From: Eubacteriales bacterium
GTDB taxonomy: Bacteria > Bacillota > Clostridia > Oscillospirales > CAG-272
Direction: 5' to 3'
DNA: 32,497 nt
NCBI GenBank assembly: GCA_018383975.1
Contig: JAHAZT010000010.1
Span: forward strand, 1-32,497
Shown here: positions 1 to 32,497 of the stretch, piece by piece
How the letters are laid out: each line of letters starts with the position of its first letter
How positions within the stretch are numbered: position 1 is the first letter of the stretch
Translations under genes and position numbers: made by a program
Notes under the pieces: model-generated
The model's database searches: none
What the model saw: only the letters and a program-made list of their open reading frames with translations
Told to the model about the DNA's origin: nothing

Positions 1-47
1 ACTATATTTATCAAAAAAATCACTTCTTTCGGAAAACATTTTTAATC

Positions 48-76
48 ATTATATAGCTTTGCTGCGAAATTTTCAA
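48..76 (-). promoter_or_regulatory. Divergent promoter reading left out of the window
   Basis: On the minus strand TTGAAA is followed after exactly 17 nt by a perfect TATAAT. It would transcribe a gene lying left of the window, divergent from the deacetylase operon. No part of that gene is visible, so this is a sequence match only. Confidence 0.45.
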
Positions 77-172
77 TAGCGGAGCGGATTTTTGCCTCAA
101 AGGAAGGATTTTCAAGGGTTAATTTTCTGCTTTCTGCGGAAATTAAGGAGGTAAAAACGAAAGGAGAATCTT

Positions 173-958
173 ATGAAAAAAGTTTTTTGTATCATATTTG
201 CGGCGGCACTCTGTGCCTTGTCGACCGTTACCGCCGTCGGCGCGGGAGGCTCTTTCAGCTGGTATTGCAAGCGGCAAAAGGAGCATATCCGTCCGACTGC
301 CGAAGGCAATATGTCGTTCATTGAAAAATATGACGGAGCGTACATCGGCAAAAATCCGGACGAAAAGGTCGTCTATCTCACCTTTGACGCAGGCTATGAG
401 AACGGAAACGTTGCAAGAGTGCTCGACGCGCTGAAAAAGCATAACGCAAAAGGCGCGTTTTTCATTCTGGACAACCTCGCAAGGCGCAACGGTGAGCTTG
501 TTTGCCGTATGGAGAAAGAGGGGCATTTTGTCTGCAATCATACGGCGCGTCACAAGGATATGACAAAGCTCTCGAAAGAGGAATTTGCGGAAGAGCTTCA
601 TAAGCTGGAGAAGGTAGTCAATGAGACGGCGGGAGTGACCGTGAAAAAGTATTATCGTCCGCCGGAGGGCAGATTTTCGGAGGAAAATCTCCGTTGGGCG
701 CAGGAGCTGGGATATAAAACGGTGCTCTGGAGTCTTGCCTATGCGGACTGGGACAACAACCGTCAGCCCGACCCCGAAAAGGCGAAAAAGCTGATACTTG
801 ACAACGTTCATAACGGCGCGGTTATCCTTTTGCACCCGACCTCAAAAACGAATGCCGACATTCTGGACAGCCTGCTCACGTCCCTTGAAGGCGAGGGGTA
901 TCGCTTCGGCACGCTTGACGAACTGTTTTCGGCAGTCGGAACGGAAGCGCTTGAATGA
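173..958 (+). CDS. PdaA-like polysaccharide deacetylase
   Basis: 261-residue exported NodB-type polysaccharide deacetylase, most like the PdaA branch that de-N-acetylates muramic acid during spore-cortex delta-lactam formation. Residues 1-24 form a signal peptide. The domain has motif 1 TFDAGYENG (about 70-78; the TFDxGYENG form is typical of PdaA), motif 2 NHTARH (His123, His127), motif 3 RPPEG (about 162) and a late LLHP motif. The metal-ligand Asp and two His are present. The start has an AAAGGAG site 6 nt upstream; a second AGGAGG lies about 10 nt further up. It overlaps the next deacetylase by 4 nt (ATGA), so the two are translationally coupled. Family assignment is firm; the spore-cortex role is inferred from the PdaA-like motif only. 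Confidence 0.87.
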   Translation: MKKVFCIIFAAALCALSTVTAVGAGGSFSWYCKRQKEHIRPTAEGNMSFIEKYDGAYIGKNPDEKVVYLTFDAGYENGNVARVLDALKKHNAKGAFFILDNLARRNGELVCRMEKEGHFVCNHTARHKDMTKLSKEEFAEELHKLEKVVNETAGVTVKKYYRPPEGRFSEENLRWAQELGYKTVLWSLAYADWDNNRQPDPEKAKKLILDNVHNGAVILLHPTSKTNADILDSLLTSLEGEGYRFGTLDELFSAVGTEALE

Positions 959-1641
959 AAACGCTTGCAAAAAGGGTTATGTGCGCCGCATTTGCCCTTG
1001 TGATGACAGCCTTTTCCGGCGTTTGTGCCGTCGCCTCCGGAAACGTTGTTTATTCGGGTGCGGCGGGCTGCGGAAAGAGAATTGCCATAACGTTTGATGA
1101 CGGTCCTCACCCGCGGAAAACCGCGGAAATTCTTGATTTGCTTGCGGAACGCTCCGTCCGCGCGACGTTTTTCGTCGTGGGTGAAAATGCAAAACTTTAT
1201 CCCGACCTGCTTATGCGGCAGGTCGCAGAGGGACACGAAATAGGCAATCACACCTATCATCATAAACCGATGAAAAAATGCAGGGACGGCGAAGGCAAAC
1301 GCGAGATAACGGAAACCTCGGAGGCGATAAAAAGCATAACGGGAAAGGCGCCCGTGCTTTTCCGTCCGCCGGAGGGGTCATATTCTCCGTCGACGGTTGA
1401 GCTTGCGCGGGCGTGCGGCTGTGACGTCGTTTTGTGGAACGTCGACACCCGCGACTGGGCGCTTGCGGGAACGGAGGAGATAGTATCAAACGTAAAGAAG
1501 AACGTCCGCAACGGAAGTATTATTCTTTTTCACGATTTCACCCGCGACGGCTCGCACACCCTTGACGCGCTGAAAATTCTTCTGCCGTATCTCTTGTCGG
1601 AGGGGTACGAGTTTGTGACGGTTTCCGAGCTGATAAAATAA
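955..1641 (+). CDS. Secreted polysaccharide deacetylase (NodB domain)
   Basis: 228-residue exported deacetylase with all five NodB motifs: TFDDGPHP (Asp48/Asp49), NHTYHH (His99, His103), FRPPEGSYS (about 136-144), WNVDTRDW (about 161-168) and ILFHDF (His193). These give the catalytic base, the metal triad and the catalytic His, so it should be active, probably on N-acetylated peptidoglycan or another cell-wall glycan. Residues 1-28 look like a signal peptide. It starts inside the stop of the PdaA-like gene (ATGA overlap) and ends directly at an intrinsic terminator. The canonical motif 1 differs from the PdaA-type motif of its neighbour, so the two enzymes probably act on different sugar residues. 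Confidence 0.9.
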   Translation: MKTLAKRVMCAAFALVMTAFSGVCAVASGNVVYSGAAGCGKRIAITFDDGPHPRKTAEILDLLAERSVRATFFVVGENAKLYPDLLMRQVAEGHEIGNHTYHHKPMKKCRDGEGKREITETSEAIKSITGKAPVLFRPPEGSYSPSTVELARACGCDVVLWNVDTRDWALAGTEEIVSNVKKNVRNGSIILFHDFTRDGSHTLDALKILLPYLLSEGYEFVTVSELIK

Positions 1642-1674
1642 AAAAATCCCCCGCTCGTGCGGGGGATTTTTTTT
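1641..1674. terminator. Bidirectional intrinsic terminator
   Basis: The hairpin ATCCCCC-gctcgtgc-GGGGGAT is flanked by A-run and T-run, so it works in both directions. It closes the deacetylase operon from the left and rnj from the right; the rnj stop codon overlaps its T-run. Confidence 0.9.
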
Positions 1675-3346
1675 ACATATCAAGAACTATCGGAAGTATC
1701 ATCGGGCGACGCTTTGTATGCTGATATATAAACTTTGAAAGGTCGTCCTTGATTTTGCCGCGGATTTGCGGAAAATCGCAGTTTTTGTGGTCAAGAGCGT
1801 CATAAACGGAGCCGCGGACGACCTCCTTTATGCTGTCGATAAGCTCGGAGGAGTCCTTTTCGTAGACAAAGCCCCTTGAAACCACCTCCGGTCCCGAAAC
1901 CATATCGCGGATATCAAAATCTATCGCGACTGAAACAACGATAAGCCCGTCCTGCGAGAGATGGCGCCTGTCGCTCAGAACAACGTTTCCGACATCGCCG
2001 ACGCCGCTGCCGTCCACCATAACGATACCGCTCGGCACCGTGCCGGCAAATCTTGCGCCCGCAGAGTCGATTTCGAGCACCCTGCCGACGTCCATAACGA
2101 AAATATTTTCGGATGACATGCCCATCTGCTCGGCAAGCTCCTTGTGATGATAAAGATGACGGGCCTCGCCGTGTATCGGAACGAAATACTGCGGCTTCAG
2201 CAGCGCATGGAAAATTTTTATTTCCTCCGCGCATGCGTGACCGGAAACGTGAACCTCGGCGATTGCGTCGTTGAGAACAGTCACTCCTCTTCTGAACAGC
2301 TCGTTTATAATGTTTCCGACGAGCTTTTCGTTGCCCGGTATTGCGGAAGCGGAAATTATCACAAGGTCGGAGGGACCCAGCTCGATTTTATCGTGCATAC
2401 CGAAGGTCATTCTGTAAAGCGCGGACATCGGCTCGCCCTGACTGCCCGTTGAAATAATTGTCGTTTTTTCGGGCGGATATTTCTTTATTTCCGATATATC
2501 GACAAGCGCCCCTTCGGGGAATGACATATATCCAAGCTCCTCCGCCGCTCTGACGACGTTTATCATACTTCTGCCCGTTATGGCAACCTTTCTGCCGTGC
2601 TGATGGGCAATGTCAATCACCTGCTGGACGCGATGGACGTTTGAAGAAAACGTTGAAATGACTATGCGCTTATCCTTATATTCGTCGAAGAAGCGGACAA
2701 GCGACTGCCCGACCTTCTTTTCGGACGGAGTAAAGCCGGGACGCTCAACGTTCGTCGACTCGCACATAAGCAGCTTTACGCCCTCCCTGCCTATCTCGCC
2801 GAGACGCGTAAGGTCTGTCATTTCTCCGTCGACGGGTGTAGCGTCTATCTTGAAGTCGCCGGAATGGACAACCGTTCCGACGGGGGTTCTTATCGCGACG
2901 CACACCGCGCCCGCTATCGAATGGTTTACGTGAATGAATTCGACGTCAAATATGCCGAGTTTTATTCTTTCTCCTGCGGAAACGCAATGAAGCTCCGGCT
3001 TGAAATCGAAGCGGAATTCCTTGAATTTGTTTTCAAGAATTCCGAGCGTCAGCCTTGTTCCGTAAACGGGGACGTTTATCCTCTGAAGAAGATACGGAAC
3101 GCCGCCTATATGGTCCTCGTGACCGTGCGTAAGAATTACGCCCTTTATTTTTTCCCTGTTGTTTACAAGGTATGTCACGTCGGGGACGACAAGGTCGACT
3201 CCGAGCATATCGTCGCTCGGAAAGCCGAGACCGCAGTCAACGATTATTATATTGTCGCTGTATTCGAGAACAGCGAGGTTTTTCGCAATCTCGCCGAGTC
3301 CTCCCAACGCAAACACTTTCAGTTTTTTAGCTTTTGATCTTGCCAT
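1673..3346 (-). CDS. rnj: Ribonuclease J
   Basis: 557-residue beta-CASP metallo-beta-lactamase ribonuclease with 5'-3' exo- and endonuclease activity in mRNA decay and rRNA maturation, a cytoplasmic enzyme of Firmicutes. The N-terminus FALGGLGEI is typical of RNase J. The zinc motif HGHEDHIGG is at about 74-82 (His74, His76, Asp78, His79). HSGDFKID supplies the next ligand, the beta-CASP part follows, and VPIHGEARHL lies in the late motif region. Length matches the family. There is no Shine-Dalgarno sequence directly before the ATG; an AAAGGA lies further up, separated from the start by a small hairpin (see findings). Its promoter is about 320 nt upstream. It is monocistronic and ends in a shared terminator. 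Confidence 0.95.
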   Translation of the reverse strand: MARSKAKKLKVFALGGLGEIAKNLAVLEYSDNIIIVDCGLGFPSDDMLGVDLVVPDVTYLVNNREKIKGVILTHGHEDHIGGVPYLLQRINVPVYGTRLTLGILENKFKEFRFDFKPELHCVSAGERIKLGIFDVEFIHVNHSIAGAVCVAIRTPVGTVVHSGDFKIDATPVDGEMTDLTRLGEIGREGVKLLMCESTNVERPGFTPSEKKVGQSLVRFFDEYKDKRIVISTFSSNVHRVQQVIDIAHQHGRKVAITGRSMINVVRAAEELGYMSFPEGALVDISEIKKYPPEKTTIISTGSQGEPMSALYRMTFGMHDKIELGPSDLVIISASAIPGNEKLVGNIINELFRRGVTVLNDAIAEVHVSGHACAEEIKIFHALLKPQYFVPIHGEARHLYHHKELAEQMGMSSENIFVMDVGRVLEIDSAGARFAGTVPSGIVMVDGSGVGDVGNVVLSDRRHLSQDGLIVVSVAIDFDIRDMVSGPEVVSRGFVYEKDSSELIDSIKEVVRGSVYDALDHKNCDFPQIRGKIKDDLSKFIYQHTKRRPMILPIVLDM

Positions 3347-3669
3347 AGCACACCAAGCCCATCCGTAAAAGATGGGGTCCTTTCAGATAAAAATTATGTA
3401 ATCCGGACGGAAAAATTCAGTCCTCTCCCACAAAAACGGAAAAGTCCTCTTCACGATTCCGTCTCTTTCGGGAATATTAAAATAGAGTTTCCGGTTATCT
3501 CTCCGCTGCCGTCCGGTTTGATATACGGAAAAAATATATATAAATAAAATTACATTTCAAAAATTACGCAGCCGATAAAATCGCGGACGCGCAAACCCGA
3601 AATTACATCGGATAATCGCAACTCCGCCGGAGACGGCGCTTCCGCAGACCGCCTTTTTCGGCACTCTTA
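3347..3669 (-). promoter_or_regulatory. Long 5' leader of rnj
   Basis: Non-coding stretch between the predicted rnj transcription start and the ATG. Read on the minus strand it holds an AT-rich middle, a possible 23-codon ORF (start GTG at 3454, stop TGA at 3383) whose stop touches an AAAGGA motif, then a 6-bp hairpin CCCATC-loop-GATGGG, 11 nt, and the rnj ATG. No known riboswitch or T-box was recognised. A regulatory role is inferred from length and structure. Confidence 0.5.
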
Positions 3670-3675
3670 AATATT

Positions 3676-3704
3676 ATTATAACACATTTTTTCCCTTCGG
3701 GCAA
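3676..3704 (-). promoter_or_regulatory. Promoter of rnj
   Basis: Minus strand TTGCCC, 17-nt spacer ending TGT, then a perfect TATAAT (extended -10). Predicted start of transcription near 3669. The best promoter match in the 490-nt gap. Confidence 0.65.
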
Positions 3705-3834
3705 TAGTTTTCTGAAAAAAATACCTGTGTTTTTCTTTTTGACGCGGATTTGCGCGCGAAAACCGTTTCCTGCATAAAAATTTTTTCCGGCGGCAAATAA
3801 TCTTTCATATCAACTTCACACAGGAGGCGGTTTT

Positions 3835-4098
3835 ATGATAACGAGAGCATATAAAAAGAATATGGTTATTGTCAGCGATATAGAAAGCGATACCGTTGAG
3901 GAGGCGTATCTTTTCATACGCGAGGACGCGCCGAGTCCCGACGAAAGCACGCTTGTAAAGGAAGCGGGGCGGATAATACGCGCGTGCGGCGGAGCGGGAA
4001 AAGCAAGGTCTTCTCTGCCCGTCGCTCTGCTCTGGTTTCTTTCCGGAATGAGCGTTGCCGCCGCTTTCGCGTCCGTCATATACTTTTTCATACTGTGA
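3835..4098 (+). CDS. Small tail-anchored membrane protein, unknown function
   Basis: 87-residue protein not assigned to a named family. Residues 1-57 are soluble and mixed charged; the last 30 residues form one hydrophobic helix (LPVALLWFLSGMSVAAAF and on) ending at the C-terminus, so it should be tail-anchored with its N-terminus in the cytoplasm. The start is supported by an AGGAGG site 7 nt upstream. It precedes the DUF3343 and cysteine desulfurase genes on the same strand, with about 90 nt between. It may share their transcript but nothing in the sequence ties it to sulfur chemistry. Confidence 0.7.
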   Translation: MITRAYKKNMVIVSDIESDTVEEAYLFIREDAPSPDESTLVKEAGRIIRACGGAGKARSSLPVALLWFLSGMSVAAAFASVIYFFIL

Positions 4099-4143
4099 CC
4101 TTTTGATTGACGGCGTCCTCCCCTTTTGCATATCATAAAAACA

Positions 4144-4162
4144 GGGAGAGCTTTTTTCTCCC
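4144..4162 (+). other. Intergenic hairpin before the DUF3343 gene
   Basis: GGGAGA-gcttttt-TCTCCC, six paired bases, without a following T-run. It could be a weak RNA stabiliser or processing site; it is not a convincing terminator. Confidence 0.35.
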
Positions 4163-4188
4163 CATTAAAAAACAAGGGCGTGAAAACG

Positions 4189-4413
4189 ATGGATAAATGC
4201 GTCATAACAATACCGTCGCCGACAATGGCGACGAAAGCGGCGCGGCTGCTCGGCAAAAGCGGCATACGCGCAAGGTCCGTCCGTCTCAGCCCCGAAAAAA
4301 ACAAAAGGGGCTGCGCGTCGGGCGTTGCCGTCGACGAAAAGGATTGCGATACCGCCATGCTCATTCTCAAAAGAAACGGTATTGCCTATTCCGGCACGGT
4401 AACGCTGCGATGA
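4189..4413 (+). CDS. DUF3343 protein (putative Se/S carrier-like)
   Basis: 74-residue protein of the DUF3343 type, a small fold annotated as a possible selenium/sulfur carrier. It opens with a beta strand (CVITIPSPTMATKAARLL), then SVRLSP and a RGCASGVAV segment, which matches the usual conserved Cys-Gly region of the family. The ORF track starts 21 codons earlier, but that extension runs through a hairpin and lacks a ribosome site; this ATG has AAGGGCG 9 nt upstream. It sits 16 nt before a cysteine desulfurase, a pairing common for this family, which fits a role in passing sulfur or selenium. That role is an inference. Confidence 0.7.
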   Translation: MDKCVITIPSPTMATKAARLLGKSGIRARSVRLSPEKNKRGCASGVAVDEKDCDTAMLILKRNGIAYSGTVTLR

Positions 4414-4429
4414 GCGTGACAGCGGCTTT

Positions 4430-5569
4430 ATGATATATCTTGACAACGCCGCCACGACCTTTCCGAAGCCATCCTCGGTGGCAAGGTCGATGGCGAAATG
4501 CATAAAGGAATACTGCGGAAATCCGGGAAGGAGCGCGCATCCGCTCGCATTGAAGTCCGCAGAGGCGGTATTTGATACGAGGAGCGGAATATGCGCCCTT
4601 TTCGGAACGTCAAAGCAGGAAAACGTAATATTTTCATATAATGCCACGCATGCGATAAATAAGGTTCTTTCGGGACTTATACGCTCCGGAGACGGAATTA
4701 TAACAACAAATATGGAGCATAACAGCGTGCGACGTCCGGTTGCGAATCTGTGTGCGATGCGGGGCGCGGAATATTCCGTGATAAACGCGCTCGCACCTGA
4801 TGACGCTCTTATCTCGGAGCTTGAAGCAAAAATCACACCGAGAACGAAAGCAGTCGTGACGATACACGCGTCAAACATATGCTCTGCGTCTCTTCCCGTT
4901 GCGAAAATCGGAGAGGTCTGCCGAAGGCGAAGACTTATTTACGTCGTCGACGCATCGCAGAGCGCAGGCATATACGATATAAACCTCCCCCGCGACGGAA
5001 TAAGCGTGCTGTGCGCTCCGGGTCACAAGGGGCTGTACGGTCCGCAGGGAACGGGATTTGCCGTCTTTTGCGACGATTTTGATTTTTCCCTTCTGTCGCC
5101 GACGGAATTCGGCGGAAGCGGCTTTGCCTCCGCGGATATAACAATGGGGCATACGCCGCCGGAATCATACGAGGCAGGCACGCTGAACGTCCCCGGCATT
5201 GTCGGGCTGGGAGAAGGGATAAAATATATCCGCTCCGTCGGCACGGAAAATATTCTTTCACACGAGAAAAAACTTTTTGCTCTTGCGAGGGAGGGACTGT
5301 CCTCCGTCGACGGAATCAAAATTTATCTGCCCGAAAGAGAAGGCGGCGTTATGCTTTTCAATTCGGACAGAATGAGCGGTTCCGCACTTTCGGCTGCTCT
5401 TGCGGAAAACGGCATCTGCACGCGACCGGGACTTCATTGCGCTCCGACGGCACACGCTGCCGTCGGCACGGGCGGCGACGCCGTCCGTATCAGCTTTTCG
5501 ATTTTCAACGGCGCGGAGGATATTCATTCGCTCGTGACGGCTGTCGGACGGATAACCGCACAAAAATAG
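4430..5569 (+). CDS. Cysteine desulfurase family protein (class V aminotransferase)
   Basis: 379-residue PLP enzyme that releases sulfur (or selenium) from cysteine (or selenocysteine). It starts MIYLDNAATTFPKP, as in the IscS/SufS superfamily. NMEHNS and VDASQSAG flank the PLP site, the PLP lysine lies in APGHKGLYGPQGTG (Lys200), and the catalytic Cys337 lies in RPGLHCAPTAH. The short active-site loop and GLHCAP motif resemble the clostridial family described by TIGR01977 rather than true IscS. No iron-sulfur scaffold gene is adjacent; the neighbour is DUF3343, so the sulfur acceptor may be that protein. The ribosome site is weak, so it may rely on coupling to the upstream gene. Its TAG stop abuts repeat block A. 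Confidence 0.87.
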   Translation: MIYLDNAATTFPKPSSVARSMAKCIKEYCGNPGRSAHPLALKSAEAVFDTRSGICALFGTSKQENVIFSYNATHAINKVLSGLIRSGDGIITTNMEHNSVRRPVANLCAMRGAEYSVINALAPDDALISELEAKITPRTKAVVTIHASNICSASLPVAKIGEVCRRRRLIYVVDASQSAGIYDINLPRDGISVLCAPGHKGLYGPQGTGFAVFCDDFDFSLLSPTEFGGSGFASADITMGHTPPESYEAGTLNVPGIVGLGEGIKYIRSVGTENILSHEKKLFALAREGLSSVDGIKIYLPEREGGVMLFNSDRMSGSALSAALAENGICTRPGLHCAPTAHAAVGTGGDAVRISFSIFNGAEDIHSLVTAVGRITAQK

Positions 5570-5926
5570 GGATTTGCAAGTATGCGAAGCACGCTTGCAG
5601 GCCTCGCCGAGACGGGTTCGGAAACCGCGCAGCGGTTGGAGGGATTTGCAAGTATGCGCAGCATGCTTGCAGGCGTCGCCGAGACGGGTTCGGAAGCCGC
5701 GCAGCGGTTGGAGTGTAAAAAAAACAATCCCTCAGTCGGCTTGCGCCGACAGCTCCCTTTACACAAGGGATTTGCAAGTGTGCGAAGCACGCTTGCAGGC
5801 GTCGCCGAGACGGGTTGTAAAAAAACAATCCCTCACCGCCTGCGGCGGTCCCCCTCTCTCACAAGAGAGGGCTTATTAAAATCAATCCGCGGCTCTGCCG
5901 CACCTTTTCTCTTTGATCTTCTCTCT
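5569..5926 (+). repeat. Modular hairpin repeat, block A
   Basis: Intergenic block of shuffled modules. Two 72-nt units stand in exact tandem (5569-5640 and 5641-5712); each starts GGGATTTGCAAG and contains a GCAAG...CTTGC hairpin plus a GCCGAGACGGGTT core. A linker with hairpin GTCGGC-TTGC-GCCGAC (about 5730-5752) follows, then a third shortened unit (5767-5816), a CCGCC-TGC-GGCGG hairpin, a CCCTCTCT-CACA-AGAGAGGG hairpin and a tail CTTATTAAAATCAAT with CT-rich sequence. The same modules recur in blocks B and D, some inverted. The block begins at the last base of the desulfurase stop codon. The long open frame through it is an accident of the 72-nt (24-codon) unit length. Confidence 0.85.
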
Positions 5927-6001
5927 TCTCTCCTGAATAACTTCCCTCCCGTATGGCGAAAATCAATTTACAAAGATTTTTGCTGTTCAGGAGGAATTTT
6001 T

Positions 6002-7219
6002 ATGAAAAAAATATTTGTTTTCTTGTATGCGCTTTCCCTTATCTTCTGCATTTCGCTGACAGCCTTTGCCGTCAGTCTTTCGCCGGGGCTTGACGTCATC
6101 CGCTCGTCAATGAAAATGGTCAAAACGAGCGTCGGAGAAAATTCCGTTTCGTTTTCCGCCGCCGATTTTGAAAGCTTTCTCGGCACAAAACCGGAAAAAA
6201 TCAAAATTGTTTCTTTACCGGATGAAAAATCCGGCAGACTGATGTTCGGCGAAAAGGCGGTGTCCGCGGGGGATGAAATCAATATCGAGTCCGTTTCCGC
6301 ATTGAGGTTTGTCCCTGCGGCGAAGAACGCCTCGTCGACGTTTGAATTTTCCGTCGACGGTGACGAAAAGTTTATATGCTCCGTAAATTCCATGCCCGCC
6401 CTCAACTTCGCGCCGACGGTTTCCGATGAAAGCCTTGCCGTGGAAAAGGAAATTCCATGCTTCGGCACTCTGTCGTCCGTCGACAAGGAGGGCGACGCCG
6501 TGACGTATTTTGTCACCTCAGCCGCAAAGCACGGCGAGCTGACGCTTGACAATATAACGGGCAAATTCATTTATTCACCGGATAAAAATTTCAGCGGCAA
6601 AGACCGTTTCAGATTTGTAGCAAAGGATTATTACGGCAATATTTCAAAAGAGGCGGAGGTAAAAATCACCGTATCGAAAAGCAGTATAAAATACTGTGAT
6701 ATGGCAGGAAACGACGCATATACGGCGGCGTCCGTCCTCGGCGGAAAGGAAATTCTTCTCGGAGAAACGATTGGCGGAGAAAAATATTTTTATCCCGAAA
6801 AAACCGTCACGAGAGAAGAATTTCTCATTATGGCAATGAATGCTCTTGATTTGCCGACGGCAGATGACGTTGCAACCGCTTTTGCCGATGACGCGGGAAT
6901 TACCGCACAACGGAGAAAATATGTCACGGCGGCAGTATCGGGAGGAATAATATTCGGCGTCGACTATGAGGACGGCAAGCGTTTTGACGGTGCCTCGCCG
7001 ATAACCGCACGTCAGGCGGCAACGATCGTTTCAAGACTGATGTCCAAAACGTCGCCTTCGCTTTCGGAGGTATTGCCCGTCGCCGCGTCATGCGGCGACG
7101 AAGTGACGGACGAGGGGCTTGCGGCAATGGCGTCGCTCGGATATTTTTCGGGTATGAAAGCGGACGACACCCTCACCCGCGCCGACGCTGCAAAGATAAT
7201 TTATAAGATGATGAAATGA
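6002..7219 (+). CDS. Secreted SLH-domain protein with cadherin/Big_9-like domain
   Basis: 405-residue exported surface protein. Residues 1-23 are a signal peptide. About 125-215 carry an Ig/cadherin-like repeat (pattern DKEGDAVTYFV, GELTL, GKFIYSPDKNFSGKDRFRFVA, as in Big_9/VCBS-type tandem domains). The last ~170 residues contain three SLH-like segments, with marks such as TVTREEFLIMAMNAL, ITARQAATIVSRLM and LTRADAAKIIYKM, which normally bind pyruvylated wall polymer. The track ORF is 140 codons longer but runs through repeat block A; this ATG has AGGAGG 7 nt upstream and begins the signal peptide. It ends before a terminator and is probably monocistronic. No enzyme domain was seen. Confidence 0.85.
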   Translation: MKKIFVFLYALSLIFCISLTAFAVSLSPGLDVIRSSMKMVKTSVGENSVSFSAADFESFLGTKPEKIKIVSLPDEKSGRLMFGEKAVSAGDEINIESVSALRFVPAAKNASSTFEFSVDGDEKFICSVNSMPALNFAPTVSDESLAVEKEIPCFGTLSSVDKEGDAVTYFVTSAAKHGELTLDNITGKFIYSPDKNFSGKDRFRFVAKDYYGNISKEAEVKITVSKSSIKYCDMAGNDAYTAASVLGGKEILLGETIGGEKYFYPEKTVTREEFLIMAMNALDLPTADDVATAFADDAGITAQRRKYVTAAVSGGIIFGVDYEDGKRFDGASPITARQAATIVSRLMSKTSPSLSEVLPVAASCGDEVTDEGLAAMASLGYFSGMKADDTLTRADAAKIIYKMMK

Positions 7220-7227
7220 GCAAAAAG

Positions 7228-7255
7228 AAAAGCCGCCCGACGGGCGGTTTTTTTC
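7228..7255 (+). terminator. Intrinsic terminator after the SLH gene
   Basis: Hairpin CCGCCC-GAC-GGGCGG followed by seven T, 10 nt after the stop codon. Confidence 0.9.
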
Positions 7256-7375
7256 TTCTGCGTGATATTTGCCGCAAGGATTTCCTCCTCGCGCTCCGAT
7301 TCCTTCGGTTTTGCACGCACGGTGCGCGTCACAGCCCTTGCTCCATGGCTTTCATAATACTGTCAATAAACTCGA

Positions 7376-8062
7376 TTATCGGTTTCTGAACAGGGAGGAT
7401 ATGTCGTTTTCCGCGAAAACGTAGGGATAGGCATACTTCATTTCCCGAACTATCGGATCGGCTTCGGCTGCTCTTGCATATACTTCTTCAAAAGTATCTC
7501 TCTGATGAGCATAATTCGCAGCAGTATTTACGGTTTTTCCCAAAATGCCGTACCGGTCTGCATAATAGCGATTGCCGGCATCGTCATAGGACACATCCAT
7601 AAGAGTTGAAAATGAGCCGATAATCCAATAGGCAGACTCATAGTTTACCCCCGTTGCCTCTTTTAAGAACAGCAGCATTTCGTTGCCGCTTGTAAACAGC
7701 GGGTAGCCTTTTACCGTCCATTTGGAGTTTCCGTCCTGCAGCAGTGTGAATGAAGCGGGAATATTCCCTTTGAAGCATTGCAGGACAGTTGCCTCATAAT
7801 AAGTTGTGTGAAGATCTGTTTCTTCGCCTATCCAGCTTCCGACTTCAACGCGTGCAACCACATCTGCTGCGGCTATTGCGGATTCCATCGTATATGCTTC
7901 TATGGTAACATTCTTTCCGGCACTGCCGACACGGGTCGGAGGCGGCGTGCCGGTTTTGCCGACGCGGGGCGAAGGAAGTATGTCGCCGCCGGGAGTTCGG
8001 GAACAACCGACAGTGATCACCAGAAAAACAAACACAAGAAGCAGTGATAAAATTTTTTTCAT
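7376..8062 (-). CDS. Putative lipoprotein, unknown function
   Basis: 228-residue lipoprotein precursor. A hydrophobic stretch (about 4-18) ends in the lipobox TVGC with Cys20, followed by a Gly/Pro/Thr-rich linker to about residue 50. The folded part includes ADVVARVEVGSW, TTYYEATVLQCFKG and NEMLLFLKEA, a pattern seen in uncharacterised clostridial lipoproteins; I do not assign a function. The start has AGAGGT 6 nt upstream. It follows a 34-codon ORF and terminator-like hairpin on the same strand, so expression may be attenuated. The 3' end is odd: another frame runs on past the stop with QKPIIEFIDSIMKAMEQGL, which looks protein-like, so the C-terminus may be frameshifted. Confidence 0.75.
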   Translation of the reverse strand: MKKILSLLLVFVFLVITVGCSRTPGGDILPSPRVGKTGTPPPTRVGSAGKNVTIEAYTMESAIAAADVVARVEVGSWIGEETDLHTTYYEATVLQCFKGNIPASFTLLQDGNSKWTVKGYPLFTSGNEMLLFLKEATGVNYESAYWIIGSFSTLMDVSYDDAGNRYYADRYGILGKTVNTAANYAHQRDTFEEVYARAAEADPIVREMKYAYPYVFAENDISSLFRNR

Positions 8063-8143
8063 GGTTATACCTCTTTTCTGTCTCGTATTAAGGTTTGATA
8101 GAAAATTTTGTGTCCGGCGGCGTTAAGCCGACAGGCACAATTC

Positions 8144-8188
8144 AAAAAAAGCGCACAAGCATGTCGATTTACGCTCCGGCTTATGCGC
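8144..8188 (-). terminator. Intrinsic terminator / possible attenuator before the lipoprotein gene
   Basis: Minus strand: GCGCATAAGC, 18-nt loop, GCTTGTGCGC (10 bp with one G-T pair), then seven T. The 5' arm contains the last codons and the TAA stop of the upstream small ORF, so a ribosome finishing that ORF would cover the arm. Confidence 0.75.
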
Positions 8189-8285
8189 ATACGGAAATCG
8201 TTTTGATACGACCTCTCCACAGACGGGAGCCGCACCAATATCGGGTTTTTCTAACGTCGGATCTGACATTATAAAAACAACACAT
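8181..8285 (-). CDS. Small ORF (34 aa), possible leader peptide
   Basis: 34-codon ORF too short for the track. It starts MCCFYNVRS, ends ISVCA, is rich in Arg/Lys and has four Cys (2, 3, 18, 33). It has a near-perfect AAGGAGG 7 nt before the ATG and its own promoter about 50 nt upstream. No hydrophobic segment or signal peptide is visible and I do not recognise a family. Its stop codon lies in the stem of the terminator that separates it from the lipoprotein gene, the geometry of a transcription attenuator. It could also be an independent small protein. That it is translated is inferred from the signals. Confidence 0.5.
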   Translation of the reverse strand: MCCFYNVRSDVRKTRYWCGSRLWRGRIKTISVCA

Positions 8286-8336
8286 GGCGTTACCTCCTTA
8301 AATTGGTTTGTCTGATGGATACACTAACCCGTTGGT

Positions 8337-8365
8337 ATTATATCACAGCTTCCGTAAAAAAGCAA
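8337..8365 (-). promoter_or_regulatory. Promoter of the small ORF / lipoprotein unit
   Basis: Minus strand TTGCTT, 17-nt spacer ending GTGA, perfect TATAAT with a TG extended -10. Confidence 0.65.
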
Positions 8366-8502
8366 CCACTTTGCATGGCAGTATGCTGTAACTTTTTTGT
8401 GAACTGACGGTTGGTTGCCGCCTTCGGGTCAAGCGGCTCTGACGTGCCACAGGCACGTCATTCACTACCGCTCCCTTCGATTCTCCTTTATGATTGCAAA
8501 AA

Positions 8503-8535
8503 GAAAAGCACCCCTCTTTGGGTGCTTTCATTTTT
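8503..8535 (-). terminator. Terminator-like hairpin in the left ssrA 3'-end copy
   Basis: Minus strand AGCACCC-aaaga-GGGGTGCT followed by TTTCTTTTT. It is the counterpart of the real ssrA terminator and could act as a second one. Confidence 0.6.
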
Positions 8536-8650
8536 GGTGGACCCGAGGAGAATCGATTCTCGCAGGCTCGACGCCCGCTCGGTCATCGCGGCTCTGACAG
8601 CCGTCAAAGGCTGTCATTCACTACCGCTCCCTTCGATTCTCCTTTATGAT

Positions 8651-8685
8651 TGCAAAAAGAAAAGCCGCCTTTCGGCGACTTTCCT
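8651..8685 (-). terminator. Intrinsic terminator of ssrA
   Basis: Minus strand AGTCGCC-GAAA-GGCGGCT followed by TTTCTTTTT, a few bases after the tmRNA CCA end. Confidence 0.85.
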
Positions 8686-8688
8686 TTT

Positions 8689-9041
8689 TGGTGGACCCGA
8701 GGAGAATCGAACTCCTGTCCGAAAAACGATCCGCGGGGCTTTCTCCGAGCGCATTCCGTCTTTTGAAATTCCCTCCTCACAGCGCCGGCAGACAGGCTCT
8801 GTGTTTCGGTAGCTTTTTAATGCGTGACGGCGTCAAAAGCTAAAAAGCCGTTCACGTTCATCGCTGTGTTATGCCCAAACCGAAGCCGCGATACTCATCG
8901 GCAGGACACCCGCACCCTCAGGCAGCGAGAGCTAATTTGTTATTGTTAGCGTTTAATTTTAGGTTGCACAGTTTTTGGGAGCTTGTGCGGCTCCGCTCGC
9001 TTACCCTGTTTCACATTCCCCGTCGAAACCTTTACGGGCCC
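8689..9041 (-). ncRNA. ssrA: Transfer-messenger RNA (tmRNA)
   Basis: 353-nt tmRNA that rescues stalled ribosomes and tags nascent peptides for proteolysis. The 5' end GGGCCCG pairs over 7 bp (one G-U) with CGGGTCC before the encoded ACCA end. The T-arm is AGGAG-TTCGATT-CTCCT. The 5' segment GTAAAGGTTTCGACGGGG is the conserved tmRNA start. The tag frame ends ...ANNNKLALAA then TGA (8918-8950 if GCT is the resume codon); the frame stays open further upstream, so the exact resume codon is not certain. It lies 4 nt after the smpB stop, the classic smpB-ssrA order, and has its own terminator. The mature 3' end is duplicated downstream. Confidence 0.95.
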
Positions 9042-9045
9042 ATAA

Positions 9046-9516
9046 TTATTTTTCCTTTTGCCGCTCAAAGCGGTCGACGTAGCGCGCCTCTGCCTTTTTG
9101 GCTTCGGTTTCGCGCTTGTCATAGAGTTTTTTACCCTTGCAAAGTCCGATTTCAACCTTTACGTTCCGCCCCGAAAAGTAAAGCGAAAGCGGAACGAGCG
9201 TCAGCCCTTCCTGACCGATCTTCGCCTGCAGTCTGATAATTTCTTTTTTGTGCATCAAAAGTCTTCTGTCACGCATTGGGTCACGATTGAAAATATTTCC
9301 CTTTTCATACGGACTGATATGGACGCCCGTCATAAAAAGCTCGCCCTTTTCAATATAACAATACGAATCTTTAAGGTTTACCGCGCCCATGCGCAGACTT
9401 TTCACCTCCGTGCCGAGAAGTTCAATGCCTGCCTCGTAACTGTCAAGGACAAAATAGTCATGACGGGCTTTTTTATTCTGCGCTATTATTTTATGAGCAT
9501 AATTTTCTCCTGCCAT
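9046..9516 (-). CDS. smpB: SsrA-binding protein SmpB
   Basis: 156-residue tmRNA-binding protein that brings tmRNA to stalled ribosomes and mimics the codon-anticodon duplex. It shows the conserved KARHDYFVLDSYEAGIELLG start, EVKSLR, NLKDSYCYI and HISPYEKGN segments, an OB-fold core and a basic C-terminal tail (KRETEAKKAEARYVDRFERQ) that enters the mRNA channel. Length is normal. An AAAGGAG site precedes the ATG. It has its own strong promoter and is followed after 4 nt by ssrA, so protein and RNA are probably co-transcribed. Confidence 0.97.
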   Translation of the reverse strand: MAGENYAHKIIAQNKKARHDYFVLDSYEAGIELLGTEVKSLRMGAVNLKDSYCYIEKGELFMTGVHISPYEKGNIFNRDPMRDRRLLMHKKEIIRLQAKIGQEGLTLVPLSLYFSGRNVKVEIGLCKGKKLYDKRETEAKKAEARYVDRFERQKEK

Positions 9517-9547
9517 AACTATTTCTCCTTTCCTTTGAGTGTTTCAT

Positions 9548-9576
9548 ATTTTACCACGCCGACTATGACTTGTCAA
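9548..9576 (-). promoter_or_regulatory. Promoter of smpB-ssrA
   Basis: Minus strand perfect TTGACA, 17-nt spacer ending TGG, TAAAAT. One of the strongest matches in the window. Confidence 0.8.
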
Positions 9577-9608
9577 GCACGAATCTGTCGACGTTTTCCG
9601 GCGTTTTT

Positions 9609-10424
9609 TCAGTTTTTGCCCTTGTTTTTCGGGTTTATCTGCGAAAAAAGCACACGGAAAAACGTATCTATCCTGTCGTCAAGGGTTGTCGGTTTTTCGC
9701 TTTGAAGCGGCTTTTTCTCCTCTTTTTCCGGCTGACTGTCGGCTGTTTTCGTCATTTCGGCTGTCAACTTTCTTATCTGCTCGCAATAATCCTCCGCCGC
9801 CGAGCTGTACATTTTCTTTATCTTGCCCTCCTCCGCTCCCGCGCGGACTTTTGCATCGTTTATAAGCGTTTCCGCTTTTTCGCTCGCGACGGACATTATC
9901 TCCGCGGCTTTTTCCTCGGCCGCCGAAATTATTCTTCCCGCCTCTTCTCCTGCGTGACGGAGCAGCTCCTCCGTTTTATTGCGGATTTTTTCCGCAACCT
10001 CCTCGGAAAGCTTCTCGCCGCTCTCGCGGCTCTCGTACCCGGCAATGCGGTCTGCCATACCCGCAAGCGCAGCCTTCAGCTCCGCTTCGCGCGCTTCTGC
10101 GGCATAAAGACGGCAGGCAAGCTCATCAAGCATTTGCGAAAGCTCTTTTCCGCGCGCTTCCGCAGCGGATTTTCCGTCATTTGCGAGGGACGCGGCATTT
10201 TCCGAAGAATATGCCTCGCATGCAAGCTCGTCCAGCATGTGCGCAAGCTCTTCTATCCGGCTTTTCGCCTCCGACGCCTTGCGCTTTTCGCTTTCGATGT
10301 CGCCCTTCAGCTCTTCCTCTCTGCGCGCAAAATCAAGGCTTATCTGCTCGATATATCTGTTTACGTCCTTCTTTGAGTAGCCGCCCATTGCGCCTCTGAA
10401 TTTGACCATTTTTCCGTCGCTCAT
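9609..10424 (-). CDS. DivIVA-like coiled-coil protein
   Basis: 271-residue protein with a DivIVA-type N-terminus (MVKFRGAMGGYSKKDVNRYIEQIS), the part that in DivIVA/GpsB binds curved membrane, followed by a long charged, Ala/Glu-rich coiled coil from about 30 to 225, then a Lys/Glu/Pro linker and a short conserved-looking tail. Two similar internal segments, ELAHMLDELACEAY and ELSQMLDELACRLY, suggest a duplicated heptad block. It is likely a cytoplasmic scaffold for cell division or polar growth; this is inferred from the domain. GGAGG stands 5 nt before the ATG. It is followed by smpB, which has its own promoter. Confidence 0.7.
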   Translation of the reverse strand: MSDGKMVKFRGAMGGYSKKDVNRYIEQISLDFARREEELKGDIESEKRKASEAKSRIEELAHMLDELACEAYSSENAASLANDGKSAAEARGKELSQMLDELACRLYAAEAREAELKAALAGMADRIAGYESRESGEKLSEEVAEKIRNKTEELLRHAGEEAGRIISAAEEKAAEIMSVASEKAETLINDAKVRAGAEEGKIKKMYSSAAEDYCEQIRKLTAEMTKTADSQPEKEEKKPLQSEKPTTLDDRIDTFFRVLFSQINPKNKGKN

Positions 10425-10455
10425 AAAAACCTCCGCAAAAGCTGTTTTTCGTCTT

Positions 10456-10485
10456 ATTATAACATCATCCGCACCCGATTGTAAA
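10456..10485 (-). promoter_or_regulatory. Promoter of the DivIVA-like gene
   Basis: Minus strand TTTACA, 18-nt spacer ending TGT, perfect TATAAT (extended -10). Confidence 0.6.
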
Positions 10486-10512
10486 TATAAACCGCAAAAT
10501 TGTTAAAAACTC

Positions 10513-10541
10513 TTTACATAAAATCGTTTTTCTGCTATAAT
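10513..10541 (+). promoter_or_regulatory. Promoter of the SGNH hydrolase / FkbM operon
   Basis: TTTACA, 17-nt spacer ending TGC, perfect TATAAT. It is back-to-back with the promoter of the DivIVA-like gene. Confidence 0.75.
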
Positions 10542-10577
10542 TAGCCCGTAACAAAGCATAAAAGAGAGGTTATTTTT

Positions 10578-11231
10578 ATGGAAAAACAGGTTATCCGCGT
10601 TATGTTCACGGGCGACAGCATTACAGACTGCCAGAGAGCGCGTCCCGTCGGCGACGGAGTCGGCACGCTCGGCAACAGCTATGTCGGCAATCTTTTCTGT
10701 ATGACTTGGGCTGAAAACCCGGAGTGCAGGGCTCGTTTTATGAATTCCGCAACCTCCGGCGATACGAGCCGTCAGCTTCTTGCCCGCTTTGATGACGAAG
10801 TTCTTGCATACAATCCCGATTATCTTTTCATAATGATCGGCGTAAACGACGCCTGGCGGATTGCGGAGCTACCCGTAAACACGGAGGTGCATATTTCCTC
10901 CGGGGAAACCGCCGCAAATATGGAAAAAATGATCTTAAAAGCCCGCGAAAAGGGCGCAGAGCCGATAATCCTTTCGCCGTTCTTTATGGATCTTGACAAA
11001 AATGAATTCATGCGCTATCACGTCGACGAGATAAACGCTCTTTATAAAAAGCTCGCGGAAAAATATTCCGTCGGATATATTGATATTCAGTCCGCGATAG
11101 ACGGTTGGATTTCCAAAGCAAGCTCGTATATTCTTTCAAGCGACCGCGTTCACCCGAAGGCAATCGGCGTTTCGCTCATAGCAAGAACGATTTTCGAGCA
11201 CCCCGTCTTCCGCAGAGTTATTGACAGATGA
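10578..11231 (+). CDS. SGNH/GDSL-type hydrolase
   Basis: 217-residue esterase of the SGNH fold. Block I is FTGDSITD with the nucleophile Ser14, block III is IGVNDAW, and block V is DRVHPKAIG with the catalytic Asp and His. No signal peptide is present, so it should act in the cytoplasm. Such enzymes remove acetyl groups from sugars or lipids; the substrate cannot be told here. AGAGG precedes the ATG. It overlaps the FkbM-type methyltransferase gene by 4 nt (ATGA), so both are made together. Confidence 0.87.
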   Translation: MEKQVIRVMFTGDSITDCQRARPVGDGVGTLGNSYVGNLFCMTWAENPECRARFMNSATSGDTSRQLLARFDDEVLAYNPDYLFIMIGVNDAWRIAELPVNTEVHISSGETAANMEKMILKAREKGAEPIILSPFFMDLDKNEFMRYHVDEINALYKKLAEKYSVGYIDIQSAIDGWISKASSYILSSDRVHPKAIGVSLIARTIFEHPVFRRVIDR

Positions 11232-12319
11232 CAAGAACCGTTTTCGGGGAAGAGGAGCTCTGGTCGGCTCTTGCAGACACCTCCTCGCCCATTCTTCTCT
11301 ACGGCACCGGCGACGGAGCGGACAAAATCCTCTCCGTTATGGAGGAAAAAGGACTGCGGGCAAGCGGTTTTTTCGCCTCCGACGGCTTTGTCCGCGACAG
11401 GCATTTCCGCGGCGAACACGTTATGTCCCTTTCCGAAGCGGAAGAAAAATTCGGCGATTTTATCGTTCTCGTTGCGTTCGGCTCGTCGCGCGACGAAGTG
11501 ATTGAAAACGTAAAGCGTATTGCTTCCCGTCACCGCCTGTTCATCGCGGACGTTCCCGTTTGCGGGGGCGAGCTTTTTGATGCGGATTTCTATGAAAATC
11601 ATCTTTTTGAAATCAACTGGGCGCGCGGGCTTTTTTCGGACAATGAGTCGAAAAGGGTTTATGACAGTATCATAAAATTCCGTCTTTCGGGCAAGCCCGA
11701 ATATCTTTGGGACTGCTCCTGCGATGAAGAGGAAACGTTTTCGCTCCTTTCCGGCGGCTACGGCGCATACGTCGACCTCGGCGCATACACGGGAGACACC
11801 GTCAAAAAGGCAATATCGCTCTGTCCGTCGATTAAAAAGGTCTGCGCCTTCGAGCCGGCAAAAAAGCCTTTTGAAAAGCTGTCAGCTTTCTGTTCCGGCA
11901 CGGAAAACGTCGATTTTTCTCTCATAAACGCCTGCGCCCGGGACAAAACGGAGTCAATCGTCATCGCCGACGGCGGCGGCAGAGGGACGCACATTTCATC
12001 GGACAGCTCTCTTTCCGGCGCGAAAAGCCGCACGGTTGACTGCGTCTCCCCCGATGAGGTCTGCAATTTTTCCGGCGAAAAGCTGCTGATAAAATATGAC
12101 GTTGAGGGTGCGGAGCGGCAGGCTCTCCTCGGCTCGCTTTCCCTTATAAAAAACAATGACACCGAGCTTGCGGTGTCACTGTATCACAGAAGCGGTGATA
12201 TTTTTTCGCTTGCTGCACTTGTTCATCAGATTCTGCCCGAAAGGGCGCTTTATCTGCGCAGGCTGAAAGGCTTTCCCGCATGGGACATAAACCTTTTCGC
12301 TTCAAAAAAGCTCATATAG
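11228..12319 (+). CDS. FkbM family methyltransferase with N-terminal Rossmann-like domain
   Basis: 363-residue protein. The N-terminal ~100 residues contain LYGTGDGADKILSVMEEKG and IVLVAFGSS, a nucleotide-binding-like half related to sugar-modifying proteins. From about 170 a SAM-dependent FkbM-type domain begins: YVDLGAYTGDT (SAM motif I), CAFEPAKKPFEKL (motif II), and IKYDVEGAERQAL (the conserved DVEGAE). FkbM enzymes O-methylate sugars or polyketides. Coupling to an SGNH hydrolase suggests the tailoring of a cell-surface glycan, but this is an inference. Its last 8 nt overlap the 3' end of the convergent manA, with no terminator between. Confidence 0.83.
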   Translation: MTRTVFGEEELWSALADTSSPILLYGTGDGADKILSVMEEKGLRASGFFASDGFVRDRHFRGEHVMSLSEAEEKFGDFIVLVAFGSSRDEVIENVKRIASRHRLFIADVPVCGGELFDADFYENHLFEINWARGLFSDNESKRVYDSIIKFRLSGKPEYLWDCSCDEEETFSLLSGGYGAYVDLGAYTGDTVKKAISLCPSIKKVCAFEPAKKPFEKLSAFCSGTENVDFSLINACARDKTESIVIADGGGRGTHISSDSSLSGAKSRTVDCVSPDEVCNFSGEKLLIKYDVEGAERQALLGSLSLIKNNDTELAVSLYHRSGDIFSLAALVHQILPERALYLRRLKGFPAWDINLFASKKLI

Positions 12320-13238
12320 ACGAAACCAGAACGGTTGCGTTGCCGGAAAGAGTAACTTTTCCGGAGGCGGCGGCGACAAAAACGCTTCCGCCTTTTTTCG
12401 CGCTTATTTTCTCATCGCCGCAGGAAATCTCGCAATCTCCGTCGGCTATGAGAAGATGAAGAAAACTGTCATCTCCCGCAAAAACCTCAGCCTCGCCCGC
12501 GACCTTCTTTTCGCGGACGGAAAAATACTTGCAGGACGCGATAACCTCGCCTTCGTGCTTTGCCTTGACCGCCGACGGGTCGAACCGCTCGATAACGTCA
12601 AGCGCCGGCTCGATATGAAGCTGGCGGAGCGAACCGTCCGGCTGGCGGCGGTTATAGTCGTAAACGCGATACGTCACGTTTGAATTCTGCTGTATTTCGG
12701 CTATGAAAATTCCCGCGCCGATAGCGTGCACAAGTCCGGACGGGATAAAATACGTTTCCCCCGCCTTCACCTCAACATAGTTCATAAGGCTTTCAAGCGT
12801 ACCATCGGCAATGGCTTTTTTCAGCGTTTCTCTTGTGTATTTTTCTTTCATTCCGTATATAAGCCTTGCGCCGGGTGCGGCGTCGACTATATACCACATT
12901 TCCGTTTTGCCCATATCGTCCGTATGCTCTGCGGCATATTCGTCGTCCGGATGGACCTGAATTGAAAGGTCCGCTTCCGCGTCTATCAGCTTTATAAGCA
13001 GCGGAAAGCGGTCGCCCTTATAATTCTTTCCGAGAGCCGACGGATTTTCGCGCACGAATTCCGAAAGCAGTCTCCCGTCATATTCCCCGCCGATTATCGT
13101 ATTATCTCCGTCGGGACGGCACGTCAGCTCCCATGCCTCCGCGATTTTCTCTCCCGATTCACCCATTCCGTAGTCACGGGAAAGCCGTTCCCCGCCCCAG
13201 ATTATATGCTTTGTCACGGGTTTCAGTTCAAACATCAT
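12312..13238 (-). CDS. manA: Mannose-6-phosphate isomerase, class I
   Basis: 308-residue zinc isomerase converting mannose-6-phosphate and fructose-6-phosphate, feeding mannose use or GDP-mannose synthesis. Marks: KHIIWGGERL near the start, EAWELTCR, IQVHPDDEYAAEH (Gln and His zinc ligands), KTEMWYI (Glu) and FIPSGLVHAIGAG (second His), then a C-terminal cupin half. The track starts at 13247, but that ATG is only 1 nt after GGAGG; the Met three codons later, 10 nt away, is the better start. It is convergent with the FkbM gene (8-nt overlap). It has its own promoter, whose -35 lies at the edge of repeat block B. Confidence 0.92.
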   Translation of the reverse strand: MMFELKPVTKHIIWGGERLSRDYGMGESGEKIAEAWELTCRPDGDNTIIGGEYDGRLLSEFVRENPSALGKNYKGDRFPLLIKLIDAEADLSIQVHPDDEYAAEHTDDMGKTEMWYIVDAAPGARLIYGMKEKYTRETLKKAIADGTLESLMNYVEVKAGETYFIPSGLVHAIGAGIFIAEIQQNSNVTYRVYDYNRRQPDGSLRQLHIEPALDVIERFDPSAVKAKHEGEVIASCKYFSVREKKVAGEAEVFAGDDSFLHLLIADGDCEISCGDEKISAKKGGSVFVAAASGKVTLSGNATVLVSSI

Positions 13239-13274
13239 TTCTTTCATTCCTCCGACCGATTGCTTCTTACTGAC

Positions 13275-13303
13275 ATCATATCACAACTCTCCCCTTTTTT
13301 CAA
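13275..13303 (-). promoter_or_regulatory. Promoter of manA
   Basis: Minus strand TTGAAA, 17-nt spacer ending GTGA, TATGAT (extended -10). The -35 directly borders repeat block B. Confidence 0.65.
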
Positions 13304-13680
13304 CCTACTTTTCTTTGACCGTACTTTTCTTTGAAAAGAAAAGTAGGCAAAAGAAACTTCAATTATCGGGAAGTCTGTGCAAATTTTTAATTATCTACGC
13401 AGACAGGGCTTTTGCAAAAAGGCAAAAGAAACTTCGGTTATCGGAGAGTTTGTGCAGAGTTTTCAGGCTCCCTTGTGTAAAGGGAGCTCCGCCGCAGGCG
13501 GTGAGGGATTGTTTTTTTACACTCCAACCGCTGCGCGGTTTCCGAACCCGTCTCGGCGACGCCTGCAAGCGTGCTTCGCACACTTGCAAATCCCTCTCTC
13601 ACAAGGGAGGGCTTATTAAAATCAATTCGCGCCGCAGCCGCACCGCTTCTCTTCGATTTTCTCTCTTCTTTTTTATCTCA
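13304..13680 (+). repeat. Modular hairpin repeat, block B
   Basis: Fills the gap between the manA promoter and the next terminator. In order: a partial and a full copy of the TACTTTTCTTT inverted repeat (13322-13345); two copies of a module CAAAAGAAACTTC..TTATCGG..AGT.TGTGCA; the GCTCCCTT-GTGT-AAGGGAGC hairpin (from 13466); the CCGCC-GCA-GGCGG hairpin with GAGGGATTGTTTTTTT; the GCAAG...CTTGC unit of block A in inverted orientation (about 13530-13591); and the CTCTCTCACAAG / CTTATTAAAATCAATTCGCG tail in the same orientation as in block A. No gene is supported; the track ORFs here are products of the repeat. Confidence 0.85.
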
Positions 13681-13709
13681 AAAAGCCGCCCTGAAAGGCG
13701 GCTTTTTTC
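13680..13709. terminator. Bidirectional intrinsic terminator
   Basis: AAAAGCCGCC-ctgaaa-GGCGGCTTTTTT. It serves the minus-strand gene ending at 13721 and would also stop transcription leaving block B. Confidence 0.85.
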
Positions 13710-13720
13710 TGCTCATTTGT

Positions 13721-14152
13721 TCACAGCGACTCGCTGTCTTCTTCGGGCGTTTCGTCCTCTTCGTGTGTTTCGTCTTCTTTCGGCTCGTCATTGAAGAGGT
13801 TTTCAAAATCCTCATCATCGAAATCGTCGTAGTCACATTTTGCCGCGCGTGCTTCTCTGAAAGCCTCCGAAACCTTTCTTGCGCAGCTCGATATTCCTTC
13901 GGAAAGCTTTGATATTCCGCAGGAAATGTTGCCGCGTATCGTTTCGATGTCGCTCTTTGTCGGAAGTCCGGCAAAGTTCACCGCGCACTCGCAGACGCGT
14001 TTGCCATCCTCGTCCGTGGTTTTTTTCGTTTTTACATTGAGAAGAAGCGAGCGGATTTCATACTCGCCCGTTTCCTCGTTTTTCTCGGCGGAATAGGGTG
14101 TCAGAAGTGCCGCGCCCAGAAGAAACCAACCGAAACCTGAACATTTTTTCAT
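13721..14152 (-). CDS. Small protein with hydrophobic N-terminus and acidic tail, unknown function
   Basis: 143-residue protein. The first ~20 residues (GFGWFLLGAALLTPYS) form a short hydrophobic segment, likely a membrane anchor or uncleaved signal. The middle is charged with a helical part (SKLSEGISSCARKVSEAFREARAA). The last ~40 residues are almost wholly Asp/Glu (DDFDDEDF, then repeated EEDETPEED-like runs). No family recognised. It begins 31 nt after the CAAX protease gene on the same strand, with AAAGGGG upstream, so the two are probably co-transcribed. The acidic tail suggests binding to cations or to a basic partner, which is a guess. Confidence 0.65.
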   Translation of the reverse strand: MKKCSGFGWFLLGAALLTPYSAEKNEETGEYEIRSLLLNVKTKKTTDEDGKRVCECAVNFAGLPTKSDIETIRGNISCGISKLSEGISSCARKVSEAFREARAAKCDYDDFDDEDFENLFNDEPKEDETHEEDETPEEDSESL

Positions 14153-14183
14153 AATTTATATATCCCCTTTCTGAAATATTATT

Positions 14184-15278
14184 TCAACTTATAAGCGACG
14201 CCATAAAGCTGAGCGCCATTATTACATAAAGAATGATTATACCGACGTTGAGATATGCCGCTTTTCTCACGTTTTCCGCGGAAATATCGTATTTGCACGG
14301 CTCCAGAGTCACCTTTCTGACGCTCTTTGCAAAGAACACAATGCCGACAATCGCCGTTGCGAAAACAAGTCCGGAAACGATGAGAAGCAGTATTGCCGGA
14401 ACAGCGTACTGCATCAGCTCCGACATGATTTTCGCCATTTCCTCCGGAGCCGCTTCCGGCAATCTTTCCAGTGCGGACTGCAATGCGTCCAAATCTATCT
14501 TGCCGGCAAGGTATCCCGTCAGTATTCCGCACACGCCGTTGACCACCATATGAAGGGCGACGGTGTACCATACGTTTTTCGTCTTTGTATAAATATATCC
14601 GAACAGCAGTCCTATTGCGAACGCATAAAAGAACTGCGAGAAGTTTCCGTGCACAAGTCCGAATGCGAGAGCGGAGGCGAATATCGCCGTTTTCTCCCCG
14701 AACATGCTCATTCTGTCTATGAGCAGCTTTCTGAACACCAATTCTTCAAGAATCGGCGCGGCAATCACCATAACTATTATGGAAGCCGTCCACGACGCTC
14801 CGTCAAGCGCGCTCTGAACGGGATTCGTTATCTCATGACCGAGAAATTTTCCGAGCAGCGTTGTAACGGTTGTTCCGACGAAGTTTCCGGTATACATGAA
14901 CGCAAACGTCATGCAGAGATATTTCATCCATTTTCCGAAGGTCATCTTTGTCTGCGTCATGCTGTCGCTGTCGGTTGACGAAAAAAGAAGCATTATCACC
15001 GCAAGCGATACGCCGACAACATAAAACGCTATCCCGCTGACCGTTGTCTGATACCAGTTTTTTGAGGAAATTTCCGGAAAGTAATGACCCGTTATATACA
15101 TTGCGACGACAGCGAAAACGTTCGCTCCGAGAACCATCATCACAATCGCAAGGAAGATCCATGTCATTTTTCCGTAAAGTCTGCCGAAAGAATACGGCGG
15201 TCTGACTCTGACCGGCTCCTGCGGAGAAGAAGACTCCGAGTTGTTTTCGTCGCGAAAAATTTTTTCGTTGTTATCCAT
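14184..15278 (-). CDS. CPBP family intramembrane metalloprotease (CAAX protease/Abi type)
   Basis: 364-residue polytopic membrane protein with about eight hydrophobic helices after a ~35-residue soluble N-terminus. The Abi/CPBP core is clear: LEELVFRKLLIDR (Glu178, Glu179, Arg183; EExxxR motif), FGLVHGNFSQF (His210) and VALHMVVNG (second conserved His region, about 243). These residues form the active site of the Rce1-type glutamyl protease family. Roles range from prenyl-CAAX processing to bacteriocin immunity and sigma-factor release; nothing here picks one. GGAGGG lies 6 nt before the ATG. A further long helix pair at about 290-355 follows the core. Confidence 0.87.
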   Translation of the reverse strand: MDNNEKIFRDENNSESSSPQEPVRVRPPYSFGRLYGKMTWIFLAIVMMVLGANVFAVVAMYITGHYFPEISSKNWYQTTVSGIAFYVVGVSLAVIMLLFSSTDSDSMTQTKMTFGKWMKYLCMTFAFMYTGNFVGTTVTTLLGKFLGHEITNPVQSALDGASWTASIIVMVIAAPILEELVFRKLLIDRMSMFGEKTAIFASALAFGLVHGNFSQFFYAFAIGLLFGYIYTKTKNVWYTVALHMVVNGVCGILTGYLAGKIDLDALQSALERLPEAAPEEMAKIMSELMQYAVPAILLLIVSGLVFATAIVGIVFFAKSVRKVTLEPCKYDISAENVRKAAYLNVGIIILYVIMALSFMASLIS

Positions 15279-15309
15279 TCAAATCCCTCCGATGTTTTTC
15301 CTGCATATT

Positions 15310-15338
15310 ATGATATCACATTCCGGCGAAAAAATAAA
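15310..15338 (-). promoter_or_regulatory. Probable promoter of the CPBP gene
   Basis: Minus strand TATCAT preceded by TGTGA (extended -10), 17 nt from a weak TTTATT -35. Confidence 0.4.
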
Positions 15339-15376
15339 TAGTTAAAGCAAAATTTATCAAAAATTTTTCCCCGCTA

Positions 15377-15405
15377 TTGAAAAACGCTTTTCGTTGTGAT
15401 ATCAT
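15377..15405 (+). promoter_or_regulatory. Promoter of nrdG
   Basis: TTGAAA, 17-nt spacer ending GTGA, TATCAT. The track's upstream start codon for nrdG falls inside this promoter, which argues against the longer ORF. Confidence 0.65.
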
Positions 15406-15439
15406 ATGTAACTGTAAACGAAAAGCAGAGGAGGCTCTT

Positions 15440-16132
15440 ATGATAATATCCGGACTTCAGAAGCTGACCCTGCTCGATTTCCCCGGCAAAACGGCGTGCA
15501 CCGTTTTTCTCGGCGGCTGCAATTTCCGTTGCCCGTTCTGCCATAATTCCTCGCTCGTTCTTTCGGCGGGAGATGGAGAGCGGATACCGGAGGAAGAATT
15601 CTTCGCTTTTCTTGAAGGCAGAAAAAACCGTCTGGACGGCGTTGCGATAACCGGCGGCGAGCCGCTCATAACGGACGAAACGGAAAATTTCATTGAAAAG
15701 ATAAAGTCCATGGGGTACGCCGTCAAGCTCGATACAAACGGCGCTTTCCCCGAAAGGCTCCGCCTGCTCACCGGAAAAGGGCTTGTCGATTATGTCGCAA
15801 TGGACATAAAAAACAGTCCGCACAAATATGCGCAGACAATCGGACTTGACTCCGCCCCGCTCGGTAAAATCGAAGAAAGCATACACATTCTGATGAGCGG
15901 AAGCGTTGATTACGAATTCCGCACGACGCTTGTGAAGGGCTTTCATACGGAAGACGATATAAAAACAATCGGCAAATGGCTTTCCGGCGCGGACAAATGG
16001 TATCTTCAGGCGTTCAAGGACTCCGGCGACCTCATCTCCGGTGGACTCTGCGGTTTTGAGCGCGACGAATATCTGCGCCTTCTCGACACAGCCCGACGTT
16101 TTGTGCCAAATGCACAACTTCGGGGGCTATAA
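15440..16132 (+). CDS. nrdG: Anaerobic ribonucleoside-triphosphate reductase activating protein
   Basis: 230-residue radical SAM activase that uses a 4Fe-4S cluster and S-adenosylmethionine to make the glycyl radical in NrdD. The cluster motif is CNFRCPFC (Cys27, Cys31, Cys34), preceded by LTLLDFPGKTACTVFLGGC as in the TIGR02495-type activases. GGEPL is the usual SAM-contact segment, and LDTNGAFPERL and YVAMDIKNS follow. The start is set by GAGGAGG 6 nt upstream; the track's 21-codon extension overlaps the promoter. It ends 174 nt before nrdD, and its stop codon overlaps the first NrdR box. Confidence 0.93.
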   Translation: MIISGLQKLTLLDFPGKTACTVFLGGCNFRCPFCHNSSLVLSAGDGERIPEEEFFAFLEGRKNRLDGVAITGGEPLITDETENFIEKIKSMGYAVKLDTNGAFPERLRLLTGKGLVDYVAMDIKNSPHKYAQTIGLDSAPLGKIEESIHILMSGSVDYEFRTTLVKGFHTEDDIKTIGKWLSGADKWYLQAFKDSGDLISGGLCGFERDEYLRLLDTARRFVPNAQLRGL

Positions 16133-16146
16133 TCTATATATTGTTC
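16131..16146 (+). promoter_or_regulatory. NrdR box 1
   Basis: AATCTATATATTGTTC fits the NrdR box core (CWATATATWG type). Overlaps the nrdG stop codon. Lies 41 bp (about four helical turns) from box 2. Confidence 0.65.
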
Positions 16147-16171
16147 CGATTTTTCGCAATTTGGCTCAAAA

Positions 16172-16187
16172 ACACAATATATTGTGC
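16172..16187 (+). promoter_or_regulatory. NrdR box 2
   Basis: ACACAATATATTGTGC is a near-perfect palindrome matching the NrdR consensus, placed 9 nt before the nrdD -35. NrdR is the ATP/dATP-sensing repressor of ribonucleotide reductase genes; its gene is not in the window. Confidence 0.85.
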
Positions 16188-16196
16188 GCTCTCCAC

Positions 16197-16225
16197 TTGA
16201 CAATAGCTTTCCGAAGTGATAAAAT
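16197..16225 (+). promoter_or_regulatory. Promoter of nrdD-trxB
   Basis: Perfect TTGACA, 17-nt spacer ending GTGA, TAAAAT. Confidence 0.85.
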
Positions 16226-16247
16226 TGTATCACTGCAAAAAGCATTC

Positions 16248-16283
16248 AACGCTCGCTCCCGCAGAAAAAGCGGGAGCTGCGTT
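16248..16283 (+). other. Stable hairpin in the nrdD leader
   Basis: AACGC-TC-GCTCCCGC, 7-nt loop, GCGGGAGC-T-GCGTT: 13 paired bases with a small internal loop, ending about 10 nt before the GGAGGG ribosome site. No T-run follows, so it is not a terminator. It may stabilise the mRNA or affect ribosome access. Confidence 0.6.
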
Positions 16284-16306
16284 TGTCAATACGGAGGGTT
16301 TTTATT

Positions 16307-18673
16307 ATGTATCAGGTAGTTAAAAGAGACGGTCAGATAGCGGATTTCGATATAGGCAAGATTTCCGTTGCCATAACGAAGGCGTTTGAAGCCATCGGCA
16401 AACAGTATCACCCATCGGTGATAGATTTTCTCGCGCTCAAGGTAACCTCAAATTTTGAACACAAGGTAAAAGACGGCCTTGTTTCCGTTGAGGACATTCA
16501 GGACAGCGTTGAGTCCGTGCTTATTCAGGCGGGCTATGACGACGTTGCGAAGACTTACATTCTCTATCGTAAACAGAGAGAAAAAATCCGCAATATGAAG
16601 TCCACCATCCTTGACTATAAGGAGCTTGTCAACAGTTATGTCAAGGCTATTGACTGGCGTGTGAAGGAAAACTCCACCGTTACGTATTCCGTCGGCGGAC
16701 TTATCCTTTCAAACTCCGGCGCAATCACGGCAAATTACTGGCTTTCCGAAATATACGATGAAGAAATCGCAAATGCGCACAGAAGCGGCGATATCCACCT
16801 TCACGACCTCTCAATGCTCACGGGCTACTGCGCAGGCTGGTCGCTCAAGCAGCTCATTCAGGAAGGCCTCGGCGGCGTTGTCGGAAAGATAACCTCCGCT
16901 CCCGCAAGTCATCTTGCAACTCTCTGCAACCAGATGGTAAACTTCCTCGGCATAATGCAGAACGAATGGGCCGGCGCGCAGGCGTTTTCGTCGTTCGACA
17001 CATACCTTGCCCCGTTTGTCAAGGTTGACAATCTCGATTATGACGCTGTCAAAAAGTGCATTGAATCGTTCATTTACGGCGTGAACACACCGTCAAGATG
17101 GGGCACGCAGGCACCGTTCTCGAACATCACTCTCGACTGGACGGTCCCCGCAGACCTCGCGGAGATGAACTGCATCGTCGGCGGCAAGGAAATGCCCTTC
17201 CGCTATAAGGACTGCAAAAAGGAAATGGATATGATAAACCGCGCGTTTATCGAAATAATGATAGAGGGCGACGCCAACGGCAGAGGCTTCCAGTATCCTA
17301 TCCCCACGTATTCCATCACGCGCGATTTTGACTGGTCCGAGACGGAAAACAATAAGCTCCTCTTTGAAATGACGTCAAAATACGGCACACCGTATTTCTC
17401 AAACTACGTAAACTCCGACATGGAGCCGAGCGATATCCGCTCGATGTGCTGCCGTCTGCGTCTTGACCTTCGTGAGCTCCGCAAAAAATCGGGCGGCTTT
17501 TTCGGAAGCGGCGAGTCAACAGGTTCGATCGGTGTTGTAACAATCAACCTTCCCCGTCTTGCATATCTTGCGGAAAACAAGGAAGACTTCTATAAACGTC
17601 TCGATCACATTATGGACGTTGCGGCGCGTTCGCTCAGCGTCAAGAGAAGAGTAATCACAAAGCTCCTCGACGAAGGACTTTATCCTTATACAAAGCGTTA
17701 CCTCGGCACCTTCAAAAATCACTTCTCGACGATCGGTCTCGTCGGCATGAACGAAGCGGGTCTGAACGCAAACTGGCTCAGAAAAGACATAACTCATAAG
17801 GAAACTCAGGACTTCGCAAAGGAATGTCTCAATCATATGCGCGAGCGCCTCTCCGACTATCAGGAGCAGTACGGCGACCTTTACAACCTCGAAGCAACTC
17901 CAGCAGAGTCGACGGCATACCGTCTCGCGAAGCACGACAAACGTCGCTATCCGGATATAATCACCGCCGGCACGGAGGAATCTCCTTATTATACGAACAG
18001 CTCACATCTTCCCGTCGGCTATACGGAGGATATCTTCTCCGCGCTCGACATTCAGGACGAGCTTCAGACGCTTTACACGTCCGGAACGGTATTCCATGCG
18101 TTCCTCGGCGAAAAGCTGCCGGACTGGAAATCGGCGGCGTCGCTCGTCCGCAAGATTGCGGAAAATTACAGACTTCCTTATTACACTCTCTCCCCGACAT
18201 ATTCCGTCTGCGCAGAGCACGGATATATCGCCGGCGAGGTTTACGACTGTCCCGTGTGCGGAAAGAAAACGGAGGTTTACAGCCGCATAACAGGCTATTA
18301 CCGTCCCGTTCAGAACTTCAATGACGGCAAGGCGCAGGAATTTGCCGAGCGCAAGGAATACGTCATCGAGCGTTCTCACCTTACGCACTTCGGCGTGCTT
18401 GAACATAAGGAGCCGGAGCACAAGGAGGAGCACGAGCCGAAAACCGCCGCAAACCTGCTCTTCACGACAAAAACCTGCCCGAACTGCAAAATAGCAAAGG
18501 CACTCCTTGAAAAAGCGGGCATTGCATACGAAAACATCTACGCAAACGAAAACGAGGATATGGCTGTGGCATATGACATCGTAACCGCGCCGACGCTCGT
18601 CGTGCCGGAGGGTGACGGAGTCAGACGTCTGAAAGGCGTATCCGAAATCAGAAAATATATAGAATCGCTTTGA
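16307..18673 (+). CDS. nrdD: Anaerobic ribonucleoside-triphosphate reductase with fused glutaredoxin-like domain
   Basis: 788-residue class III ribonucleotide reductase making dNTPs without oxygen. An ATP-cone occupies about 1-95. The catalytic barrel has candidate active-site cysteines in LTGYCAGWS (about Cys174) and RSMCCRLRLD (Cys381/382). A zinc site CAEHGYIAGEVYDCPVCGK follows, and the glycyl radical lies in SRITGYYRPVQNF (about Gly663). After a His/Glu/Lys-rich linker (about 697-712) the last 76 residues form a thioredoxin-fold domain with a CPNC redox motif (about 724-727) and the cis-proline segment TAPTLVV. That fusion suggests a thiol-dependent NrdD rather than a formate-dependent one. 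The start uses GGAGGG 8 nt upstream; the track's 8 extra codons are not needed. trxB follows 4 nt later. Confidence 0.95.
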   Translation: MYQVVKRDGQIADFDIGKISVAITKAFEAIGKQYHPSVIDFLALKVTSNFEHKVKDGLVSVEDIQDSVESVLIQAGYDDVAKTYILYRKQREKIRNMKSTILDYKELVNSYVKAIDWRVKENSTVTYSVGGLILSNSGAITANYWLSEIYDEEIANAHRSGDIHLHDLSMLTGYCAGWSLKQLIQEGLGGVVGKITSAPASHLATLCNQMVNFLGIMQNEWAGAQAFSSFDTYLAPFVKVDNLDYDAVKKCIESFIYGVNTPSRWGTQAPFSNITLDWTVPADLAEMNCIVGGKEMPFRYKDCKKEMDMINRAFIEIMIEGDANGRGFQYPIPTYSITRDFDWSETENNKLLFEMTSKYGTPYFSNYVNSDMEPSDIRSMCCRLRLDLRELRKKSGGFFGSGESTGSIGVVTINLPRLAYLAENKEDFYKRLDHIMDVAARSLSVKRRVITKLLDEGLYPYTKRYLGTFKNHFSTIGLVGMNEAGLNANWLRKDITHKETQDFAKECLNHMRERLSDYQEQYGDLYNLEATPAESTAYRLAKHDKRRYPDIITAGTEESPYYTNSSHLPVGYTEDIFSALDIQDELQTLYTSGTVFHAFLGEKLPDWKSAASLVRKIAENYRLPYYTLSPTYSVCAEHGYIAGEVYDCPVCGKKTEVYSRITGYYRPVQNFNDGKAQEFAERKEYVIERSHLTHFGVLEHKEPEHKEEHEPKTAANLLFTTKTCPNCKIAKALLEKAGIAYENIYANENEDMAVAYDIVTAPTLVVPEGDGVRRLKGVSEIRKYIESL

Positions 18674-18677
18674 TAAA

Positions 18678-19583
18678 ATGCATGATATTATAATAATCGG
18701 CGCAGGGCCGGCGGGACTTACCGCCGCCCTCTACGCTCTGAGAGCCGGCAAAACCGCGCTCATACTTGAAAAATCCAATTTCGGCGGTCAGATGACGTAT
18801 TCCCCGAAGATTGAAAACTTTCCCGGCACCGCACAGATAAGCGGAAACGAGCTTGCGGAGCAGCTTATAGATCAGGTCATATCCCACGGCGCAGACATTG
18901 AGCCGGAGGAGGTGACCGGTATAGAAGACCTCGGCGGGACGAAAAAAGTCATAACGACGAGCGGAAGCCACGAGGGGAAAGCCGTCATCATCGCCGCAGG
19001 CGTAAAACACAGGCTGACAGAAGCCGAAGGCGAGGAAAAATTCCTCGGCGAGGGCATTTCCTTCTGCGCCGTATGCGACGGTGACTTTTATTCCGGCAAG
19101 GAGGTTGCCGTCATCGGCGGAGGAAACAGCGCGCTTCAGGAGGCTGTCCTCCTCTCCGAAAAATGCAAAAAAGTCACTCTCGTTCAGAACCTGCCGTACT
19201 TCACAGGCGAAAAGCGCCTGCTTGACGTTCTCCGCGAAAGGAAAAACGTTGAGTATATAACGGGGTCAACCGTCCGCCGCTTTGAAGGCGAAGGAAAGCT
19301 CTCTTCCGTTGTCATAGCGGACGAAAGCGGGAGCGAAACCGCACTTTCCGTTGACGGAGTATTCGTTGCGATAGGGCTTATCCCGTCCAATGAGATATTC
19401 GCCTCCGTCTGCGGGCTGGACGACCGCGGTTACTTTGATTCCGGCGAGGACTGCAAAACAAAGACCTCCGGAATTTTCGTCGCGGGGGACTGTCGCAGGA
19501 AAAGCATAAGGCAGATTACAACGGCGTGTGCCGACGGCTCGGTCGCCGCTCTTGCCGCTTGCAATTTCATAGATTTATCCTAA
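18678..19583 (+). CDS. trxB: Thioredoxin reductase-like flavoprotein
   Basis: 301-residue FAD-dependent disulfide reductase of the low-molecular-weight TrxB type. GAGPAGLTAA (about 8-17) binds FAD; CAVCDGDFY holds the redox pair (Cys130, Cys133); GGGNSALQEA (about 147-156) is the second nucleotide motif; GIFVAGDCR is the C-terminal FAD motif. The usual HRRxxxR patch for the NADPH 2'-phosphate is replaced by VQNLPYFTGEKRL, so the electron donor may be NADH or a protein rather than NADPH. It starts 4 nt after nrdD without a clear ribosome site, so translation is probably coupled. A likely partner is the CPNC redoxin domain of NrdD. It ends before a strong terminator. Confidence 0.88.
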   Translation: MHDIIIIGAGPAGLTAALYALRAGKTALILEKSNFGGQMTYSPKIENFPGTAQISGNELAEQLIDQVISHGADIEPEEVTGIEDLGGTKKVITTSGSHEGKAVIIAAGVKHRLTEAEGEEKFLGEGISFCAVCDGDFYSGKEVAVIGGGNSALQEAVLLSEKCKKVTLVQNLPYFTGEKRLLDVLRERKNVEYITGSTVRRFEGEGKLSSVVIADESGSETALSVDGVFVAIGLIPSNEIFASVCGLDDRGYFDSGEDCKTKTSGIFVAGDCRRKSIRQITTACADGSVAALAACNFIDLS

Positions 19584-19602
19584 AATAATCTCCTAAAAAC
19601 AA

Positions 19603-19640
19603 CTCCGCCGCGGTTTTCCCGCGGCGGAGCTGCTTTTTTG
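19603..19640. terminator. Bidirectional intrinsic terminator
   Basis: CTCCGCCGCGG-ttttc-CCGCGGCGGAG, 11 bp, followed by TTTTTT on the plus strand and a T-rich stretch on the minus strand. It lies between trxB and the convergent HPr-like gene. Confidence 0.9.
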
Positions 19641-19647
19641 ATTATGA

Positions 19648-19878
19648 TTATTCAACAATGTAATCCTTGAGTTCTTCAAAGAGCTTATCGCAATCGTCGC
19701 CGTAAGCGGTGAGTGTGATGGGGCTGAGAAGGTCAAGGCTGAATATACCCATTATCGACTTTGCGTCAACAACGTATCTGCCGCTGGAAAGGTCAACCTC
19801 GGAATCATACTTGCGGACTATTTCAACAAAATCTCTGACCGCCTCTATTGAAGAAAGACGAATTTTTACTGTTTTCAT
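19648..19878 (-). CDS. HPr-like protein lacking the phosphocarrier histidine
   Basis: 76-residue protein with the HPr fold pattern. The regulatory-serine segment DAKSIMGIFSLDL (Ser41, equal to HPr Ser46) is well kept, but the region where HPr has the active His15 (GxHARP) reads SSIEAVRDF, and the whole protein has no histidine. It therefore cannot carry phosphate in the PTS chain and resembles Crh of Bacillus in principle: a possible HPr-kinase target acting in carbon regulation. The track begins at a TTG two codons upstream; the ATG here has AAAGGAG 7 nt before it. It has its own strong promoter and no PTS gene nearby. Confidence 0.8.
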   Translation of the reverse strand: MKTVKIRLSSIEAVRDFVEIVRKYDSEVDLSSGRYVVDAKSIMGIFSLDLLSPITLTAYGDDCDKLFEELKDYIVE

Positions 19879-19918
19879 TTGCAATCTCCTTTCGACCGTT
19901 ATGTCTTATACATAATAT

Positions 19919-19947
19919 ATAATAGCAAAAAGGGGGGTGCTTGTCAA
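19919..19947 (-). promoter_or_regulatory. Promoter of the HPr-like gene
   Basis: Minus strand perfect TTGACA, 17-nt spacer ending TGC, TATTAT. Confidence 0.75.
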
Positions 19948-19957
19948 TATCAATCTT

Positions 19958-20479
19958 TCAATTTATCACCGAAAGTGCGAACGAAAATATGAGAAGATAT
20001 CCCTGCCAGAAGGCAGAGAGCAGAAGGCAAAGCGCCGGCAGCCTGCCGACCCTCCTCACAAGCGGATAAAGTGCGGAAAGCAATATAAGGCTCACGCAGC
20101 AGACAAGAGCCGACCCGAAAAATGCCGTCGCCCTGAAATTCAGCGGTATCCATATGTACGTCAGCGCATAGACGCAGCCGTAAAGCGCGGCGGCGGTGCC
20201 GGAGCTTTTCCCGCAGAGATGAAACGGCGAGAAGAACGTAAGCGACAGCGAAAACGACAAAAGGCAGAGCGCAATCGCAAAAAATATTATAAAAATGACC
20301 GTCGGCAACGCCCAGACGGGCGTGCATATCTCCTCCCATGCGTCGCCGTCCGTGCCGTTTATCGCAAAAAGTATGCCCAGCGCGAGCGCAACGCCCATTA
20401 TTATCAGAGTCAGCGTGACATTCACGCACGCAAGCTCTTTCCCGACGTTGCGCTTTATTTCCTTCGATATGGTTTTCAT
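19958..20479 (-). CDS. Five-helix membrane protein, TspO/MBR-like
   Basis: 173-residue polytopic membrane protein with five hydrophobic segments. Spacing and some residues (a Trp-Ile-Pro segment YIWIPLNFRATAFF in helix 3 and a last helix ending FALSVIN) resemble the TspO/MBR translocator family, but the typical N-terminal Trp-Pro motifs are poor, so it is a divergent member at best. A GGGGGG ribosome site lies 5 nt before the ATG. It stands alone between the DUF378 gene and the HPr-like gene, both on the same strand. An unclassified membrane protein is the main alternative. Confidence 0.5.
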   Translation of the reverse strand: MKTISKEIKRNVGKELACVNVTLTLIIMGVALALGILFAINGTDGDAWEEICTPVWALPTVIFIIFFAIALCLLSFSLSLTFFSPFHLCGKSSGTAAALYGCVYALTYIWIPLNFRATAFFGSALVCCVSLILLSALYPLVRRVGRLPALCLLLSAFWQGYLLIFSFALSVIN

Positions 20480-20505
20480 AAAGTCCCCCCAAATGAAGAG
20501 AAGGA

Positions 20506-20560
20506 AGGCGGCAGGTGCGCCTTTTCTCTTCGGTATTCTCTCTTTTTTCCTATTCTATTC
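20506..20560 (+). repeat. Degenerate fragment of the block A/B tail module
   Basis: GGCGGCAGGTGCGCCTTTTCTCTTCGG followed by TTCTCTCTTTTTTCC parallels the Cys/Gly-poor CT-rich tails of blocks A (5894-5932) and B (13633-13672). Similarity is by eye and partial. Confidence 0.4.
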
Positions 20561-20568
20561 CCGAAAGA

Positions 20569-20603
20569 CAAAAATATGCCCTCTTCCGAAGGCATATTTT
20601 CGT
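20569..20603 (-). terminator. Intrinsic terminator after the DUF378 gene
   Basis: AAAATATGCC-10-nt loop-GGCATATTTT followed on the minus strand by T-rich sequence. Confidence 0.75.
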
Positions 20604-20613
20604 TTTGAAAAGG

Positions 20614-20841
20614 TTATCTTGTCGTATGCTCGGTGACCGCGTCCGTCGCTTCTCTCGGACGGAACAAAAGAGAAATACACCATATTCCCGCAAGCGCGAC
20701 GAGCGTATAAACAACTCTTGAAGCAGCCGCGTCCTGTCCGCCGAAAATCCACGCGACAATATCAAAGCGGAAAAGTCCGATACTGCCCCAGTTGAGCGCG
20801 CCGATGATTGAAATAATGAGCGCAATTCTGTCAATTATCAT
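20614..20841 (-). CDS. DUF378 family membrane protein
   Basis: 75-residue protein with two membrane helices. The first segment, IDRIALIISIIGALNWGSIGLFRFDIVAWIFGG, is the signature of DUF378 (YuzA-type) proteins, in which the ALNWG motif is conserved. The second helix VVYTLVALAGIWCISLLF and a short charged tail follow. Function unknown in the family. AAGGAG lies 10 nt before the ATG, and a terminator follows. Confidence 0.87.
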   Translation of the reverse strand: MIIDRIALIISIIGALNWGSIGLFRFDIVAWIFGGQDAAASRVVYTLVALAGIWCISLLFRPREATDAVTEHTTR

Positions 20842-20926
20842 AAAAAATCAACTCCTTGTTTTTTTATTTGACATTCCCTATTCTCCCCCTTTTCGTCCGA
20901 CTTATACATTATTTTTCATTTTATTA

Positions 20927-20955
20927 TTGCAATCGGCGTCGCAAACGGTTAGAAT
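20927..20955 (+). promoter_or_regulatory. Promoter of trmB
   Basis: TTGCAA, 17-nt spacer, TAGAAT, about 30 nt before the start codon. Confidence 0.5.
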
Positions 20956-20986
20956 ATAGGGGTAAAATCAATTTTAAGGACTTAAT

Positions 20987-21637
20987 ATGAGAGCAAGAAA
21001 ACTCAAACACCGCGACGAGCGTCTGCTCGCCTGCGACAACATTATAACAGACGAATTCTCCTCCGACCCGCCGAGTCTCGTCCCCGCAGAGCTCTTTCCG
21101 GATTATTCAAAATTCCGTCTTGAAATAGGTTGCGGCAAGGGAGGCTTTGTCCGCGGAGAGGCGATTTCCCATCCGGACACGGCATATATAGCGGTGGAGC
21201 TGATAACGGACGTCATCGTTCAGGCGGCGGAGCGAACGCCGAAGGAAGAATATAAAAACGTCGTTTTTCTCAACACAAACGCTTCGCGCCTCGACCGTAT
21301 TTTCCCCGCCGGCAGTTTTGAAAGAATTCATATAAATTTCTGTGACCCATGGCCGAAAAAGCGCAACGCAAAACGTCGGCTCACATGCCGCACGTTCCTT
21401 TCGCTTTTCCGTCCGCTCCTCTCCGACGGCGGCTGTATCGCGTTCAAAACCGACAACGCCGACCTCTTTGAATATTCCCTGCCCGAATTTGAGGCGGCAG
21501 GCTACCGCACGGAAAAGGTCACGCGCGACCTGCACTCAAGCGAATATTACGGCTGCGATACGGAAACCGAATACGAAAAAGCGTTTTCCGAAAAAGGCAC
21601 GCCGATTTGTCGCCTTGAAGCATATCCTTCCCGCTGA
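20987..21637 (+). CDS. trmB: tRNA (guanosine(46)-N7)-methyltransferase
   Basis: 216-residue SAM-dependent enzyme placing m7G at position 46 of tRNA variable loops. Motifs in order: RARKLKHRDERL at the N-terminus, LEIGCGKGGF (SAM loop, about 45-54), AVELITDVI, INFCDPWPKKRNAKRRL (about 115-131, the DPWPKKRH-type motif with Asn in place of the usual His), FKTDNADLFEYSL, and TEYEKAF near the end for tRNA contact. Length is normal. AAGGA is 6 nt before the ATG. Confidence 0.94.
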   Translation: MRARKLKHRDERLLACDNIITDEFSSDPPSLVPAELFPDYSKFRLEIGCGKGGFVRGEAISHPDTAYIAVELITDVIVQAAERTPKEEYKNVVFLNTNASRLDRIFPAGSFERIHINFCDPWPKKRNAKRRLTCRTFLSLFRPLLSDGGCIAFKTDNADLFEYSLPEFEAAGYRTEKVTRDLHSSEYYGCDTETEYEKAFSEKGTPICRLEAYPSR

Positions 21638-21694
21638 AACCGCATAATTTGCGCAAAATCTTCAAAACTTTTTTGAAAAAAAGAAAATTTACTA

Positions 21695-21723
21695 TTGATT
21701 TTTCAAAAAAGGCGTGATATAAT
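21695..21723 (+). promoter_or_regulatory. Promoter of rpmB
   Basis: TTGATT, 17-nt spacer ending GTGA, perfect TATAAT (extended -10). Confidence 0.75.
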
Positions 21724-21810
21724 AAACAACGCTGTATCTCTGTTAAACCGTGCGGTATGCTCTTTGCAAATCGCACTTTGCAGATAAAATCAATCACAGG
21801 AGGTGTAAAT

Positions 21811-21996
21811 ATGGCAAAATGTGTATGTTGCGGTAAGTCGCTCGTTTTCGGAAACAACGTTTCTCACTCAAACCGCAAGACAAGCAGAACTTGGAAGCCC
21901 AATCTCAGAAAGGTAAGCGCGAATATCAACGGCACTCACAAGACGGTTACCGTTTGCTCCCGTTGCCTTCGCTCCGGCAAGGTAGAAAGAGCGTAA
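21811..21996 (+). CDS. rpmB: 50S ribosomal protein L28
   Basis: 61-residue L28 of the large ribosomal subunit. The start MAKCVCCGKSLVFGNNVSHSNRKTSRTWKPNL and the Cys pairs CxxC-like at both ends (CVCCGK and CSRCLRSGK) show the zinc-binding (C+) form. The track begins 18 codons earlier, but AGGAGG stands 7 nt before this ATG. It has its own promoter and is followed by a moderate terminator before the DUF6873 gene, which may be read through. Confidence 0.97.
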   Translation: MAKCVCCGKSLVFGNNVSHSNRKTSRTWKPNLRKVSANINGTHKTVTVCSRCLRSGKVERA

Positions 21997-22021
21997 CACC
22001 TCTGACAAAAGCTTTACAGGA

Positions 22022-22048
22022 CCCCTTCCGCAAGGAAGGGGATTTTGC
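22022..22048 (+). terminator. Intrinsic terminator after rpmB
   Basis: CCCCTTCC-GCAA-GGAAGGGG followed by ATTTTGCG. The stem is strong but the T-run short, so partial read-through is likely. Confidence 0.65.
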
Positions 22049-22067
22049 GTAAAAAGGGAGTTTGCCG

Positions 22068-22763
22068 ATGAATTTTCTTCTCGTATCGTCCGAAGCGGAC
22101 AAATCCGCGCTTTCAAAGCTTTCGGAATTCGGAACGGTCGTTCCGCTTCCGCCCCTGACGTCGCTTCCGAAGCCGATATCCTCGCACGCAGACACGCTTA
22201 TTGCGTCGGTCGGCGATGAGTTTTTCGTATACAAGGATTACCTTGAAAGCGACAAGCTCTTCCGCGCTCTCGGCTTGCCGTGTACCGTCATAAGCGCAGC
22301 AGCGGGAAATGTCTATCCTTTCGACGCCGCGCTGAACTGCTTTACCGTCGGTGACAGGCTCGTCTGTCGTGAAAAAAGTGTCGCTCCCGAAATACTTGCG
22401 TTTGCAAAAAAACGCGGCTACAAAACGCTGAACGTCAGGCAGGGCTATGCCCATTGCTCCTGCGCGACCGTCGGCGACGGAATTCTGACCTCGGACAGAG
22501 GAATCATCCGTGCGGCGAAAAATGCCGGCATTGACTCGGTTTTTGTCTCGCCGAAGGGAATCTCTCTCGACGGCTATTCCGGCGGCTTTATCGGCGGAAC
22601 GTGCGGCACGGTCGGCAGGACCGTTATATTTTCCGGCGATTTGCGACTTCTCCGCGGCGGCGAAGCGGCGGAGGACTTCATCAAAAGCAAAGGCTTTGAC
22701 CCGTATTATCTTTCGGACAAGCCGCCGGTCGATTACGGCGGCATAATCTCCGTCAACATCTAA
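22068..22763 (+). CDS. DUF6873 family protein (GME-like fold)
   Basis: 231-residue protein matching what I know as the DUF6873 family, related in fold to guanidine-modifying enzymes such as arginine deiminase. The most conserved part reads VRQGYAHCSCATVGDGILTSDRGI (about 128-150), with a His and two Cys that could be catalytic; SGGFIGGTCGTVGRTVIFSGDL follows. Substrate unknown. The track begins at a TTG two codons earlier; the ATG here has GGGAG 7 nt upstream. It follows rpmB after a moderate terminator, and its TAA stop is directly followed by repeat block C. Confidence 0.62.
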   Translation: MNFLLVSSEADKSALSKLSEFGTVVPLPPLTSLPKPISSHADTLIASVGDEFFVYKDYLESDKLFRALGLPCTVISAAAGNVYPFDAALNCFTVGDRLVCREKSVAPEILAFAKKRGYKTLNVRQGYAHCSCATVGDGILTSDRGIIRAAKNAGIDSVFVSPKGISLDGYSGGFIGGTCGTVGRTVIFSGDLRLLRGGEAAEDFIKSKGFDPYYLSDKPPVDYGGIISVNI

Positions 22764-23066
22764 CCGTACTTTTCTTTGAAAAGAAAAGTAGGCACCGTAC
22801 TTTTCTTTGAAAAGAAAAGTAGGCAAAAGAAACTTTAGTAATCGGGGATAATTACGGCTCCTTTGTGTAAAGGGAGCTCCGCCGCAGGCGGTGAGGGATT
22901 GTTTTTTACAACCCTTCCACCACTTCGTGGTCCCCCTCCCCTTACACAGGGGAGGCTCATTTAGCCTTCTCCAGTGGGAGAAGGTGGCAGCCGCAGGCTG
23001 ACAGATGAGGTGTACTTTTGCAAAAAAACTTCAATAATCGTGTAATGTAAGCAGAATTTCAGGCAT
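22764..23066 (+). repeat. Modular hairpin repeat, block C
   Basis: Begins at the first base after the DUF6873 stop codon. Two full TACTTTTCTTT inverted repeats (22767-22790 and 22798-22821); one CAAAAGAAACTT module; a 101-nt module (22856-22956) with the GCTCC/GGAGC, CCGCC/GGCGG, CCAC-TTC-GTGG and CCTCCCC-ttacaca-GGGGAGG hairpins; CCTTCTCC-AGT-GGGAGAAGG; GCAGCC-GCA-GGCTG; ACAGATGAGG; and a decayed second CAAAA..AAACTTC module. No gene was found in this 333-nt gap. Confidence 0.85.
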
Positions 23067-23096
23067 CTGCGCTCAATTAAAAACAAGGAGGCACTT

Positions 23097-23897
23097 ATGA
23101 AAATTGAAACTTTTTCTCTCGGCACGTCAAATCCCGACGTGAAAATAACAGCCTATATTGCAGATGACAGCGCGGAGGGCAGGCGTCCCGCTCTGCTCAT
23201 TATCCCCGGCGGCGGATACCGCATCTGCGCCTACTGCGAGGGAGAGCCGTATGCGCTTGAATTCTGTGCAAAAGGCTACAACTGTTTCGTTCTCGGTTAT
23301 TCCGTTATGGGCGCGGCGCGCTTTCCGACACAGCTTATAGAGGCGTCGCTTGCGATGAAATTCATCCGCGACAATGCCGAAAAATACAAAACTGATAAAG
23401 ACAGAGTGTTCGTTATAGGCTCGTCCGCAGGCGGTCACCTTGCCGCAATGCTGGGCACGATGTGGAACGACAAACTCGTCACTGACGCAATAGATATGCC
23501 CAAGGGCTACAACAGACCGACGGGAATGCTTCTCTGCTATCCCGTTATAACGTCGGACAGAAAATATGCCCATGAGGACTCCTTCCGCAAGCTGCTCGGC
23601 AATGAAAACTTAAATGACGACGCAATGCGCAAAAAAGTTTCCATAGAGCGCGCCGTGACGAAAAAAACCGTCCCTGCGTTCATATGGCACACAAGGACGG
23701 ACAGCGGCGTGCCCGTTATGAACTCGCTCCTTCTGGCGGAGTCGCTTGCAAAGAAAAATATCCCCTATGAACTGCACATCTATCCCTCTGGCGGACACGG
23801 AATGTCGCTTTGTCAAAAAAATCTCGGCTCCGAAAATGACTATAATCACGACTGGGTGCGGTGCGCGACGCATTGGATGCGGTCGTTTGATAAATAA
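23097..23897 (+). CDS. Alpha/beta hydrolase (acetyl esterase-like), copy 1
   Basis: 266-residue serine esterase of the alpha/beta-hydrolase fold, like carbohydrate acetyl esterases of gut bacteria. Oxyanion motif IPGGGYR (about 36-42), nucleophile elbow IGSSAGGH (Ser110), acid in WHTRTDSGVPV and base His in YPSGGHGMSL. No signal peptide, so it should be cytoplasmic and act on short imported substrates; the actual substrate is unknown. AAGGAGG lies 6 nt before the ATG. A close paralogue follows 23 nt later. Confidence 0.85.
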   Translation: MKIETFSLGTSNPDVKITAYIADDSAEGRRPALLIIPGGGYRICAYCEGEPYALEFCAKGYNCFVLGYSVMGAARFPTQLIEASLAMKFIRDNAEKYKTDKDRVFVIGSSAGGHLAAMLGTMWNDKLVTDAIDMPKGYNRPTGMLLCYPVITSDRKYAHEDSFRKLLGNENLNDDAMRKKVSIERAVTKKTVPAFIWHTRTDSGVPVMNSLLLAESLAKKNIPYELHIYPSGGHGMSLCQKNLGSENDYNHDWVRCATHWMRSFDK

Positions 23898-23920
23898 TTG
23901 CGAAAAGGCAGGAAAATATA

Positions 23921-24724
23921 ATGCAAACAGAAGTTTTTCATCTTTCCGGAACGAATCCCGACGTCAGACTGACGGCTTATCTCGCAGGGACGTATGATCG
24001 TATCCCTCATAACAAAAAACGTCCTGCGGTGCTTGTCATTCCCGGCGGGGGCTATGCATACTGCTCCGCAAGAGAAGCGGAGCCTATCGCGCAGGAATTT
24101 CTTGCGCACGGCTACAATGCTTTCGTTTTCGATTACTCCGTAAACGGCGCGGCGGTTTATCCGACGCAGCTCATAGAAGCGTCGCTTGCGATGAAATTTC
24201 TCCGCGACAACGCCGAAAAGCTCCGTATCGACCCCGAAAGAATTTTCGTCATCGGATTTTCCGCCGGAGGTCATCTCGCCGCAATGCTGGGCACGATGTG
24301 GCACAGGGACTTTATTTATGACGCCGTCGATATGCCCTACGGCTACAACAAGCCGACGGGGATGATTCTTTGCTACCCCGTTATAACAAGCGGAAAATAT
24401 GCGCACAGAGGCTCGTTTGACAACCTCCTCGGCGACGGAAAAAACGATAAAAAGCTGCTTCATGAGGCGTCCCTCGAATACGCCGTGACGAAAAAAACCG
24501 TCCCTGCGTTTATCTGGCACACCCGCGCGGACAGCACTGTCCCCGTCATAAATTCGATACTCTTTGCAGAGGCGCTCTCAAAGAAAAACATTCCTTACGA
24601 GCTGCATATATATCCGGACGGCTGGCACGGAATGACGCTTTGCCGCGACTTTCTTGACGCGGAAAACGAATACATCGGCGATTGGGTCCGCTCATGCGAG
24701 CATTGGATGAAGAACACAAAATAA
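23921..24724 (+). CDS. Alpha/beta hydrolase (acetyl esterase-like), copy 2
   Basis: 267-residue paralogue of the preceding gene, alike along its whole length (shared LIEASLAMKF, GGHLAAMLGTMW, GYNKPTGM and AVTKKTVPAFIWHTR segments). The catalytic set is intact: IPGGGYA, IGFSAGGH (Ser nucleophile), WHTRADSTVPV (Asp) and YPDGWHGMTL (His). The elbow GFSAG versus GSSAG and the His motif GWHGM versus GGHGM differ from copy 1, so substrate range may differ. AGGAAAA precedes the ATG. The pair forms an operon closed by a terminator. Confidence 0.85.
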   Translation: MQTEVFHLSGTNPDVRLTAYLAGTYDRIPHNKKRPAVLVIPGGGYAYCSAREAEPIAQEFLAHGYNAFVFDYSVNGAAVYPTQLIEASLAMKFLRDNAEKLRIDPERIFVIGFSAGGHLAAMLGTMWHRDFIYDAVDMPYGYNKPTGMILCYPVITSGKYAHRGSFDNLLGDGKNDKKLLHEASLEYAVTKKTVPAFIWHTRADSTVPVINSILFAEALSKKNIPYELHIYPDGWHGMTLCRDFLDAENEYIGDWVRSCEHWMKNTK

Positions 24725-24726
24725 AA

Positions 24727-24755
24727 AAAACAGGGCTTGCGCCCTGTTTTTTTAT
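24727..24755. terminator. Bidirectional intrinsic terminator
   Basis: ACAGGGC-TTGC-GCCCTGT with A-run before and seven T after; lies between the esterase operon and the convergent lipoprotein gene. Confidence 0.9.
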
Positions 24756-25213
24756 TTGAATATAGAACGGAAATTATTTATTATTTTTTCGTCCGTGCCT
24801 TTGGGAAGTCCGGTTTCCCCGTCCATATCAATCATGGCGAAGAGAACGTACTCTCCCTCGCTTTCGCAGATGACCGTATCTGCCGACGTGCATATGTTCC
24901 ATACAAGGTCACAGTTTTCTTTGAGTGTGTTTTTGAACTCGTCAACGGGAACCGTGCCGTCGAGCTTGAAAACGTAAGCAATGAACGGCAGGGAGTTTAT
25001 TACCGGAGCGGCAAACGCGCCGGAAGCGATCCCTTTGATCTCCCTTACGTTGAAGCCCGTCATATCCTTTCCGTTTGCGGAGCCGTAATAAAGGTCAATT
25101 TTCGTCACTCCGCCGACGGATTTCTTGATCATGCCCTTTGTCGACGGCAACGACGAACACGAAACAAGCGCAAGCATTGTGATTGCTAAAACGATTGCCA
25201 GAATTTTTTTCAT
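24752..25213 (-). CDS. Putative lipoprotein, unknown function
   Basis: 153-residue lipoprotein precursor: Lys-Lys start, hydrophobic 4-17, lipobox ALVSC with Cys19. The mature part has KIDLYYGSANGKDM and EGEYVLFAMIDMDG segments, which fit a small beta-rich domain; no family recognised. AAAGGAG lies 8 nt before the ATG, inside the end of the YitT gene, with which it overlaps by 4 nt. It is thus co-translated with YitT, suggesting a membrane partner, although no functional tie is shown. Confidence 0.75.
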   Translation of the reverse strand: MKKILAIVLAITMLALVSCSSLPSTKGMIKKSVGGVTKIDLYYGSANGKDMTGFNVREIKGIASGAFAAPVINSLPFIAYVFKLDGTVPVDEFKNTLKENCDLVWNICTSADTVICESEGEYVLFAMIDMDGETGLPKGTDEKIINNFRSIFK

Positions 25214-26133
25214 AGTTTTTTCTCCTTTTTCTTTAATTCTTTGGGTTTGAATGTACTGTCGCTTATATTCTCCTTGAAGCCCTCGCCGATTGTCTCCGTT
25301 GAGTCTCCGAGAACGATGAACGCCCTTGGGTCGACGGATCTGGCAATTGTTTTCAGAAGGAAAATTTCGTTCTTTTTCACTACGCAGAAAACGATTTTTT
25401 TCTTTTCCTTCGTGTACCAGCCCTCGCCGTCGATAAGGGTTACCCCTCTGCCGATTTTGTCCGCGACAGCCGAAGCGATTTCTTCGTGCTTTGACGAGAA
25501 AATGAACGCCATTTTGGATTTGTCAAAGCCGCCGGTCACAATTTCTATCGAAAGCGATGAAACAAGCACGGAAACAAGCGAATAGAAAACCGAAAGGAAA
25601 TTTTTCATCACTATCGCCGCGCCGATGATTACAATCGCGTCAACTATTGCAATCAGTTTTGCCGTTGATATTTTCTTTGCTTTCAGTTTGATAAGAAGGG
25701 CAACAAAGTCCGAGCCGCCTGTCGTAAATCCTCTGTAAAGCATAATTCCTATTGCCGCGCCGAGCGATATTCCGCCGAAAATGGCGCAGAGAAAGGCGTT
25801 TTCTTTCGGTTGAGGGAAAGCCTCCGGAAGAAATTTTATAAAGTCGATGGAAAGCGAGGTAACGGTTATTCCTATAAAGCTCTTTATTCCGGAGCGGTAC
25901 CCGTAAAAAATGCAGAAAAGCAACGCCAGCGGAATGTTTATTGCAATTATCATAAGACCTGTCGGAAGACCGAAAAGAAGGTTCAGCACCTCGGCAATGC
26001 CGCCCGCTCCCCCTACGAAGATTTCACCCGGCAATAAGAACATATTGTATGCAACCGCAAAAAGAAATCCGCCGAGAACAAGTATTCCGACATCGAGCAG
26101 CACGCCTTGCAGTTTTTTGCTTTTTACATTCAT
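25210..26133 (-). CDS. YitT family membrane protein (DUF2179 C-terminus)
   Basis: 307-residue membrane protein with about six helices in residues 10-205, including FVGGAGGIAEVLNLLFGLPTG and LYRGFTTGGSDFVALLI, the conserved glycine-rich motifs of the YitT family. The C-terminal ~80 residues (GRGVTLIDGEGWYTKEKKKIVFCVV ... DPRAFIVLGD) are a DUF2179 domain, a small cytoplasmic ferredoxin-like module. A Lys-rich tail ends the protein. The transport substrate of the family is not known. GGGAGGG lies 6 nt before the ATG. It overlaps the downstream lipoprotein gene by 4 nt. Confidence 0.92.
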   Translation of the reverse strand: MNVKSKKLQGVLLDVGILVLGGFLFAVAYNMFLLPGEIFVGGAGGIAEVLNLLFGLPTGLMIIAINIPLALLFCIFYGYRSGIKSFIGITVTSLSIDFIKFLPEAFPQPKENAFLCAIFGGISLGAAIGIMLYRGFTTGGSDFVALLIKLKAKKISTAKLIAIVDAIVIIGAAIVMKNFLSVFYSLVSVLVSSLSIEIVTGGFDKSKMAFIFSSKHEEIASAVADKIGRGVTLIDGEGWYTKEKKKIVFCVVKKNEIFLLKTIARSVDPRAFIVLGDSTETIGEGFKENISDSTFKPKELKKKEKKL

Positions 26134-26195
26134 ACAATCCCTCCCGCAAGTATTTTTCGGACATCAGGCGAATAATCATATACTGTCCGTAATCT

Positions 26196-26223
26196 ATTAT
26201 ACACAAATTTCGGGAGAAAACAA
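26196..26223 (-). promoter_or_regulatory. Probable promoter of the YitT-lipoprotein operon
   Basis: Minus strand TTGTTT, 16-nt spacer ending TGTG, perfect TATAAT. Confidence 0.5.
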
Positions 26224-26230
26224 CTGTTTT

Positions 26231-27775
26231 ATGTCCAGACTGAGTAAATTCGTTAAAAGTGCGCTGCTTTTGGGTGCGGTTTCCGTTTTTATGAGAACGG
26301 TCAGCGTCGTTTTCAATGCTTATATCGCGGCGAACATAGGCGCGGACGGTATGGGACTGTTCTCTCTTATAAACAGCGTTTATATTTTTGCCGTCACGCT
26401 TGCGGGGTCGGGAATAAATCTCGCCGTTACAAGGCTTGTGACGGAGGCAATGGCAAAAAACTGCGACGGAGGTATTATCCGCGCGGTGAAAAAATGCGTC
26501 GCCTACGCGCTCTGCTTCGGCGGCGGCGCGGCGATACTTCTCTTTGCCTTTTCGGACGTCCTCGCGACAAAAGCCATCGGCGAGCCGGAGGTTTCGATGT
26601 GCTTTCGCACGCTCTCCGCGGCTTTGCCGTTCATAGCCGTTTCAAATGTGTTTTCCGGCTACTTCTATGCGGTCAGGCGGTCGTCAAAGAGTGCGTTTTC
26701 GGGAGCGTTCGAGCAGTTTGTGAAAATCGGCGTGACGGTGTTTTTTCTCGGCAGGCTCTGCCCTCTCGGCGCGGAATATGCCTGCCTTGCGATCGTCCTC
26801 GGAATGAGCATTTCGGAGGGACTTTCCTTTTCTTATCTTCTCCTTTTCTACCTTGCCGACAGAAAAAAGCATCTGCATCCGTCCTTATGCGACAGCTCCT
26901 CATGCGGCAGCGTCGTTTCGATTGCCCTGCCGATAATGCTCTCGTCGTGCCTGCGCAGCGGTCTTGTTACAATCGAGCATATGCTCATCCCGCGCGGGCT
27001 TGAAAAATTCGGCGCGGGAAGAACGGAGTCGCTTGCCGCCTACGGAGCCGTTTCCGGAATGGCAATGCCCGTGCTGCTTTTTCCTTCGGCTTTGTGCGCG
27101 GTGTTTTCGTCGCTCATAATTCCCGAACTTTCGGAGCTTTCCGCAAGGTCGGACAATATAATAAAAAACGACCGCGAAATATGTTATATGGTGAGGCGTG
27201 CCTGCGGCGCGGCTCTTCTTTTCGGCATCGGCACGGCGGGAATCTTCGTATGCTTTTCAAAGCCGCTCGGACTTCTTATTTACAAAAGCGCGACCGCCGG
27301 AAAATACATCTGTATGCTTGCTCCTCTCGTGCCGCTTATGTATCTGGATATGACCGTCGACGGTATGCTCAAGGGTCTCGGTCAACAGCTTTACTGTATG
27401 CGCGTAAACATTCTGGACGCCGCCGTCAGCATACTTCTTGTTTCCGTACTGCTGTCAAAATTCGGTATTGCGGGCTATATCGCGTGCATATATATAACGG
27501 AAACAATGAACGTTGCGCTTTCTGTCGGCAGGCTTCTGCACATAACGGGCGCAAGACTTATGGTTTTCAGAAGAGCGGTGCTTCCGTCGCTGTGTATCGC
27601 GGGGGCTTGCTCGGTTTCAACGCTGATAATCTTCCCCATGAGTCCGTCGCCGCTGTTTTCGGCGGTTTTCGGTATATTCTTGTGCGTTTTGCTGTATCTG
27701 TTTTTCCTCTTTGCAACCTCTGCGCTCTCCCGCGACGACGCCATATGGATAAAGAAATTGACGTCGTGGCGATAA
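26231..27775 (+). CDS. SpoVB/MurJ-like polysaccharide flippase (MOP superfamily)
   Basis: 514-residue transporter with about 14 membrane helices. The start SRLSKFVKSALLLGAVSVFMRTVSVVFNAYIAANIGADGMG is typical of the stage V sporulation protein B / PST branch, and later segments GYFYAVRRSSKSAFSGAFEQFVKIG and LDMTVDGMLKGLGQQLYCMRVNILD fit the same family. It likely flips lipid-linked wall or spore-coat precursors. The track ORF is 107 codons longer on the N-side but runs antisense through the YitT gene; the ATG chosen begins the first helix. Its ribosome site is weak (GGGAG 16 nt away). Divergent from YitT. Confidence 0.85.
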   Translation: MSRLSKFVKSALLLGAVSVFMRTVSVVFNAYIAANIGADGMGLFSLINSVYIFAVTLAGSGINLAVTRLVTEAMAKNCDGGIIRAVKKCVAYALCFGGGAAILLFAFSDVLATKAIGEPEVSMCFRTLSAALPFIAVSNVFSGYFYAVRRSSKSAFSGAFEQFVKIGVTVFFLGRLCPLGAEYACLAIVLGMSISEGLSFSYLLLFYLADRKKHLHPSLCDSSSCGSVVSIALPIMLSSCLRSGLVTIEHMLIPRGLEKFGAGRTESLAAYGAVSGMAMPVLLFPSALCAVFSSLIIPELSELSARSDNIIKNDREICYMVRRACGAALLFGIGTAGIFVCFSKPLGLLIYKSATAGKYICMLAPLVPLMYLDMTVDGMLKGLGQQLYCMRVNILDAAVSILLVSVLLSKFGIAGYIACIYITETMNVALSVGRLLHITGARLMVFRRAVLPSLCIAGACSVSTLIIFPMSPSPLFSAVFGIFLCVLLYLFFLFATSALSRDDAIWIKKLTSWR

Positions 27776-27790
27776 ATTCACAAAAAACCG

Positions 27791-27820
27791 TTGATTTACC
27801 GCCTTTTTTTGTGGTAAAAT
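27791..27820 (+). promoter_or_regulatory. Promoter of the four-TM protein gene
   Basis: TTGATT, 18-nt spacer ending GTGG, TAAAAT (extended -10). Confidence 0.6.
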
Positions 27821-27853
27821 ATTATCAGATAAGAATAATCGGCGGAGGCAACT

Positions 27854-28303
27854 ATGAACAAAACGGATAAAATTTTCGGAGCAATCTCAAAAACAATCGG
27901 CAAAACGGGAACGTATTTTATGTTTGTATTCATTTTTATATCCTCCCTTGCAAAGCTTTTGGGTCCCGGCAAAAATGACGTAAACCTTACGTTTTTCGCG
28001 TGGGCTTTGCTGTTTTGTTTCATTCTTGCAATAGCCGACTTCATTCTTGATGCAAAGGCACTCGGCATTTTCCCCATGCGCGTTGTGATACATTTTGTCA
28101 TCGCGCTGGCGGATTTCATCGCCGTGCTTTGTTACTTTTCCGGCTACGCAAGCAACGGCAAGCAGGTTGTGTATCTTTCGGTATTCTTCACGCTTGTCTA
28201 TGCAATCTGTATGACCGTCTGCTCGCTGGTACGCTCCTCAAAACTTCGCAAAGAAAACAAAGAAAAAACATACAAAAACGAATTTTCCGGTACAAACGAG
28301 TGA
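27854..28303 (+). CDS. Four-helix membrane protein, unknown function
   Basis: 149-residue protein with four hydrophobic helices (about 19-37, 45-65, 73-95, 103-125) and a charged C-terminal tail (SSKLRKENKEKTYKNEF). Helix layout recalls DUF3021-type small membrane proteins, but I cannot confirm the family. GGAGG lies 5 nt before the ATG, and a promoter match is just upstream. It ends 16 nt before the TPR gene, so the three genes from here to the DUF4037 gene may form one operon. Confidence 0.65.
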   Translation: MNKTDKIFGAISKTIGKTGTYFMFVFIFISSLAKLLGPGKNDVNLTFFAWALLFCFILAIADFILDAKALGIFPMRVVIHFVIALADFIAVLCYFSGYASNGKQVVYLSVFFTLVYAICMTVCSLVRSSKLRKENKEKTYKNEFSGTNE

Positions 28304-28319
28304 ATTTTTCGGAGGTAAT

Positions 28320-29108
28320 ATGAAGGATGTAACCGAATTTGAATGTGAAAGCTGTTCAAACGAGCCGAAGGACAAAATAAATCTGGCGCGGTTTTTTGCC
28401 AAGCTTGACGAAATTTTTTCAAGAGGCGACCTTGCGGCGGCAGGCAGACTTATTGAATACTGGGAGCGCGACGCACGCTCGATAGGCGATGAAAACGGGC
28501 TTCTTTACGTTCTCAATGAGGAAACGGGGTATTTTCGTCGCACCGGAGAAAAGGAAAAAGGGCTTGCGGCTGTCGAAGAGGCGCTTGCGCTTGCGGAGAA
28601 GCTCGGCATTTGCGAAACGGTTTCCGGCGCAACGGTCATCATAAACTGCGCAACAACGATGAAAGCCTTCGGGGAGGCGGAAAAAGCTCTGCCGCTATAT
28701 GAAAAGGCTCGCGCGGTCTATGAAAGCTCGCTTGACGGAAGCGATTTTCTCCTCGCCGCCTTTTATAATAATTTCGCGCTTTCTCTGGCGGACGTCGGCA
28801 GAGGCAAAGAGGCGGAGGAAATGTTCTTCCTTGCAATCGGAACGCTGAAAAAATGCGGCGGTCACGAAGGTGAAATCGCCGTAAGCTATGTTAATCTGGC
28901 ACAGCTTTATTACAGTATCGGCGAAAGCGAAAAAATCCCCGACGTGCTTGAAAAGGGCTGGGAAAATCTGATGTCTCCGGCTCTGCCGCACGACGGAAAT
29001 TATGCGTTCATCTGCTCAAAATGCGCTCCCGCATACAGAGATTTCGGTCAAAACGAACGCGCCGAAACGCTTTTCGCCCGCTCAAAGGAGATATATGAAA
29101 GGAATTGA
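28320..29108 (+). CDS. Tetratricopeptide-repeat protein
   Basis: 262-residue soluble protein built mostly of helix pairs. TPR-like units are visible from about 40 to 255, for example GLAAVEEALALAEKLG, KALPLYEKARAVYES, FLLAAFYNNFALSLADVGRGKEAEEMF and IAVSYVNLAQLYYSIGE. TPR proteins bind partner proteins. GGAGG lies 5 nt before the ATG. The gene overlaps the next one (DUF4037) by 14 nt, which implies coupled, near-equal translation and a likely physical pair. No DNA-binding or enzyme domain was seen. Confidence 0.83.
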   Translation: MKDVTEFECESCSNEPKDKINLARFFAKLDEIFSRGDLAAAGRLIEYWERDARSIGDENGLLYVLNEETGYFRRTGEKEKGLAAVEEALALAEKLGICETVSGATVIINCATTMKAFGEAEKALPLYEKARAVYESSLDGSDFLLAAFYNNFALSLADVGRGKEAEEMFFLAIGTLKKCGGHEGEIAVSYVNLAQLYYSIGESEKIPDVLEKGWENLMSPALPHDGNYAFICSKCAPAYRDFGQNERAETLFARSKEIYERN

Positions 29109-30021
29109 ACTTTCCGAAAAATTCTTTGAAGAATTCGGACGTCCTATGATAGAAAACGAATTCGGGGAATATGCGGACAGAATCTGTGCGGGGCTTGTCG
29201 GTCACGGATCGGAATGCTTCGGCTTTGACGACGGACTTTCGCGCGACCACGATTTCGGCGCAGGGTTTTGTCTCTGGATAACCGAGGAGGACGAACGCCG
29301 CTTCGGCTTTCGTCTTTTCCGCGCGTACGAAAAGCTCCCGAAGGACTACGGAGGTGTTGTCGCTTCTAAAAAAAGTCTTTTCGGAGGCGACGCAAAGGGC
29401 GTGCAGACAATCGAAGGCTTCTATAAAAATTATACGGGCAAGCCGGGCGCGCCGGAAACGCTTTATGACTGGCTCTATACGCCGTCATTTTATCTTGCCG
29501 AGGCTGTAAACGGCAAGGTTTTCAGCGACCCCATGGGTAAATTCACCGAAATAAGAAACAAAATTCTTTACGGCATGCCGAGTGATATAAAGCTGAAAAA
29601 GCTGGCGTCGTGCCTGTTTATCATCGCGCAGGCGGGACAGTATAACTTTTCCCGCTGTCTTTCCCACGGGGAAAAGGGCGCGGCTATGCTTGCGCTCACC
29701 CGATTTGCGGAAAAATATGCGGAAGCGGCATTTCTCCTCTGCAACGCGCATTGCCCGTACTACAAGTGGTCAATCCGTGCGATGAAATCGCTGCCGCGAC
29801 TCGGTGATTGTGCCGAAAAACTGAACACGCTTCTTTCCGTCGGCATATCGGACGGAAAGCCACAGACGGATATTATCGAAGAGCTTTGCGACAGACTTAT
29901 AAAGGAGCTTGTAAAAGACGGGCTCTGTTCTTCCCGCGGGGATTATCTTGAGCCTTACGCCTATGCGGTGCGCGACAGAATTTCAAGCGGAGAGCTTCGT
30001 AATATGCCGATAGTTATTTGA
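29095..30021 (+). CDS. DUF4037 protein (nucleotidyltransferase-like fold)
   Basis: 308-residue protein of the DUF4037 type. Residues about 36-55, GHGSECFGFDDGLSRDHDFG, match the family signature and the GS...DxDF pattern of minimal nucleotidyltransferases (Gly-Ser 38-39; Asp51 and Asp53 as metal ligands). An all-helical part after about 160 resembles the HEPN-like helical half found with such enzymes. It may transfer a nucleotide to a small molecule, RNA or protein; the target is unknown. The track start is 31 codons upstream inside the TPR gene; the ATG here has AAAGGAG 5 nt before it and overlaps the TPR stop by 14 nt. A terminator follows. Confidence 0.75.
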   Translation: MKGIELSEKFFEEFGRPMIENEFGEYADRICAGLVGHGSECFGFDDGLSRDHDFGAGFCLWITEEDERRFGFRLFRAYEKLPKDYGGVVASKKSLFGGDAKGVQTIEGFYKNYTGKPGAPETLYDWLYTPSFYLAEAVNGKVFSDPMGKFTEIRNKILYGMPSDIKLKKLASCLFIIAQAGQYNFSRCLSHGEKGAAMLALTRFAEKYAEAAFLLCNAHCPYYKWSIRAMKSLPRLGDCAEKLNTLLSVGISDGKPQTDIIEELCDRLIKELVKDGLCSSRGDYLEPYAYAVRDRISSGELRNMPIVI

Positions 30022-30028
30022 TTTTTTT

Positions 30029-30059
30029 GCCGACGGAAGCCCTTTCCGTCGGTTTTTTT
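30029..30059 (+). terminator. Intrinsic terminator after the DUF4037 gene
   Basis: CCGACGGAA-gccct-TTCCGTCGG followed by seven T. Confidence 0.9.
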
Positions 30060-30090
30060 CGTGCGGTTACGATATTTTCAAAAAAACATA

Positions 30091-30119
30091 TTGACAAAAC
30101 GTTTTTTGTGTGATAATAT
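30091..30119 (+). promoter_or_regulatory. Promoter of tRNA-Lys
   Basis: Perfect TTGACA, 17-nt spacer ending GTGA, TAATAT, 19 nt before the tRNA. Confidence 0.75.
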
Positions 30120-30137
30120 GTTTAGGCGTGAAAAAAT

Positions 30138-30213
30138 GCCCCATTAGCTCAGTAGGTAGAGCACATGACTTTTAATCATGGTGTCCGGAGTTCGACTCTC
30201 CGATGGAGCACCA
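30138..30213 (+). tRNA. tRNA-Lys (UUU)
   Basis: 76 nt with encoded CCA. D-stem GCTC/GAGC; anticodon stem CATGA/TCATG with loop CTTTTAA (anticodon TTT); variable loop GTGTC; T-arm CGGAG-TTCGACT-CTCCG. The acceptor stem GCCCCAT/ATGGAGC pairs at six of seven positions; position 3-70 is C-A instead of a Watson-Crick pair. It has its own promoter and terminator. Confidence 0.95.
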
Positions 30214-30214
30214 A

Positions 30215-30240
30215 AAAACCGCCTGTACGGCGGTTTTTTC
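30215..30240 (+). terminator. Intrinsic terminator after tRNA-Lys
   Basis: AAACCGCC-tgtac-GGCGGTTT followed by TTTCTTTTTT. Confidence 0.88.
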
Positions 30241-30360
30241 TTTTTTGTGCGGACGGTTTTTATCGGCGCAGAAAATCATGGTGTCTGCTTTTTGGCGGGT
30301 GAAAATTGCAATATCCGCTCTCCGTGCACAGCCGCTTCCGAAATATTTTCTCTTATTTCG

Positions 30361-30389
30361 TTGACACGGGCGGAATATAGTGATAAAAT
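30361..30389 (+). promoter_or_regulatory. Promoter of proS
   Basis: Perfect TTGACA, 17-nt spacer ending GTGA, TAAAAT. Only about 30 nt separate it from the start codon, so there is no room for a T-box leader. Confidence 0.85.
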
Positions 30390-30423
30390 AACTTGTAATA
30401 TTTTGAAAAGGACGTTTGTTTTT

Positions 30424-32145
30424 ATGATGAAGGTTTCAAAGCTTTTGGGAGAACATTTCAAGGAAGCTCCGGCAGACTGTCAGATTGCGAGCCACGCGCT
30501 GATGGTCAGAGGAGGATATATAAAGCAGGTCGGCACGGGCATTTTTTCGCTCTATCCGTCCACAAAGCGCATAACGAGAAAGATTGAAAACATTCTGCGC
30601 GAGGAAATGGACAGAATCGGCGGTCAGGAAGTGCTGTTCCCCGTCGCAATGCCGGCGTCGATATGGAGAGAATCCGGCAGATATGATTCCATCGGTAACG
30701 AGCTGCTTCGCTTCAAGGACAGAAACGGTGCCGATATGGTACTCGGAATGACGCACGAGGAGGCTGCCGTTCATCTTGCGCGCGTAGCGGCGCAGACATA
30801 CACTAAGTTTCCTTATATGATCTATCAGATACAGACAAAATTCCGTGACGAGCCGCGCGCCCGCGGCGGACTTATCCGCGTCAGAGAGTTTACCATGAAG
30901 GACGCATACTCCTTCCACACCTCCTGGGACGACCTCCTCCGTTATTACGATGAATGTTATGAGGCGTATAATCGCATTTTCCGTCGCTGCGGCGTGAAGA
31001 ATTTTGTTGCGGTAAAGAGCGACTCCGGTATGATGGGCGGCAGCGTGTCGCACGAATTTATGCTCATTTCGGATATCGGCGAGGACACGCTCGTCATCTG
31101 CTCCGAATGTGATTATAAATCGAATATGGAGGCGGCGGACTGCATTGTCCACAATCACGAATGTGAAATCGAGCCGCTTGAAGAGGTATCCACTCCTCAT
31201 CAGAAAACTATCGAAGAGGTCTGCAATTATCTCCATGTTCCGAAGGAGCGTTCCTGCAAGGCAGTTCTGTATCAGCGCAATGCGGATGACTCCCTTGTCA
31301 TCGTTTTTGTCCGCGGCGACCTTGAAATCAACGAAACAAAGCTCCGCAATCATCTCCGTGCCGACGTTCACCCCGCAACCGTTACGGAAGCAATGAACAT
31401 TCACGCCGGCTTTATCGGTCCCATAGGACTTCCGGAGGGCATAACCGTTGTTTATGACGAATCCCTCAAGGGAATCAATTCTCTTGTTGCGGGCGCAAAC
31501 AAGGACGATACGCATTTCAGAGGACTGAACATTGCAAGAGACGTCGGCGAGGTCGAGTACGTCAGCGTTGCAAAAGCAACCGAAGGCGGCATCTGCCCCG
31601 TTTGCGGCAAGCATTCGATAACAATCAAAAAAGGCATTGAAATCGGCAACATATTCCAGCTCGGAACGAAATATACAAAGTCGATGGGGATGGAATATAT
31701 AGACAAGAACGGTGAAACGCAGAACCCCATTATGGGTTGCTACGGTATCGGCGTCGGCAGGCTTGCGGCGTCCATCTGCGAGGAAAGTCACGATGATTAC
31801 GGTCCCATCTGGCCGATGAGCATCGCCCCGTGGCAGGTTGAAGTCTGCAACCTCCGTTCGGATGACGAAAATGTCACAAAAACCGCGGAAAAACTCGTCG
31901 CCGACCTTGAAAAGCTCGGTGTTGAGGTGCTCTATGACGACAGAGATATCCGTCCCGGCGTTATGTTTGCCGATGCCGACCTTTACGGCGTTCCCGTCAG
32001 AGCCGTTGTCAGCCCCAAGACCTGTGAACGCGGCGTCATTGAGATTTCATACAGGGACAAGAGCGCAAAGTATGACGTTGCGATAGCCGATGCGGCAGGC
32101 AAGCTCCGCGAGGTCGTCAGCGAAATGCTCGCGCAATACGAATAA
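30424..32145 (+). CDS. proS: Prolyl-tRNA synthetase (bacterial type with editing domain)
   Basis: 573-residue class II synthetase charging tRNA-Pro. Order: N-terminal ASHALMVRGGYIKQVGTGIFSLYP; class II motif 2 region TKFRDEPRARGGLIRVREFTMKDAYSFH; an inserted editing (YbaK-like INS) domain at about 225-400 with CKAVLYQ and GDLEINETKL, which removes mischarged Ala; motif 3 region MGCYGIGVGRL; and the anticodon-binding domain from about 470. This is the bacterial, not the archaeal/eukaryal-like, form, with normal length. The track ORF starts 82 codons earlier, over the terminator and promoter; the ATG here has AAGGA upstream. Met2 is an alternative start one codon later. Repeat block D starts directly after the stop. 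Confidence 0.96.
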   Translation: MMKVSKLLGEHFKEAPADCQIASHALMVRGGYIKQVGTGIFSLYPSTKRITRKIENILREEMDRIGGQEVLFPVAMPASIWRESGRYDSIGNELLRFKDRNGADMVLGMTHEEAAVHLARVAAQTYTKFPYMIYQIQTKFRDEPRARGGLIRVREFTMKDAYSFHTSWDDLLRYYDECYEAYNRIFRRCGVKNFVAVKSDSGMMGGSVSHEFMLISDIGEDTLVICSECDYKSNMEAADCIVHNHECEIEPLEEVSTPHQKTIEEVCNYLHVPKERSCKAVLYQRNADDSLVIVFVRGDLEINETKLRNHLRADVHPATVTEAMNIHAGFIGPIGLPEGITVVYDESLKGINSLVAGANKDDTHFRGLNIARDVGEVEYVSVAKATEGGICPVCGKHSITIKKGIEIGNIFQLGTKYTKSMGMEYIDKNGETQNPIMGCYGIGVGRLAASICEESHDDYGPIWPMSIAPWQVEVCNLRSDDENVTKTAEKLVADLEKLGVEVLYDDRDIRPGVMFADADLYGVPVRAVVSPKTCERGVIEISYRDKSAKYDVAIADAAGKLREVVSEMLAQYE

Positions 32146-32497
32146 CCTTCTTTTCTTCGAAAAGAAAAGTAGGCACCGTACTTTTCTTTGAAAAGAAAAG
32201 TAGGCAAAAGAAACTTCAGTTGTCGGGGAGTCTGTGCAGATTTTTAATTATCTGCACGGACGGGGTTTGCAGAAAGGCAAAAGAAACTTCGGTTATCGGG
32301 GAGTTTGTGCAGATTTTTAATTAAGCCTTCCCCAGTGGGGGATTTGCGAGTGCACGCAGTGCTCTTGCAGGCCTCGCCGAGACGGGTTTGGATTTCGCCT
32401 CCCCTGTGTAAGGGGAGGGGGACCACGAAGTGGTGGAAGGGTTGTAAAAAACAATCCCTCACCGCCTGCGGCGGAGCTCCCTTTACACAAGGGAGCC
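32146..32497 (+). repeat. Modular hairpin repeat, block D (cut by the window end)
   Basis: Begins at the first base after the proS stop. A variant and a perfect TACTTTTCTTT inverted repeat; two CAAAAGAAACTTC modules (about 32202-32245 and 32278-32323) like those of block B; CTTCCCCAGTGGGG; a GATTTGCGAGTGC unit with GCCGAGACGGGTT as in block A; then 32397-32497, the reverse complement of the 101-nt module of block C. No gene is supported in this stretch. Confidence 0.85.

Follow-up and report, generated by a model that had tools for sequence, protein, structure and literature searches.

Are the short palindromic repeats scattered between the genes of this gut bacterium targeted to gene ends, or do they persist there because they serve the mRNA? 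Extragenic palindromes near gene 3' ends are already known. The repeat studied here makes exact contact, at a distance of 0 nt, with native stop codons, across genera and with covarying stems, which is a sharper rule than those in the literature searched and makes the question testable. In the source genome and in other gut bacteria, its position exactly at gene ends seems to reflect either placement or retention. A name for its stop-contacting hairpin was not found in the open-licence literature searched, and we judge its novelty by that and by general knowledge.

Four mosaic blocks and their modules

The window, that is, the whole stretch of 32,497 nucleotides analysed, makes up the whole of contig C32 in a MAG of 1,476,605 bases (1.48 Mb) in 90 contigs, with a completeness of about 92.6%. 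The four blocks that the initial annotation had placed at 5569, 13304, 22764 and 32146 were all found (Table 1), and the contacts reported for three of them, with the stops of the cysteine desulfurase (TAG), DUF6873 (TAA) and proS (TAA) genes, are real; the fourth block does border a -35-like hexamer of manA, as had been described. Each module had been called a hairpin, and all seven window segments that were folded form one (7/7, z -1.6 to -3.8). The blocks had also been said to carry no gene and not to be insertion sequences, in agreement with which we found no gene inside them, no Y1 transposase in the genome, and no match to the blocks in plasmids, phages or viral contigs. On this last result a phage, plasmid or viral carrier was rejected; a search for DUF6873 in viral contigs found none. 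The only Rfam matches in the window were the tmRNA and tRNA, and the blocks matched no curated RNA family.

Table 1 Features of the repeat blocks in the window (a prime marks a module in reverse orientation).
Feature	Position	Strand	Description
Cysteine desulfurase TAG stop	5567..5569	+	overlapped by the start of module A
Block 1	5568..5932	+	A A P' A B' E
manA -35-like hexamer TTGAAA	13298..13303	-	touches the foot of hairpin C at 13304
Block 2	13302..13709	+	half C, C, D, D, B, A', Q', E
Hairpin C array, block 2	13304..13349	+	half unit CCTACTTTTCTTTGA plus a full unit
Block 3	22759..23041	+	C C D B G' F D
DUF6873 gene TAA stop	22761..22763	+	native end; C begins at 22764
Hairpin C, block 3	22764..22825	+	two 31-nt units; 0 nt from the DUF6873 stop
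Block 4	32141..32497	+	C C D D F A G B'; the contig end cuts the block
proS TAA stop	32143..32145	+	native end (EMLAQYE; sister species EEMLAQYK); C begins at 32146
Hairpin C, block 4	32146..32206	+	two units, 0 nt from the proS stop; outer unit CCTTC..GTAGG

Two other repeats were noticed in the window. An exact 53-nt segment recurs 156 bp apart and is followed by a second, diverged repeat (8457-8710), which adjoins the tmRNA gene (8689-9041), and two tandem paralogous esterase-like genes (23097-24724) share about 72-81% identity over repeated DNA segments.

Pattern searches of the MAG contigs gave 69 module clusters genome-wide, about one per 21 kb, a lower bound since many contigs end inside blocks. 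Hundreds of blocks per genome had been projected from the window, and the assembly holds fewer, 69 clusters per 1.48 Mb. The right end of the window itself falls within block 4, and because other contigs too begin or stop in blocks, the repeats limit the assembly and break it at many contig ends. Matches numbered 65 for module C, 77 for B, 36 for A and 14 for F (palindromes can count on both strands), against none for reversed-pattern controls. The clusters were read with their flanks, coverage being of the regions around pattern matches, and genes were called by a codon-usage score that was checked on the window.

These clusters follow a grammar: the stop, where there is one, is followed by one to three copies of C, one or two of D, then middle modules (T, F, Q, B, P, G and A) in either orientation, with E last. 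The initial view that modules are shuffled in order and orientation therefore holds for the middle modules A, B/P, G, Q, F and T, but not for C, D and E, which are fixed in both. Module T is terminator-like (AAAAACAGAGGTGATTTCTCATCTCTGTTTTTT).

Exact contacts with stop codons and terminators

Hairpin C consists of CCTACTTTTCTTT..AAGAAAAGTAGG followed by the tail CAAAAGAAAC; its stem is 12-13 bp long, and its conserved purine tail CAAAAGAA is close to invariant. Stem pairs 1-5 covary in other genomes, with pair 4 Watson-Crick in 91 of 105 sequences versus 43.8 expected if the two sides were independent, figures that describe the set and carry no probability, related sequences being counted more than once. 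The GTAG(G) of C lies within the paired stem and is swapped for GAAGG, GCAGG, GTAAG, GTAAC and other variants, with the opposite strand changing to compensate. In the other genomes pair 6 does not form; in copies that abut a stop this position is occupied by the stop's last base, so that pairing ends at the stop codon.

The genome contains 54 oriented C arrays, and in 44 of them a gene 3' end lies on the foot side. At least 34 of the 54, all among these 44, begin on the first base past the stop (0 nt), whereas only three were scored at +1 to +30 nt. In eight others the array faces the 5' end of a gene, 56-387 nt off. Inspection placed two further arrays at 0 nt: C40:3148, which is outside the 34 because its short upstream gene scored below the cut-off, and C65, which was scored among the three at +1 to +30 because its first half-unit is degenerate. 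An excess near stop codons, the point on which the initial proposal turned, is thus present genome-wide and recurs in other genera. The module making the contact is C, the contact of A at 5569 in block 1 being nearly unique, and its orientation is that of the first structure that would be transcribed past the coding region.

The stops themselves are native. The proS product aligns end to end with those of three congeners (Table 1), the C-terminus of DUF6873 differs from its orthologues' ends by no more than one or two residues, and at other 0-nt sites family profiles reach the C-terminus (aspartate-semialdehyde dehydrogenase, MutS2, GalE, dipeptidase and ObgE) or end within a few residues of it (RadA and YifB). 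The repeat therefore does not supply these stops, and the genes concerned are mutually unrelated, scattered housekeeping genes. At four C arrays and at the degenerate C61, an ORF runs into the hairpin and ends at the loop TGA, the five proteins finishing in ..TFL before the stop. A PdxR-like gene (L168:348-1403) ends at the hairpin loop TGA at profile position 358 of 448, with about 90 aa lost at the hairpin foot, a truncation that reads as an insertion.

No common base or motif precedes the copies away from stops, and a fixed target motif (TRA, or an A before the hairpin) was rejected on that ground. The stops show a weak post hoc bias towards YTGA/ATAA (33/37 versus 106/167).

The far-end module E has a contact of its own. 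Read from the neighbouring gene, it starts exactly at the end of that gene's terminator T-tract in 14 of 21 scored copies, the terminator stems preceding it varying from gene to gene, and six of the remaining seven come after a CCGCNNNGCGG hairpin. In block 2, what follows E is the intrinsic terminator of the convergent gene at 13721-14152. Group IIC introns are the one case of comparable targeting known to us. Their insertion is terminator-directed, and they resemble E in lying directly after intrinsic terminators (PMC7923331); unlike them, the present blocks have no intron RNA core, reverse transcriptase or Rfam match.

Occurrence in other genomes

An exact long C had no match outside the source genome, and a relaxed C pattern run over 85,462 species genomes returned 52 loci, and roughly 15 of the sites lie at 0 nt. 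These relatives come mostly from Oscillospiraceae and other gut Clostridia MAGs. In six other genomes, where 71 copies were scored, 15 lie at 0 nt on the foot side and nine are spread over +1 to +20, no stop occurs within 27 nt on the tail side, and most copies are away from stops. Three of the four hairpins scored in the congener G002 sit at 0 nt, and the fourth has the G of TAG as a stem base; further 0-nt contacts were seen in genomes G255, G019 and G062. The distribution is patchy, one exact stem, which misses the source genome's own variant, matching 10 of 394 genomes of the order. The genus comparison covered five species at about 70-75% DNA identity, with no other genome in the genus of G008.

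Contacts of other kinds were also observed. In three genomes (L291 and L377, Flavonifractor sp. An92; L409 and L410) the hairpin lies reversed in the 23S-5S spacer, with its foot against the 5' end of 5S rRNA, and in a Nitrospirae MAG (L382) the hairpin follows a tRNA gene with no gap after the CCA end, an adjacency that is not general. Genome G011 (L312-L331) has a conserved GGATGCGY segment that usually precedes the hairpin, with distances of 5-26 nt from stops, not 0.

Proposed targeted insertion and the competing explanations

The account we favour, to which we give roughly even confidence, is that the blocks are a REP-like, non-coding mosaic repeat inserted preferentially at gene ends and then retained as a 3'-end structure. 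Targeted insertion is suggested by the exact zero distance of 34 of the 54 C arrays, with three at +1 to +30, and by the 15 of 71 copies at 0 nt elsewhere, no copy there having a stop in the first 27 nt on its tail side. Also in favour of this account, the stops are native, the stems covary and the stop's last base is left unpaired, most scored copies of E meet T-tract ends exactly, five ORFs end at the loop TGA and PdxR is cut short, and the spread among genomes is patchy. Against it stand a mobilising enzyme that was not found, with Y1 transposase absent from the source genome, the lack of a common preceding base or motif at copies away from stops, and the other genomes, where most copies are away from stops and two 5S contacts are reversed.

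Copies would be placed by insertion or by copying, in a step with a preference for gene ends that probably works on a single strand in folded form and depends on some factor acting in trans. The placed block would form the 3' UTR, as a putative mRNA-end structure and barrier to 3' exonucleases, sometimes with a terminator-like T, and might gather its middle modules through further insertion. A fixed DNA target is inadequate, since it leaves unexplained both the copies that are away from stops and the contacts with 5S and tRNA. An unlikely reading is that RNA ends or translation, and no DNA target motif, would guide the insertion.

Selection by itself is a possible but clearly less probable explanation. 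The hairpin would then insert anywhere between genes, and the copies touching stops would be kept as their stem protects the end of the mRNA or curbs run-on by ribosomes, in keeping with the strict orientation relative to the gene, the stem covariation, and the copies that are common elsewhere in the intergenic DNA of other genomes. A stem at +1 to +10, however, should serve nearly as well, yet those distances are almost empty in the source genome. Selection alone accounts for the orientation but not for the near-absence at +1 to +30, and we favour gene-end-targeted insertion over it as the reason for the exact zero distance.

It is unlikely that we are dealing with an ordinary REP/BIME moved by a RAYT transposase, with a gene-end preference arising merely from short intergenic DNA. 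The broad definition of a REP, a short palindrome in many intergenic copies by ORF 3' ends, does describe the repeat. REPs of the GTAG and CGTC superfamilies and their BIME mosaics are likewise clustered, intergenic palindromes near the 3' ends of ORFs, where neighbouring genes converge or run in the same direction, and a TAG stop often comes from the GTAG tag (Di Nocera et al. 2013, PMC3733652). In the present repeat, by contrast, the stop is native and is contacted at exactly 0 nt, a peak sharper than 'less than 20 bp', the CAAAAGAAAC tail is conserved, and the covarying stem ends carry no fixed GTAG or CGTC tag. GTAG REPs have a conserved unpaired GTAG at the palindrome end, whereas the GTAG(G) of C is paired and variable; hairpin C also lacks the combination of terminal CGTC, 8-9 bp stem and CCA tail that marks CGTC REPs, and module F has CGTC and CCA beside a 5-bp stem only. 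No RAYT (Y1 transposase, PF01797) was found in the source genome (92.6% complete), on which ground a RAYT-driven REP was rejected, or in G002, G005, G006, G007, G011 and G012.

Pneumococcal BOX has a modular boxA-B-C structure, and we know of no reported exact stop-codon contact for it. It resembles our blocks as a modular, non-coding, intergenic composite (BOX, RUP and SPRITE are treated in PMC3049150) and differs in its modules; in the present repeat only the order of C, D and E is fixed.

That the stop codon is part of the element, which would make every inserted copy look stop-adjacent, is very improbable: GTAG REPs often provide a TAG stop (PMC3733652), and the loop TGA of the five ORFs and the stem-base G in G002 point the same way, but TRA does not precede copies away from stops. 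The native C-termini led us to reject it for the 0-nt class. Least probable of all are integron-like attC sites behind cassette genes, which share a folded-strand palindrome directly after ORFs, since the genes here are scattered housekeeping genes in no array and the visible stem ends lack the RYYYAAC/GTTRRRY boxes of attC.

Two other occurrences of similar hairpins were seen. The congener G002 has several C-like units in degenerate form, spaced by about 100 bp, close to a contig end (G002:C31:65457-65893). Paraburkholderia tagetis (L374, L379, L383 and L226) holds a related hairpin in 150 copies. Most of these form pairs with a spacing of 399-418 bp, and the pairs sit in an element of about 550 bp with long near-perfect inverted ends, which looks like a separate, MITE-like element.

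Follow-up and report, generated by a model that had tools for sequence, protein, structure and literature searches.

BOX and BIME mosaics are built of short palindromic units, which form modular arrays between genes and recombine. In the REPIN/RAYT systems, the hairpin foot of the repeats carries an unpaired tag, GTAG (or CGTC), and the gene of a Y1/HUH transposase is flanked by the repeats (PMC8266576, PMC3733652). Here, we describe hairpin repeats found in a contig of 32,497 nt (JAHAZT010000010.1, forward strand) from the metagenome-assembled genome (MAG) of an Eubacteriales bacterium; the whole contig is referred to as the window hereafter. These repeats are like the BOX and BIME mosaics in forming modular, recombining palindromic arrays, but the sequences are unrelated, and the modules are common to the ends of a gene-bearing element. 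The resemblance to the REP/REPIN-RAYT system (REPtron) lies in three features: many dispersed intergenic hairpin repeats, often in inverted pairs; a gene with these repeats on both sides; and a conserved mismatch in the stem, as in the E. coli REP (PMC8266576). The differences are that the gene belongs to DUF559 instead of the Y1/HUH transposases, that GTAG occurs at the foot in 0 of 40 distinct ends, and that each end has two hairpins and a conserved tail, the paired ends showing a left/right polarity. As in MITEs, short non-autonomous copies retain both inverted ends of a gene-bearing relative; unlike in MITEs, target-site duplication was not detected around the elements, the ends are hairpins with free stem sequences, and a classical transposase is absent. 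Subterminal hairpins and the lack of target duplication are shared with IS200/IS605, whereas the single ORF here encodes a nuclease of an unrelated family (PF04480), not a Y1 TnpA, and Y1_Tnp is not associated with the ends. Vsr and the EDxHD homing nucleases (I-Bth0305I, PDB 3R3P) have a distantly related PD-(D/E)XK domain, but the gene considered here is placed between hairpin ends that occur in many copies per genome, apparently not in an intron.

The system works like REPIN/RAYT while carrying neither the tag nor the Y1 transposase, and it is MITE-like without target duplication. It is rather probable that the repeats derive, as gene-less MITE- or REPIN-like copies, from a small element that looks mobile and has a single gene, for a DUF559 (Vsr-like PD-(D/E)XK) nuclease; this points to a novel type of enzyme by which short repeats would be spread in bacteria. 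The titles and abstracts retrieved from the open-access literature, including those of 14 papers in which DUF559 is named and one in which PF04480 is named, contained nothing that ties the family to such repeats or to such an element; as far as they were searched, the DUF559 element of gut Firmicutes was previously undescribed.

Structure of the repeats in the window

The window is one of the contigs of a 1.48-Mb MAG, in which the stretch at 5600–6000 gave 80 BLAST matches. The repeats are built on a unit of about 101 nt (e.g., 22856–22956) with two inverted ends, one left and one right. Reading inward, each end comprises an outer hairpin (GCCTCCC..GGGAGG or GGCTCCC..GGGAGC type), an inner hairpin with a variable stem, and a GAGGGATTGT-like tail. 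The unit at 22856–22956 (minus strand) is a complete gene-less element, having ACCAC-GAA-GTGGT in the left end and CCGCC-GGCGG in the right end, and it was matched twice by the covariance model R1 (48.8 and 48.4 bits). It folds far better than its dinucleotide shuffles (z −4.1 as RNA and −5.2 as DNA); folded as DNA or RNA, the ~101-nt unit beats all or nearly all shuffles. Another complete gene-less element of 101 nt is located at the contig edge (32397–32497, plus strand; R1, 48.4 and 54.9 bits), and identical copies were found on contigs C64, C69 and C78. The scored sites in the own genome were all intergenic (26/26; 10 convergent, 11 tandem and 5 divergent) and had no fixed orientation; the excess of convergent sites (10/26 vs 13/70 background gaps) is too weak a difference to build on.

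The region at 5568–5873 is a mosaic assembled from ends and nested modules, one of the ends being chimeric. Its first part, read from the sequence of the plus strand, starts with copy 1 of a 45-nt nested module (5572–5616), which is composed of ATTTGC, the hairpin GCAAGTATGC/GCACGCTTGC with one A.C mismatch, and CCTCGCCGAGACGGG; this copy is preceded by GGG and begins 2 nt past the TAG stop (5567–5569) of the upstream gene. It is followed by a left-end type inner hairpin (AACCGC-GCA-GCGGTT, 5623–5637), nested copy 2 (GTATGC/GCATGC and CGTCGCCGAGACG, 5644–5688), and a second copy of the left-end type inner hairpin (AGCCGC-GCA-GCGGTT, 5695–5709), which reflects a 72-nt unit repeat. At 5711–5733 (plus strand), the tails of the left-end and right-end types are joined (GAGTGTA..ACAATCCCTC). 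The right end at 5725–5771 (minus strand; R1, 45.2 bits) has a tail, the inner hairpin GTCGGC-TTGC-GCCGAC (5735–5750) and the outer hairpin CTCCCTTTACACAAGGGA (5753–5770), whose outer arm is split by nested copy 3 (GTGTGC/GCACGC, 5770–5814, plus strand). A second tail junction (GGGTTGTAAAAAAACAATCCCTC, 5812–5834, plus strand) leads into the chimeric right end (5826–5872, minus strand; R1, 22.7 bits), in which the tail and CCGCC-TGC-GGCGG (5836–5848) are fused to another outer hairpin, GCCCTCTCTTGTGAGAGAGGG (5852–5872). A second mosaic, located at 13466–13595 (minus strand; R1, 54.9 bits), contains a right end with the CCGCC stem (13466–13511), a left-type inner hairpin (13526–13540) and a nested module (13547–13591). 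Two further outer-end types were seen in the own genome, namely GCCCTCTCTTGTGAGAGAGGG and GCCTTCTCCAGTGGGAGAAGG with a GGATGAGGTGT tail (window 5852–5872 and 22964–22984; loci L034 and L038), and the GCCTTCTCCAGTGGGAGAAGG-type end resembles the ends around other DUF559 genes (L099 and L103).

The 45-nt module has the form ATTTGC-hairpin-GCSTCGCCGAGASGGG. It was found after GGG in nearly all of its 42 own-genome copies, and it sits within outer arms, tails and other repeats; in the window, one more copy (32342–32386, plus strand) is placed right before the terminal element. One clean in-genome pair of empty and filled sites was found for this module: GTGGTGGAAGGG|TTGTAAAA and the identical sequence with the 45 nt inserted. 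The module is limited to the own genome and one congener, in which it is diverged and has a different paired stem. CGTC is present only within this module, in a paired state.

Paired changes in the variable stems

The preliminary description assigned GTCGGC-TTGC-GCCGAC to block A and CCGCC-TGC-GGCGG to blocks B, C and D. The former is indeed present in block A (5735–5750), on the 3′ side of CAATCCCTCA and on the 5′ side of AGCTCCCTTTACACAA. The latter, or its complement, was found in the other blocks (13489–13501, 22879–22891 and 32462–32474) but also at 5836–5848, that is, block A has both stems. The right-end inner slots of the own genome, collected from the sequence stretches around the BLAST matches, numbered 31, and they carried ACCGCCTGCGGCGGAG (15 times), ACCGCCTTCGGCGGAG (5 times) or AGTCGGCTTGCGCCGACAG (11 times). 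The stem was CCGCC/GGCGG (loop TGC or TTC) in 20 of them and GTCGGC/GCCGAC in 11. Since these two alleles differ in length and no intermediates were found, the stem change in the own genome is explained by whole-stem replacement, and the swapping of whole stems that had been proposed is supported to this extent.

The arms of the GCAAG...CTTGC hairpin, which had been described as changing together, do so with one exception: among 42 own-genome copies, the variable pair was G-C in 29, A-T in 12 and a mixed A.C in 1 (Fisher p = 1e-9, for copies that are mutually non-independent). The sole mixed copy is the first one in the window (5572–5616, GTATGC/GCACGC). An additional co-change was observed in a neighbouring hairpin, between CGTC GCCGA GACG and CCTC GCCGA GAGG, for which 26 G-C, 14 C-G and 6 mismatched pairs were counted in the own genome.

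Of 59 relatives, 27 had similar ends, most of which differed in their inner stems. Covariation across many copies, to which the preliminary description had looked for a decision, was clearly seen, and the pairing of the inner slot is maintained. In the covariation set A2 (40 distinct ends from elements linked to DUF559, with an alignment guided by sequence only), pairing in the two hairpins was 94.6%, as compared with 42–57% in slid registers. Two-sided changes occupied 95 cells against 32 expected by shuffling, and the covariation score was 0.419 against 0.114 for shuffled data, a value reached by 0 of 500 shuffles. When the slot was counted from both anchors, without alignment, the positions paired in register and in no other (z 9.4 and 8.2; 0/2000 permutations), and a run of at least 4 pairs was present in 80% of the 153 distinct slots from all loci (11% after shuffling). 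Shared descent inflates these pairing counts, yet it cannot alone explain stems of 16–34 nt with unrelated sequences between fixed flanks.

The mismatches in the stems are strand-specific (G.A 47 vs A.G 2; G.T or T.G 9 vs C.A 1). The mismatch in the left-end stem, with G in the 5′ arm and A in the 3′ arm, is conserved: it occurs in 18 of the 40 aligned ends and accounts for 47 of 62 isolated non-pairs. Because of this strand-specific asymmetry, a symmetrical cruciform is disfavoured; in addition, at each of the two ends it is the inward-reading strand that the sequence favours, and a single RNA is hence not the simplest answer. Thus, while the preserved pairing and the stem swapping stand, an RNA or cruciform structure, which had been offered as an explanation, is not the best reading, and the units are better regarded as the ends of a DUF559-nuclease element. 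In A2, the innermost pair of the outer stem was also found to co-change with one tail base (columns 8, 16 and 51; 29 TA/A, 11 CG/G and no exceptions), as would be seen if the tail had to match the outer stem; base pairing between the tail and the outer 5′ arm would need a shifted register between the variants.

The DUF559 element and its nuclease

The DUF559 loci were fetched independently, by family and later by alignment in named genomes. A DUF559 gene was found at the right end in a congener and in many relatives, its 3′ end being overlapped by that end or separated from it by a few bases. The full element is arranged in the order left end, DUF559 ORF and right end, with a single gene of ~120 codons in a unit of ~445 bp (mostly 442–475 bp). 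The ATG is located a few bases past the left-end tail, and the stop codon lies inside the right end, which encodes the last codons of the ORF (...EQSLSQLR and the stop). Inverted-repeat scores of at least 20 were found around 58 of 101 DUF559 genes, as compared with 7 of 366 controls shifted by 700–900 bp; some DUF559 genes had one recognisable end or none. The polarity of the ends hardly varies: the GCC type is on the left in 28 cases vs 4, and the GGC type is on the right in 31 vs 2. In the window, each gene-less unit retains one left-type and one right-type end, and it relates to the DUF559 element as a MITE relates to its parent. The base at +1 after the right-end outer hairpin is T in 73% of cases, and T runs often follow. 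In Faecalibacterium prausnitzii A2-165, a DUF559 gene is reported to adjoin the mam gene (PMC8836110).

No target duplication was found around the elements (1.20 observed vs 1.11 ± 0.10 shuffled), and the search for an empty site of the main element with the joined flanks of the L121 insertion found none. In one family, a dispersed repeat of ~125 nt often adjoins the right end (right flanks of L121, L106, L127 and L128). It contains CTTGTCAA..TTGACAAG, GCATTTGTG..CACAAATGC and AATACGGCATA..TATGCCGTATT and ends with AACTGTCCTTTA, and it may belong to the element or be a target that the element prefers.

The ORF of the element belongs to DUF559 (PF04480, 6e-29), a family of Vsr-like PD-(D/E)XK nucleases, and the protein of the congener scored 100.4 bits against the curated cut-off of 20.6. 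The closest solved structure is the endonuclease-like protein 3HRL (2.7e-21), a weak structural match was obtained with the mobile intron protein 3R3P (E = 0.0064), and acidic and His residues are conserved in the nuclease set A1. Using a covariance model of the end, we searched 245 genomes of the order: ends were found in 106, DUF559 in 63, and both in 56. The ends were present in 56 of the 63 genomes with DUF559 and in 50 of the 182 without it (odds ratio 21; Fisher 4e-18, the kinship of the genomes being ignored). The same test with Y1_Tnp gave an odds ratio of 1.9, or of 1.4 (not significant) for the genomes with at least 10 ends. A REP/RAYT origin was rejected, as an association of Y1_Tnp with the ends was lacking in the 245 genomes. 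There were 13 genomes that had at least 10 ends but no DUF559 match. The distances of the outer hairpin and tail follow those of the nuclease (Mantel r 0.78 for the left and 0.71 for the right; permutation maxima 0.22 and 0.30), and the inner slot tracks them less (0.53 and 0.28, respectively); this correlation could partly come from the common descent of the gene and the ends within one element. The DUF559 nuclease is the most likely enzyme of the element.

The DUF559 gene was not found in the own MAG, which is 92.6% complete and whose contigs break at these repeats. The reason may be that contigs terminate in the repeats (the window, for example, has a copy at its end) or that the gene has been lost. 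Many of the own-genome contigs were seen to break at these elements, and DUF559 copies may be absent from the assembly.

Possible mechanism and competing explanations

In the mechanism that we propose, the nuclease, acting in cis or in trans, would recognise the outer hairpin and the tail from their sequence, and for the inner hairpin it is probably the paired shape that mainly counts. Nicking or cutting at the ends would then allow short copies to be spread or exchanged. Since pairing alone would be required of the inner stem, whole stems could drift and swap, and both arms would change. In the own genome, the 45-nt hairpin module may have been inserted at GGG sites within the ends, and recombination between modules may have given rise to the mosaic at 5568–5873. 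The strand-specific mismatches fit the reading of one folded strand, or of an end in a fixed orientation, better than a symmetrical cruciform, and the lack of target duplication is more in line with a single-strand or cut-and-repair mode than with a DDE transposase. As neither an empty/filled pair nor a target duplication was found for the main element, we infer its movement from its dispersal, and we also infer that the nuclease moves the repeats. There is an even chance that the DUF559 nuclease, on its own, mobilises the ~445-bp element that encodes it and also, in trans, many gene-less copies of 100 bp, by recognising the structured hairpin ends.

Alternatively, a different enzyme, for instance a Y1/HUH (REP/RAYT or IS200-like) transposase, might move the ends in trans, and DUF559 would then be a passenger, or else a nuclease with a resolving or protecting role. 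In having hairpin ends but no target duplication, the elements do resemble the IS200/IS605 and REP systems (PMC8266576), and five end-rich genomes lack DUF559 but have Y1_Tnp. However, Y1_Tnp (PF01797) is absent from the own genome, its association with the ends is weak (odds ratio 1.9 vs 21 for DUF559), DUF559 is the sole ORF between the ends, and the end type tracks the nuclease; we regard this explanation as unlikely. Selection on transcripts, with the hairpins acting at the RNA level as terminators, mRNA stabilisers or riboregulators, is quite improbable, even though the folds are strong, many copies lie near terminators, and the T runs after the right-end outer hairpin could terminate the DUF559 transcript. 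The scored sites are intergenic in mixed orientation (26/26), the two ends, with their inward-favoured strands, cannot both act in one transcript, and the presence of the repeats follows DUF559; moreover, at the gathering score of the Rfam families, only tmRNA and tRNA were found in the window, and the repeats had no match.

A purely mutational origin of the perfect palindromes, by quasi-palindrome template switching or gene conversion and not by selection, would account for the changes in both arms, the replacement of whole stems and the rarity of mixed forms. Such homogenisation would nevertheless erase a mismatch like the G/A conserved in the left-end stem, and the stems vary widely in length and sequence while the flanking outer hairpin and tail are fixed. 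Hence, this explanation is very doubtful, and the derivation of the repeats from a DUF559 element is preferred. Linking the repeats to one gene family would provide a testable role both for them and for DUF559, which is still a "protein of unknown function" in Pfam. If the nuclease moves the repeats, it would represent a new class of enzymes spreading non-autonomous repeats, parallel to RAYT but with a nuclease fold of the repair or homing type. If its sole action is true, a transposition or recombination system outside the DDE, Y1/HUH, serine and tyrosine recombinases would have spread through gut Firmicutes.

Such hairpin repeats litter the genomes of gut Clostridia, break assemblies and create spurious ORFs. 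In the window, an open frame (5582–7219) crosses the repeat block and continues into a gene that starts at 6003 (secreted and SLH-like by eye), and annotation pipelines could predict a protein with a false extension there. It was also found that the 3′ end of the tmRNA gene (8689–9041, minus strand) and its flank are duplicated ~155 bp away, the two copies lying at 8457–8560 and 8613–8710 of the window.
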